Shown in pieces: positions 1-64,000 of a stretch of DNA of 64,000 bases (position 1 is its first letter; every line of letters starts with the position of its first letter). Source of the DNA: Hymenopus coronatus. Taxonomy: Eukaryota > Arthropoda > Insecta > Mantodea > Hymenopodidae. The notes under the pieces are model-generated. The model was not told where the DNA came from. It was given only the letters and a program-made list of their open reading frames with translations, and made no database searches. Made by a program: the position numbers and the translations under genes. The stretch covers positions 113,642,176-113,706,175 of the forward strand of contig CM060897.1 of the NCBI GenBank assembly GCA_030762935.1, given 5' to 3'.

Positions 1-144
1 AACCAAGCGCTGTAGAAAGAAACGTCTTGGATAAACGTTGCTCAATATAATGTAAGAAAGTAAATATCATTTTTAGCATTTAATTGGAGAAGGTTTGGAA
101 AGTATTTGAGGGAGAAGGTACGTTTTTTAAATGTGAACCACCAT

Positions 145-270
145 TTCTATTTCCTATACACGTGTTCTGTACATAGTGTATAGAGATGGTATTGCATTCC
201 ACCCAAAAATTGGATACCGAGAGTTCACCGGGAATACACGTATTAGGGTCCCATGTGTTCAAAAATTCAC
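145..270 (-). repeat. Family H fragment, 3' palindrome end
   Basis: Palindromic 3' terminus (tacacgtgttctgtacatag) plus the adjoining ~100 bp of family H. It is cut off at about 270, where an oppositely oriented copy begins. Confidence 0.8.
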
Positions 271-1026
271 GGCAACAAATTATTGTTAAAAAGTTCATGC
301 TTCCATTTGCTTCATGCTAATCGAGAAAACATAGCAGAAATAGTCTTTGCTTCCTTGAAGCGAAATAAGCGAGTTCCATAGGTTAAAGTGATAGTCCAAA
401 GTTGGTTACTATGTAACTGAAGTAACTGAAGTCTTTTAAAGGTGAAGCCAAAAACAAGGAGTATCTTAAAAACAATCATCTCCATGAAAAAATGTATATA
501 ACATTAATTGTGTGTTTTAGCGTGCTCTACATTTTTTCTGAGGTAAGTTTTTGTCCATTTCTTGCGGTTTAGCAGATATGCAAAATTCCGTAAAATTCAT
601 CGAGAATAAAGTATTCTTCAGAGGCTATTCTCAGAAAATTCAATATATAAATTTTATTTTTCACGTAAATATCTTAAGCATTCAATATTTTATTAAAACC
701 TGTTAGAGTCACTTTTGGAAGAAGGCTGTACATGACATAAATTCTTTTTTTAACGAATTCTACATTGTATATATGTATATTCATTTTTTGTGTGTCTCTT
801 GCAGTTGACCAGCTACACAAAAGTTTTTCAGGGTCTATTCCAAATAAATTCTGGATATACATTTTATTCACCATGTACATTTTTAATATAAGCATTTAAA
901 TGAAATTCGTTAGTCGTTTTTAGAAAAACTAAAATTTCGAAACATGTTCCATGTAAAGGCAAGTTTAGGGTAGAATTTATCCTGAAAACTTCATGTCATA
1001 TCCTGGAAATTGTTAAACGTAAGTTA

Positions 1027-1351
1027 AATATAATATAACTCCATGGCACAACAGCTCACAAGGAACTTTGGCCTACCGTCCGACCGCTGCGTCCCCCGTC
1101 TCGGTCCATAACAGACGTCATGGATGGGGTGCAGTATTGGAGGGTAAAATGTGGTCAGCACCTCAATTCCTCCTGCCGGTTAATGCGGTCCTCTTGTCCT
1201 GGAGCCGGTACTTCTATTTCAAGTAGCTCCTCAATTGGCCTCCCAGGGCCTGGGTGCACTCCGGACCAGGTCTCCCAGCGAAAGAAAACTCCCCAAGTTT
1301 CCCATTGAACCCAGGTCTCCTGTTTGGCAAGCAGCTACTAAGGAGACGATC
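1027..1351 (-). mobile_element. SINE-C insertion with 14-bp target duplication
   Basis: Shares a long body with the element at 26499-26830, including the segment around 'ggatggggtgcagta' and the box-B-like 'acccaggtctcc' near its right end, which is the 5' tRNA-like head read on the minus strand. Flanks are near-identical 14-mers (ttaaacgtaagtta at 1013-1026, ttaaaggtaagtta at 1352-1365), as expected for LINE-mobilised insertion into the family H copy. Confidence 0.8.
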
Positions 1352-1423
1352 TTAAAGGTAAGTTACTAAACTTAAATACCAACATGGTACTTAGCTGACT
1401 TTTCGATTTTTAAGTCATGCTGT

Positions 1424-1459
<36 letters not shown>

Positions 1460-1476
1460 ACACACATACATACACA
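1424..1476. repeat. (CA)n microsatellite
   Basis: Dinucleotide CA tract with a few CATA interruptions. It occupies the exact place of the short-period minisatellite in other family H copies, so it probably grew from that tract. Confidence 0.95.
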
Positions 1477-1591
1477 AGGAGCTTCTAATATTTTATTCAG
1501 GGTCATCAAAATATGATTTCAAATGAAAACTCGGTATGAAATTTTTGGGGGAAATACAATACATTTTCTACCCACTATGTAAATTGTATAA

Positions 1592-2130
1592 ACGTTATCG
1601 TTTACCAGTTATGCAAAAATCAGAATAAACATGTCTTCAGAGGCTATTCCCAGAAAATTCAAGATACACATTTTGTGTCATAAAAATATAATAAACATAT
1701 GGTACTTTGATTGGCGGGAACGGCATTCTCAAGGCGCTTACATCCGTGCCGGCATAGCCAACTGAACCGGCCCAGAAGCGTACACACCTGGAGGACAAGA
1801 AAATGATATGAGGAAAGAAAAGTTATGGAGCAATCGCCTAAGTGTCAAAGGGGAACCACAAGAAACCCCAAGTGAGAGCGCAGGGCCACCGGGATCAAAC
1901 CCGCAATCGTCCGATTGCGAGTCGCACATTTTACCTCGGCGCCACCTCGCTCGAAGACTTAAATACTTTGTTTGGTATTCATACGCCATTTCGATTTTGA
2001 GTTATGCTCTTCACAGACACGGAGAACACAGAGGCCCTTATCTCTGATTTTATTTTTGATTGAGAAATCCTCAAAACATGTATTTCCGGAGAATATTTTG
2101 GGTGGAATACAGTACGCGATGAGAAAGTGA
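1592..2130 (+). repeat. Family H copy split by a tRNA-derived SINE
   Basis: Starts internally at 'cgtttaccagttatgcaaaa', is interrupted from about 1712 to 1950, then resumes at 'gacttaaatactttgtttgg' and ends at 'gatgagaaagtga'. The 3' palindrome is eroded. Confidence 0.7.
1712..1950 (-). mobile_element. SINE-E, tRNA-like head at right end
   Basis: Read on the minus strand, the right end gives a tRNA-like 5' head with a box B match (gggtttgatcccgg) and an A-box-like 'ggtggcgccgagg'. It is GC-rich compared with its surroundings. The left boundary is approximate and I did not find clear target duplications. Confidence 0.6.
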
Positions 2131-2504
2131 CACCTGTCTGAAGAATGAATGCAGACGAATTGAAGCTTGCGTAAACACAAACAGATAAGCCGTATTACGT
2201 CATCACTCCCGGTACATGCCCTGAAAAGTTCTGCAATACTGGAATGCAGCAGATGGGTCTCTTAAAACGGACGGGTTCGAATCAAGTCAAAATGCAAACA
2301 CCGCCGCGCGTAGTTATACTGTTACAAAGTAGAAACTTAATATTCATTAGTGATAAAGAAACCAGTAAATTTAGCCTGCTGTGGATTGTTTAGTTTATTT
2401 CTGTTTACATATCTACCTATTCATGTTCCTCGAGAGAGACATTTGCACAAATTATTTTATATTGCATATTTTTACTAGGTAGAAAATAGAGTACCTTTAG
2501 ACGA

Positions 2505-2790
2505 TAGTCAAGCTTTTTAAAGTTTAATAGATGAAGACAGCAGCACTAGTTTTGAAGGGACAATGGACAATAAACTAGAATGTTGTATTTTATGAGGGGA
2601 GAAAGACAGTATTGCGCACTGTTTAACTGAATGCAAAGAGGTAATAAATTGTAGGAAAGAAATTTCAGAACACAAATGGGAGGAGAGATGGTAATATTGA
2701 AAATATTTAATGTTAAAGGAAAGAGAAGATTTAAAGAAATAAGACAACATTTGAGAAAGGTAATGTAGACCAGAAAAAGAAAGATAAAGT
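2505..2790 (+). mobile_element. Non-LTR retrotransposon 3' fragment (C-terminal zinc-knuckle region)
   Basis: Plus-strand translation around 2575-2640 gives KLECCIL, a stop, then GERDSIAHCLTECKEV. This matches the Cys-X2-Cys...His-X-Cys region that ends many non-LTR reverse-transcriptase ORFs, with the second Cys position lost to the stop. Several further stops follow (EISEHKWEERW). It is too short and degraded to place in a clade. Confidence 0.5.
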
Positions 2791-2800
2791 GAACAGAAGA

Positions 2801-3794
2801 AAAATATGATGCGTTCCCCTCACCTGACTTTCTCTAGCTTTAGCAGAAACAAACACTGCTTTTATAAGATTATTCCTTTGTATACATCAACTAATGGAGA
2901 TAAATATTAGAAGAATTAATCTCATAACTTTCTTTTTTGTAAATAGGAAGGAAATAAAGATTTTTTTTGGTAGTGTTTGACGTCTGCTTTTACTACTCTG
3001 GCACCGCAGGCGATGACATTGATGATATATGAAGATGGAGAGGGAATGAGATGGCGGGGGAAACCGGAACCCGGAGAAAACCCGTCCCTGCGCCGCTTTG
3101 TCCACCACAAATCTCACATGCGGTCGCTGGGATCGAACCCGGGCCATCTAGGTGAGAGGCGAATGGTTAAACACTTAGCCACGGCGTGGCGAAGGAAATA
3201 AGGAAATACATTAAACTAAACTGATAGTAAAATATTTTAAAAGCTGATCCTACAAAGAACAATTGAAATTCGGTTCTCTTTGCTTGCTAAGAGTAAACAA
3301 AAGAGACGAAAAGCAAGATACCTTCCCGTTGTTTGAGAAAAGCTTAAGTAGCTTAAAACTGAAACCAATAAAACGGAATATTTTGGAAAGGTTAATTCCA
3401 CAACAAAAACATACACAAAATAAATGTGTGTTTTAACGAGATTTGCCAATTATACAAAAGTTATCCAAAATGGTGGCTTCAGAGGTATAAAAAGCATATG
3501 ACAATTTAATCAAATTCGTTAGAGCCCTTTTTAGAAAATCAACACTTCTGAAAAAAAAAAAAAAAATCTAAAGGATAATTGGGGTTGGGGGATTTTCCTG
3601 AAAATCTTTGTGTCGCATCCTGAAGATACAGAACTTAAATACCGCGTATGGTGCTCGTTTCTGAGTTATTTTATCCAATACACATACACGCAATGATTTT
3701 TTGGATTCAAATCTCGTAATCAAATTTTTAGGTGGAACCAATACGTTCTCCATCTACTATTTACATTGTACATAAGTTCTAGAGAAAGTAAACT
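2801..3794 (+). repeat. Family H copy, near full length, with nested SINE-B
   Basis: 5' end at 'aaaatatgatgcgttcc'. The 3' end is a decayed palindrome (ctactatttacattgtac) followed by 'tagagaaagtaaa'. SINE-B interrupts it at 2958-3190. This copy belongs to an older, more diverged group than the 40-42 kb copies. Confidence 0.85.
2958..3190 (-). mobile_element. SINE-B insertion with 11-bp target duplication
   Basis: The minus-strand head is tRNA-like: 'cgtggctaagtg' at the A-box position and the box B 'gggttcgatccc' just downstream. The body carries the motif 'ttttctccgggttccgg' and 'cgccatctcattccc', and ends near 'aaacactaccaaaaaa'. Identical 11-mers gaaggaaataa flank it (2947-2957 and 3191-3201). 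Confidence 0.85.
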
Positions 3795-4190
3795 CACTGA
3801 GATTGGGATGGAATAGGTAGCCCAAATCAAAAGACTACACTTGCTCAAAGCTAGGGAGCTATGGGGAAGTAATGCCTAAGCTATACTCTAGCCTATGTCC
3901 ATTAGCATAAGTATTATAGGTTAAGCCACAGGATACAATTTTGTAAATAATTGTAAGTGTAATCTAAATACAATAAATATGAATGTAGGGTGGTAAAGTT
4001 AGAAGTAACTTTTAAAGTTCCTATTTCTTTACATGGTATATAAAACAAAATAAAACAAAAATAAAGAAAGAAAAAAGAAGAGTACAAAAAGAAAAGCGAC
4101 TTAGAAGTAGAGAGAAATATAAGTGTTCAATAACTTACCAATAGTAAAGACAAAAACTATTTGATATGCACATAAACATTAAAAGAATTA
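3795..4190. other. Unassigned AT-rich DNA
   Basis: I see no ORF with family resemblance. 'aatacaataaat' at about 3968 could be a polyadenylation signal of an old retroposon 3' end. A purine-rich stretch (aaataaagaaagaaaaaaga) lies near 4060-4090. Confidence 0.4.
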
Positions 4191-4566
4191 TTCTTATAAC
4201 ATCTTACTACACAAAAAATGTGGATAAGTTAAATGAAACATTTGTCTTATATACATTTATAGTTTATTTGCTTTTTTGTAATTCCATTTTCGAGATATTC
4301 CATGTTATGGTTTCAGTTTTAAAACACGTAAAAGTTTTTCAAACAGGATGTCGTCATAAATTTTAAATTTCTCTTATACTATTGCTGGCTCTGCAAAGAG
4401 AACCGAGTTTCAATTGTATCACTTAGTGACCTCATTTCCAAAGATATGACTATTGCCTTAGCGTAGTATATTCCTTTATCTCCCTTCTATTTACTAGGAA
4501 CAAAGTAATACGATAATTTCTGGTAATGTTTATCTTAATACGGTGTACATTTAAGGCTAATCTTTT
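4190..4566 (-). repeat. Family H fragment, 5' half
   Basis: Contains the family's 'gagatattccatgttatggt' and 'ctcccttctatttact' blocks in minus orientation. The true 5' terminus is lost just before the next copy begins at about 4567. Confidence 0.7.
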
Positions 4567-5080
4567 GTAACAATAGTACGAATGTACAAACATAGTGTAT
4601 AGAGAAGGTATTGCATTCCATCAAAAAACTCGATACTGAGATTTCACCGGAAATGCACGTTTTAGGGTCCCCTGTGTGCAAAAAGAAGCATTTTCAGAAA
4701 AAAAAAAAAAAAGGTCTTTGTTTCTGTCAGTATAACCGTGAACACGATAACTCAAAAACGAAGAATCGGTAAAATACAAAATTTGGTGTATACCTTAAGT
4801 ATCTTCCATGAATGCGACATGAAAATTTTGACGTAAATCCCTCCACCCCTTAAACTACTCTTTACATGGAAAGTTTTTGATTTTTTGTCTAAAAAATGGC
4901 TCTAACGATTTTGATTAAAATACCGATATTAAAACTATTTAGGCACATCACAAATAAAATATATATCTTGAATTGTCTGGAAATAGTTTGTGAAGACCTT
5001 TTCTTCTGAATGAATTTCATTGTATTAGGCACAACTGGTAAACCGTAGGAGACCTACAACATGAAAAATGTAAATGTAAA
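4567..5080 (-). repeat. Family H fragment, 3' half
   Basis: Starts with the palindromic end 'gtacaaacatagtgtataga' and proceeds through the minisatellite and mid region. It stops at about 5080, where sequence from the same family continues in the opposite orientation, forming an inverted pair. Confidence 0.8.
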
Positions 5081-5419
5081 TTGTTAGAGCCATTTTGAGT
5101 AGAGCAAAAGTTTAAAAAATTTGTTCATGTAAACGGTAGTTGGGAATAGCAGAATTTTCTTGAAAAGCTACGTGTCGTATCCTGGCAGATGCTAAACTTA
5201 AATATTTAGTTTGGTATTTAACGGGCCTTTCGTTTTTGAGTTGTGCTGCACAGAGACACATACCGACACACGCGGAACTTTTTCTAAAATGTCTTCTTTG
5301 TGCTCAGGGGAATTCAAAACAAATTTTCCGGTGAAATCTCTACATCGAATTTTTAGGTGTAATATAATAGATTTTCTACCCACTATGTACATCGTACATA
5401 CGGACTAGAGAAAGTAAAA
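5081..5419 (+). repeat. Family H fragment, 3' portion
   Basis: Runs from 'gttagagccattttgagtag' to the terminal 'ctagagaaagtaaaag'. With the preceding minus-strand segment it forms a tail-out inverted arrangement that could fold on itself. Confidence 0.8.
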
Positions 5420-5480
5420 GTCTAACGTGATGCATTCACATGACCTTCTCCGTAACAAATTATTGTTAATAAGCTTAACA
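5420..5480 (+). repeat. Family H 5' end fragment
   Basis: About 60 bp only: 'gatgcattcacatgac', 'cttctccgtaacaaattatt', ending at 'aagcttaac'. It directly follows the 3' end of the previous copy, a head-to-tail junction. Confidence 0.75.
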
Positions 5481-5595
5481 ATAGAAAATTACAACATCGG
5501 CATTGAAAAACTGGTACCACATGACAATAAATGTCTTGACAGAAATGGAGATTACGTTGAGAAATAGTGTAAGGTACTGTAACTTTGCAAATTCA

Positions 5596-6567
5596 TTTTT
5601 CCTTTCTCTACACGTACTATATACATAGTGTATAGATAAGGTATTGTAGTGCACCCAAGAATTTGATTGTATAGATACGGTATTGTAATGCACCCAAAAA
5701 TTTGATTGTATAGATAAGGTATTGTAATGCACCCAAAAATTCGATACCGAATATCCAACGGAAATACAGTTTTGGGTCCCTGAATCCAAAAAAAGCATTT
5801 TTAGAAACATGTCCCTGTTTGTGTCTGTCTGTCTGTCTGTCTGTCTATCTGTGTGAATGTGTGTGTGTTTGTGGGCAGCATAGCTCAAAAACAAAAGGAC
5901 CGTTAAATATCAAACTTAGTATTTAAGTTTTGCATCTCCCAAGGATGCGACACGAAGATTTTCAAGAAAATCCCCCCACCTCAAACTACCCTTTGCATGA
6001 CAATTTTGATTTTCTAAAAAATGGCTCTAACGGTTTTCATTAAAATATCGTATATTAAAATATTTACCTGACAAATAAAATGTATATCTTCATTTTTCTG
6101 GGAATACCCTCTGAAGACTACTTTATTCTGGGTGAATTTTACAAATTTTTGCATAACTGGTAAACCGAAAGAGATAGACAAAGCCTTTGCTGTCACAAAA
6201 ATGTAGAGCACCTTAAAACACACATTTTATGGTATATACGTTTTTTCGTGGACTTCGTCGATTTTTACATATTGCTAGTTTTTGGTTTCAGCTTTAAAAA
6301 ACCTACTTTTCTCATACAGGAATTTATGAACTTTTCTTCATAGAAATAAAGGAACTTCAGTCACATAGCAACCAGCTTTTGACTTTAACTTTAACCTATG
6401 ATACTCCATTATTTCGCTTCTATTTACAAGGAAACAAGTAATAAGACCATTCCTGCTAATTTTTACTCGATTAGGATGAAGTAAATAAAAGCATAAGCTT
6501 TTTAACAATAATTTATTGCAGAGATGTAGAGAAATTCAAGTGAATGGAACACATCAGATTTTTTTTC
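5596..6567 (-). repeat. Family H copy, full length, with a 3x39-bp tandem repeat
   Basis: Both ends are present (palindrome at 5596-5640, 'gaacacatcagatttttt' at 6548-6565). Two extras lengthen it: a 39-bp triplication near the 3' end and a (TGTC)n run at about 5822-5850 in the minisatellite position. Confidence 0.9.
5630..5746. repeat. Tandem repeat, 39-bp unit, three copies
   Basis: Units start at 5630, 5669 and 5708, each beginning 'gtatagata' and ending near 'aaaatttgatt' or 'aaaattcgat'. The unit duplicates family H sequence just inside the 3' palindrome. Differences between units are single substitutions. Confidence 0.9.
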
Positions 6568-6642
6568 TTGTTGATATCGTTCGTTATTATTTAGTTATGC
6601 GAAATGGTCTGTTCTCGAATTAGTTATGTTTAATCCTGTGGC

Positions 6643-6696
<54 letters not shown>

Positions 6697-7244
6697 TACC
6701 AAATATGAAACTCTTCTATAATAGCGGTTCATATTTGCTATATTTTGTACTTTGCGATAATCTACTGCATCAAACGCAGTGACATTCAAATCCTGCGTTG
6801 CTATTGGTGGAAGTATAATTAGAAGTTCATACCTCAATACATAAAGTGAGAGGTTTTGTGCAAATAGATTTGCAGTTGACAGCTAGTGGATGAAACTGGT
6901 GGTGCAGTGCGGTAGAGAAAGTATACTTTTTTATTTATTTACTGACCTTACCACATGCTGATCACAAAACATGCTATTCTTTTTTGTCAACTACAGAACT
7001 ATGGAATATGTTTTACATGTTCAAATGGATTGCTTTTAATATATAGCTGTATGAAAATTAATAGCTCAGCTTTTTTGTGCCTGAGGCCAAGTGCAGAATA
7101 TTGCATACAGCATCAAAAATTAAACAACAAAAACATTGTTATCATATTTCAGGAAGAGCGTAATAATTCTACGTTTTACTGTTTTGTTTAAGTGCTTTAT
7201 AGTTTAACTGTTAAGCTTCAATAACGTGCCCTCCCATTTACCTA
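6567..7244. other. Unassigned DNA with a (TTA)n tract
   Basis: Apart from the trinucleotide tract near 6643-6693 I see no recognisable element. A 78-codon plus-strand ORF at 6955-7191 has no recognisable motif and AT-driven composition, so I do not call it a gene. Confidence 0.4.
6643..6693. repeat. (TTA)n microsatellite
   Basis: About 17 uninterrupted TTA units. Confidence 0.97.
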
Positions 7245-7300
7245 TTATTATTTCTCTACCATGTATATAGTAGGTAAAGAAAGATATTGCATATTTGTAC
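7245..7300 (-). repeat. Isolated family H 3' palindrome
   Basis: Only the terminal hairpin and its neighbour survive: 'tttctctaccatgtatatag' then 'taggtaaagaaagatattgc'. No other family H sequence lies within 2 kb. Confidence 0.6.
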
Positions 7301-7929
7301 GAAAAAAATTAAGGACACACTAAATATCAGACTTTACATTCCTGTCCTTAAACCTTTGTAAAATCTACTAGTCAAGCAAAGATAACGACATTTCAAACCC
7401 AACATATAACGAGAAACTTTGAAAAGATTTGAATAACCATTGATCATATTGTCATCCCTTATTCCATAGTACCTACAAGCAAATATTCAATAAAAGTATT
7501 CATGGTAATTTTATGTAGATTAACGCGAAATAGCTGGAGGAGCAAGCAGTGAGCGATAAGGAATTCGCCGTTTTTAGTAGTTTAGCAAGACATGAAAACC
7601 TAAACTCTTACTTTACTAAAATAAATGTTACCTAAAAGGTAAAAATTCTTTAATACTCTAGAAATTAGTAGATTTAATACGGCACAGTTATAATTCCCGG
7701 AGTGTAGGTTAAAAATAATTATTTATCTTAAAGAGTTTACCACCGTTCTAAGCTGATGAGTTGTTAGCCTCCATTAAATATTCTCAGGAAATTAAGCTGG
7801 TGTTGTCCATTTTCGCTACACCCTAGCATATCCTTAGAGAAAGATCTCACATCCCATGACTGAAGCAGATAAAACAACTATAATACTTAAAATAAATATT
7901 GTGCGGATTTGGTAGCCTTGTTCGAAATG
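7301..7929. other. Unassigned AT-rich DNA
   Basis: No ORF, tRNA-like box or repeat that I can match to anything else in the window. Confidence 0.4.
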
Positions 7930-9205
7930 CTAGCTAAATGTCACTTTCTAAATTCCTGCACAGAAGGGTGACATTTCTTGTATAAGAAATGGCGCCATAC
8001 AATAATACATCTTGCACCACTGACTTGTATTCCATCTAGCATGGCTATTTAGAATCAAGCCCCAGCATGCTGACCTCCGTCTGTTTGAAGCTAAAAATAC
8101 TTCCGGCAATCCTTTTTCCCTAACATCCACCATCTGCACGCATTCGGCCAAAATATTTGTCCAATCTTCCTGATCCTCGCATAATGAACAAATGCTCCTA
8201 CCACTTTCATCAACTACCTTACGAGATTTCCCGTCCTTTTGTTCATACCTAATTCTAAAATACATGTTTCTTTATCCCACCTAATTGTTATTTCATTTTA
8301 TAGCTCCAATGACAATTTTTTTCTACATTCAGGTTGTATTTGCTCCCTGTTTATATCGTATACACGTATTTTTACTTTATTCACAGCGTTATATCTATTT
8401 TCGTTACCCGATATTCAAATATCGTTTAATTTTTATAACCCCCGTTGTAGCCCCACCATTTTGGATGTTCTATGTTATTCATCTGATGCCAATAGCATAT
8501 TGCTCTTAAAATTGTTTGGTCACCTTTAATTATTCGCAGCCAATATCTAACTACACTTAATTTAGCATATATAGCATCTTCCCAGCATCTTCCCAGCATC
8601 TTACCTTCCGAAGGACACCGTAATTAGAAGTACCCCTCCCCAATCCCAGAATACGTTTCCAGAAACAACATTGTATTTTATTTAGATTATATACCCTATT
8701 ACACTCCCACGCCTCACTTCCATATAGCAATGAAAACCTAACCATATATTTCAGAAAGTTGTCCAATCGCATTGTGTTTTACAAACTCAAGAGTTTTTGT
8801 GCCATTTGCCTGCCACGTGAAACCTTACTCCTAGGTAAACGATATGTTTCACATTTTTAATTTATTTCTCCCCGAATGTCCACTTTTCCTGCTGACCATA
8901 TACGTACCATTTTTAAATACGGGTGTTTTAGTTTTAAGAATATTCTCTTCCATGCAATATTGTCTACAAAATCGTTGCAGTGCGTTTAAACCAGAACACT
9001 ACTTCAGTAGCCATATGTTTTAGGAAAATTGCTGACACAGAAGCTGCAAATTCTGTAGTTACTCTTTCTATATTAAATAGCTTATTCATATCTTCACATT
9101 TCTACGTACACAAAGATCTAAAATTGCCAAAGGTATATTCATTAAAGTTACAGGAACGAAGCGTGTTTACACAAGACAGCATTATATCATTCATAAATAA
9201 CGTAA
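7930..9205 (-). mobile_element. Degraded non-LTR retrotransposon, RT thumb to C-terminus
   Basis: Minus-strand translation contains FSLLYGSEAWECNRVYNL with FWKRILGLGRGTSNYGVLR (about 8620-8745). This is the 'LYGSE.W' and 'LGLPRGTP' region typical of LINE reverse transcriptases. YWLRIIKGDQTILR follows (about 8510-8550), then a C-terminal knuckle CSLCEDQEDWTNILAEC (about 8140-8190). Upstream (8800-9205) only faint palm-region similarity remains. Stops and frameshifts are frequent. An 11-bp unit (agcatcttccc) is repeated three times at 8573-8604. The same LINE family recurs at 54252-55620. Confidence 0.75.
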
Positions 9206-9290
9206 ATACTGCGTAGACCAGTCGGTAGAGCGCCTGACTGATGTGAAAGGGTTATCGAGATCGATTCTCGGTTATGTGTAAAAGTTTTTC
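9206..9290 (+). mobile_element. tRNA-like SINE head
   Basis: Reads 'gtagaccagtcggtagagcg' (A box) and 'gagatcgattctcgg' (box B) with 35-40 bp between them. The cloverleaf is poor and no acceptor pairing is evident, so a SINE head fits better than a working tRNA gene. Its body is not recognisable. Confidence 0.5.
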
Positions 9291-9415
9291 CCCCTCACCT
9301 TCCTTTCGTTTAAACTTTGTCTTTATTGCTACATGTTCCATTACAATATCTGCATAGTTAAAGCTATATTTAAGTATTGTACCGTGATATCTATTTAATA
9401 TTTTGCTGTTCAGTC

Positions 9416-9532
9416 ATACTTTTACTTTCTCTACACGTACTATGTACATATTGAAATGCATCTAAAATTTGATACCGAGAATTCACTGGATCCCCTGAAT
9501 CCACAAAAAGCATTTTTAGAAAAAAAAAAGTC

Positions 9533-9566
<34 letters not shown>

Positions 9567-10218
9567 TGCGGGCACCATAGCTCCAAAACAAAAAGTCCTT
9601 TAAATACCAAAATTGGTATTTAAGTTCACTATATTCCAAGGATTTGAAACGAAGATTTTAAAGAAAATCCCCCAACTGCCCTTTACATGGAAAAATTTTC
9701 GAAAATTTTGATTTTCTCAAAAATGCCTCTAATGATTTTGATTAAATTATCGTATATTAAAGATATTTACATGACAAATAGAATGTATTTGTCATAAATT
9801 TTATGGGAATAGCTTATGAAGAAGTCTTTATTCTGGATGACGTTTGCGGAATTTTACATAACTCACAATTTATGTCATACACTTTTTTTTTCGCCTAGCT
9901 GACCGTTTTTTATATATTTCTTGCTATTGGTTTCAGTTTTAAAAAACTTCTACTACTCTCATACGGTAACTTTACAACTCTTTCACACAAATAATGGGAT
10001 TTCAATCCCATAGCAACTCCAGTTTAAAAACAAATGACTTTCGGGATAGCCTAGCGTATTCCCTTATTTCCCGACTACTTTTAAGCAACTGAGTAATAAG
10101 ATCATTTCTGCCAGTGTTTATCTCGATTAGCATAAAATAGATAGAAGAGTAAGCTTTTTGACATTAATTTGTTGCAGAGATGTAGAGAAAGTCATGTGAA
10201 TGGAACATAGCAATTTTT
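9416..10218 (-). repeat. Family H copy, full length
   Basis: 3' palindrome arm at 9418-9450 (one arm reduced), 5' end 'gtagagaaagtcatgtgaat' at 10183-10202. Its minisatellite has become a (TG)n tract. Confidence 0.9.
9534..9565. repeat. (TG)n microsatellite
   Basis: About 16 TG units at the minisatellite position of the surrounding family H copy. Confidence 0.95.
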
Positions 10219-10324
10219 TAAAAATTACATTTATACTATTCAAAACTTGCAGAAATTGAATATTTTAGATTTTCACAAGTTTAAAGTGGTGTATCGCCAT
10301 TCGCTTTTTGTTCTAATCTCACTT

Positions 10325-11165
10325 TTTACTTTCTCTATACGAACTATGTACATAGTGTATAGAGCAGGTAAATGCACTCTAGCAAAAAATTCGATACCGA
10401 GATTTCACCGGAAATATATGTTTTAGGGTCCCCTGTATCCAAAAAAAGTATTTTGAGAAGAAGGTCCGTGTGTGTCCGTGTGTTCGTGTGCCTTTGAACA
10501 CCATAACTCAAAAATGAAAAGTCGGTAAAACACTAAAGTTGGTATTTAAGTTTAGTATCTTCCAGGGATGCGACACGAAGATTTTGAGAAAAATCCCCCC
10601 ACCCCAAACTACCCTTTACATGGAACATTTTTTGAAAGTTTTGATTTTCAAAAAAATAGCTCAAACGATTTTGATTAAAATATCGTATATTAAAGATATT
10701 TACCTGACAAATAAAATGTATATCTTGAATTTTCTGGGAATAGCCTCTGAAGACTACTTTATTCTGGGTCAATTTTACGGAATTTTGCATAACTGCTAAA
10801 CCGTAAGAGATGGACAAAAACTTACCACACAACAAATGTAGAGTACTTTAAAACACATTATTTATTATATAATTTTTTTTCTCCTAGAGATGATTGTTTT
10901 TGAGATATTCCTAATTTTTGGTTTCAGCTATAAAAACCATGCCTTTCTCATACAGGTCTTTGTGAACTCGTGTCAAACAAGGAACTTCAGTCACATAGCA
11001 ACCAGCTTTTGACCATCTCTTTAACCTATGGTACCCCCTTAATAAGACTGCTTCTGCAAATTTTTTCTCGATTAGAAGGAAGTAAATAGGAGCATAAGTT
11101 TTTTAACAATAAATAGTTGCAGAGAAGTAGAGAAAGTCTTGTGAATGAAACACATCAGATTTTTC
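10325..11165 (-). repeat. Family H copy, full length, young
   Basis: Intact palindrome at 10325-10366 and intact 5' end (cacatcagatttttc). It lies 107 bp from the preceding copy in the same orientation. An 86-codon frame at 10539-10799 recurs in other young copies. Confidence 0.92.
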
Positions 11166-12424
11166 TAAGGTTTGCTTTAATTGCCTACATTCCCACAGAA
11201 GGAGGATGTGCTAATCTTCCACAATATTAAATTGGTTAAAAAGATTTCAAATATGCTATGCCCTGTGTGTGGTTAGTTTGGTGCTTAATCATTTTTGTGC
11301 ACATTACTTGAAGTATTTTGCAGCAATACATGACAGCAATGGTATAATAAGCAAAAGTAAGTAGTAGAACACATAAAATCCAAATCGCATTTTTACAGTA
11401 CTGTAATGCTAATGCCACCAAATAATAAGGAGCGTAATGTTAACTGTTTTTTTCACACAGGCCGGGTGTAGGAGACATAAGTTGGATGGGTGGACTCAGA
11501 TTAAAAAATCCAATGTCGTGGCCGGGATTTGAACCTCGGATCTTCTGGTCTCTAGCTGGTTACTCTAACCACAGAACTATCACGGCAACATGTCAGCACA
11601 GCATTGGATTCCTAACTGACATTCATATCTCCCGGTAACACACAAGTGATCTCAAATTATTTTGACTTCACTGGCATGCTATTTGTCATGGCATGCCAGG
11701 AAATAGTATGCAAGATAATGCCACACGGAACTGTTTTCTATATGGCGTCATTTCTTGTACAAGAAATATTCCGTCTGTAAAGGCATTTAGACTCCTGTAA
11801 AGAAATTGATATTTATGAATTTCTTATATCTGTAATTCATTTCTTTCAATCTATGTGATTCACTTTTCACTTCTTTTGGAAATATGAATATAGCTGAAGA
11901 AGTAGAGTCTTACATTTTTCAGTTCTATTCTAATGTAAAACCTTATAAAGCAATAAACTTATAATTGGTAAACATACCTTACTTCTGAAGAAAATTAACG
12001 AAGATGAAAGGTTTAAGTGTACATCATTATATTTAATAAGAATTGGGAGATAATTCTTAAAAGACTCAGCGATAAAGCAGGAGAAGAAAAAACTGGTTCT
12101 CATTTCTCATATTGAGTTAACGCGAAAGCCATTAAAGGCTTTAGAAGCCTCAAAAAGGTAAGTATTACCCTTAATTGAAGGCAGAAATCTTATTTCTATT
12201 TCAGAAGCTAAATTAGTTCGCAAATTCTCTTTCCGCTCTGTTTCATTAAAGGCTTTTAATGATGATTTTAGTGGTTTATTTAATGTAAAAATGAAGAGAG
12301 TTGCACACGTAATACTTAAGTACCATTACTACGTTCGCTCTGCTTATCGAAATTAATAATAAGGGATAAAAGTGCATCCCAGGAAAAAAATTGATAAAAA
12401 TTGATGTATTCTATTCTCATTACT
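11166..12424. other. Mostly unassigned DNA
   Basis: Holds one tRNA-derived segment (11455-11592). The rest is AT-rich with no family resemblance that I can see. The 61-codon frame at 11236-11421 has no motif. Confidence 0.4.
11455..11592 (-). mobile_element. SINE-G, tRNA-like head
   Basis: On the minus strand: 'tagttctgtggttagag' (A box) and 'gaggttcaaatcccgg' (box B), followed by a short GC-richer body. A related segment lies at 37118-37225. There is no acceptor stem pairing good enough to call a tRNA gene. Confidence 0.6.
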
Positions 12425-12765
12425 TTATCTGTTCTGCAAACAAACTAATCTTACAAAAGATTATTCTTTTATGCAAATAATGTTAATCAAGATACACATT
12501 ACCAAAAATTATCTTATTACGCACTTACTCGTAAATAGAAGAAAAATAAGGGAATACACTTAGCTAAATGGACAATCAAACCTTTTAAAAACTGCATCTG
12601 TCAATTATTGATGTCTCTTTCCAAGGCCAGAAGTAAAATAAGAGAGACCCGTTTGAGAAAAGTGTTGTGTATTTTAAAATTTAAATCAATAGCAAGGAAT
12701 ATCTTAGTAATGGTTAGATCCACAAAAAAACTGTATATGAACATATTTATTGATTATAAAAGTAC
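12425..12765 (+). repeat. Family H fragment, 5' third
   Basis: Follows the order of the older subgroup: 'ttacaaaagattattctttt', 'tagaagaaaaataaggga', 'gaccc gtttgagaaaag' (with a gap) and 'caatagcaaggaatatc'. The exact 5' terminus is lost. Confidence 0.7.
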
Positions 12766-12936
12766 ATAAAAACCTATTTCGCCAGAAAATATATTGGAGC
12801 TCTAGTTATAATACAAATAAATTATGAATATTATTAAGTAAATTAGTAGCTGGATACAGAAAGAAAACAAAATAAATAATGCATATTATAACAAGTATAC
12901 TATAACGTTTTATGACGTTTTATACTATAAAGTTTT

Positions 12937-13795
12937 ATATTCTCTACACATACCATGTACATAATGTATAGAGTACGTATTATATTGCACCCAAAAATCC
13001 GATACTGAGATTTCATCAGAAATACATATTTTGAGATCCCCGAATCCAAAAAGCATTTTTAGAAAAATATCCATGTGCGTCTCTCTGTCTATCAGTATAT
13101 GTGTTTGTGTTTATGGGCAGCATAGCTCAAACACGAAAATTCCTTTAAACACCAAACTTGGTATTTAACTTCATTATCTTCCAAAGATAGGATCGAAAAT
13201 TTTCAAGAAAATTCCCCCACCCCAACTATCCTTTACGTGGGAAAATTTTAGAAAATGTTAATTTTCTCAAAAATGGTGGTATATTAAAGATATTTTACAA
13301 AACAAATAAAATGTATATCTTGAATTTCCTCTGAAGACATCTTTATTCTGAATGAATTTTGCGAAGTTTTGCATGCCTGGTAAACCGTAAGAGATAGGCA
13401 AAAACGTACTACTCCAAAAATATAGAGCTCGTTAAATCACAATTTATGTTATATGCATTTTTCCCCTGTAGTTGGCCGGTTTTAAGATATTCCTTGTTTT
13501 TGATTTCAGTTTTAAAATACTTAATACTTTTCTCATGCGGGAACTTGTCAATGCCTGTCCACGCAAAGAATCGGATTTCTATACCACAGCAACCACATTT
13601 TAAAACACTTGACTGTCAGTTTAGCCTAGTGTATTCAGTAATTTCCATATACTTGTAAGAAACTAAGTAATAAAACCGTTTGTGCTAATTTTTATCTCAA
13701 TTAGCATGAAGTAGATAGAAGAATAAAATTATTAACAATAATTTGCTACACAGAGATAGAGAAAGTCATGCGAATGGAGCACATCATATTTTTTC
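12937..13795 (-). repeat. Family H copy, full length
   Basis: 3' palindrome 'tctctacacataccatgtac' at 12950; 5' end 'gatagagaaagtcatgcgaa' near 13755. Abuts an inverted partial copy at about 13810. Confidence 0.88.
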
Positions 13796-13809
13796 TGTAG
13801 TAGATTTTA

Positions 13810-14245
13810 GTATATCTCTTACAGATTACTAGTTATGCAAACGTATCCAGAATGAAGAGGACTTCGGTGAGTAATATCAGAAAACTTAGTATATACTTGG
13901 CAAGTTAACATATATCATTCACGGTATTTTAATCAAATTGTTAGCCATTCTTTAGAAAATAAAAAAATTGAAAAGTATTCTTTGTAAGGTGTAATTTGGA
14001 GGGGTGTGTTCTGAAAATCTTTGCGTAACACCATTGGAAGATAGTAAACTTACATACCAAGTTTGGTATTTAACCGACTTTTCGTTTAAAATTATGCTGT
14101 CCACACACTCACACATACCTTATTCTAAAACCACTTCCTTTCAATTCAGGTGTCCTCAAAACTTGAATTTTCGGTAAAATTTCGGAATCAAATTTTTGGT
14201 GAAATAGCTTTTCTGCCAACTATACACAGCTAAAGAAAGATATAC
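13810..14245 (+). repeat. Family H 3' half
   Basis: Begins at 'ctcttacagattactagtta' and reaches a weak 3' end (tatacacagctaaagaaaga). Together with the previous copy it makes an inverted pair separated by about 15 bp. Confidence 0.75.
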
Positions 14246-14261
14246 TATTTTAAATATTACC

Positions 14262-14470
14262 TCCGCGGACGAACGTTCTGCGTGATGACTTCTCCAATGG
14301 AGGTTACGGGTTTGATTTCCGGTTGGGGCCGGGAATTTAAAAAAATAAGATAAAAAATTCCCTATTCCCCACAGAGTCTGTAAGTGTGCTTGTGAGAGTG
14401 AATAGACCAGTGTTTAATAATATAAAAATGTTGCTGTCCATAACCTACAGTTAATGTATGTTGTTTCCCA
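14262..14470 (+). mobile_element. SINE-F
   Basis: A tRNA-like head with box B 'acgggtttgatttccgg' is followed by a body containing 'ccccacagagtctgtaa'. The same body occurs at 37500-37600. The A box is weak. Confidence 0.55.
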
Positions 14471-14532
14471 AGTCAAAAGCTCCCGATAATACCATTGAAG
14501 TTAAACAGGACTACAGAAGTAAACAATAAATA

Positions 14533-15414
14533 AAAAATATGATGTGTTACATTCCCATGTCTTTCTCTAGCTGTTCTATAAGCTTCTTACATAAGATTGT
14601 TCTTCTTTCTGCACCTTGCTAATCGAGGTACTCATTAGCACAATGTTCCTATTACATAGTTCCTTATAAGTAGGAAGAAAATAAGAAAATACACTAGGCT
14701 AAACCGATAGTCAAATGTTTTAAAAGCTGTCGTTATGCGATTTTCATTACAAATTGCTTCTTTTGTTGGCCCGGAGTAGAACAAAAGAAAACGGACACTC
14801 CCGTCAGAGAAAAGTATAGGTATTTCACAACTGAAACTAGTAACATTGAATACCACGAAAATGGTAAGCTCCACGAAAAAAATGCATATGACATAACTTG
14901 TGTATTTTAACAAGACCTACACATTTTGTAAAGTAAGTTTTTGTCTATCTCTTACGGTTTACTAGTTATTCCAAATTAAGCCAAATGCATCCAGATAAAA
15001 CAGGTCTTTAGAAGCTATTCCAGAAAATTCAAGATATACATTTTATTTGTCAGGTAAATGTCTTTAATGTACGGTATTTTAATCAAAATCTTTAGATCTA
15101 TTTTTAAGAAAATCATAAATTTTGAAAAATTTCCATGTAAAGGGTAGTTTGGGGTGTTGGGATTTTTCTCAAAATCTTCGTGTCGCATCCCTGGAAGATA
15201 CTGAACTTAAATACCAAGTTTGGTATTTTAGGTACTTTTCGTTTTTGAGTTATCGTGTTCACAGACACACGGACCTTTTTCTGAAAATACTTTTTTTGGA
15301 TACGGGGGGAGTCCTAAAACATGTATTTCTAGTGAAATCTCGGTATCGAATTTTTGGTGGAATTCAATACTTCTCTATCCCTATGTACATTGTACATACG
15401 GGGCTAGAGAAAGT
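14533..15414 (+). repeat. Family H copy, full length
   Basis: 5' end 'aaaaaatatgatgtgttac'; 3' end 'ctatgtacattgtacatacg' then 'gctagagaaagta'. The internal palindrome (taccaagtttggtatttta) is intact near 15212. Confidence 0.92.
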
Positions 15415-15597
15415 ATGAATGAAATATGTGAGTACAACCATCAGCTGCTCTTCAGAAACTCTCTTCGTAGGGACATTAGACGAAGACTTTTCCTCGAATG
15501 CTGATTTGGATAATTCAATGCCTTCTTATTCACTGCCATACCAGGCTCATCACTAGAGCGAGCGGTTTTTTTTCCAGAACGAGTATAGAAACTTATC

Positions 15598-16085
15598 GGT
15601 CGCGCCGTGGCCGAGTGGTTAAACCACTCGCCTGTCACCAAGGCGGCTCAGGTTCGATCCCAAGTGTCGCCCTCCGAGGTGTAATGGCTACCATGCTAAA
15701 TTTATATACCCAAAGTCGCAGGTTAAAACCCAGCGGAGGACGATGGATTTTTTCGGGCGTAAAAATCTTTAGTATGGCTTCCATCGGAAGGGAAGTAAAA
15801 CCGTGGGTCCCGTGTCGTATATTTACGGCACGTAAAAAGAATCTCAAGCCTGATAAAGAGGTCTCTGAGTAAAATGAAGTGGTATTTCACGCCCAGTATA
15901 GAATGGGACGCTGAGAACTACAGCAGTTAAAGATCGTCCATAAATAAAAGGCCATTTCATTTCTTTTCGATCCCAAGTGACCGCATGTGGGATTTGTGGT
16001 GGATAAAACGGCAGGCTTTCTCCGGGTTTTCTGATTTCTCCGCCATCGCATTCCACCGTGCACCATCCGTGTATTATTTAGAATC
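15598..16085 (+). mobile_element. SINE-B, split by a SINE-D insertion
   Basis: The head is 'cgccgtggccgagtggttaa' with box B 'ggttcgatccc', resembling serine/leucine-type tRNA heads. It is interrupted after 'ttcgatcccaagtg' and resumes at 15966 with the same 14 bases, then 'gaccgcatgtgggatttgtg' and 'ctccgccatcgcattccacc'. Confidence 0.85.
15667..15965 (+). mobile_element. SINE-D, 299 bp, inside SINE-B
   Basis: tRNA-like head 'gtgtaatggctaccatgct' with box B 'gcaggttaaaaccc'. The body contains 'atggcttccatcggaaggga' and ends near 'aaagatcgtccataaataaa'. The exact 14-bp duplication (15653-15666 and 15966-15979) sets both boundaries. Other copies lie at 40197-40390 (minus) and 60925-61115 (plus). 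Confidence 0.9.
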
Positions 16086-16533
16086 ATCACCTGTGGTACA
16101 AAAACAAACTTATAGATTAACATTGCCTGGAACTCGCACTCTGACTGCAAATTTTGTAGAGTTTTGGAAGGCATATTTTGGTATTGGAACACGAGGAGCT
16201 AAACTACTAAACTAAAAATATATGTTCAGCTTATGTGTATACAAATAAACGGACTAATATTTTTAATGTTGACCATAATATTATATGTACTATCCAGGAT
16301 TATAAATAATAGCCGCGCATTATGTATCTATTTTCATGGCATTTTCCTCCTTGTATATTTCTCACTGACATCCTAAAAATATTCGTCTGTTCGTCTAATA
16401 ATTTCTAATATCACAAATCATCATTTCGCACAAATCACTAAAAAATTGTCGCTGGTCACTAACATCTGCGTCCAACGTTTCTGCTGCTTGAAAATCTTCG
16501 AACGTTCAATATGCTTTCTACTGTCACAACATA
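16086..16533. other. Unassigned AT-rich DNA
   Basis: No matching repeat or plausible ORF noticed between the SINE-B tail and the next family H copy. Confidence 0.4.
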
Positions 16534-17010
16534 TGTTTACTTTCTCTACACGTGCTATGCATACCGTAGTTAGAGAAGGTTTTGCATTACACCCAAAATT
16601 CGATGGCGAAATTTCACCAAAAATATAAGTCCTGAAGTCACTGAATCAAAAAGGGGGGAATTTCTAGAATAAGGTTTGTGTACATGAGTGTGCGTGAGCC
16701 CGTTAAACAGCAAAGGGCCATTAAACACCAACTTTTGTATTAAGTTTAATATCCTCTAAAGATGTGACACGAAACTTTTCAATAAAATTCCCCCACCTCA
16801 AACTACATTTTACATGCAATATATTTTTTAAATTTTTGATTTTCTCAAAACGGTTCTAGTGATTTTGATTAAAATGCTGTATGTAAAATATGTTTACTGG
16901 CAAATAAAATTAATTTCTTGAGTTTTTTCCGGAAATAGCTTCTAAAGACCTGTTAATTGGATGGATTTGGCTTAATTGGTAAATCGAAAGAGCTGGACAA
17001 AATTGTATAC
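16534..17010 (-). repeat. Family H 3' half
   Basis: Starts with the 3' end 'tttactttctctacacgtgc' and breaks off at about 17010 after 'gtaaatcgaaagagctggac'. Plus-oriented family sequence follows immediately. Confidence 0.8.
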
Positions 17011-17533
17011 TATTCGCTTCTCTTTTTCAGACCTGGAGATAAACGAATGACGTATTCTCGTTTCAGAATTTTAGCGTTGAAACCAACAAGAGGCAATATT
17101 TAGAAAATGGTTAGTCCACAAAAAATGTTATAGGTATGACAAACTATATGTTTTAAAAAGATGTACATTTTTGTTATGGTATTTTTGGTAGTGTTTAACA
17201 CCCGCTTTAACTACTGATGGCACCGCAGGCGGTGACACTGGTGATACATGAATGATGGAGCACCGGTGGAATGCGATGGCGGGGGAAACCGGAGTACCCG
17301 GAGAAAACCCACCCCAGCGCCGCTTTGTTCACCACAAATCTCACACGCGGTCGCTTGGGATCAAACCCCGGCCATCTAGGTGAGAGGCAAGTGATCTAAC
17401 CACACGGCCACGGCGCGGCCTCCACCAGCTATGCAAAAGCTCATTCACAATGAAAAGGATTTCAGAGGCTATTCCCAGAAAATTCAATACATATATTTCG
17501 TTTGTCATATAAATATTCGAAACATATGGTACA
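17011..17533 (+). repeat. Family H middle segment with nested SINE-B
   Basis: Recognisable by 'aaaccaacaagaggcaatat' and, after the SINE, 'ccaccagctatgcaaaagct' and 'aggctattcccagaaaattc'. Neither terminus is present. Confidence 0.7.
17181..17420 (-). mobile_element. SINE-B, full length
   Basis: The best copy of SINE-B in the window. Minus-strand order: head 'ggccgtgtggttagatcact', box B 'ggggtttgatccc', central 'tttctccgggtactccggtt', then 'gcattccaccggtgctcc' and a tail ending 'cactaccaaaaat'. I could not find a clean target duplication. Confidence 0.85.
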
Positions 17534-17734
17534 TTAAGGCAACACCAAAATGATAAAACTGATTTTCTAAAACACCAAACTGAGGCTGTTATTTGTTGTA
17601 CATGCATAACAGGAACAAAAGAAATGTTCATATAATGCTTCATTCGAATATTTATTTTCATCTGAATATATTAATTTATTTGTTGTAAATAGCACAATTG
17701 CCCAGAATTTTAAGGAGAAAAGAAACAAAGAAAC

Positions 17735-18070
17735 GCAAATAAAATTCTATAGGACTGTACTGACTCTTCTATATGAATGTTAAATAATGACCTTCAGAGT
17801 CAGCAAACATAAAGTTTCACATAACAGAAAAATGATGTACAAAATTGGATAGATATGGAAATGATGATATAACGAATGAATTATACCTACTCCCAAATTA
17901 TTATAGATAAAATAAGGAAATACAGAAATCATTGGAGGAAGAATAAACAAGGAACAATTCCCCCCCCCCCCAAAAAAAAAATTGGATTATAAGCCAAAAG
18001 GGAGAAGAGATGTCGGTCGACCAAGAGAAAGGTGGAAAGTTGAGGATTCTCCTGCTTCGTGACCAGATGA
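17735..18070 (+). mobile_element. Non-LTR retrotransposon C-terminal remnant
   Basis: Translation begins TQIKFYRTVLTLLYE, which matches the 'K..LY.TV..P.LLYGSE' region of endonuclease-RT proteins. It ends with KPKGRRDVGRPRERWK, the arginine-rich 'GRR..GRPR.RW' signature near the C-terminus of RTE-like and related insect LINEs. Multiple stops lie between. A poly-C/poly-A run (about 17960-17980) interrupts it. Confidence 0.7.
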
Positions 18071-19018
18071 AGAAGTAGTAATAATCAAAACTTGTCTTCT
18101 CCTATAGATACTGAACTACATGCACCAATTATATAAAATTAATTCCTTAATATCTTTGTAGCAACATTTCTGGTTTACATTTTTGTCGCGGGAAGTCGGT
18201 ATCTCGTACCAGCAGTGTCCTCAGAGCCGTCGTTAAAGAATATTCCGCTCCTAATATCTTAATTAAAATTATCTCAGGGGTTAGTGGGTGAGGCTAATAC
18301 ACGGCATTTTCCCTTACGACTTGAATTTATTGTATACCAGATTTAACGGGCGGCTAGCTTGTTTCCTTACAAATGTGTTATGAATGAATACCATCCCACC
18401 ACTTAAAGTATTAATCAGAAGCCTAATCTAACCATCTGCACATGGCTCCCTCATCGCTTAAGCACATGGACGTGCGCGCAACACAAGATGAAGACTGAGT
18501 TAATTAATAGAGTAACCACATAAGAGATCTACCTTGCCTTATATATTGATCCTGGGTGACGCCAACTTTCGCGCCATTAAATATAACAGTATCTCTTATT
18601 GATTCTTAGTTAGCATCACCTCACAAGTTATGAGAATAAATTGTGCCAAGTTTTGATGTCATAGCGTGCACCTGATAGTTTGGAAAATCCCAGTGATTCA
18701 TTCATTTTGATTTTATAATTGCTTTATCGCTTTATCCAATTCCCTGTGCTACTTGGAAGACACCATTCCTGTCTCACCTCTTTCTATGTCTGTTCTTTTT
18801 ATTATACATCCTTTAGCCTAAATCCTGTGTTCATCAGCAGGTGTTGGTTGGTGAACTGTTACCTAAGTTACAACAACTTGCACTTATGCATATTTCTACC
18901 CTTAAATATTCTACATTTTACATCTCTAACTATTTTACATTAACTTCTATAATCTTATAATATTATGTACAATTTCCCTTTTTATATGTTTTGTGAGCAT
19001 ATGGTATGTGCACCTACA
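18071..19018. other. Unassigned, closer to average GC
   Basis: 18180-18600 is less AT-rich than its neighbours (for example 'acatggacgtgcgcgcaaca'). A 74-codon frame at 18719-18943 is hydrophobic but has no motif. I recognise no element; a remnant LTR or retroposon 3' part is possible. Confidence 0.35.
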
Positions 19019-19808
19019 TTTTTACTATACGCATTATGTACATAGTGTATAGAGAATGTATTGCACTCCACCAAAAAATTCGATACCGAGATTTCACCGG
19101 AAATATGTTTTAGGGTCCCCTGTATCCAAAAAAAGTATTTTCAGAAAAAAGTCCGTGTGTGTCCGTGTGTCAGTGTGTCCGTGTGCCTGTGAACACGATA
19201 ACTCAAAAACGAAAAGTCGGTAAAATACCAAACTTGGTATTTAACTTTAGTATCTTCCGGGGATGCGACACGAAGATTTTGAGAAAAATCCCCCCTCCAA
19301 ACTACCCTTTACATGGAAATTTTTTCGAAAATTTTGATTTTCTAAAAATGGCTGTAACGATTTTTAATTAAAGTATATTAAAGATATTTACCTGACAAAC
19401 TGTATATTTTGAATTTTCTGGGAATAGCCTCTGAAGACTACTTTTTCTGAGTGCACATTAAAACATACCGTTTATGTTGTATACATTTTTTCGTGGAGTT
19501 GATTGTTTTTGAGATATTCCTCCTTTTTGGTTTAAGCTATAAAAACTTATATTTTTCTCATACAGGACTTTATGAACTCGTGTCCATACAAACAAAGAAA
19601 CTTCAGTCACATAGCAACCAGCTTTTGACTATCACTTTAACCTATGGTACTCCCTTATTTCGCTTCTACTTCAAGGAAGCAAGAAAAAGACTATTTGTGC
19701 TAATTTTTTCTCAATTAGCAGGAAGTAAATAGAAACATAAGCTTTTTAAAAATAATTTATTGCAGAGATATAGAGAAAGTCATGTGAATGGAGTGCATCA
19801 GATTTTTC
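19019..19808 (-). repeat. Family H copy, young, short internal deletion
   Basis: 3' palindrome at 19022-19055 and 5' end 'agtcatgtgaatggagtgca'. It contains the cleanest internal palindrome (19223-19242, arms AAATACCAA/TTGGTATTT). About 70 bp present in sister copies is missing near 19440-19455. Confidence 0.92.
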
Positions 19809-19835
19809 TATAGAGGATTGTCTTTTTCTAAATGC

Positions 19836-20080
19836 CAGATGACCAACTGCCCCATAGACATTTGCAGATATCCCTTTCTGTATTAGACGAGTTTCAGGAC
19901 TCAGGATTTCTTCAGGATTTCAAGAATCCGCCAGTGGCGAATCAACCTGAATAATTTTCTTTTAATCTCTATTGCTTATCAGCGGAGACGGTGGCTTGTT
20001 CGGCTTATTGAAATGACTAAACGAAGATTGTTTAGCCAATCACTCATCTATCGGTTTAAACTTTAAATGCCCCATTTTTA
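19836..20080 (+). repeat. R2 repeat, diverged copy
   Basis: Starts with 'cagatgaccaactgcccca', similar to the terminal repeat of the copies at 29163 and 30749. 'gcagatatccctttctg' and 'actaaacgaagattgttta' are shared internal blocks. The right terminal repeat is not recognisable. Confidence 0.6.
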
Positions 20081-20612
20081 ATATACAAAGGGATAGAGTC
20101 CATTGCGCCCGATTTGTGGAAGACTTGACCCACCGAGGCATCGACTCACCTAATGTGTGGAAATCCACCAGCTAGGAACTAGACAACATGAGAATTTGCA
20201 AAACTGTTCCTAACGCAGATGTGTACAGAACTATATGGCTTATTTCTCCAGTAGCAATCTAATGGCACAAATTATGAATTTCTGCAAACATGGTTTGCCA
20301 TGGGGTGCCATTATTTTGTGTTCACAGAGACAATCAAGAACGCCGTCTCCTTCAAAAGCTGTTGAGAAAAGAGCGACTTCACTCAGCCAAATTATCGTCT
20401 CCCCTGGCGAAACGGTGCGCGGCACAGATTGCCTGCCTCGATATGTGACAAGGAGCGGGAATCTATGTCGTGCTTACAGGTAGCTTGCGAGTAATGTTTC
20501 ATTCTTGTATTCTGTGCAGAAAAGGAACAGCCCTGTCCCTAAGCTCTAACGACAGCTATCACCACCAGATTCCCAGTGCAGTTGTTCCTACCGCTGGGAA
20601 TGGGGCATCACC
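20081..20612. other. Unassigned, near-balanced GC segment
   Basis: Higher GC than the neighbouring repeats, with 60-80-codon frames on both strands (20235-20483 plus, 20240-20425 minus) that show no family motif. It may be non-repetitive host DNA or part of an element not otherwise present here. Confidence 0.35.
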
Positions 20613-20613
20613 A

Positions 20614-21325
20614 CAAGGGACAGATGGCGACTGAAAGTCATGAGCAACACTGTTTTACAATCTTAATATTTATTTTTAAGCCAAACCAAATACATCGTCA
20701 TAATCTACAGACTTTCTTTCACTTTTCGACATAGTCTCCATTGTTTTGCACACATTTTTCCCATCGTTCTACAAGTTTGAAAATGCCCTTGTGATAGAAC
20801 TCCGTTCCAGGTGCCCGCAGACCCTGACGCACTGCTTTCCGAATATCCTCCAGCGTCCCGTAGCGTTGGCCACGCATCTCCTCCTTCACAGAACCGAAAA
20901 GATGGTAGTCGGAGGGTGCCAAGTCGAGACTGTAGGGAGGATGTGGAAGAGTTTCCCACCCTAATGCCCTGATCTTATCCATAGTGGCACGGGCAGTATG
21001 CGGACGCGCATTATCCTATTGAAGGATGATCCTCTTTACAGGGCGTTTATCACACAAAGCCCGACGGAGCTTCAGAAGTGTCTTGATGTAGCGGGCATTT
21101 CCTTCTTTCACATGGAATTTATTGACAGCACGCTGTCGAAACGAAACATCAATGTCAGCCATTTTTCAAACACCGTCTGTGGTCACGTGATAGAAGCTAA
21201 TGACGTCACAATATGTCAGCATGTGGCTTAAAGTCTGTAGATTACGATCCTGCAATTTGTTTCGTTACATTGTTGAAATTTAAATTTTTACAATGGGTTG
21301 CTCGTGACTTTCAGTATGCCCCTCG
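20614..21325 (-). mobile_element. Internally deleted mariner (DD34D) with terminal repeats
   Basis: A 712-bp element with matching ends: 'actgaaagtcatgagcaac' on the left and the inverse of 'gttgctcgtgactttcagt' on the right, with TA next to the right end. One minus-strand frame (21162 to 20719) starts MADIDVSFRQRAVNKFHVKE, a mariner-type HTH start. It runs without a frameshift into DNARPHTA and YSLDLAPSDYHLF, which hold the last two catalytic aspartates exactly 34 residues apart. A single TAG lies just before the first of these. About 200 residues, including the first catalytic Asp, are missing relative to a ~345-residue transposase. Confidence 0.88.
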
Positions 21326-21327
21326 TA

Positions 21328-21549
21328 GCACCAGCATAACTCAGTGAAGTTACCATGGTTGTCTGAGCCAATTTTTGTTCAAGTTTATGTCCTTGTATTT
21401 TATTCTAATAACGTTGTAAGTTCATCTATAAATAGAAATAAAAAAATAAGCCTAAAAAAAGGATGACCAAAATTAAAATTCCAACGACATTTTAGCAAAC
21501 GTTTTGCAAACTTTGTGAAAAAGTGTCAGATCTCTACCCCTATTTTTTT
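21328..21549. other. Unassigned AT-rich DNA
   Basis: Short gap between the mariner and SINE-A. Nothing recognised. Confidence 0.4.
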
Positions 21550-21775
21550 TTTTGTAGCTTAACGTCCTTTAATCTGGTTGGTCATATCGGACGATGAATG
21601 ACATTGGTGAAATGAAGCTCAAATGAGCATACATTAAGTTACTCTCAGGCTTAGGGAAAAACCCGACAAAAAACCTTATCCCGGTAACTCACACTAAACA
21701 AGTTTCGAACTCTCGAAGTGTTGAATGAGAAAAAGATACGCTACCACCACATTACCTTGGCGGGCTGCTCTGTCT
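21550..21775 (-). mobile_element. SINE-A
   Basis: Minus orientation: poly-T (the 3' A tail) at the left, then 'aacgtcctttaatctggttg' and 'catatcggacgatgaatga'. The tRNA-like head is at the right ('ggtggtagcgt' with box B 'gagttcgaaac'). It matches 29354-29600 and 58786-59014. Confidence 0.8.
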
Positions 21776-21881
21776 TTGTGGGATTGTTAATATGAGCAAA
21801 TAACAAAAAATAAAAATATTAACTGGAGAAAAATAGCTATAAAATGTGACGTAGATGACAATTTCACCACCGCAATGCTTT

Positions 21882-22745
21882 AAAAATCTAATGTGTTCCA
21901 TTTACATGACTTTCTCTACATCTCTGCTACAAATTCTTGTTAGAAAGCTTACGCTTCTATTTACTTCATGCTAATTGAGACAAAATTAAAAGAAATCGTC
22001 TTATTACCTACTTCCTTGTAAGTAGAAGCGAAATAAGGGAGCATCATAGGTTAAATGATAACCAAAAGATGGTTACTATGTGACTGATGTTCCTGTGTTT
22101 GTATGGACAGGAATTGTTGAATTCCTGTATGAGAAAAGTATGTTTTTTTAAAGCTGATACCAAAACCAAGGAGTATTTAAAAAAACGATCAACTCCACGA
22201 AAAAAATGTAAATAAGATAAGTTGTGTGTGTTAAGGTGCTCTACATTTTTGTATTGGAAGTTTTTGTCCATCTCTTACGATTTAGCAGTTATGCTAAATT
22301 CCGTAAAACTCGTCCAGAATAAAGACTATTCCCAGAAAATTCAAGATATACATTTTATTTGTCAGGTAAATATCTTTAATATACGAAATTTTAATTAAAA
22401 TCTTTAGAGCCATTTTGGAGAAAATCAAAATTACCGAAAAAATTTCCAAATAAAGGGTAGTTTGGGTTGGGGGGATTTTTCTCAAAATCTTCGTTTCGCA
22501 TCTCTGGAAGATACTAAACTTAAATACCAACTTTGGTATCTTACCGACTTTTCGTTTTTGAGCTATCGTTTTCACAGTCACACGGAAATACATACACACG
22601 GACCGTTTTCCGAAAATGTTTTTTTTAGATAAAGGGGACCATAAAACATATATGTTTTCGGTGAAATCTCGGTATCGAATTTTTGAGTGGAGTGCAAAAC
22701 CTTCTCTATACACTATGTACATAGTGCGTATAGAGAGAGTAAAAA
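21882..22745 (+). repeat. Family H copy, full length, young
   Basis: 5' end 'aaaaatctaatgtgttccat'; near-perfect 3' palindrome 'tatacactatgtacatagtg'. It carries the recurrent antisense frame, open here for 161 codons (22779 to 22294) because its ATG lies just outside the element. Confidence 0.93.
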
Positions 22746-22799
22746 CGGCATCCAAAATGAGCATTAAAAGTATACACATTTTAAATTTATTTTTTTAAA

Positions 22800-23490
22800 T
22801 CAAAATTTGTTATCAAAGTCATTAGAAAAGCACTTTTGCGTTCTCCAAATTACAATTGTTATTCGTTTTTAAGAAAATAAGCCATTACGAAAATGTTTCA
22901 ATGTAAGGAGTACTTTGGAGTAGAGGAATGTTTTAAAAATATTTGTGTCGCTTTCTTGGAGAAATTATATTGCAATTTTTCTACTTAAGGGTTAAATTTA
23001 GTTGTTGAGTTTTCCTGTTCACATGCATGTGCGCAAACGGGTCTTTTTCTAAAATAGTTATTTATGATATAGATATTAGAAATGATGTATTATGAGCAGG
23101 AAGCTTGCGAAACGAGGTCGTAGGCATTGTCATCAATATTTATACACAAGTTACTAATTATTACATTATTTTTACCTACCTCGTATCTGTGATGCGCAGC
23201 GCGGCTGCGATATTCATTTGTTTCTTCTTAGCATCAGTACTGAGAACAGCTGACAGCTGGTGGATGTCAATATACTTGCGCATACGCGGAGTGAAATAAT
23301 ACCTCGAATTTAACTCGTGTTGCTTACGTTAAAAGTTCTACTTTTAGTTCAAGCTGTCTAAAAATATTAGTTTTTGATTTCGGATACGTCAAAAATTGTA
23401 CTTCCAGTGAAATCTCGGTATCGAATTCTTGGGTTGTTACAAAATCTTCTCTACCCACAATGTAGCTTTTCACACAGTAGAGAAAGTAAC
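22800..23490 (+). repeat. Family H 3' half, interrupted
   Basis: Old copy from 'caaagtcattagaaaagcac' to 'acacagtagagaaagtaac'. About 300 bp of foreign sequence (23056-23357) splits it between the minisatellite and the 3' block. Confidence 0.7.
23056..23357. other. Unidentified ~300-bp insertion in family H
   Basis: Flanked by 'tctaaaa' on both sides, a possible 7-bp target duplication. The interior includes 'gatgcgcagcgcggctgcga'. I cannot assign it; a SINE or MITE not otherwise present is likely. Confidence 0.4.
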
Positions 23491-23902
23491 AAGGAATAGC
23501 AGCTAATGTTTGTGTTAGGATTTAACTAATGCATTCACTTTCAGCGATGTGTGGAAAGCTTGTTTCATATTCAGCAGTTTGTGATTTACATTCAAGCCCT
23601 TCTATTTCTTCTATCTTTAGGCGCCATGTTCCGGCATTTGCTATCGAACCCAGCATTTTGCGTGACGTCAAAAGTTGGGGACTTCCGGAGTAAACGTAGC
23701 GTGGCGCCTCACGGGGAACGTTGGGTCGCGGAACTGTCACCAACTGCCAACCCAAAAGGAAGACGAGAATAGAGAAGAAAGTTTCCTCTAAGGAATTATA
23801 ACCCATGTCCTTCCTGCAGCTCGGAATACTGAGTGACTTGTATGTGGACCACTTTTGTATCATCCAAGGGGAGCAAAGAACTTGCAGCTTTTGTTAAAAA
23901 CC
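23491..23902. other. Unassigned, GC-richer segment
   Basis: 23620-23760 is markedly GC-rich (for example 'gtagcgtggcgcctcacggg'). A 113-codon minus-strand frame (23863-23522) shows no motif I know. It is probably retroposon 3' sequence. Confidence 0.35.
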
Positions 23903-24029
23903 TTATATGTTCCGTTCACATGGCTTTCTCTACAACAAATTATTCTCTATATACTATACTTCATGCCATTCGAGTAGAAATAGTCTACTGTTTGCTTTCT
24001 TGTAAGTAGAAGGAAATTAATAAAAGAGA
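23903..24029 (+). repeat. Family H 5' end fragment
   Basis: 'atatgttccgttcacatggc' through 'cttgtaagtagaaggaaatt'. It ends where the non-LTR fragment begins. Confidence 0.75.
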
Positions 24030-24425
24030 ATCCTGACTGTTAATGATGCACTTTTTAATTTGTATGCTGAAGAAATAGAAAGATTTTGGTCAAATAAAAT
24101 TAATGGAGGTATCAATGTATGAGGAGTAAAACCGAAAATGATGCTATTCACAATTGATCAGGTATTAATGGTCATAGATGATCTTCAGAAGATTTTACAT
24201 TTCATTTAAATAAAAGTTATACAGAATACGGAATGAAAATATAATTAAACAAATAAAAAACTATGGCTATCAGAAAAAAGGGTCCAGTCAGATCAAAAAT
24301 ACTAGTAGATAATATAATAATTGAGCAGATGTCACACTTCAAGTACCAGGCAGAAGTTGATGTCATAGAGAAAATAAATAAATTCAATTATATAACACAC
24401 ACGCTAAAAAAGAGCATTAAAATTG
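24030..24425 (+). mobile_element. Non-LTR reverse transcriptase fragment, palm region
   Basis: Translation shows LFNLYAEEIERFW, then MLFTIDQVLMVIDDLQKILHF at the position of the catalytic 'FADD' block (here FTID, with frameshifts). This is followed by VRSKILVDNIIIEQMSHFKY and EKINKFNYITHTLKKSIK. These are the conserved segments after motif C in RTE-like elements. The 'ADD' motif is gone. Confidence 0.75.
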
Positions 24426-24571
24426 TGATGTGTTACAACTACACAACTTTTTCTACATCTATGTGACAAATTATTGTTAAAAAGCTTATTCTTCTATCTA
24501 CATCATGCTAATCGAGATAAGCATCAGCAAAAGTTATTATTATTTGCTCCCTTGTAATTAGAAGGAAAAAT
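24420..24571 (+). repeat. Family H 5' end fragment
   Basis: 'gtgatgtgttacaactacac' to 'gtaattagaaggaaaaa'. A second 5' fragment starts right after it. Confidence 0.75.
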
Positions 24572-24835
24572 ATTGAATGTGCATCATTCACATGTTCTCT
24601 AGCTACACGGCAAACAAACCTTTTACCTCTTATCTACATCATGCTAATCAAGATAAAACATAAGCAGAATTAGTCTTATTACTAGCTCCTTGTAAGCAGA
24701 AATGAAACAGGAAAATGTACAGGCTAAAGTGAGAGTCTTGTCCTTTAAAAGCCGGTCGCTTTGTGAAACAATAGAAATTCCACTCGCTTTTCTTGCCAAA
24801 CGAAACAAACGAGAACACAGAATATACTAAAATGG
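24572..24835 (+). repeat. Family H 5' fragment
   Basis: Starts at 'gcatcattcacatgttctct'. Older-type sequence with 'aaaagccggtcgctttgtga'. Confidence 0.7.
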
Positions 24836-25045
24836 ACAAAAAATGAGGTCAAGATATCGGGAAATAATTAAAAGTAGAAGAAATAAATAATGTAAATGCA
24901 AACGACACATGTAATGGGAAAACCTGCTCAAAGCCTGAATCCTAAAGGAAAAGGAAACCAAGGAAAACCGAAGAAAAGATTGCCAGACCAATTTGGAGCC
25001 GGAATGGATTGGAAAGTCCAAAATCGTGAAGCAGAAAGTAAGTAG
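24836..25045 (+). mobile_element. Non-LTR retrotransposon C-terminal fragment
   Basis: Plus-strand frame reads NPKGKGNQGKPKKRLPDQF followed by GAGMDWKVQNREAESK. This is the 'ARPKGKR..GRP.KRW.DQ' C-terminal signature of RTE-like LINEs. It sits between two family H fragments that are not parts of one copy. Confidence 0.7.
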
Positions 25046-25653
25046 AATGGGAATAAGGAGTACACAAGGTTAAAGAGACAGTTAAATCCTTTAAAAGTTG
25101 GTTGCTATGTGGTTGAAATCCGCTTCACTGCTTGACCAGGAATTGGCAAATTCCTGTGTGTGAAAATGTTAAGTATTTTAAAACTGAAACCAATAATAAA
25201 GAATGCCTCAAAAGTGGTCAACAACGAAAAAATTTAGAAGATATAAATAGTTTGTTTTAACCGGATCTACATTTTTATGCAGTGAGGTGATGTCTATCTC
25301 TTATGGTTTATCAGTTATGCAAAATTCAGCAAAAGTCATCCAGAATAAAGAGGTCTTCAGAGGCTATCCCAAAAAGTTCAAAATACGTATTTTATTTCTC
25401 ATGTAAATATCATTAATATACGGTATTTTAATCAAAATCATCAGAGCCATTTTTTAAAAAAAACAAAACATTTCCAAACATTTTCATGTATACGGTAAAT
25501 TGGGGTGGGGATTTTCCCTCAAAATATTCCTGTGGCATATGCTAAACTTGAGAGATACTAAACTTAAATACCAAGTTTGGTAATTTACCGAGATTTTGTT
25601 TTTGAGTTTTCGTGCTCACGGACATAAACACACAGGGACCTTTTTCTAAAAAT
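25046..25653 (+). repeat. Family H copy lacking both ends
   Basis: From 'aataaggagtacacaaggtt' to the minisatellite and 'gacctttttctaaaa', where the next copy starts directly. Confidence 0.8.
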
Positions 25654-26498
25654 CTGATGTGTTCCATTCACATGGCTTTCTCTAAGTTTCTGTAACAAGT
25701 TATTGTTAATAAACTTATTCTTCAATCCACTTCATGCTAATCGATATAAACATTATCAGACCTGGTCTTATTATTTAGTTGCTTATAACTAGACGAGAAA
25801 TAGAGAAATACAGTAGGCTTAACTGACAGTCAAATGTTTGAAAATGTGGTGTCTGTGGGATTGCAATCCGTTTCATTGTTTGGTCAGGAGTTGACAAATT
25901 TCTATATCAGAAAGGTATTTTAAAACTGAAACCAATAACAGGATTATCTCGAAAACGGCCAACTCCAAGAAAAAAACACGCATGGCATAAATTGAGTATT
26001 TTAAGGAGATCTACATTTTTCTGTTGAAGTTTTTGTCCTGTCTTACGGTTTATGTAAACTTCAACAAAATTCTTGCAGAATAAAGAGGCTCTTCAGAGGC
26101 TATTTTCAGAAAGTTCAAAATATTAATTTTATTTGTTAAATATATAAAATATACGGTATTTTAATCAAAATTCTTGGGGCCATTTTTGAGGGAAACAAAA
26201 TTATCGCAAATTTTGCCGTGTACAGTGTAGTTTGCGGTGGGAAGATTTTCCTGAAGCACCCTTGAGAGATAGTAATTCACCGTAATTTCGTTTTTGAGTT
26301 ATCGTGTTCACAGACACATGGACACACGGACACGAACACACACATACAGAGACATACGCGCACACACACCTTTCTGTAAATACGTTTTTTGTTTTGATAC
26401 CGTGGACCATAAAGCGTGTATTTCTGGTGTAAAATTTTTGGGCGGAGTGCAAGACTTTCTCTCCCTACGTACTATGTGGTGTGTAGAGAAAGTAAAAA
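25654..26498 (+). repeat. Family H copy, full length
   Basis: 5' end 'atctgatgtgttccattcac' abuts the broken end of the previous copy. The 3' end 'gtgtagagaaagtaaaaa' is duplicated by the SINE-C that follows. Confidence 0.9.
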
Positions 26499-26830
26499 GG
26501 TCAGCTACTTAGCGCGGTGGTAGCGCTGCTGCTTGCTAAGCGGGAGACCTGGGTTAGATTCCCAGTACCGGCGTGGGGAATTTACCCCCACTAGGAGACT
26601 TAGACCGGGGTGCACTCAGCCTCGTGAGAAGCTACTTGATTGAGAAGTAGCGGCTCCAGGTACTGAGGACCGCACTAACCGGCTGGGAGGGATTCAAGGC
26701 GCTGACCACGTCTCATCCTTCATTACTGCACCCCATCCATGACGTCAGTCATGGATCGAGATGGGGGGCGCAGCGGCCGGCCGGTAGACCGTGGTTCCTT
26801 GTGAACTGTCGTGCTATGGATTTGTTATAA
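26499..26830 (+). mobile_element. SINE-C, 332 bp, 13-bp target duplication
   Basis: tRNA-like head 'tagcgcggtggtagcgctg' with box B 'gggttagattccc'. The body runs through 'gcaccccatccatgacgtca' and ends in 'gtgaactgtcgtgctatgga'. The flanking 13-mers gagaaagtaaaaa (26486-26498, 26831-26843) are the family H terminus itself. Confidence 0.92.
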
Positions 26831-26843
26831 GAGAAAGTAAAAA

Positions 26844-27049
26844 CTGAGTTGAATGCAGCCAGCGGTATTACTGCGAAGTGAGAAGCGAACTATTGATGGA
26901 ATTGACATGCAAACAAATTTACAAAGGATTACGAAGTCGGAATTTGAGCTTTTGGCGTATTTTGTTTGCATACGTCTATTTAGAATAAAGTGCGGTCGTT
27001 CTTCTTATGCTTGTTCTATGAAATTTACCGTTCACCTTTAATAAGATTA
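26844..27049. other. Unassigned
   Basis: A 62-codon plus frame (26853-27041) has no recognisable motif. No repeat noticed. Confidence 0.35.
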
Positions 27050-27404
27050 AAAACCTGATGTGCTCCATTCGCATGAGTTTCTCTACCTGTTCTAAATATA
27101 AACTCTTACAGAAGATTATTGTAAAGAAATTGTTTAATTACTGGCTTTGTTGTAAGTAGGAGGAAAGTTAGGCTATTCACAAGGCTAACGCCATAGTAAA
27201 ATCTTTTTAAAGCTAACGCTATGTGAGACCATTGAAATTAGATTTTCTTTGACCAGGAGTAAAATAAGAGAGGTATGAAACGAAGGATTACTTCCGGTGG
27301 AGGTTTGCTGAAAATCATGACCTTGGAGAGTGCAGAACTTAAATACATGGAAATATGACTTACCGACATACACGCATACACAGCTTTTTCTAAAAGTACT
27401 TTAT
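27050..27404 (+). repeat. Family H copy with large internal deletion
   Basis: 5' end 'aaacctgatgtgctccattc'. Only the 5' quarter and a piece around 'ttccggtggaggtttgctga' remain before an inverted copy begins. Confidence 0.75.
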
Positions 27405-28230
27405 TACTTCATCTACACGTACTATGTAAATAGTGTATAGAGAAGGTATTGTATTTCACCCAAAAATTCGATACCGAGATTTCACCGAAAGTCCAAATAA
27501 AGGCATTTTTAGAAAAAGATCCGTCTGTGTGTGTCTGTCTATGTAAGTGTTTGTGGACCTCATACCTGAAAAACGAAAAGCTGATTAAATACCAAACTTT
27601 GTATTGAAGTTCAGTATCTTCCAAGGATGCGACTTGAAGATTTTCAAAAAACCACCCAACTACCTTTGTATGGAACATTTTTCGAAAATTTTGATTTTCT
27701 CAAAGATGGCTTTAACGGTTTTGATTACAACACCGTATAATAAAGATATTCACCTCACAAATAATATTTATACTTTGAATTTGTTGGGAATAGTCTCTGA
27801 GGAGGTGTTTATTCTGGTTGAGCCTTGCAGAACTTTGCATAACGGTTAAATTGCATGAAATAGACAAAAGCTTAGTACACAAAAACTAGATCTCGTTAAA
27901 ACACATAATTCATGCTAATACGTTTTTCTTGTAGAATTAATCGTTTTTCGAGATATTCATTGTTATTGGTTTCAATTTTAAACTAATTAACTTTTCTCAA
28001 TCGGGATCGTGCAAATCAAACCGAACCTCAATTGTTTCACATAGTAACCAGTTATCGCTTTAGTCTAGTGTATTCCCTTATTTACTTCCTATTAACAAGG
28101 AAGCAAGTAATAATACCAATTCTGCTAATGTTTATCTAGACTAGCATGACGTAGATAAAAGAATGCTTTTTGTTTGAAAAAATTGTTTCTGGAACTGCTA
28201 GAGAAGGTTATGTGAATGGATCCCTCAATT
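27405..28230 (-). repeat. Family H copy, full length
   Basis: 3' palindrome 'tacacgtactatgtaaatag'; 5' end decayed ('ctagagaaggttatgtgaat'). It forms an inverted pair with the preceding fragment and is followed by a plus-oriented 3' end. Confidence 0.88.
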
Positions 28231-28239
28231 TGTTATATT

Positions 28240-28344
28240 GATTTATATGTAGTTCCTGGAAATTTTGGTTCAGAATATTTGGGTAGAATGCAATGCCTTT
28301 CTAGAAATAGAATTGTGTGTACGTGCTAGAGAAAATAAAAATCC
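28240..28344 (+). repeat. Family H 3' end fragment
   Basis: About 100 bp from 'gttcctggaaattttggttc' to 'cgtgctagagaaaataaaaa'. Confidence 0.65.
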
Positions 28345-29162
28345 ATTAGCTACAACTGAGCATAAAAATATTACTAACAATTATTTTAATTTAGATTTTG
28401 AAGCTTGAAAACTACGATGAAAAGGGAAGAAAATATGTCTTTGCATATGGAAAAGCAAAATCCATAAGGTGATGTAATTTTAACGAAAATGTACAGTAGC
28501 TTCTTTGTGAGTAAAAGGAAGCAGGAAGAAGGGGAAAGGGTTGGCTGGAGAGCCATCACCCTTTGCATTTGACTTGAGAGAATCATCACAAATGGAGCTG
28601 TGAAGATCAGAATACTTTACGCTTCCCTGATTTCATGTAAAGTTCCCTCGAACCGCTTGCATTTCCACCACTTTATATACATACACTTAACTTTCTGTAC
28701 GATTGCACTCGAAAAACTCTCCCTCTCTCTTGAACCCCACATTTTCTCCCCTTCCCCTTTTCTTGCTCCGTCCGTCCCTGTTGTTGCGCTCTTAACAAGG
28801 ATCTCCCCTTTCGCTCTCCTCAATTTTAATCACAAGGGTTGGAAAGCAAGTGGCTAGATTCCACTTATCCTCTCGACAACAAGCCATCTTTCTTTCTATT
28901 TCCTCTTAGTATTACACATTTTCAGAGCTAAAATAAGGATAAGTAAGGGGGGAAAGTAATGTGACTCGTGTGCTGGGGGCTACAAGACACTTAGTGTAAA
29001 CTTCTCTTTCCTTTAAATTTCATTACAGAGCCTTCTGGTGCTTTAAGAATGCAATAAACGCTTAAAGGGTAGATGACAATTTTACATATTTTTCATTCTG
29101 AGCTTAAACTTCAAAAACTCTCCAAACGAGGATCGCATATCACGTTCTATTTGTCTTTCTAG
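28345..29162. other. Unassigned; pyrimidine-rich plus strand at 28700-28830
   Basis: Contains CT-rich sequence (ctctccctctctcttgaac) and 60-85-codon frames on both strands that reflect that composition. No family recognised. Confidence 0.35.
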
Positions 29163-29797
29163 CAGGTGGTTCAACTGCCCCGTGTTTGACATGTGCAGAT
29201 ATCCCTGCGTGCGTTAGAAGGGTTGCAAAATTCAAGGAGGACAGTTCTTGTTAAAATCGACCAGCACGAAGAACAAAGCTATGAATTTTAATTATCGACA
29301 AACTTCATGAAGTAAATAAGATTCTTATTAAAAACAAAAAGGTTTATAAACGCGCCTAGGTAGTGTGGTGGTAGTGTGTATGCCGCACATTCAACAGGTC
29401 AAGAGTTCTAATCTTTCTTAGGGTGAGTTACATGGATAAAGTTTTTTCTCAGGGGTTTTCTTATCCTGAGGAGACGAATGTCGAGTAACTTTAAGCTCCA
29501 TGAACCCCGAGATCATATGAGCATCATTTCACCAATTTCATTCATCGTCCAATATGACCAACTAGGTTAAAGGTCGTTACGCTAAAAAAAAAAAAAATAA
29601 TAGAGACCTGGCAAGAGCAACCTATGTTATACACTGCTCACTGTCTTCATTGATAAACAAGATGGGTGAAACGAAGGTCACTCAACCAATTCCCCACTTA
29701 CTGGTGTTAACTTGAAATAGCCCCGTTGAGTTCTTCAACTCTTTAACCACCAGAAACACATCTCTATTTTTCATATACGGGGTAGTTGAGCCACCTG
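29163..29797 (+). repeat. R2 repeat with terminal inverted repeats, split by SINE-A
   Basis: The left end CAGGTGGTTCAACTGCCCC matches the inverse of the right end (29779-29797) with two differences, so this is a TIR element of about 390 bp plus the nested SINE-A. I could not fix the target duplication, so the superfamily is unknown. Confidence 0.75.
29354..29600 (+). mobile_element. SINE-A
   Basis: Head 'gtagtgtggtggtagtgtg'; the box-B position reads 'aagagttctaatc', which is degenerate. The tail is 'aaaggtcgttacgct' followed by 13 A. It interrupts R2. Confidence 0.85.
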
Positions 29798-29947
29798 ATA
29801 GGTTAAGTGTTAGTGTTGTGTCATGTTGGAACTTGAGACCTGAAATTAAGCTGAAACAACGCGAGCCTTCTTCATATAATTATTTATCATTGAACACCGT
29901 TTAGTGACCTTGTATTACATAATCATATTGCCTCCGGTTATACATAG

Positions 29948-30722
29948 TTTTACTTTCTCCATATATAATATGTATATAGTAGGTAGCTACAGAAGATATT
30001 GTATTCCCCTGTCGATATTCACTGGAAATACTTAATGTAAGATCCCCTGAAACGTAATCTGAGACAAAAGCTCGCGCGCGCGTGTGTGTGAAGAACAAAA
30101 TTACTAAAAAACTAAAAATTCTTAACTATATTTGATATTTAAGCTCAATAATTACCATGAATGAGACACAAAGATTTTCAAGAAAAATCACCCACCCCAA
30201 ACTACACTATACATACAAAAATTTGAACATTTTATTTTCTTAAAAATTGTTATAACGATTTTAATTAAAAGAACGTATATTATAGATAAAGTACACGTCA
30301 ACATGTATACCCTACATTCTCCAGGAATAGCTTCTGAAGTGCTCTTTATCCTGAATAATTTCTATATATCTGGTAAGCTGTAAGTGATAGATAAAAATGT
30401 AGATGTCGTTAAACCCCAAAACCTATATCACATACAGTTTCTTTTAGAATGTACCTTTCCTGAGATATTCCGGGTTATTGATTTCAAATTTAAAATAAAT
30501 ACTTTAATTTTTCTGTTTAAGAGAACGAACTTCAATGGCAATCGCATAGCGAAAGCTTTTATATGATTGACCGTCAATTTTGCCTAGTTTATTCCCTTTA
30601 ATCCCTTCTACTTATAAGGAATTAAATAATAAGATACTTCCTCCTAATGTTTATTTTGATTAGCATGATTGTTATCAGAGTAGGTACAGAAAGTCATGTG
30701 AATGGATGGCATACGATATTTT
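29948..30722 (-). repeat. Family H copy, old
   Basis: 3' palindrome 'tatataatatgtatatagta' is degraded and AT-rich; 5' end 'agtcatgtgaatggatggca'. It is the right half of the first R2 + family H unit. Confidence 0.82.
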
Positions 30723-30748
30723 CCTATATATTTCTCTGCCTCTTGGAT

Positions 30749-31039
30749 CAGGTGGCCCAACGGCGCCGTATTTGACATGTGCAGATATCCCTTCATGCGT
30801 TTAAAGAGTTGCAGAACGCAACGGGGCTATATAAAGAGAACTGGCAGGAAGAACCTTCATTATACCCTCTTAATGATCGCGACCGACTCACCCTCTCTAC
30901 CGATGAGCAAAAGTGGTAAAACGAAGATTGTTCAACCAGTTCTACACTTAATGTTTTAACTTGAAATAACCCTGCTGAGCACTGCAAGCTTTTCACCGCA
31001 AGAAGGGATGTTTGTACATTTTAAATATTTGGCCACCTG
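30749..31039 (+). repeat. R2 repeat, SINE-free copy
   Basis: Begins CAGGTGGCCCAACGGCGCC and ends with the inverse of CAGGTGGCC. It aligns with 29163-29797 minus the SINE. The flank after it (to about 31130) also aligns with 29798-29900, so the duplicated unit extends beyond the TIRs. Confidence 0.75.
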
Positions 31040-31157
31040 ATAGAGTCAGTATTAGATGCTGTGGCAACTTGAGATGGACCACAAGATAGAACAACGTGAG
31101 CGTCGCTGGATGTATTATTGAATCTCCATTTATTAAATAAATACGTTAGGGATATAT

Positions 31158-31599
31158 TTTTATTTTCTCTGCATGTACTGTGAACGTAGTAGCTAGAGAA
31201 CACATTGTGTTCCATCCAAAAGTTTTATGTCGTGATTTCACCAAAAGTATATTTTCTGAATTCTCCTGCGACAAAAAAAGGAGGCATTTTTGGAACAAGA
31301 TCCGTGTGTGCGTGAACAACGTAACTCAAAAACTTAGTGTTTAAGTTCAGCATCTTCCAAGGATGCGACACGAAGATTTTCCAAAAAACTTCTTACCCTA
31401 AAGTACCCATTAAATTGAAACAATTTCGAAAATGTCATGTTTCTCAGAAATTACAAAAATTTGGTTAAAATACGTTTTATTAAAGATATTTACATGACAG
31501 ATATTTTGCATTTTCTAGGAGTAGCCTCAAAAGATATCTTCACTCCGATGAGATTTACATAATTGGTAAATCGTAAAAGGTGGACAATAAATTCCACAC

Positions 31600-31675
<76 letters not shown>

Positions 31676-32042
31676 GATCTTGTCAAAAAACACACTTTAC
31701 GTCATATACCTTTTTTATAAGTTAGTATATACGTTTTTCTGAGATATTCCTCGTAATTGATTTAAATTGTAAAATACTTAAACTTTTCTCAAATGTGAAT
31801 TTGTCATTCCTCTTTCTTTTGTTTTACTCCTGGTCATACAAGTAGATCCAAATTTTGAAAGATTTGACTATCGCTTTAGCGTAGTGTGTTCCTTTATTGC
31901 CCTCCTACTTAAAAGTAACTCCATTTTTGCTATGACGAATATCGATTATCATGAAGTAGATAGTAGAATAACTTGGTACGAACAGTTCCTTCAGACTGGG
32001 AGAAAAACTCATGCCAATGGAATACATCGGATTTTTTTCACC
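31158..32042 (-). repeat. Family H copy, old, with (AAT)n
   Basis: 3' end 'tgcatgtactgtgaacgtag', 5' end 'gccaatggaatacatcggat'. It follows R2 just as the copy at 29948 does. Confidence 0.82.
31600..31675. repeat. (AAT)n microsatellite
   Basis: About 25 AAT units within the family H copy. On the minus strand it produces a long poly-tyrosine frame with no biological meaning. Confidence 0.97.
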
Positions 32043-32534
32043 CAAGAATATATTGTAACATCCAAGATTTCAATACTAGATTATAAAAATTTCTGTGCTA
32101 GTATAATTAACTCAGAATGAGTGGCAAAAGTTAGATCACTCTAGAACAAGTGGTTCTTGAGAAAAATGGTAAAACATGTGTGCAGAAAAATGAATTTCGA
32201 GTTACATTTTGCAGTTAGCATACAATAAGCCACTTCCATACTTCATCTTTAGCTCTCTTATTGTTCTTGTTATGTTTTCTGTCTCTAAATTAGACTTCTG
32301 CAATCTGAAAAGATCGATTTTGTTGAAAATGTTCATTGTGTATCTTCCAGTGTGAATGCATTAGCATCTTCAAACGATGTATGCTACTTTCATTGAAAGC
32401 TAATACAGCATCACTACAGCTAAAGTTTCTGGCATTCTACTCAATATGACACTGTAGAAGCTCTGATTCGACCAGACCTGCATTTCTATTGACAGTAATG
32501 GCTAGTTGTGTTGAATTGCAATATTTACATGGCA
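32043..32534. other. Unassigned AT-rich DNA
   Basis: No repeat or ORF recognised. Confidence 0.4.
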
Positions 32535-32640
32535 GAAAATTCTGAAGAGTTGCATTGACATGACTTTCTCTATATTCTACAAACAAACTTCTTACAGAAG
32601 ATTATTCTTACTGCTTCATGCTGATCTATATAAAGTATTA

Positions 32641-33189
32641 TTTATTTATGCTAAGCTTTATACAAGTGAATATAACCGGTGTTCAGCCCCTGGCTCTTTA
32701 CCGGTCATACTCGTATTTTACAATAGTTTATTAATTCTAGTTTATTACACCATTTTGTCTATTTATTGTCCATATCCATTTATTTTTCACTTTGTGTAAG
32801 AATTGTCCAATCTTCTTACTATCTTTTTGAAACATTTCAACTACTACTGCATTTCTATCTCTTTTAAACCATTTCTTATTAATATACTCTTTTCTCCAAA
32901 TTTCAGTCCCTTTACATTTAAATAAAATGTGTTCCATATTTTCATTTCCGCCACATGTAGGACATTAGTTTTGTGGAATACTTGTCACACCTATTAACTT
33001 TTCCCTTCCCCATGATACTTTCACTGGTATATAGAAAACTAAAGATCTCTTTTCAGTTATCTCATTAAATATTTTTTGTATTTCTATATCCTCAAATCAT
33101 TTCCTTGCCAACTTCCAGAAGCTATTCACCTTATTTTCTCTTCTTCTCCACATTTCCCCTAACCCACAGCTTTCCAGGTTATTTCTGAG
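32641..33189 (-). mobile_element. 5'-truncated LINE, 13-bp target duplication
   Basis: Minus-strand translation includes SLVFYIPVKVSWGREKLIGV, a stop, then the knuckle CPTCGGNENMEHILFKC and GTEIWRKEYINKKWFKRDR. This is the C-terminal Cys2-His-Cys of a non-LTR ORF2. Exact 13-mers atataaagtatta flank it (32628-32640, 33190-33202). The C-terminal 66 codons (32937-32737) are still open, so it is among the better preserved LINE pieces here. Confidence 0.88.
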
Positions 33190-33748
33190 ATATAAAGTAT
33201 TAGCAGAATGATCTTATTACTTAGTTCCTTATAAGTAAGAGGGAACTAAAAGAATACTCTATGCTAAGCCAATAATAAAAGGCTTTAAAGGCTGTCGCTA
33301 TGCGATTCTCTTTGAAATGCATTTCTTTGCAGGTCAGGAGTAAAAATATAGAAACATGTGTGACATCCGTTTGAAAAGAGTATAATTATTTTAAAATTAA
33401 AACCAATAATAAGGAATATCTCGGAAAAGGTTAGCTGGAAAAAAAAGGTAAAGCAAATAAATTGTGTGTTATGATGAGATCTAAATTTTTATCTTTCTCT
33501 AACGGATTTTTCATGTAAATATTTTTAATATATGATACTTTAATCAAAATCTTGAATGCCTTTTTGGAGGAAATAAAATTGTTCGTAAATTATGTGAAAG
33601 GTAACCTGCGGTGGGGGGATTTTATTGAAAATCTGCATGTACTATGCCTGCGTGTCTACTAAATTATATTTAACGGATTGTCGTTTTGGAGCTATGTTTT
33701 CTAACACACTGACCTTTTTCTATTTTTAGGGGGTTTCTAAACATGTAT

Positions 33749-33820
33749 GCGTTTCGCGGCGGCCGGCCCTCAGCCGTCATGGTGCGGCCGCGGGGCGGTT
33801 CGGTCGCTCAGGGAACGCAC
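33749..33820. other. 72-bp GC-rich insertion with 5-bp target duplication
   Basis: 55 of 72 bases are G or C, with many CpG, in a context around one-third GC. Flanked by TGTAT (33744-33748 and 33821-33825). Removing it restores the family H sequence 'catgtatttcaggtgaaat'. Its ends GCGTT and AACGC are short inverted repeats, the right one offset by two bases. Confidence 0.8.
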
Positions 33821-33984
33821 TGTATTTCAGGTGAAATCTCGGTATAGAATATTTGGGTGTAATACAATACTTTATTAGTCTACTGTGTACATAGTGCGTA
33901 CGTGCTAGAGAAAGTAAAAGTCACTCAGTGTATTATTGGTTAGACTCAAATCTACATTTTTATTGATTCACCCATATAGCTCTA

Positions 33985-34185
33985 TGTAACATTTAAAGTC
34001 CTGTCCGGGGCTTTGCTTTAGAAACAACTCGTTGACTGTAAGTTTACTTCGAGTTTTTAATATTTTTTTTTCTTCAAACACGCACACATTCACGCTCTGT
34101 AGCGGATAATAAATGATTCTGGCTAAAGAAAAATTACCCTCTCCAACCTGGAATTGAACTCGGGACCTAAGCTCGCTGACCACTT
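33985..34185 (-). mobile_element. SINE-H, tRNA-like head
   Basis: On the minus strand the head includes 'ggtcagcgagcttaggtccc' and box B 'gagttcaattccagg'; a T-rich body lies to the left. Similarity to the other SINEs is limited to the tRNA part. Confidence 0.5.
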
Positions 34186-34485
34186 GACGGTTTCAGTTTC
34201 AGGAAAGGGATTTGGATCACTATATTAATAATCCCGTGCCACTTGAGCCCTTTGGAGCCGCTAGAGTCCTTACCCGACTGCCAACCTCACGCCCACTTAG
34301 TACACACGCAGAAGTGAGGTAGTCTACAATATTATTGTCTTATTATCTGATTGAAAACAGCATCATGTGTATTCTCTCCAGTTGAGGTGCATTTTCTTTC
34401 TGGGTGCATTAGCATTATACAGTTCAAATAAATGCATGACCTCACTTCACAGAAGACACAGTGTTTACTTGTATTTCAAGAAGAA

Positions 34486-35347
34486 TTTTACTTTCTCTAC
34501 ACGTACTCTGTACATAGCGTATAGAGAAGGTATTGCACTCCACCCAAAATTCGATACCGAAATTTCACCGGAAATAAATGTTTTGAGTCACCCTGCATCT
34601 AAAAAGAGAATTTTTGGAAAAAGGTCCATGTGTGCGTGTATATCTGTGTGTGTGCGTGCGCGTTTGTGACAGTGGACAGCATAGCTCAAAAATAAAAAGT
34701 CCGTTTGTTATTTTCCAAGCATACGACACGAAGATTTTCAAGAAAATGGCCCACCACCAACTACACTTTACATTGAAAACATTTCGAAAATTTTTATTTT
34801 CTCTAAAACGGCTGTAACGATTTTGATTTAAATCACTTCTATTTAATATATTCACATGCCATATAAAATGTATATCTTGAGTTTTCTGAGAATAGCCTAC
34901 AAACAGCTCTTTATTCTGAATGAATTTTGAGGAATTTTGAATAACTGGTAAACCTTAAGAGATAGAAAAACATTTACTATACAATAAATGTACATCACGA
35001 TACAACACAAAATGTGTCATATATATTTTTTCATGGAGTTGATCGTTTTTGAGATATTCCTTGCATTTGGTTTCAGCTTTGAAAAATGTATACTTTTCTC
35101 ATACAGGAATTCGTGATGTCCAGTTCATACAAACAAAGAAACTTCAGTGGCATAGCAACCAGCTTTTGACTATCATTTTAACGTATGGCACTCCCTTATT
35201 TCGCTTCTACTTACAAGGAATCAAATAATAACACTATTTCTGCTAATATTTTCTCAATTAGCATGAAGTAAATAGAAGAATATGCGTATTAACAATAATT
35301 GTTACAGCTATGTAGAGAAAGTCATGTGAGTGGAACACATATTTTTT
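34486..35347 (-). repeat. Family H copy, full length
   Basis: 3' palindrome 'tacacgtactctgtacatag'; 5' end 'agtcatgtgagtggaacaca'. The minisatellite is GT-rich (34625-34670). Confidence 0.92.
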
Positions 35348-35863
35348 ACATATAGCTTCTTTCCTCTATCAGGATCTGCATTTCACTTCTTAAGACCTTT
35401 TTTTTTGTGGTTTTCATAAAAAATCTGTATTTTTTGTATTTGTGAAATAATGCACCAAACTTTAAAGTACATTTTTCAACCTTCGATTCTCCTAGGACGG
35501 TGTAACACATATTTTGGACACAACTTTAAAGCGTTGAGCTGTTAAGTGATTCTCTATGTCAACCAAAGCCATTTTCTCAGGTTTCAATTTTTTTTTCGCA
35601 TATTCAAAATATATCTACTCCACCAAAAACGTTTCCCCAAAGCAGTGCATAAAGCTTGTAATACATTTCTGGCTGGAATTCTTATATCGGTTGCATATTA
35701 GTTTTAAACAATTAATTAGTTAAATTTTGTGCATTGGTAGTATTGTTTGCTTGTTTTCGCTTTGAAATATAAAATATTCAAAAAACAAAAGAACAAAAAA
35801 AAAACAAGGAAAGAGTACCTACCATAGGAAAAATTTATTACAAAGATATTAAGGAAAGTACTT
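35348..35863. other. Unassigned AT-rich DNA
   Basis: 'aactttaaagtacatttttc' and 'aactttaaagcgttgagct' form a loose internal direct repeat. No coding similarity noticed. Confidence 0.35.
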
Positions 35864-36508
35864 TAAAAATCTAATGTATTCCATTCAAATGACTTTCTCT
35901 ACATTTCTGTAACAAGTTATAGTTGAGAAATATATTCATCTCTCTACTTCGAGATAAAATTAGCAGAAATTATCTTATTACTTGCTTCCTCGTTATAAGG
36001 GAGTGCCAAGGCTAAACCTGTCAAATGTTTTAACAACTGGTTGCTAGTGAATGAAATTCCTTTGTATGCATGGCTACTTGCTGACAAAATGCAAAAAAGT
36101 GTACATATTTTTAAATTGCAACCAATAACTAGGAATATCTCAGAAACAGTCAGCTCTACCAAAATATGTATGATATAAATTGTGTGTTTTAAAGAAATTT
36201 ACAATTTATGTGTAGTAAGTTTTTGTCTATCTATTACAGTGTGCCAGTTTTACAAAATGTATCAAACTTCATCCAGAATAAAGGGGTTTTCAGAGATTAC
36301 TTCCAGAAAATTCAAGGTATGCATTTAATTTATTATGTAAATAGCGCTAATATATACTTTAATTAAAGTCATTTTTTTTTTTTGATTCAGCTGGTCTCAA
36401 AACTTGCGTTTCCGGTTAAACATCGCTATTGAATTTCGATATTAATATTTCTGCAATACAATATCTTCTCTGTACACTATGTATATTAGTACGTGTAGGG
36501 AAATTAGA
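35864..36508 (+). repeat. Family H copy with internal deletion
   Basis: 5' end 'aaaaatctaatgtattccat'; 3' end 'tagtacgtgtagggaaatta'. The region holding the internal palindrome and minisatellite is missing (around 36370). Confidence 0.85.
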
Positions 36509-37117
36509 AAGGATGCATAGCGAGATTTGTTTTAGCTAATTAAATCGAATAAATTAGTACATCCAGAATGGAAATAAACATTTCAATAAATGAACACCTT
36601 TATTACAATTATTGTCTGTCAAAACATTTCATCTCGAAATTTAATACTTAGCACTTAGCATCTTTTTTAGCATCTTAAAACCTTTGGTTCAGAATAGATT
36701 ATTATTTAAATATAGAAATACTGTACGGCCGGTACGACTTACAATCCGGCCGCCCTAGAGAGCGGTGCCTGATCTGCTCGGCTCATTTGACAATAAAGGG
36801 ACACATATCAGGCAAACAAAGACATTTGTATTGCTTTCCTGTAAAACAGTCCCGAATGTTCGTAACTGCACTATCGAGAACGGTTCATTTCTGGAACCTT
36901 GTGAGTCGTGAATTTCAGTAATTTCGAAGATTGTAACCTTCCGAACCTGGCTGCGGGAGTATATAAAAGACCAAAGTGGTCTGGTGGTGTGAAAGAGACC
37001 AAAAGTCAGTCTAGTGATGGGCAAACGATAAAGAGAAGAAGTGCAGCTGACAATGGACAATGCATAATGAAATCAATCGTGAGTTGTAACTTAATTGTTT
37101 GTTCCGCAATTACCGTG
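36509..37117. other. Unassigned
   Basis: Includes a short GC-rich palindromic patch, 'acggccggtacg' and 'tccggccgcc', near 36725-36755. A 101-codon minus frame (37060-36755) shows no known motif. Confidence 0.35.
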
Positions 37118-37225
37118 TGTAGGACCAGAGGGTAAAACTGAAAAATGAATGTCTTAGCTGGGATTTGAAACACGGATCTCCTGGTCATCGTCCAGTAATT
37201 CAAATCACTGGCGACAGGGAGTTAA
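37118..37225 (-). mobile_element. SINE-G related tRNA-like segment
   Basis: The minus strand reads 'aggagatccgtgtttcaaat' then 'cccagctaagac', close to the box B context at 11455-11592. The A box is diverged. Confidence 0.5.
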
Positions 37226-37411
37226 ATTGCCCAACTAATTCGCTTTTCTGAAATTATTTTTAGCTGGCATATACCAATGGCGACTTACAACGTCGTTAAT
37301 ACTTAAATCTCGGTCTTTCATTAATTCACAATCGTCTAATAGTTAAGAAACAATTAATACACAATGACTGAACTTTCACAATAGTCGACGTATAATAGTT
37401 GGTTAAGAAAC

Positions 37412-37605
37412 AATAGGCTGACACCGTAGCTAAGTCAGTGGGTCTCTTGTTTGTTTATCTATCGGTCCAGGGTTCGAATCCTACCTGTGGGATGGAGAAT
37501 GTTTCTTTTAATCCTATTTCCTATCCTCCCCAGAGTCTGTAACTATAAATGAGAGTGTGAATGTGTGTGGTCTAATATATAACAATAAACAAGTTGAAAC
37601 CTAAT
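37412..37605 (+). mobile_element. SINE-F
   Basis: Head 'gtagctaagtcagtgggtct' with box B 'agggttcgaatcc'. The body shares 'ccccagagtctgtaact' with 14262-14470. 'ataacaataaacaag' is near its 3' end. Confidence 0.65.
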
Positions 37606-38079
37606 GACTGTAAACAGTCCACAAATTAACACCATTTCCAGGAGACAAAATGTTCCTCAGGAAAACCGCCGATATGACCATGCAGGTTGAGACAGTACCT
37701 ATCTTGACCCGGGGCAAAATTATATTCTTAGAAGAGAAAATATAAATGAACAATGAAAATGGGAAGGGTAGAAATACTTTTAACACGTATAAGTCACGAG
37801 CCCAGGGTCCAAGATCCTGTTACATACCGTGCATTGAACCGAAGGGGTGAATATGAATGGACTCTGCCCGAGGCGACTAACGGGACCTAGCAAGACAATG
37901 TTCTCCGCTGGTCAGGCGACAGTGTGAGGCACTTGGTGAAGATGTGAAATTTATAATTCGTGGTGGAGCCGAAAATGCGACATTTTAAGGCACTTGACGA
38001 AGAACTCCCGCACGACCAAGATGTGATATTTGAGCGCGTGATGTAATCATTAGTTGTGACGGAAGAAAGTGATTTTAAG
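37606..38079. other. Unassigned
   Basis: 37830-38000 is closer to 50% GC ('aggcgactaacgggacctag') with 'aggcacttg' repeated at about 37928 and 37990. Origin unknown. Confidence 0.35.
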
Positions 38080-38865
38080 ATCGAGAAAATTTAGCAGAAA
38101 TAAGTCTTATTTCTTGCTTTATTGTAAGTAGAAGCGAAATAAGGGAGTACCATAGGTTAAAGTGAAAGCCAAAAGCTGGTTACTATGTGACTGATGTTCC
38201 TTTGTTTGTATGGACAGGAGTTGACAAATTCCTGTATGAGAAAAGTATAAGTTTTTCAAAGCAGAAACCAAGAAAAAGGAATATCTCAAAAACGATAAAC
38301 TCCACGAAAAAAATGTATACAACATAAATTGTGTTTTAATGTGCTCTAAATTTTTTGTGGGTTAAGTTTTTGTTAAGTTTTTTTTGTTAAGCCTGTGTCC
38401 ATCTCTTACGTTTTAGTAGTTATGAAAAATTCATCCTGAATAAAGTAGTCTTCAAAGGCTATTCCCAGAAAATTCAAAATATACATTTTATTTGTCAGGT
38501 AAATAACTTTAATATACGATATTTTAATTTTCGAAAAAAGTTCCATGTAAAAGGTAGTTTGAGGTGGGGGAATTTTTCTCAAAATCTTCGTGTCGCATCC
38601 CTGGAAGGTACTAAACTTAGATACCAAGTTTGGTATTTTACCGACTTTTCGTTTTTGAGTTATCGTGTTCACAGACACACGGACACACTGACACACGGAC
38701 ACACGGACACACACACGCGGACGTTTTTCTGAAAATACTTTTTTATGGATACAGGAGACCCTAAAACATATATTTCCGGTGAAATCTCGGTGTCGAATTT
38801 TTTGTTGGAGTGCAATACACTCTCTATTCACTATGTACATACTGAGTATAGAGAAAGTAAAAATT
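38080..38865 (+). repeat. Family H copy, young, 5'-truncated
   Basis: Starts at 'gagaaaatttagcagaaata'; complete 3' end. Its minisatellite is a run of 8-10-base units (cacacggac). The recurrent antisense frame is open for 144 codons (38840 to 38406). Confidence 0.92.
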
Positions 38866-39261
38866 AAGAGGTATTCGTGTGTGTTCTACGACGAAAAAAG
38901 GCCGGACTCAGTTAATAAATCACTTGTATCTCACCACAACCTGAAAGAGTCTCCATGCTAACAACAACCTTGATCTAAGCCAACCACACCCACTCCATTC
39001 CAATACCAATAACCCGCGTCCGGATTCGAACAGTACCACCACAAGGTAAGGCAGGTTATAAAAGACAGAAATAAATAATTTAACATGATTGACCTAATAA
39101 TTTGGTTAAGAAACAATTAACAACGACTTGGCATTACTTCGTTTAGAAACAACAATGATATGTAATATTTGGTTAAACTATTAATATCCTTTTTCTCCCT
39201 GATAATCTGAGCATTTTATTTTTAAAGGTTTAGATTAGAATTGGTTCCTGAAGATAAGCAA
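38866..39261. other. Unassigned
   Basis: Apart from short AT-rich stretches nothing is recognised. Confidence 0.35.
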
Positions 39262-39263
39262 TA

Positions 39264-40020
39264 TACAAGGTGTTAATGAAGTATACCGAAATATTTTCAC
39301 AGAATATGTGGATTACTTAAATAAATAATTTGCGGTAGGAGACGTATAGCCTATTTATTGAAATTTCGAAGTAACGGCTATAAGTTTCTGAAGTGTCAGT
39401 ACGCCACTGACTAATTTATCAACCATTCGAGAGCATAACACGAAAAACGAAGGGACAAATTACAGCGTACTTCTCTAGCGTCGTGGATATGATACTGACT
39501 TGAAAGTGAAACATGGTTACCGAGTTTGGGTCCCGTTCACCTATAGCGGCACATCTGGAATGAAAAAAAAAAAATAATAATAATAATAATAATAATAAAA
39601 ATATTTACTCAATGACAGGAAACGAACAAATGACCTTTGGGATAGAACCTTCTCGCGTTACGCATTAAGCCACCAGAGGAAATGAACAAACATCTTCAGA
39701 GTAGGCTACATAACTCAAGAACGTAGTTAATGAACGCTCAGTGTCGCACTATCAAGTGGTTAGTACGAGGTTTTACAGCTTTTTGCGACATTAAATCTTG
39801 AGAACGCTAGTAACGAGCTGCTAAAAATCGATATTTCTATACTTGGGCAGCAATTTTAAAGACATTCTAAGCCATTTTTTCAACCTGCTTTGCTTTAACG
39901 CCGACTTTCAGCACACACGTTTAACGCTATCCGGGGACCCTGCATCGCAAATCTTTTATTACTTATATTAGTCACGTGCACAACCTCAAATTATTTCGGT
40001 GTAGTCATTAACACCCTGTA
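39264..40020. mobile_element. Non-autonomous TIR element (mariner-like ends), 757 bp
   Basis: The left end TACAAGGTGTTAATGA and the inverse of the right end TACAGGGTGTTAATGA continue in similarity for about 30 bp. TA lies outside each end (39262-39263, 40021-40022), as for Tc1/mariner insertion. No transposase frame remains. The interior holds a tRNA-like piece (near 39470-39540) with an A tail and (TAA)n at 39562-39600. Confidence 0.8.
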
Positions 40021-40112
40021 TATCATACAGGGGTTAATAGTTCGAATCTAACCTACAAAACTTATTCACACCAAGTTACCACATCTGCGCAAAAACCATG
40101 CATAGGTGAACG

Positions 40113-40170
40113 ACAAAAAACAAAAAAAAAAAAAACAAAAAACAAAAAAAAAACAGCACCAAAAAAATTA
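40113..40170. repeat. A-rich tract (CA5-14)n
   Basis: Runs of A separated by single C. It lies immediately left of a minus-oriented stretch and may be an old retroposon tail. Confidence 0.9.
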
Positions 40171-40196
40171 AATGGCGTGCTATTTATGAAAGCTCT

Positions 40197-40390
40197 TTAA
40201 CTACTGTAGTTCTCAGCGTCCTATTCTATACTGGGGGTGAAATACCGCTTAATTTTCCTCAGAGGCCTCTCTATCAGGCTTGAGGTCCTTTTACGAGCCG
40301 TAAATATACGCCTGAAACAATTCATCGTCCGCGACCTTGTGTATATAAAGTTAGCATGGTAACCATTACACCATGGAAGACGACATAAGT
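40197..40390 (-). mobile_element. SINE-D
   Basis: Minus strand: head 'gtgtaatggttaccatgct', then 'gtcgcggacgatgaattgtt' and 'taaaaggacctcaagcctga'. The middle is shorter than in the copy at 15667-15965. Confidence 0.75.
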
Positions 40391-40437
40391 GGACGACGAC
40401 TATACGAGGGGCACTATTTATATTTTGACCCGACTAA

Positions 40438-41296
40438 TAAAAACATCTGAGGTGTTTCATTCACGTGACTTTCTCTACATCTCTGCAACAAAATATTGTT
40501 AAAAAGTTTATGTTTCTATTTACTTTATGCTAATCGAGAAAAAATCAGCAGAAATTGTCTTATTACTTGCTTCCTTGTAAGTAGAAGCGAAATAACAGTG
40601 TACCATAGGTTAAAGTGATAGTCAAAAGCTGTTTGCTATGCTGACTGAAGTTTCTTTGTTTGTATGGATGGGAGTTGATAAAGCCCTGTGTGAGGAAAGT
40701 ATAATTTTTGAAAGCTGAAACCAAAAACAAGGAATATGTCAAAAACAATATCTTCAAGAAAAAATACATATAACATAAATTGTGTGTTTTAAAGTGTTCT
40801 ACATTTTTTGTATGGCAAGTTCTTTTCCACCTCTTGCGGTTTAGTAGCTATGCAAAATTCCGTAAAATTCATCCAGAATAAAGTAGACTTTAGAAGCTAT
40901 TCTCAGAAACTTCAAAATATACATTTTATTTGTCAGGTAAATATCTTTAATATACGTTATTTTAAACAAAATCGTTAGAGCCATTTTTGAGAAAATAAAC
41001 ATTTTCGAAAAAATTTCCATGTAAAGGGTAGATAGGGGAGGGGGGATTTTTCTCAACATCTTCGTGTCGCATCCCTGGAAAATACTAAACATAAATACCA
41101 TGCTTGGTATTTTACCGCCTTTTCGTTTTTGAGTTATCGTGTTCACGGACTAACGGACACGCACACGTGGACCTATTTCTGAAAATACTCTTTTGGCTAT
41201 ATTTTCGGTGAAATCTCGCTATCGAATTTTTGGGTGGGATGATTGCAATACCTTCTCCATACACTATGTACACAGTACGTGCAGAGAAAGTAAAAA
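40438..41296 (+). repeat. Family H copy, full length, young
   Basis: 5' end 'catctgaggtgtttcattca', 3' end 'gcagagaaagtaaaaat'. Just left of it, 'tacgaggggcacta' (40409-40422) resembles a mariner terminus. Confidence 0.94.
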
Positions 41297-41311
41297 TGGT
41301 GACTTGTCTAT

Positions 41312-42222
41312 AAAATCTGATGTGTTCAATTCACATGACTTTTTCTACAACTCTGCAATAAATGATTGTTAAAAAGGTTATGCTTCTATTTACTTCCTGC
41401 TTATCGAGAAAAAATTAGCAGAAATAGTCTTATTACTTGCTTCCTTGTAAGTAGAAGCGAAATAAAGGAGTACCATAGGTTAAAGTGATGGTCAAAAGCT
41501 AGTTGCTATGTGATTGAAGTTTCTTTGTTTGTATGGACACGAGTTCACAAAGTCCTGTATGAGAAAAGTATGTTTTTATAGCTGAAACAAAAAACAAGGA
41601 ATATCTAAAAAACAACCAACTCCAGGAAAAAATGTGTATAACATAAATTGTGTGTTTTAAAGTGCTCTGCATTTGTTGTGTGTTAAGTTTTTGTCCATCT
41701 CTTATGGTTTAGCAGCTATGCAAAATTCCGTAAAATTGACCCAGAATAAAGTAGTCTTCAGAAGCTATTCCCAGAAAATTCAAAATATATATTTTATTTG
41801 TCAGGTAAATATGTTTAATATACGAAATTTTAATTAAAATCATTAGAGCCATTTTTTATAAAATCAAAATTTTCGAAAAAGTTCCAGGTTAAGGGTAGTT
41901 TGGGGCGGGGGTGGGATTTTTCTTAAAATCTTCGTGTCGAATCCCTGGAAGATAGTAAAACTAAATACCAAGTTTGATATTTTACCGACTTTTCGTTTTT
42001 GAGTTATCGTGTTCACAGGCACACGGACGGACACACGGACACACTGACACACGGACACACGGACACACGGACACACACGGACCTTTTTCTGAGAATACTT
42101 TCTTGGATACAGGGGACCCAAAAACATATATTTCCAATGAAATCGCGGTATCGAATTTTTTGGTGGAATGCAATACCTTCTCTATACACTATGTACATAA
42201 TGCGTATAGAGAAAGTAAAAAT
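41312..42222 (+). repeat. Family H copy, full length, longest minisatellite
   Basis: Lies 15 bp after the previous copy in the same orientation and is closely similar, so the pair is either tandem insertion or duplication. The 8-base unit acacggac and variants repeat about eight times (42017-42085). Cleanest 3' palindrome: 'tatacactatgtacataatg'. Confidence 0.95.
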
Positions 42223-42227
42223 TGCTT

Positions 42228-43222
42228 TACTATTTCACGAAATATTCCCCTTTATTGTCAATACACTTTTGCAGGCGTCCGAACCATTTTTTTCCAATCT
42301 GCTTGAGACACCTCCAAAACATGATTTTTTAACGCATCAACATTTTCTTCTGCGGCTGTCCAGACATTTTATTCTTGATTTTCGGGAGCAAAAAGAAATC
42401 ATTGACTGCCAAATCTGGACTGGTCGGTACATAAGTAATTAATTGGATTTCTTGAATGTCGAGCGTTCGCATTGTCTTAATTAAAAACGATCCGATGCCA
42501 CTTGTTCGTTTTCTTATTTCATCGAAGACTGCCGGTAAACAAATGGTTTTGTGTCATTCAGAACTGAATGTTTCATTTTCCTCTAAAGGCACTGTTGTCA
42601 AATGAGCAACTTTTCTGATGAAAACGACCATTAGTTTCGAGGTGCTTCGAACGCGAAGAACTTTTGTTGGATTTGGTTCATCTTGAAACACCCATACAGT
42701 CAACTGCTCTTTACATTCTGACTCATATGCATAGATTCATGATTTGTTACCTTTTACAATCTATTTTGTCTTTTGAAGTCCTAGCATTGTATTTCTTGAG
42801 CAATTGTGCGCACAAATCGAAACGGAAATCCTTTTGAGATTGTGTCAAATTATGTGAGATCCAACGAGAGCAAACCTTTTCCACGGCTAAATCTCCATAC
42901 AATATTATATATAGATACACTGATGGAACTAATGCTTAGGTTTTCCTCTATCTCACAGTATGCAGCATAACAATCTTTCATTATCAGTATTTGCACAGCA
43001 TCAATATTTTTGGGGCAACTGATTTTGGACGACCTTCACGAATTTCTTAGTAAGCGAACGGCGGCCTCGATTAAACTCGTTATACCAGCGTTTCACATTG
43101 GCAACGAATGGAGCTTCATGTGCAAATGTAACATCAAGTTTTCAGTGCTCACTTCTCTTTATAATCCTTGTCGAAAGTCATAATAAATCATGGCAGGAAA
43201 GTATTCACGAGTTAATTCCATC
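42228..43222 (-). mobile_element. Mariner transposase pseudogene (second lineage)
   Basis: The minus-strand start MELTREYFPAMIYYDFRQGL is the N-terminus of a common arthropod mariner lineage. PKNIDAVQILIMKD and EIEENLSISSISVS follow (second HTH). The first catalytic block reads GNKS*IYAY, where the expected Asp is Asn and Trp is a stop. DNANARH keeps the second Asp and SPDLAVNDFF the third. The C-terminus KNHVLEVSQADWKK is clear. There are at least five stops and several frameshifts. It starts a few bases after a family H 3' end; I could not identify terminal repeats. Confidence 0.85.
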
Positions 43223-43869
43223 TTTTCGCTGAGACACAGTTTTAAAGCCACTGTGAACAATCAAATAACGCTCTATTGAACAACATCTGAAGTAAGTTAA
43301 GGTCAATAATGTTAAACTTTGCTATTGAAACACCAGATGGCACATACAGCAATCCTTGTTGTCTAGGCTCAAAGTAAAACAGTGGCCCTTGTAAACAGAA
43401 ACAAATGGGCTGTGCATCCTGGAAATTCTGAAACTATATAGAAATACACTGTTATTTTCAAACGTTATTTTATTGCATCTTCAGGCAATAGTTAGTAATT
43501 TAGTTGTAACAGTTAATTTGCAAGGCACGGTTGCGGTTTCATTTGCAGTAAATGTTGACTGCAAATATTGGCATGTAACTACATTCAGCAACAGATGGCG
43601 CTCTCTCACATGCAACATTAACAGCCCTAACATTGCTCTAATTGTGCTGCCTGACGCACGCGTTTAAATGGTCAAATTACCATGGTCATCATGAATCGTA
43701 TTGCTGGTAAAAGTTTAGGGGAGACTATACGACGAACGTTCCAAAAAACTGAAACGTTTGGTTTTGTGAAAAGTTCAATTTTTATGAGGTTGAGTTTATT
43801 CGATTATCCCTTTAATTTAATTTATATTTTATAGTTTTAGGCATCATTCTTATCTTTTAAAGGTATTAT
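43223..43869. other. Mariner 5' flank, then unassigned
   Basis: 43223-43430 probably includes the untranslated part and lost right terminus of the mariner. Beyond it a 64-codon frame (43473-43667) has no motif. Confidence 0.4.
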
Positions 43870-44724
43870 TTTGTCTATCACATATTGTCAATGTTCATAG
43901 CAGAGATACAGAAAGCATTGTATTTCAGCTCAGTGTTTCTAAACTGAAATTTCACCGAAAATAAAACGTTTTCAGTACCCCTGAATCAAAAAAAAAAAAA
44001 GAAAAAAAAAAGGAATTTTAGAAAAAGACGTGTTCGTGCGTGTCTGCAACTGTAAGCAGGACAATTCAAAATCGAAAAATAGGATTAGTATTTATGTTTA
44101 GTACCTTCCAATGATGCGATACGAAGATTTTGTAGAAATCCCCGCCCCAAACTACCCCTTACAAGGGGAAAATATTGTTTTTTTTTCTCTCTCAAAAATA
44201 GCACCAACAATTTTGATTAAGGTTTGATTAAAATACCGTATATTAAACTAATTTACATGAAACATAACATGTATATCTTGAATTTTCTGTAAATAGTTTT
44301 TGAAGAGCTCTTTATTCTGTAAGAATTTTTCTGAATTTTGCATAACTAGTAAAGCGAAAGATAAAGACAAAAACTTACTTCGTAAAATGTAGATCTGGTT
44401 AAAATATACAATTTGTGTAACTGATCTTTTTTCGTTCATCATTTTTTAGATATTCCTTGTTATTGGTTCAAGTTTTAAAGTGATTAAACATTCTCATACG
44501 GGAATTTGTCAACTGCTGTCAATATTTGTCAAATCATATAGCAACCGGCTTTTAAAAGATTTGAGTAACATTAGCCTAGTGTATTCCCTTCTACTCACAA
44601 GAAAAGCAATGAGACCATTTCTGCTAATGGATTAGCAAAAGGTAAATAAAGGAATGAGCTTTACAGAAATAATTTGTTTCGGAGATGTAGAGAAAGCCAT
44701 GTGAATTTAACACATTACATTTTT
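43870..44724 (-). repeat. Family H copy, old
   Basis: Weak 3' end ('gtcaatgttcatagcagaga'); 5' end 'gatgtagagaaagccatgtg'. Poly-A/poly-T slippage has expanded two sites (43988-44010, 44170). Confidence 0.82.
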
Positions 44725-44734
44725 ATTCTTTAAA

Positions 44735-45515
44735 GGTAACAGGCAACATATTATATCCACGATGACATATGGAGGAGAAATATGGGGTTAAGAATAAACA
44801 GGGAATCAATTTTTGAAAGGAATTTTGGTGGTAGGGAGAGGTATTGCGAAATATGGAAATTCGGGGCGCCTAATGAAGTGATAGAGTGCAAAATCAGATG
44901 AATTAAATATTGAATGAGAATAAGTTCACGGAGACGAATCTTTAGTTGGGGCTGTCTGCTAACGCGGACAGCTGAGAATGGAAGGTAGTTCGACTTGGGC
45001 AACAGAATAAAGATAGGTTTGGAAACCATTGGATGTGCTCATTTGGCTTGCGGGGCAGGGAAGCACACGGACTGTCTGGAGAAAGATGAAGAAAAATCCT
45101 CTGTGACATTGATCGGTAGTAAATAAATGCGCATTCCATGAAGATTTCGTTGGCAGTTTAGTCTGGACTAAAATCGGACTGGGGGTATAGAGCCATTCAT
45201 TCAAAAAGGCACCAAACTGTTTATACAGAGTTCGCGTTGTGGATGACAAAAATTACTGTTGAAAATGAAATGTCAATATGCTCCATTTGTGAGGAGGAAC
45301 AGTCTTGGGTGCATATCTCGGCGCGGAGGAATGGAGAGAAACGTATTTATCGCGATCCTTTGAAGAGTTTGAATGGAGGGTTAGGGGAATGCTGGACGGT
45401 ATGGATGGTATAGCAGACCTGAAAGCGAAATTTCTGCTTGAGGCGCGGCAGTTAAGATCGGAGAAGGCTGATAGTAGGGAAAGGGGAAGAGGTAAGAGAG
45501 CTAAACAGTGATGAT
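44735..45515 (+). mobile_element. Non-LTR retrotransposon fragment
   Basis: MTYGGEIWGL (from 44763), a stop, then RINRESIFERNFGG. This corresponds to the 'LLYG.E.W' region after the reverse-transcriptase palm. The knuckle MSICSICEEEQSWVHI near 45270-45320 gives the C-terminus. The 68-codon frame 45305-45511 is the shifted tail of the same ORF. GC content is higher than its neighbours. Confidence 0.7.
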
Positions 45516-45674
45516 AGTGCTCTATATATGCATACTTATTTTCCTTAAGTGTTATTTATTTACCTTACATAACTGCACACAATAATGCATCGAAATATAA
45601 TTTACGTTGTCTGCATATTTTCTAAATTTAAATGGAATATGTTTGTCTCTTTATTCTTCGTTTTAACTATTTTT

Positions 45675-45751
45675 AGTTTCCACTCAAAAATGCAATACTG
45701 AGATTTCACGAGAAATACGTGTTTTAGGGCCCCCTGTATCCAAAAAGAACA
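45675..45751 (-). repeat. Family H 3' fragment lacking the palindrome
   Basis: 'gcaatactgagatttcacga' to 'gtatccaaaaagaac'. It directly precedes another copy's 3' end. Confidence 0.7.
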
Positions 45752-46240
45752 CGTTTACTTTCTCTGCACGTACTATGTGCATAGTTTACAGAGAAGGTAT
45801 TGCATTACAAACAAAAACTTGATACCATGATTTCATTACAAAACACGTTTTAGGATCCCCTGTATCTAAAAAAAGCATTTCTAGAAAAATGTCAGTGTGT
45901 AAAATGTGTATGGAGTGTGTGCGTTGGTATGTGTGTTGGTGTGTGTATGTTTGTTTAGTGTGTGTGTTGGTATGTGTGTTTGTGTGTGTATGTTTTTGGA
46001 ATGTGTGTGTTGGTATGTGTGGTGTGTGTTGGTATGTGTGGTGTGTGTTGGTATGTGTGTTGGTGTGTGTATGTTTGTGGAGTGCGTGTGTATGTATTAT
46101 GTGTGTTGTCTGTGTTGGTATGTGTGTGAAGTGTGTGTGTTGATATGTGTATGTTTGTGGAGTGTGCGTATTATGAGTGAGTGAGTGTTGGTATGTGTGT
46201 TGGTGTGCGTATGTTTGTGGAGTGTGTGTTTGTATTTATT
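45752..46240 (-). repeat. Family H 3' end with expanded GT-rich satellite
   Basis: Palindrome 'tgcacgtactatgtgcatag' at 45769. From about 45890, the minisatellite position, GT-rich repeats continue for 340 bp ('ggtatgtgtgttggtgtgtg', 'tatgtttgtggagtgtgtg'). No family H sequence returns after it. Confidence 0.85.
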
Positions 46241-46244
46241 TTAC

Positions 46245-47040
46245 AAAAGAGATCTTGTTTTGAGGGCTGGTCCAGAGGTAGAGGACTCTTGATGCGAGTT
46301 GATAGCTAGACTTTTTGCCAAGAGAATAGTGAATGGCTCCTGAGACTACTTTCAGCTTGCTGTAGAACTGTTCGGCTGGTGAAGAAATTGACTGTTGAAT
46401 GATGCTAATTCCAGTTTCTCTATGTAATTGACTATTTCTGACAAATCATGTTGCATTCGTTGAGCTTTGCAATGTTTTGTTTTGAAATGTATGGATACGT
46501 TTGATTTCGGAAGGACTACTTCCTCCCCAAACTGGGTAGGCGTATAGTAGGAGTGGTCTGAATAGATTCGCATAAAGTAGTGTGCAGTTTTTTAGTTTGA
46601 GATAAGATCTTTTGTTGAGAAGAGAGTAGAGGTTTGTCAGTCTTGCTCGGCCTAGTGTGAGTTTATTACTTACATGTGGTTTCTATGTGAGTCGACGGTC
46701 CAGGAGTACACCAAGTTATTTCACTGTTTCTGTCTCAGTTTTCCAGGGCATAGGTTTCGCTGCGAGCGTTACTGCTTTTGCATAGTTCTGTTTGCATAGT
46801 GTAAAGATCATTGCTTCACATTGTTGCTGGTTGAGCGAAATACGCCAGAGTAAAATTAAGTTTAAGGCCTCTTGAAGGTGATTTCTGGCGGTGTGGATAC
46901 TGCAATGTGTTGCGAAGATTGTAGTATTGTCAGCAAACATAGCGATTTGAGCTTTTGGCGTTGTAGGCATATCAGAAGTGTACATGTTGAAAAGAACTGG
47001 TCCCAGGATAGATCCTAGAGGAACTCCTGCTATTAGAAGT
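46245..47040 (-). mobile_element. Jockey-type reverse transcriptase fragment
   Basis: The minus strand reads AGVPLGSILGPVLFN (motif B region, PQGS changed to PLGS), then MYTSDMPTTPKAQIAMFADN. The catalytic FADD is thus FADN. NHLQEALNLILLW and WKTETETVK lead to a stop where YLGV is usual. The frame then continues LGVLLDRRLT, LTLGRARLTNLYSLLNKRS, YANLFRPLLLYAYPVWG. Only a few stops or shifts, so it is relatively young. The 5' side is cut at a junction with a mariner fragment. Confidence 0.88.
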
Positions 47041-47400
47041 GTGACAACTACCTATGCGGACTGAGAATGGACGTTGTGACAGAAAGGAGTACGTTTTTTA
47101 TACGGTTGTCTGGGGATACCGTTGATGAACAGTTTGTATAAACGGCCCTGATGCCAAACTCTTTCCAATAGCTTATTATGCCATTTCACAATGCTATGAA
47201 AATTTGGAACATTTGCACCATATTCCTGCCTTGTACTGCAATTGGGCAGTTCAATTCTGCTAACCAATAATACCATTTCACTGTCTGTTGTACGATGGAA
47301 GCATCTATATAAGACAAGCTGAAAAGCATATTTATAGCTTGACTGTGCGAGCAGATATTTACATTTCTTAGTGGTAACGCTTCAACGAGAAACACTGTAT
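47041..47400 (-). mobile_element. Mariner N-terminal HTH fragment (third lineage)
   Basis: The two overlapping frames 47395-47186 and 47276-47052 together cover NCSTRQEYGANVPNFHSIVK and WHNKLLERG. This resembles the paired HTH region 'R.FR..YG..PP...I..W...F...G' of mariner-like transposases. It stops at the junction with the Jockey-type fragment. No catalytic part is present. Confidence 0.65.
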
Positions 47401-48064
47401 TTTATTAAAGCAAGAATTCCGGTCATTTTATTATGATACAGAATAATTATTTTGATTTTCATAATTTTGGTCAAATATCACAGTTGAACAACTTTAGACT
47501 CTGTATATGTTGAGTTCTCACGGATTTCACACTTCCGTTAATATAACTCTTCCTTTTCCTTCGTAGGAAAACTAAAAACTGTGAACCATGACAAATTGTG
47601 AGGGTAAAATGTAACTTCCTTTGTTATTGATATAGACTTTAGCCAATTTACAAAGGTAAGAGAGGCAGAAACTGCTACGGAAAGTAGAGCAGCAACGGAG
47701 TTAATTAATTTTTGCGGCTCTTAAAAAAAAAGGAAGACTCAATTATAATGAAAACGAGGGTTTTAATTAAAAACAATATCTAAGTCGTGAGTTTGCCTCA
47801 AGTCATAATGGTGTGGTGTAAGTGACCCTTTTGTTTTAAATCTTAGATCCAAGTAGTACAAGCTTTTATTTCTTTCCTTTACATTCTCTTACCGTTTTTA
47901 ATTATATTAAATAATGTCCGCACGTACGTGGTTTTGTAGAAGAGTGGGCTAAGATTTGCCCTAGCTCTTTGTGTAAAATATATAAATAAATACAATGTTT
48001 ATGAAAAACTGAAATGTTTGTCATTTTAATGGGCTCATAAATGAGCGCACATAGTTACAAGAAT
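47401..48064. other. Unassigned AT-rich DNA
   Basis: The first part may be the 5' untranslated region of the adjoining mariner. Otherwise nothing recognised. Confidence 0.4.
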
Positions 48065-48896
48065 AAAACTCTGACGTGTTCCATTTACCTAACTTTTACT
48101 AGCTGTTCCAGATACAAACTTTTCATACAAAAGATTACTACTTTATCTACAATACTGTCATTAGCATAATTGGTCTTATTACTTGTGAATAGAAGGAAAA
48201 TAAGGTAATACATTATGCTAAAGCAATATTCAAGTTTTTAAAAGTTATCTATGTTTGTGAAACTATTGAGGTTTGGTTCGCTTTCCGTGATCCCGTTTCA
48301 GAAAAGTTAGGTATTTTAAAACTGAAACTAATAACAAGGAATGCCTCAGCTCTACATAAAAACATAATTTTAAATAAATTATGTGCTTTAAATGAGACCT
48401 ACATTTCTTCTGTCTCTTACGATTTAACCGTTATGAAAAATTCTGCAAAACTCATGCTGATTAAAAAGGTCTTCAGATGCTATTCTCAGAAAATTTAAAA
48501 TATTACTTTTATTTGTGATGTAAATATATTTAATATATTGTATTATAATCAAAATTCTTAAAGCTATTTTTGAGAAAAATAAACTTTTCAAACATTGTTG
48601 AATGTAAAGGGTAGTTTGTGTGGGGGAATTTTCTTGAAAATCTTGTCATATACTTGGAAAATACTTAACATTAATACGAAGTTTGGTATTTTCGAGTCCC
48701 TTCGTTTTTGAGCTATACTGTCCACAGACACTCTCACAGAGGCCTTTTTCTAAAATTGCTTTTTTTTTGGACTCAGTGGAACTTAAAACATATTTCCGAT
48801 GAAATCTCGATATCGAAATTTTGTTTGAAATACAATACCATCCCCAGCTATTATGTACATTGTATGAGCATACATACTAGATAAAGAAAAAGTTGA
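48065..48896 (+). repeat. Family H copy, full length, old
   Basis: 5' end 'actctgacgtgttccattta'; 3' palindrome 'ctattatgtacattgtatga' followed by 'ctagataaagaaaaag'. Confidence 0.88.
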
Positions 48897-49003
48897 AAAA
48901 GAGAAAAAGTTTCATTATTAGCTACACGAGAGAAAAGTGTTTTGTGTTCCATTCATAAGACTTTCTCCATCTGTTCTACAAATTATTTGTCTATCTACTT
49001 AAG

Positions 49004-49213
49004 AGCAGCGCCGTGGCATTATACGGCCGGGGTTCGATCCCAAGCGACCACATGTGAGATCTGTGGTGGACAAAGTGGCACTGAGGCGGGTTTTCTCCGG
49101 GTACTCCGGTTTCCCCCGCCATCGCATTCCACCGGTGTTCCATTATCATTCATCTATCATCATGCGGTGCCATAAGTAGTTAAAGCTGGCGTTAAACACT
49201 ACAAAAAAAAAAA
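49004..49213 (+). mobile_element. SINE-B, A box deleted
   Basis: 'cagcgccgtggcattatacg' lacks most of the A-box region. Box B 'ggggttcgatccc' and the central 'tttctccgggtactccggtt' are intact. A-tail at 49201-49213. Confidence 0.85.
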
Positions 49214-49540
49214 GCGCTCGCCACCTACGAGGTTCGATCCCAGGCGACCGCATGTGAGATTTGTGATGGACATAGCGGCGCACGGGCGGGTAAAATGGCT
49301 GACTTAATAGGTGATAGATTGTAAATCTATTAAGGAGATTTTTTTTTCTTTGTGGTATACCTCGACGATATTCAGATTATCCAGATGCCTACACCTCATG
49401 AAATATTGTATCACCAATAGGATCAATAATTTCTCCGGGTTCTGCAGTTTCCCCAGCCGTCGCATTCCATCTGTGCTCCATCTTAATTCCATGTATGATT
49501 AATGTTATCACCTGCGATACCATAGTAGTAAACGCAAGCT
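49214..49540 (+). mobile_element. Second SINE-B, with a 138-bp insertion
   Basis: Directly follows the A-tail of the first. Its body stops at 'gcgcacgggcggg' (49290) and resumes at 'tttctccgggttctgcagtt' (49431). The intervening 49291-49428 is unrelated AT-rich DNA with no clear duplication at its ends. Confidence 0.75.
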
Positions 49541-50084
49541 AACTTATACTAACTGAGATAAATAATAACAGAAATGCTTAATCACTTGGTGTTTACATAA
49601 AAGGAAAATAAGGGAAAACACTAGGCTAAAGCGGTAAACAAAACTTTTAAAACTGTCACCATGGGATTGATTTTGAAATTCGCTTTACATGGTGGAGTAA
49701 AACAAATGAAAACTAGCTAAAGATTTCCCGTTTGAGAAAGGAATTTTAAAATTGAAACGAATAACAAGGATTATCTCGAAAATGTTATCTCTACAAACAT
49801 GTAAATAATATAAAACATTTTTAAGCTTCTCTATATGTTATGTGAAACCATAGTCATTCCAGTTTAAAAGGATGTAAGGTTTATTTAAATATTCCGATTC
49901 TAAGTGGACTAAAATAGATTTACAAATGTGTTGGGAAAAGTTTTGCGAGAAAATAGGTCTTAACGTTGTAAGTGCCTATTAATAAGCATGCGCCTACACT
50001 GATAGTTTAAGTTAATTGGTAGTTAAAATGCATCGACTGGGAAAAATGAACGTGAAATACATGACATGAAAAGTGATAATGCAT

Positions 50085-50235
50085 CAATTGGTGGAATGAG
50101 TGGCTGGGGAGGACCCGGAGAAAACCCGCCCACACTCCGTTTCGTCCATCACAAATTCCACATAGCCCCTTGGTATCGAACCCAGGCCGCCTAGGTGGGA
50201 TTAGGGTGGTCTAATAACTCAGCCGCCTTTGGATA
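50085..50235 (-). mobile_element. SINE-B, partial
   Basis: Minus strand: head 'gcggctgagttattagacca', box B 'gggttcgatacc', central 'gttttctccgggtcctcc'. The 3' part is missing. Confidence 0.7.
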
Positions 50236-50269
50236 ATGTATTATTAAGAATAATTTTATAATTTTCTCA

Positions 50270-50526
50270 ATTTTTTTATAAATGTCACCTTAAACTTTAC
50301 TCAAATAATAAGTTATTCTTCGCTTCATATATCTTTGTTTTACTCGTGCCCATGAAAAAAGGAATCGAATATTATTGTTTCAAATAACGACCAGCTTTTA
50401 AAAATTCGATTATTGTTTTAGACAAGTTATTGCCTTATTTTGCTTCTACTCACAACGAAACAAGTAATAAAACAAACCTGATAATGTTTATTTCGATTAT
50501 GAGTTAAATAAAGATAATCTTCATGA
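50270..50526 (-). repeat. Family H 5' third
   Basis: 'acgaccagcttttaaaaatt' and 'gccttattttgcttctactc' identify it. The 5' terminus is replaced by the start of an inverted copy. Confidence 0.7.
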
Positions 50527-51369
50527 AAAAATCCGATATGTTCCATTCCCATAATTTTTTCTTCATTTCTATAATACATTATTGTTAATAGGCTCACTCA
50601 TTTATGCTTGATGCTAATCAAGGTAAACATTACCAGAAATGGTCGTATTACTTGCTTCTTTATAAGTAGATTAGAAATAAGGGAATACACTAGGCTAAAC
50701 TGACAATCAAATGTTTTAAAATGTGGTTACTGTGAAATTAAAATCAGTTTCTTTGCATGGCCAGGAGTTGATAAGTTTCAGTATGAGAAAACGTTTAAGT
50801 ATTTTAAAACTGAAAACAATAACAAGAAAGATTTCGAAAACGGTCTACTTCACGAAAAAAAGCTATATGACATATTTTAAGTAGATTTACATTTTTGTGT
50901 AGTAAATTTGTGCCTATCTGTTACAGTTTACCAGTTATGCAAACTTCAGAAATATTCATCCAGAATAAATCGGTCTTAAGATGCTATTCTCGGAATATTC
51001 AGAATACACATTTTTTGTCATGTAAATGTCTTAAATATAAGAGGTTTTAATCAAAATCGTTAGAGCCATTTTGTGAGAAAATTAAACTTTTAGGTTAGTT
51101 GGGGATGGGGGAGTTTCTTGAAAATCTTCATGTCGCATCCTTGGAAGAAACTGAACCTAGATAGCAAGTTTGATATTTAACGGACTTTTCGTTGTTAGCT
51201 ATGCTGCTCACAGACACACTCACTCACACGGACATTTTTCTAAAAATGCTTTTTTGGCTTCAGAGGGTCCCAGAAAAGGTACCTCCAGTGGAATCTCGGT
51301 ACCTGAAGTTTTGGATGCAATACAATACTTTCTTTATTCTCTATGTGCATAGTACGTTTAGAGAAAGTA
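50527..51369 (+). repeat. Family H copy, full length
   Basis: 5' end 'aaatccgatatgttccattc'. The 3' end 'gtacgtttagagaaagta' is cut by a mariner inserted at its TA. Confidence 0.9.
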
Positions 51370-52560
51370 TTAGGGCCGTTAATAAATCCTTAGAAAATCC
51401 AAGAAAAGTTTGCATTTAGTAGCTATTGTCTCCTACTAATGACAGTTAAAGTTTCAGCTTTTTTCCATGTGGTTTCGTGTCTCGAGTCAATTGAATCAAC
51501 AATTTTTTGCCTACTTATAAATATGGAAATAAACAAGTTTCCTGCGGTGATTAAACACTTCTATTTAAAAGACTTAACACCAAAAAGAGATATAAGCAGA
51601 GTTGGATCAAATTCATGGCACTCCTGCTCCTGAGTTTACAGAAATTTACAATTGGGTAAATCAATTTTAAAGTGGCCGTACATCCACAAATGGTGAACAT
51701 CGTTACAGGGGTCCAATAGGAAGACTTCTTTAAAAATGATTGACAAAATCCCGGATTCGGTTTTGAGGGATCAACGAATCAAAGTTCGAGAAATAGTAGA
51801 GGGTCTAGGCACACAAAAAGGTACAGTGTTGTCAATTTTGTACCAAAAATTAGGTCTGACAAAGGTCTCGGCAAGTTGGGTGCCGCATTTGCTCTCAATG
51901 GAGAATAATTGCAATCGTGTGATCATTTCGGAAACTGGTTTGGCACCTTTCCTTCGCAATTCTGAAGAGTACCTGCATCGATAAATAATTTTGGATGAAA
52001 CATAAGCACACTACTACACTCCAGAGATAAAAGTACAGTCGATACTGTGGGTTTTAGGCAAACCGGCTCCGAAAAAGGAAAATGTGAAATCTGCAGAGAA
52101 GGTTTTTTGGGATTCTCGCGGAATCATCTATATTTATTACTTACAAAAAGGAAATACGATAAATGGAGAGTGTTATGCATCGTTATTGTACCGGTTGAAT
52201 GGAGATATCAAGAAAATACACCCTCGTCTGGCAAAGAAAGATTCTCTTTCAGCATACATGCGCAGTTTCGATGGCGAAAATTGTGGAATTTAGGTTCAAA
52301 TTACTATATCATCCACTGTATTCACCATATTTGGCCTCTAATGATTATTTTTATTTATATACTTCAAAAAGTGGCTCGGTGGAAAACGATTCACGTCTAA
52401 TGAAGAGGTCTCTCCCAAACAGATACCTATTTAGAGGGCCTTCCGAAATCCTGAAAAAATTGTATCGAGCTAAATTAGATTATGTTGAAAAATAAAACAA
52501 AATCTACTAATAGCATTTGTTTTTTCTATCTTTTTCTAAGGACTTATTGAACATCCTACG
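51370..52560 (+). mobile_element. Mariner, TIRs present, transposase broken
   Basis: The left end (ttagggccgttaataaatcc) and inverse right end (cgtaggatgttcaataagtc) agree with the ends of 56086-57295. TA lies at 51368-51369 and 52561-52562. Translation: VIKHFYLKDLTPK (HTH start), MIDKIPDSVLRDQRIKVREI, VPHLLSMENNCNRV, then LDET with the first catalytic Asp and a stop for the usual Trp. YHPLYSPYLASNDYFY holds the third Asp; LDYVEK ends the protein. The 'HDNAR' block is eroded. At least three stops or frameshifts separate the open segments. Confidence 0.88.
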
Positions 52561-52562
52561 TA

Positions 52563-53769
52563 ATAGCTTGTTTGCAGAACAGGTAATATATGAATGGATC
52601 TCACATATTTTTAAATCCTTGGATGTGCGGAGAGGCGGAGACCAGAAAGTAATCTGTGTCGAAGCTAGAGTGAGACTCGGCCATATAACATTCACGTTGG
52701 CTGGTTATTGTCGAGCCAGGCAGTGTATATTACAGCAGCTAAGGTCATGAATCACGTGCACTGAGGATTCTGTACTTACCCGACGGTGGTTTACAGGATA
52801 ACACACATTATACCTTGTCCTGCAGACCTGTATCAAACACGTTAACGCTGTCTTTTGCAAAAGATCTATGCACGTTTCCTATGGGGATATCTGCATGAGC
52901 CGTGGCATCGCCTGTTCAAGGGGGGAGTTATCGTAAAACTACATGGAACCCTAGGCATACAACAGTGCACATGCATCTTGCATATGGACACCAGCTGCTG
53001 AGATGTAAACAAACATATTCCTATCTCTCAGGAGATCCATTGTCGAATTAAATGACATAGAAAATTGACTGGAGCGATATTGTCGAAAAATCTTATTGTA
53101 GCTGACGTTCGTATGTTTTATCTCCTGTCTTGGTTATTGGCAACAAGGGGACAATTCAGTTAGCCAACCTTCACTTTTAATAACTGTCAGTACCAGAATC
53201 ATACTTTCAATTAATTCATTTGCAATGTTTATTTAAAGTTGTATCTAGTTCATAATGCATTTAGTTCAAAAAAGGAGTAAAAATAATCATTATTTGTATT
53301 TCTTATGAATGAGATGAGCGCAATAACCTCAAATAAAGTGTTTGTTTCCATTTCATGTATTATTTATTAAAAGCTGAAATAAAATAATTGTTCCGTATTT
53401 ATATTGTTACTACTGTGACTCGTACATCGGGCGTAGACACGGTCGAACATATCATAATGCAGGAGGCAGTGCAGAAACAAAATAAAACATTCGGTAAATA
53501 AGCGTGGTCGAATGCGTCATCTACTATTTGAGAATGAATCATAATCTGATAAAATGTCCCTTCCTAAATATTATAAATTATTAATAGTCTATTTCGCTGA
53601 ATTGTCTTACCAAATACAGCTTGTTTTCATCTCTTAGAGCAATTCACTCCCATCGCTTCGCCCCAATCTATCGACAAGATGAAAACACTTGTGGTATTGC
53701 TTGATAATAGTTTTCCAGAGTTTTTCATCCTCTTTACAACCCATAGTAATTTAAGGCAGTTAGTAGTTT
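52563..53769. other. Unassigned, partly average GC
   Basis: Contains no repeat I can match. 52600-52750 and 52760-53040 are less AT-rich. A 77-codon frame ending at 52750 has no motif. Confidence 0.35.
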
Positions 53770-53992
53770 GTTACTTTCTCTAGCACGCATGTCCATTCAA
53801 TGTGCACAGTAGCTAGAGAAGGTACTGCATTCCATCCAAAAATTCGATGTCGAGATTTTCCCGGAAATGCATGTTTTGAGGTCTACTGAGTCAGAAATAA
53901 CATGTTTATAAAATATCCTTGTGTTAGTTTCTCTGGATAGCATAGCTTAAATACCAAACTTAGTATTTATATTTAGTATCTTCCAAGGATGC
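53770..53992 (-). repeat. Family H 3' quarter
   Basis: 'tttctctagcacgcatgtcc' at the palindrome, then to 'cttccaaggatgc', where it breaks off. Confidence 0.75.
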
Positions 53993-54251
53993 TCCATCAT
54001 CACCTTTCATATCATCCATTCCGCTGGTATTTCATATCATCCACTTCCTTACGCTCATGCCATGGGTCAACCTCACGTTCCAGGATCTGCATTCTGTAGT
54101 TTAGTGCCTTTGGCTCCCTGACAGACTTCTGACCCCTAGGCATTAGTTTGTAAGCCCTAGTTCTAAAAACAATAAGGGGAGGGTAAGCCGACCTCTAATG
54201 TTACAACTCAAACCTAGGGCGGTGGCACACCGCACTTGGTATAACTGGAGC
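53993..54251. other. Unassigned; possibly 3' part of a retroposon
   Basis: Average GC, no frame longer than 60 codons. It starts exactly at the family H break and ends at a LINE segment. Confidence 0.3.
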
Positions 54252-54513
54252 TCGAAGATGCTAAAATAAATGTAGTTATAGATACTGGCTGCGAATAGTT
54301 AAAGTTGACCAAACAACTCTTGAGAGGAAAGTGTTGTCAGCTTCAAATAAATAGCTTAGAGCGTCCAAAAGGCTAGCGGCGGGGCTACAACGGGGATAAA
54401 CTAAAATAGACTTAAACGCTAGGATAGCAAAAATAGACCTAACGCCGTGAAAAAGGTAAAAAGACGATCGTGTGTTATAAAAAGGCAAGACAGAATAAAT
54501 CATAATTGGAGCT
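54252..54513 (+). mobile_element. LINE segment, left of a family H insertion
   Basis: The frame YWLRIVKVDQTTLERKVLSAS aligns with YWLRIIKGDQTILRA of the minus-strand LINE at 8510-8550. DNA identity continues for about 240 bp, so both are copies of one LINE family. It continues at 55400. Confidence 0.8.
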
Positions 54514-55399
54514 AAAAAATCTGATGTGTTCCATTCATATGACTTTCTCTATATCTCTGCAACAAATTATTGTTTAAAAGCTTATGCTTCTATTTACTTC
54601 ATACAAATCGAGAAAAGAATCAGCAGAAATAGTCCTATTTCTTGCTTCCTTGTAAGTAGAAGCGAAATAAGGGAGTACTATAGGTTAAAGTGATAGTCAA
54701 AAGTTGGTTTCTATGTGACAGAAGTTCCTTTTTATTTTTTTTTTTGTATGAACTGGAATTGCTAAGCTCCTGTATGAGATAAGCATGTTTTTTAAATCTG
54801 AAACCAAAAAATAAGGAGTATCTCAAAGACGATCAACACCATGAAAGAAATGTATATGAAATAAATGGTGTGTTTTAAAGTGGTCTACATTTTTTTTGGT
54901 ACATTTTTGTCCATCTCTTACGGTTTAGCAATTATACAAAATTCCGTAAAGTTCACCCAGAATGAAATAGTCTTCAGAGGCTATTCCCAGAGAATTCAAG
55001 ATATACATTTTATTTGTCAGGTAAATATCTTTAATATACGCTATTTTAATCAAAATCGTTAGAGCCATTTTTGAGAAAATCAAAATTTTCGAAAAAGTTC
55101 CATGTAAAGGGTAGTTTGGGGTGGGGGGATTTTTCTCAAAATCTTAGTGTCGCATCCCTGAAAGGTACTAAACTTAAATACCAAGTTTGGTGTTTTAGCG
55201 ACTTTTCGTTTTGAGTTATCGTGTTCACAGTCACACTGACCGTCGGACACACACGGAACTTTTTCTGAAAATACTTTTTTTGGATACAAGGGACCCTAAA
55301 ACATATATTTCCGGTGAAATCTCGGTATCGAATTGTTCGGTGGAGTGCAATACCTTCTCTATACACTATGTACATAGTACGTGTAGAGAAAGTAAAAAT
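54514..55399 (+). repeat. Family H reference copy, full length
   Basis: The clearest complete copy. From the left: 'aatctgatgtgttccattca'; the subterminal ACTTTCTCTATA (ACTTTCTCTACA in most copies); a 'cgaaataagggagtac' block; 'ggcta ttcccag' (with a gap) near 54980; and a G-run 'gtttggggtgggggga' at 55115. An internal palindrome lies near 55176-55196, then a short minisatellite (55225-55255) and 'ccggtgaaatctcggtatcg'. It ends in the long palindrome 55355-55395 and 'gtaaaaatt'. I infer a non-autonomous Helentron-like element; a foldback or MITE-type element is the main alternative. It splits a LINE, whose undisturbed paralogue is at about 8290. Confidence 0.93.
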
Positions 55400-55830
55400 T
55401 AAAAAAAAATGGGCGGAATAAAGAAATACATGCTTTAAAGTTGGGTATGAAACAGAGGACGAAAATGGCGTGACTTAGGTTGGGAGGGTGGAAAGCTGAT
55501 AATGCTATTGATGAATGATGTTAGGAGGATTTGTCCATTATGCGGGAAACAGGAAAACTGGACGCTTATTTTGGCAGTTCGTGTGCTGACGGAGATTGCT
55601 CAAAAAAAGAAATAATACCTGAGGCACTTTTAGCTTCAAAGCTAAGAGATAAGCTATTTGTGTAAATAATGAATAAACATATCTGACATATGAGCATCTA
55701 TATGTGTGTGAATATGTGGGTGTAGGTGATCGTTCAAATGTGTGGATGTATGATATCAGAGTGTTCATGTTTATGCCATTGTAATAGCGCAATTGATTTA
55801 AGAGTATGCACTTAATAAATACCACCACCA
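55400..55830 (+). mobile_element. LINE segment, right of the family H insertion
   Basis: Resumes at 'gggcggaataaagaaataca' and gives the knuckle RRICPLCGKQENWTLILAV, equivalent to RSICSLCEDQEDWTNILAE at 8140-8190. The 3' region ends in a (CCA)n run near 55822-55838. Confidence 0.78.
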
Positions 55831-55838
55831 CCACCACT

Positions 55839-56083
55839 GTTATAGATAAATATAATAAATCGAAGAACTTCCTAGATAGCTTTAAAGTAAGAGCGGCTTA
55901 AACCGTTCGCCTGGTCTTTGACTGTCTGCTGTCTCTGCGGGCGCTCTCTCGCAGGTCTCAACAATAGTAGACTCTCAAAGATAAGTCATTGTGGGGGAAT
56001 TCGACTCTATTATCCGTCTTAGACTTTGTTTTTTGATACGATTATTTAATATAACTTGCTATTTGTACCCATTTCTTTACTTA
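55839..56083. other. Unassigned
   Basis: Nothing recognised. Mildly GC-richer at 55890-55960. Confidence 0.35.
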
Positions 56084-56085
56084 TA

Positions 56086-57295
56086 CGAGGAGCGTTCAAT
56101 ATGTTCTTAGAAAAAGATAGAAACACTTTACAACTGAATCTTCTTTTAGCTCGATATATTTTTCCCAACCTTCAAAAGTAGAATTTTGGAATATCGTCAA
56201 AAGAGACATTTCACCGAGCCACTTTTTCAAGCTTGGAAATAAAAAAACATCACTGGGGCCAAATCTGGTGAATATGGTGGTTGTTGTAGCAATTTCAACC
56301 TTAATTCTACAATTTTCTTCATCGAAACTGCGCAGATGTACGACCGTGCATTGTCTTGATGGGAGAGGATTTTTTTTCTTTGCCAGATGAGGGCACTTTT
56401 TCTTGACTTCTTCGTTCAACCGGAGCAAAGCGATGCATAACACTTTTCATATATCGTTCTTCCTTTCTGCAAGTAATCAATGAAGATAATTCTGCCTGTA
56501 TCCCCCCCCCCATCAAAAACAAGGATGCCACCTTATCGGCCGAATAAACCACTTTGGTGACTTTGTAGTCGGTTTCCTTTAAAACCAAATTTTCTATTGT
56601 AATTTTGTCTCTGGAATGTAGCAGTGTATCCATGTTTCATCCAAAATTATCTATCGCCGCAAAAAGTCATCAGAAGAAAATCTTGTGACAGAAAATTGCC
56701 AAATAGCCTACAAATCGATCACACGATTGCGTTTATGCTCCATTGAGAGCGAATGCGGGCCCCACCTTGCCTAGATCTTCGGCAAACCAACAATTAATGA
56801 ACAATTAAAAACACTCTACATTGTGATATGCCTGTGGTCTCAACTATTTCATAACTTGGATTCGTATTCACTTAATACCACATCGTGGAATTTGTCAATA
56901 ATTTTGAAGAAAGTAACTTGCACTGGACGTCCCGAACGATGTTCATCATTTGTCGATGTACGGCCAGTTTAATCACATTTATCCAATTGTAAATTGTTGC
57001 AAACACAGAAGCGGATATTCCATGAATTTCATTAAACTTGGCTTTGATTTCCTTCGGTGTTAAACTTTTTAAATAGAAGTGTTTATCACCGCAAGAGACT
57101 AGTTTTTTCCCCATCTTTCTAAATAAACGCAAGCTTGCTGTTGATTCAATTCCAATGGGAACAAAACCACATAATGGATATAGATGAAACTTTAACTCTC
57201 ATCTTGTAGGAGATGATGCTTACTAACTTCAAATGTTTTTGAATAATACAAATGCAATTTCTTGAATTTTCTAAAGACTTATTGAACGCCCCTTG
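56086..57295 (-). mobile_element. Mariner, TIRs present, transposase broken
   Basis: Ends 'cgaggagcgttcaatatgtt' and inverse of 'acttattgaacgccccttg', TA on both sides. Minus-strand segments: MGKKLVSCGDKHFYLKSLTP with IKAKFNEIHGISASVFAT (HTH); MDTLLHSRDKITIENLV; QDNARSYICAVSMKKIVEL (second Asp); GPSDVFLFPSLKKWLGE (third Asp, after a one-base deletion); EKYIELKEDSVVK (C-terminus). At least three frameshifts. Same lineage as 51370-52560 but opposite orientation. Confidence 0.9.
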
Positions 57296-57297
57296 TA

Positions 57298-57654
57298 TAA
57301 AGTAATCACTTCAGAAAGATAGGCTCCCTTCAGGAGGCATCCGGGTTCAATATGTTCAGAAATGCTTACAGTATGTTCTAGCACCATGTTTGATAAGTAC
57401 TTTCTCGTATTACATCTCATCACTGAATTGCAGTTAATGGTAAAATTAATATTCATAAAATTTAATTAAATTCATGAAAATGTAATGGACCCTATTATGT
57501 CACCTATAATACTTGTGCCATAAACACAATTATGACATTTTGAGCGAGTGTCATCTCTTCCATTTGCTTCCCAAGCTACGTTCACCAGTCACACACACAT
57601 CAGTAAATACATCAGAAACGTGTATATGTTATACTAAATACATTAGTACCTACA
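57298..57654. other. Unassigned AT-rich DNA
   Basis: No repeat or ORF recognised. Confidence 0.4.
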
Positions 57655-57842
57655 TAGGTACAGAAGGTATTGCATTCCACCCAAAAATTCGATATTGACA
57701 TTTCACTGGAAATACCTGATATAGAGGCCACTTTATCTAAAAAGTATTTGTGTGGGTGTCAAGATTTTAAAGAAACCCCATCTCAAACTACCGTTTACAC
57801 TGAAAAGATTTCGCGAATTTTGATTTCTCATAATGGCTCTGG
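57655..57842 (-). repeat. Family H 3' fragment
   Basis: 'ggtacagaaggtattgcatt' to 'tctcataatggctctggag'. The palindrome's left arm is eroded and the minisatellite has gone. Confidence 0.75.
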
Positions 57843-58160
57843 AGTGGGAATTCTTAGCTGGCTTCAGGAATTAATGTTTGGCCGGTGCTCACGTAGTCTC
57901 GGATATGGCTGAGCTGCTGGACCTCTCTGGAGCTCCGCCCATCTTCATTCTGGACCCTCGGTGGAGTATCTGTGCTGTAGGCGTGTTTGGCAGATTTGAA
58001 TTTCTGTTTACATTGGCCACACTTACAGTTGGTGGAACTTAAGATTTCGTTCCGCACTAGACCCACAGATATAGAGAAATTAGATCGGAAATGCTCTATC
58101 CTTATGCATTGTGGTTGGTGAAGCACGCTTTTGCTAAACTGCCATACTTAGATACTACAC
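57843..58160 (-). other. Unidentified GC-richer block with a 90-codon frame
   Basis: The minus-strand frame 58126-57854 includes NCKCGQCKQKFKSAKHAY, with two closely spaced Cys pairs, and a polar C-terminal half. I do not recognise the family. The abrupt start at the end of a family H fragment suggests transposon or retroposed sequence rather than a host exon, but a coding fragment cannot be excluded. Confidence 0.35.
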
Positions 58161-58728
58161 TTTTGAGATGAGTACTCCTTGTGTGGGTTAAATGTGCACC
58201 CAAAAACAAAATGTTGTGGTTTTAAATGTTCAGTTGAACAGTAAATTTAGATTGTAAGTTTTAAATCAGTATAATAGCCAATATGTGTGTGGTGTTTCCT
58301 TGTAGTTTCTCGAATAGCAGTTAGTGTATCTACTTATTTAAGTAATTTTTCGATGGTACATTTAGTGAAACATTTCAAAACACAGCTTAGTGTACCTATC
58401 TAAATTATCCTTTGGTGGTATACTTAATGAAATATGTTATACATCATCAACAAAACAATTCTGTGTTGTTTGTTAGATTCTAAATTTTCAACAAAATTGG
58501 CATCCTACTCCAATTCTTAAGAAAGCTCCTGCTAATTCACCCATTTAGCAGCTTGGCCAAGAATATTACTATCAAATTATGTGCTTATAATACCATAACC
58601 ATGAGAATAGGATTGTGGGTGGGGGGATCTTGGACTGAGGATGCAATACATGCATTCCATAGTGAGAGTCATTCCAATCTTTGGAATACTCTCTGACACT
58701 TATCATACTTTTTTTTGGTGTGCCCTTA
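58161..58728. other. Unassigned AT-rich DNA
   Basis: Two diverged copies of a motif around 'agtgtatctacttatttaag' and 'agtgtacctatctaaattat' lie about 65 bp apart (58322, 58390). Otherwise nothing. Confidence 0.4.
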
Positions 58729-59808
58729 AAAAATATGATCTGTTTCGTTCACATGACTTTCTCTACATCTTTGCAACAAATTATTATTTTATTTACCTGG
58801 TTGGTCATATCGGACGATGAATGAAATTGGTGAAATGGTGTTCAAATTATCTCGGGGTCTAGAGAGCTTAAAATTACTCGATATTTGTCTTCTCAGGATA
58901 AGGGAAAACCCCGAAAAAAACCTTATCCGGATAGCTCAACCTAAGCGAGATTCAACCTTACGGCCTTTTGAATGTAAGACGGACACGCTACCACCACACT
59001 ATGCAGGCGGGCATAACAAATTATTGTTAAAACGCTTATGATTCTATTAATTTATGCTAATCCAGAAAAAAATATCAGAAATAGTCCTATTACTTGCGTC
59101 CTTGTAAATAGAAGCGAAATAAGGGAGTACCATAGGTTAAGGTGTAGTCATTAGCTGGTTGTTATGTTACTGAAGTTGCTTTGTTTGTATGAACAGGAGT
59201 TGACAAATTACTGTATGAGAAAAATGTAAGCTTTTAAAGCTGAAACCAAAAACAAGGAATATCTAAAAAAACGATCAATTCTACGAGAAAGATGTATATA
59301 ACATAAATTGTGTGCTTTATGTACGGTAAGTTTTTGTCCATCCCTTACGGGTTAGCAGTTATGTATCATTCCGTAAAATTAAATCAAAATAAAATGATCT
59401 TTAGAGGCTATTCCCAGAAAATTCAAGACATACATTTTGTTTGTGAAGTAAATATCTTTAATATACGATATTTTAATCAAAATCGTTAAAGCTGTTTTTG
59501 AGAAAATCAAAATTTTCGAAAAAAAAAACTCCATATAAAGGGTAGTTTGTGGTGGGGGGATTTTTCTCAAAATCTTCCTATCGCATCCCTTGAAGATACT
59601 AAACTCAAATACCAAGCTTGGTATTTTACCGACTTGTCGTTTTTTGACACACGGACACACGGACACACACACAAAGACACAAACCCTTTTCTGAAAAGGC
59701 TTTCATAAAAAGTATATTTCCGGTGAAATCCCGGTATCTAATTTTTATGTGGAGTGCAATCAATACCTTCTCTGAACACTATTTATGTAGTACGTGTAGA
59801 GAAAGTAA
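58729..59808 (+). repeat. Family H copy, young, with nested SINE-A
   Basis: 5' end 'aaaaatatgatctgtttcgt', 3' end 'agtacgtgtagagaaagtaa'. SINE-A sits 57 bp from the 5' end. An antisense frame of 97 codons is open (59672 to 59379). Confidence 0.93.
58786..59014 (-). mobile_element. SINE-A, 229 bp, 11-bp target duplication
   Basis: Exact 11-mers aacaaattatt flank it (58775-58785, 59015-59025), and removal restores family H sequence. On the minus strand the head is 'tagtgtggtggtagcgtgtc' with box B 'ggttgaatctc'. The 3' end 'ggttggtcatatcggacgat' is at the left, without an A tail. Confidence 0.92.
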
Positions 59809-60180
59809 TGATTCCAAGCCTTTCCCAAACGTGTGCATGCGTGGTTACATACACGCATCCTAAATATGACTGCCTCATACATATATTCAGAATTATTTAT
59901 TTAGTACACTCAATATAGGAAATAGAGTAGACTAATTCTCTAAACTCATGTAGTGGAATTAATAGGCTATAAGCATAAGAGACAAATCATAAGTTTTGGT
60001 CAAAATCTGATATTTTGCTTCCTTCAGCTTTAGACCAAGAAATTAGAACAAAATTAAATTATGACCTTACAGCGATGTTTACTACAATAATACCAATTTA
60101 TCAATAATAATTACTGCAGGTCGTAAAATGTGATTATACTAAATATTTCTTCATCTAAAGATCTCTCCCCTTCTATTGTC
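59809..60180. other. Unassigned AT-rich DNA
   Basis: Nothing recognised. Confidence 0.4.
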
Positions 60181-60189
60181 CTTTGTTTT

Positions 60190-60600
60190 TTGTTTTTTTT
60201 TTTTTTACTTCAAAAACTTGGAAAAACAGTTAATTTGACAGATGTTTTGTATGTTTTATATGGTAACGTGTAGTGCCACAAGATGGTGGCTGGACACAAA
60301 ACGGCTTCAGCAAAATGTTAGAATTTCCGCCCTGTGGCTCGACCGATTGTTGAGGCAGTTTTAACTTTTGTTCGCCCCTCTTGAGTTGGATAATTTCTTG
60401 TTTGCCCAGTTTTGTCAGAAAAATACCAGCTGCATTGTCGGTAAGTAAAAGAATTTGAACCCCAATGCTTGGTTGGTATGATGTTACAATTGGAAGTGAA
60501 AGTAGAACGAATTGGGTAGATTTACCAACGTTAAAACTTTCTTTGAAATATTTTAACATCATAGCGTTTAAAGGCACGTAACTCTAACTCCTTTTCTTTA
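60190..60600 (-). other. Possible retroposed transcript with a 115-codon frame
   Basis: The minus-strand frame (60577-60230) begins MPLNAMMLKYFKESFNVGK and ends HIKHTKHLSN. Its stop is followed within about 25 bases by A-rich sequence on the same strand (60187-60210), as in a polyadenylated retrocopy. Composition is Q-, L- and P-rich and less repeat-like than other frames here. I do not recognise a family, and target duplications are not obvious. Confidence 0.4.
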
Positions 60601-60924
60601 CACAATTTGTGCTTAGTATTTGACTTATCGTAAATATTTACATAAATTATTAATGAAAATTAATATAGAAAGTGATTTTATATTCACTTATCATAATATT
60701 AACCTTGATCTTCGAGATTATCTGTTAGCATCCTTTTGTTACATCTTCTCTTCACATGCGCTATACAAGGAACTCCATAAAATCGTCTATCTCATAAAGT
60801 TGAAGATCATTGTTTATTTATAAGTATTATAATCCACACGTCACCATGGGGACGACAAATTTCCTTGTTCTCACTTTTCGTGAAATACATTTACATTATA
60901 CATTTATATATGTGAATAGTAATC
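60601..60924. other. Unassigned AT-rich DNA
   Basis: The 67-codon frame at 60620-60823 is AT-driven, without a motif. Confidence 0.4.
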
Positions 60925-61115
60925 CTTAGCATGGCTTCCTTCGGAAGAGAAGTAAAGCCGTTGGTCCCATGTCGTTGATTTACGGCGCGTTAAATAACCG
61001 CAAGCTGGATAAAGTGGCCTCTGAACAAAATTAAGCGGTTCTTCATGTCCAGTTTAGAACGGGATGTTGAGCATCACAGCTGTTAAAGGGCGTCCCTACT
61101 AAAATTCTATTTCCA
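60925..61115 (+). mobile_element. SINE-D, 5'-truncated
   Basis: From 'agcatggcttccttcggaag' to 'taaagggcgtccctactaaa', matching the body of 15667-15965. The tRNA-like head is absent. Confidence 0.8.
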
Positions 61116-61544
61116 TTTTACCATAGTAATTAAAATTAATGAATTTAAATTATTTACATAATAATGTTCATACAACCATGATCTTTTCTGAATTAGGCAT
61201 TTGTTAATTCCAGTGCTCCTTTTCGTCACATTCTTAAACAAATTACAGTACCTATATTACCGGCATATTGAAATCTCTTGCATGTTTATTTAGGTTTCAT
61301 TTGCTTAGTAGACTTTCGTAAACACCAAATTTTAGTCATTTATACCATAATAATGACATATTTATTACATATTCTTCGGTATATTACTTTCGTTAAACGC
61401 GCCATTTTAAGGAATTTTCGTATGTCACGTTTCAATTTCTTCACATACCTATAATTACTTTGCTTATACAGGCAAACAATAATATTTTATGACTTTTATG
61501 ATATCATATTTAGTTGCCTAGAATGTTTCAAGTTAAATTCTGCG
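61116..61544. other. Unassigned AT-rich DNA
   Basis: Nothing recognised. Confidence 0.4.
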
Positions 61545-61913
61545 TTAGCTCTAACAATGTTGATTAAAATAAAATAAACGTAAGATACATATATATTTAG
61601 ATTTTCGACACATTTATTGCTATTGGTTTCAATGTTAAAATACTTATACTTTTCTTAAACGGAATTTGTCATTCCTTTTTCATTTGTTTTATTCCTGGCC
61701 ATACAACGAAAACCGAACTTCAAAGTCAATGGCATATTGCGAGAGTCTAGATTATTCTTTCATTTCCCTTCTACTAATTAAGAACTAAGTAATAAAAGCA
61801 TATCTGCTAATGCTCATCTCGACCAACATCAAGTAGTTAGAAGAATAATGTTGTGTAAGAACAGTTTGTTATAGACTATGTAGAGAAATTTATGTGAATG
61901 TAACACATTTTTA
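61545..61913 (-). repeat. Family H 5' half
   Basis: 'attgctattggtttcaatgt' to 'tatgtagagaaatttatgtg' and 'aatgtaacaca'. Its 5' end touches the 3' end of the next copy, with only T residues between. Confidence 0.8.
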
Positions 61914-63423
61914 CTTTCTATAGATAGTAGGTACCTACCTAGAACACAGATAGAGAAGATATTGCACTCCATCCAAAAATTCGATACTGAGATTTCACCG
62001 GAAAGGATCCTCTGTATCCAAAAACAACATTTTTAGATAAAGGTCCGTTTGAATGTCCGTGCGCCTGTGAACACGATAACTCAAAAACAAAAACTCGGTA
62101 AAATACCAAATCTGTATTTAAATTTAATAACTTCCAAGGATGCGACACGATGATTTTGAGAAAATTCTCAGGAGGTATAATTTCAACTTTCTACAGTTTT
62201 GTACCGATTTTTCTGTAATTTTGCTGTGCTGTGCTTTCCAAGATAAAAAGTAACTTACACACGTAATATGTAAATATATTGCATAATCAAAATGTTCCAC
62301 GCGCCTCAAAATTTAAAAAATCGGATTTAAGTTTCTGAATTGGAATTTTAAAGCATGCACAAAAAGTTACCGGAGTGGTATTTCAATATATTTGATTTTT
62401 ATCTATAAAATTAATTGATTTCCCATAAACTCGTGTTGGTGTTAGAGTGGTTTCTTAGCTCGTAACATTACAATAGACTTTCCAATACATTCTAAAAAAA
62501 ATTAGCGGTATTTTAAACAAAAATATGAGTCGCATGGAACATTTTGAAAGTGTGAAATTGTAGTTCTGAGAAAAACGTAGTTTATAAAATAGTGTAATAA
62601 ATGCATTTATTGACTAGTAACGAATAAAGTCATTACGTTACTGCTGAAAATAGTTCACTAGACATTTCAACGCGTAGACAGTTAATGGCTACACGCCGTC
62701 CGTGGCTCCCGCGCCATTGCGCGATAATACTTCAGTCGATACGACTCAGTACAAATCACAATGCAATGCTCTTCCTCCTACTTTTATGGTGAGAAAATGC
62801 CATCACAAACATTCTGGAAACTTTTAGTAGAAACCGAAGGTTGCAGAAACATCTCGAATATCGGGAAGAATCAAAATGTCGCGAGGAGTCTCGCGATTCG
62901 AAGGACCCTGTTATGTTGCGCCATTGTTTTCCGTCGAACTACGATGTTTCAGTTGCGACGCGATGATGTTGAGAAAATTCTCCCCACCCCAAACTACCCT
63001 TTACTTGGGAAAATTGCATAAGTTTTATTATCTCAAAAATGCTACTAGAGATTTTGTTTAAAACACCTTATGTTAAAGATACATGATAAATGAAATGTAT
63101 ATCTTGAATTTTCTGAGAATAGAATCTGAAGAGCTGTTCATTCTGAATGACTTTTGCTGAACGTTGCATAACTGGTAATCCGTAACAAAGATACAAAAAC
63201 TTACTACACAAACAACATAGAGCTGGTTAAAATACACAATTTATGTCTTGTACATTTTTTAGCGGAGTAAACCATTTATGAGGTATTCCTTGTTTGTGGT
63301 TTCAGTTTTAAATTACTTACAAATAAACAAATTTCAATCACATAGCAATGAGCCTTTGAAAGGTTTTATTATCCTTTAACCTAGTGTATTCTCTTATCTC
63401 CCTTCTACTTTTAAGGAAGCAAA
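61914..63423 (-). repeat. Family H copy with a 784-bp insertion
   Basis: 3' end 'tttactttctatagatagta' at 61912 with a reduced palindrome. Interrupted at 62170-62953, it resumes and reaches 'ttctacttttaaggaagcaa', where a non-LTR fragment replaces its 5' end. Confidence 0.88.
62170..62953. other. 784-bp unidentified insertion between 29-bp direct repeats
   Basis: The bordering family H segment 62141-62169 is repeated at 62954-62982 with two mismatches. Both repeats share two departures from the other copies (cgatgat, aaaattctc), so they arose by duplication here. The insert has no A tail. It changes from AT-rich (62170-62640) to near-balanced GC (62640-62950, e.g. 'gtggctcccgcgccattgcg') and has a frame of 86 codons at 62761-63021 without a known motif. 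Confidence 0.7.
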
Positions 63424-63842
63424 ACTAGACTATAGTTTACAATTCTGCATCGCCAACTACAGTTAAAATGTTACACAGTATCCACAAGTCTGCACTGAGA
63501 ATAGCATCTGGAACATTTCATACCAGTCCATTTAAGAACCTGGAATTTGAAACACAAGAAGTACCCTTAAACATCAGAAGAAAACAATTAACTCTGCGTT
63601 ATGCACTTAACGTAACAGCAGATAAAACTCCAGCTTGATTTGCATGTTTTTTCTACAATAGATATTACAATAAATATCCTGAAAGCAGAACCGATTGTAT
63701 TTCGCCTTGTTTAAGAGTATTCAAATATTTTAGAGAGCTTAATTTCATCATTCCCTCTGGTAAAGCAAGGCATATAAACAGATTATCACCTTGGCGACTA
63801 CCAAAACTTGCCATAAGATTAGATCTACTGAAGCACAGCAAA
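63424..63842 (+). mobile_element. Non-LTR retrotransposon fragment, region after the RT domain
   Basis: A single plus frame reads VYNSASPTTVKMLHSIHKSA, RIASGTFHTSPFKNLEFET and QEVPLNIRRKQLTLRYALN, then one TGA, then CFFYNRYYNKYPESRTD. It ends HINRLSPWRLPKLAIRLDLL. This is the 'LD.IH..ALRI.TGAFRTSP...L..E..E.PL..RR' connection between RT and RNase H of Jockey/I-like elements. No RNase H motif follows within it. Confidence 0.8.
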
Positions 63843-64000
63843 AAATATGATGTGTTCCATTCATATGACTTTCTCTACATCTCTGCAACAAATTGTTCTT
63901 AAAAAGCTCTTGCTTCTATTTAGTTCATGCTAATCGAGAAAAAAAATAGAAAAAATAGTCTTATTACTTGCTTCCTTGTAAGTAGAAGTGAAATAAGGCA
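63840..64000 (+). repeat. Family H copy, 5' end, runs off the window
   Basis: 'aaaaatatgatgtgttccat', subterminal ACTTTCTCTACA, then 'cttgtaagtagaagtgaaat' to the last base. Close to the young 40-42 kb copies. Confidence 0.9.

Follow-up and report, generated by a model that had tools for sequence, protein, structure and literature searches.

Evidence for an abundant HINE family and its decayed Helentron partners in the genome of Hymenopus coronatus

What kind of element has filled this part of the Hymenopus coronatus genome, and what moved it? The window, by which we mean the whole 64-kb stretch of DNA that was analysed, is crowded with pieces of a single repeat, here called family H. A sequence-only reading of the window had proposed a dominant, HINE-like family of about 50 segments. 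We conclude that H is almost certainly a HINE, a non-coding rolling-circle transposon of about 873 bp that belongs to the Helentron superfamily; this is the best explanation of the evidence as a whole.

There can be little argument about the existence of the family. Allowing at most one mismatch, ACTTTCTCTACA occurs at 34 sites in the window, whereas 100 dinucleotide shuffles average 0.52 sites and never exceed 3, and a blastn search with the focal copy (54514-55399) returns 68 HSPs within the window. A profile of 884 positions, built from 16 full-length window copies, likewise gives 68 matches. These cover 27,858 bp, or 43.5% of the window, and 16 of them reach both ends; the reversed window, used as a control, has one match. 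The dominant family proposed earlier is therefore real. The sequence common to its copies is bounded by T-tracts at start and stop. None of the nine stop-to-stop open reading frames of at least 120 aa in the window matches Pfam at E 0.01, hence no coding capacity is found in H.

End anatomy was read in the 16 window copies and in a set of 57 drawn from the window and from loci that were fetched. The sense strand is the minus strand of the window, and in that orientation the 5' part of the alignment reads TTTTT-ACTTTCTCTACAC-GTACTATGTACATA-GTGTATAGAGAAGGT followed by a GTCY/GTGT tract, while the part after the core reads TGTAGAGAAAGT, then CATGTG-AATGGAA-CACATCAGATTTTT. The order is thus T-tract, subTIR, an inverted copy that forms a hairpin with it, a GTCY-type microsatellite, core, 3' subTIR, small stem-loop and T-tract (Table 1). 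SubTIRs of the 12-15 bp kind seen in HINEs lie near both ends, ACTTTCTCTACA at the 5' end and TGTAGAGAAAGT at the 3' end. An inverted repeat just 3' of the 5' subTIR, together with a microsatellite, is a DINE-1-type arrangement. The latter is the internal short-period tract of the earlier reading; TRF arrays in other window copies have the units TGTC, GTGTGTCC, CACGGACA and ACGGACAC. Two of the earlier claims have to be turned around. The fixed 5' end is indeed a shared end at a T-tract, but it is the 3' end of the element. A palindrome of roughly the proposed 50 bp also exists (about 42 bp), but not at the 3' terminus: because the minus-strand order is that of DINE-1 and of the oyster HINE, this large palindrome is the 5' hairpin, made of the 5' subTIR and its complementary inverted repeat.

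Table 1. Positions of family H features in the window
Feature	Position	Strand	Basis
Focal HINE copy, family H, full length	54514..55399	minus (sense strand)	profile positions 2-883 of 884 at 55397-54515
5' T-tract of focal copy	55394..55398	minus	sequence; 81% of 104 five-prime ends have T at -1
5' subTIR ACTTTCTCTACA	55382..55393	minus	exact match
Inverted repeat complementary to 5' subTIR	55352..55366	minus	sequence; both form 5' hairpin 55352-55393
GTCY/GTGTCC microsatellite-like tract	55220..55259 (about)	minus	sequence
3' subTIR, TATAGAGAAAGT in focal copy, consensus TGTAGAGAAAGT	54542..54553	minus	sequence and alignment
Short 3' stem-loop, consensus ATGTG-AATGGAA-CACAT	54523..54541	minus	alignment; fold weak on its own
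3' T-tract	54514..54519	minus	sequence and alignment
H copy, both ends	9420..10219	plus	profile
H copy, both ends	10324..11164	plus	profile
H copy, both ends	12933..13793	plus	profile
H copy, both ends	14533..15412	minus	profile
H copy, both ends	21882..22744	minus	profile
H copy, both ends; 3' flank: older H copy, interrupted at T-tract GCATTTTT	25648..26497	minus	profile and flank scan
H copy, both ends	27403..28233	plus	profile
H copy, both ends	29948..30720	plus	profile
H copy, both ends	31158..32036	plus	profile
H copy, both ends	34486..35345	plus	profile
H copy, both ends	40441..41295	minus	profile
H copy, both ends	41312..42220	minus	profile
H copy, 5' end from profile position 13	43880..44724	plus	profile
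H copy, both ends	48065..48879	minus	profile
H copy, both ends	50527..51370	minus	profile
Two H pieces head-to-tail, one T-tract in common	5071..5477	minus	profile and flank scan
Two H pieces head-to-tail, one T-tract in common	61602..62168	plus	profile and flank scan

The two terminal structures are not equally convincing as folds. The 5' hairpin has a mean z of -2.9 against mononucleotide shuffles (102 five-prime ends folded), and the 3' stem-loop, with a mean z of -0.3 over 94 ends, is no more stable than its shuffles; beyond the 3' subTIR it is recognized by the sequence conservation of ATGTG-AATGGAA-CACAT. Covariation is thin: the 5' hairpin has 17 two-sided changes and 242 broken cells, the 3' stem-loop 4 and 134. 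Since two-sided changes are so few, we dropped covariation as proof of the hairpins and base their structure mainly on sequence conservation and anatomy.

A few neighbours of H copies in the window deserve mention. The sole find of Rfam and ARAGORN in the window was a tRNA-Ser (GCT) at 26502-26572, at most 5 bp from the 5' end of one H copy (25648-26497), so that this copy adjoins either a tRNA gene or a tRNA-derived repeat. Directly after another copy an open stretch at 15480-15872 (SRRGRVVKPLACHQGGSGSIP...), which has no Pfam match, looks like the spurious reading frames found in tRNA-like dispersed repeats. A degenerate GT array of about 320 bp (45915-46235) begins where a truncated copy (45754-45911) stops, as if it were an expansion of the microsatellite of H itself.

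Several known systems have the same plan. Helentron-Mo and HINE-Mo of the mite Metaseiulus occidentalis resemble H in subTIRs, 3' stem-loop, clusters and T-rich target without detectable duplication (PMC4067079). DINE-1/INE-1 of Drosophila, as described there, shares the order of 5' subTIR, inverted repeat, microsatellite, core, 3' subTIR and stem-loop, a likeness by description rather than by alignment; like H it is the most abundant repeat of its genome. The oyster element Cg_HINE of Crassostrea gigas (Vojvoda Zeljko 2020, PMC7492417) likewise has a subTIR with inverted repeat, a GTCY-type microsatellite, a 3' subTIR with palindrome, and T-T insertion; it is described as having no target-site duplication, and none is detectable in H beyond the T's. 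It carries satellite arrays between its modules, whereas the H consensus has no central array.

Insertion sites tell a similar story. In 81% of 104 ends a T precedes the 5' T4, and in 49% an A stands one base further out; after the 3' T5 (85 ends), T makes up 44-55% over six positions and G 1% at the first. The two flanks of a copy are no more alike than those of shuffled pairs (similarity 3.64 against 3.53, sd 0.28, with 685 of 2000 shuffles as high, for 14 both-ended window copies). Among 59 both-ended copies, 55 were readable at both ends; four had to be dropped for lack of the end motif or of sufficient flank. TTTTT stands on both sides in 29 of the 55, and none of the other 26 has a non-T variant common to both sides. 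Where H lies inside H, the consensus shows what the site looked like before insertion. There are five such sites, each of them in a T-tract, and the cleaner cases have gained about five T's. No target-site duplication is detectable beyond the T's, and since the tract is a homopolymer, a TTTTT duplication looks the same as T's encoded by the element; how the T's are divided between the two ends is also left uncertain in Thomas 2014 (PMC4067079). A consistent target-site duplication, which the sequence-only reading had named as an argument against itself, did not appear beyond the homopolymer in any of the three sets (14, 26 and 5 copies).

H is itself a frequent target of H. When the flanks of 104 five-prime and 97 three-prime ends were scanned, 37 outer flanks turned out to be H sequence. 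Direct head-to-tail joints, at about ten places, account for 17 of these, and eight lie at one A/T-tract (consensus 117-131), a hotspot of self-insertion.

How much of the genome is H? The assembly has 384 contigs and 3.127 Gb (3,126,739,099 bp), with (TTAGG)n at both ends of contigs C2 and C21 and at one end of C13, whose other end reads N; such telomeres occur in many arthropods. We sampled a ten-kb stretch at 20.0 Mb on each of contigs C1-C20, a set that leaves out the giant contig C21 (545.7 Mb). H is present in all 20 stretches and covers 67,524 of 200,000 bp, or 33.8%, with 3-67% per stretch and a bootstrap range over stretches of 25-43%. At E<=1e-30 the share is 30.7%, and the reversed sample gives a single match of 66 bp. 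Scaled up, this corresponds to about 2.4 million H pieces and about 0.58 million full copies (0.39-0.77 million). Extrapolated from the 20 stretches, roughly one third of the three-billion-letter genome seems to be H; the considerable Helitron contents cited in Thomas 2014 are 6% and 6.62% (PMC4067079). H differs from DINE-1 in abundance, since it accounts for about one third of the DNA sampled from a genome of 3.1 Gb. The earlier suggestion that the family has heavily shaped the genome agrees with this extreme density, although the density in the sample is lower than the 43.5% of the window.

The Kimura distance of 57 both-ended copies to their consensus runs from 0.064 to 0.364 with a median of 0.118, a value that is biased downwards, since similarity to the focal copy guided the choice of some of them (in L002-L008). 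The copies fall into a younger group of 32 (median 0.082 from its own consensus) and an older group of 25 (0.187). A search of the genome with the focal copy gave 14,197 first-look candidates, and among the 40 scored the closest other copy is 88% identical. H looks quiet now.

If H is a HINE, an autonomous Helentron with the same ends might be expected in the same genome. PF14214, the Rep domain, has 112 matches here, with every one of 147 candidates scored; the 14 control genomes yield no match. Nine weaker PF14214 loci were fetched (L031-L039), and two of them, L033 and L038, proved to be parts of the loci called A and B below. By inspection seven of the nine are of Helentron type, while L035 and L036 look canonical. 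According to Thomas 2014 (PMC4067079), a serine after the G of Rep motif 2 is diagnostic of Helentrons. It is present by pattern in six of the seven Helentron-type loci and by eye in the seventh (L039); two strong loci outside this set, L029 and L030, have leucine.

Locus A lies on contig C11 (L048 and L046). Its Pfam domains are, in order, DUF6570, Helitron_like_N, PIF1 and Exo_endo_phos_2. The Rep match (PF14214, E 2.4e-07, 31.6 bits against a cut-off of 28.9) is spread over several frames; its motif 2 reads VEFQMQGSPHEH, with the serine after G. The helicase (PF05970, E 2.9e-26) has a piece open for 618 codons, and the endonuclease (PF14529, E 1.7e-08) lies just 3' of it in broken frames. 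An intact fused protein is not seen in A because the frames of Rep and endonuclease are broken. The locus starts with the 5' end of H, one of 12 subTIR letters being changed, and continues through H positions 2-876 (E 4.7e-189) into the coding block; an H-like 3' end (E about 1e-4) follows about 8.9 kb from the start. A second H copy stands head-to-tail before it, with one T-tract in common. Rep, PIF1 helicase, Exo_endo_phos_2 and the serine signature are also the features of Helentron-Mo (PMC4067079).

Locus B is 85-90% identical to A, but most of its H part is replaced by a microsatellite, and other DNA interrupts it on the 3' side. At the cut (L047, C13:136952401-136962400, at about 5580 of the reverse complement) stands DNA that encodes reverse-transcriptase-like and GIY-YIG-like fragments, which by eye is suggestive of a Penelope-like element. 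A search with the helicase gave 100 matches in about 44 loci grouped by eye (71 of 592 candidates scored), and all scored matches except the query have stops or are fragments. Fragments of nearly equal score lie at C16:139.56-140.05 Mb with a spacing of about 155-172 kb, and others at mixed spacing at C21:498.19-498.63 Mb; both arrays look like large tandem or segmental duplications. The larger element behind these decayed copies probably moved H. The search for an autonomous Rep/helicase element with the same ends, which the sequence-only reading had suggested as a check, has thus turned up degraded Rep/PIF1/endonuclease loci, and Pfam finds no DDE or tyrosine-recombinase domain, the kind of partner that would speak for another class, in the nine partner pieces scanned.

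The shared ends recur beyond locus A. When the Helentron 3' end is used as query (40 scored of 708 candidates), the matches in 14 loci other than A end at query position 629-633, where the T-tract stops, and those in two further loci run to 642. In another 17 rows the match is confined to the last letters and, mainly, the flank after A, six of these having the same 3' end; that flank (L046:8530-8700, GTGGGGGTCGTCTTATATT...) is a repeat itself. In all 11 loci compared (ten fetched and A) the 3' ends are alike, reading TAGAGAAAGT, ATGTGAATG, CATCAGATTTTT or close variants, and the flanks beyond them diverge at once. The 11-bp GTAGAGAAAGT is exact in eight of the 11; an identical subTIR of 11 bp is what a HINE and its autonomous Helentron have in common within a family. 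Fixed differences from H are a T for C after the subTIR and usually a T for G in the loop. The 5' end is another matter: locus A is the only partner in which the H-type 5' end was seen. The joint between H and Helentron is spanned in 15 loci besides A, B included (40 scored of 3,814 candidates). In 21 of the 40 scored places the match begins at position 318 or later, and at least 18 have no H-side piece reported beside them, so that many Helentrons may carry another 5' part. The partner also seems to insert into H, since three of ten autonomous 3' flanks match it (L052, L057, L058). A Rep/helicase/endonuclease partner with the same ends is what takes H from HINE-like to HINE; end anatomy, T-tract sites and partner all support what had been suggested from the letters.

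One could turn the relationship around: H would then be the Helentron's 5' part, set free when termination occurred inside it at a site resembling a 3' end. Such a sequence does exist, in loci A and B, just 5' of the gene block. We nevertheless consider this origin unlikely, though it deserves serious attention. About half of the scored Helentron 5' regions lack the joint, and in a midpoint-rooted tree of 57 H copies and the H part of A, the latter nests inside H diversity, between the older copies and the younger ones, with a support of 90/90, short of the 95 that the tool takes as its mark. The H part of A is 0.187 from the older consensus and 0.236 from the younger, and of 52 diagnostic columns it agrees with the older in 28 and with the younger in 14. 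Its position inside H diversity leans towards an H copy that took genes along after its terminator was bypassed.

Locus A might instead be a Helentron inserted by chance beside H, the true partner being another, unseen element. H is dense enough for chance adjacency to be common, as the ten or so places with head-to-tail H-H joints illustrate, and many Helentron 5' regions have no joint. It is very improbable all the same: 15 more loci have this joint, and every one of the 11 Helentron 3' ends that were read resembles that of H, which makes the shared end independent of neighbourhood.

A MITE mobilized by cut and paste, with a DDE transposase (e.g. Tc1/mariner) and TTTTT as target-site duplication, would also explain inverted sequence close to both ends and a net gain of about five T's at nested sites. 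Candidate enzymes abound. A DDE_3 search gave 13,126 first-look candidates, and all 150 scored exceed the cut-off (a 14-genome control matched in 3); the genes lie on many contigs, and many of the 150 are open for at least 300 codons, unlike the Helentrons. Tc1 is named the largest component in H. coronatus in one study (PMC12908712), and TcMar-Tc1 the largest DNA-transposon subclass in the earlier genome paper (PMC10415354). The thought that H had been filed under Tc1 in published annotations was dropped, as DDE_3 genes are truly abundant. H itself has asymmetric ends, with a hairpin at one and a stem-loop beyond the subTIR at the other; it sits in T-tracts with no TA duplication, no non-T variant is common to both flanks in 26 copies, and those elements that were found to carry its ends encode Rep, helicase and endonuclease. 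The Helentron partner largely refutes the MITE reading, to which we give next to no credence.

Canonical Helitrons, which lack the endonuclease, have TC...CTRR ends and insert between A and T, are present too, L029 and L030, both among the three best PF14214 loci, being of this type with RGLPHAH, but that H belongs to them is scarcely conceivable: L029 (10 kb) has no significant H match, those of L030 are a separate copy and a fragment, so that both were rejected as partners for want of H ends on the coding element, and H has subTIRs, T-tract insertion and ends that match Helentron-type loci with serine in motif 2.

Returning to H as a HINE, we can suggest how it spread. The Helentron protein would have nicked H at its T-tract/subTIR/hairpin ends and copied it from them as single strands, which would then have inserted into T-tracts without target-site duplication; this may have happened in two waves or more. 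With T-tracts inside it and at its ends, H would itself have been a target, so that copies piled into and behind one another. In the partner subfamily the 3' terminator of an H copy was probably bypassed, giving an element that starts with H; alternatively, a gene block may have come to lie next to an H copy. HINE-Mo elements are simple deletion derivatives of their Helentron (PMC4067079), whereas here one partner locus holds nearly a whole HINE with an internal 3'-end-like site. A succession of autonomous sources, with A as one relic, would also be compatible with the tree, which has a single A-type 5' part.

Is any of this known already? An ancient Helitron (rolling-circle) burst has been reported in Hymenopus coronatus and Deroplatys truncata (PMC12908712). 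It is given there as a class, and the available text of that study describes no HINE or Helentron family, structure or partner; the word Helitron is absent from the available main text of the earlier paper (PMC10415354). We found no description of family H in the accessible mantis genome literature, supplements aside. Literature searches with three spellings of the subTIR letters gave no transposon paper by title, and those for Helitron with stick insects no lead by title. The H 3' end, as an exact 37-letter pattern with two ambiguous letters, is absent from the viral and prokaryote contigs searched. With the burst known as a class, what is new here is family H, its partner and the very high abundance of one family.

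Our fuller picture is tentative, and we would put it a little below an even chance. One HINE family, with perhaps 0.4-0.8 million full copies, would occupy about a third of the genome, several times the cited 6-6.6%, and the source of its transposase would have been an element into which terminator bypass had already brought a HINE, so that parasite and driver had one 5' end. If this is true, we are dealing with extreme rolling-circle amplification, about 1 Gb from one non-coding family, whose decayed driver is still readable in the same genome. One could then ask how small a number of source genes is enough to fill a genome, why copies become nested when an element targets its own T-tracts, and whether a parasite becomes its own carrier through terminator bypass. 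For mantis repeat annotation it provides a concrete library entry.
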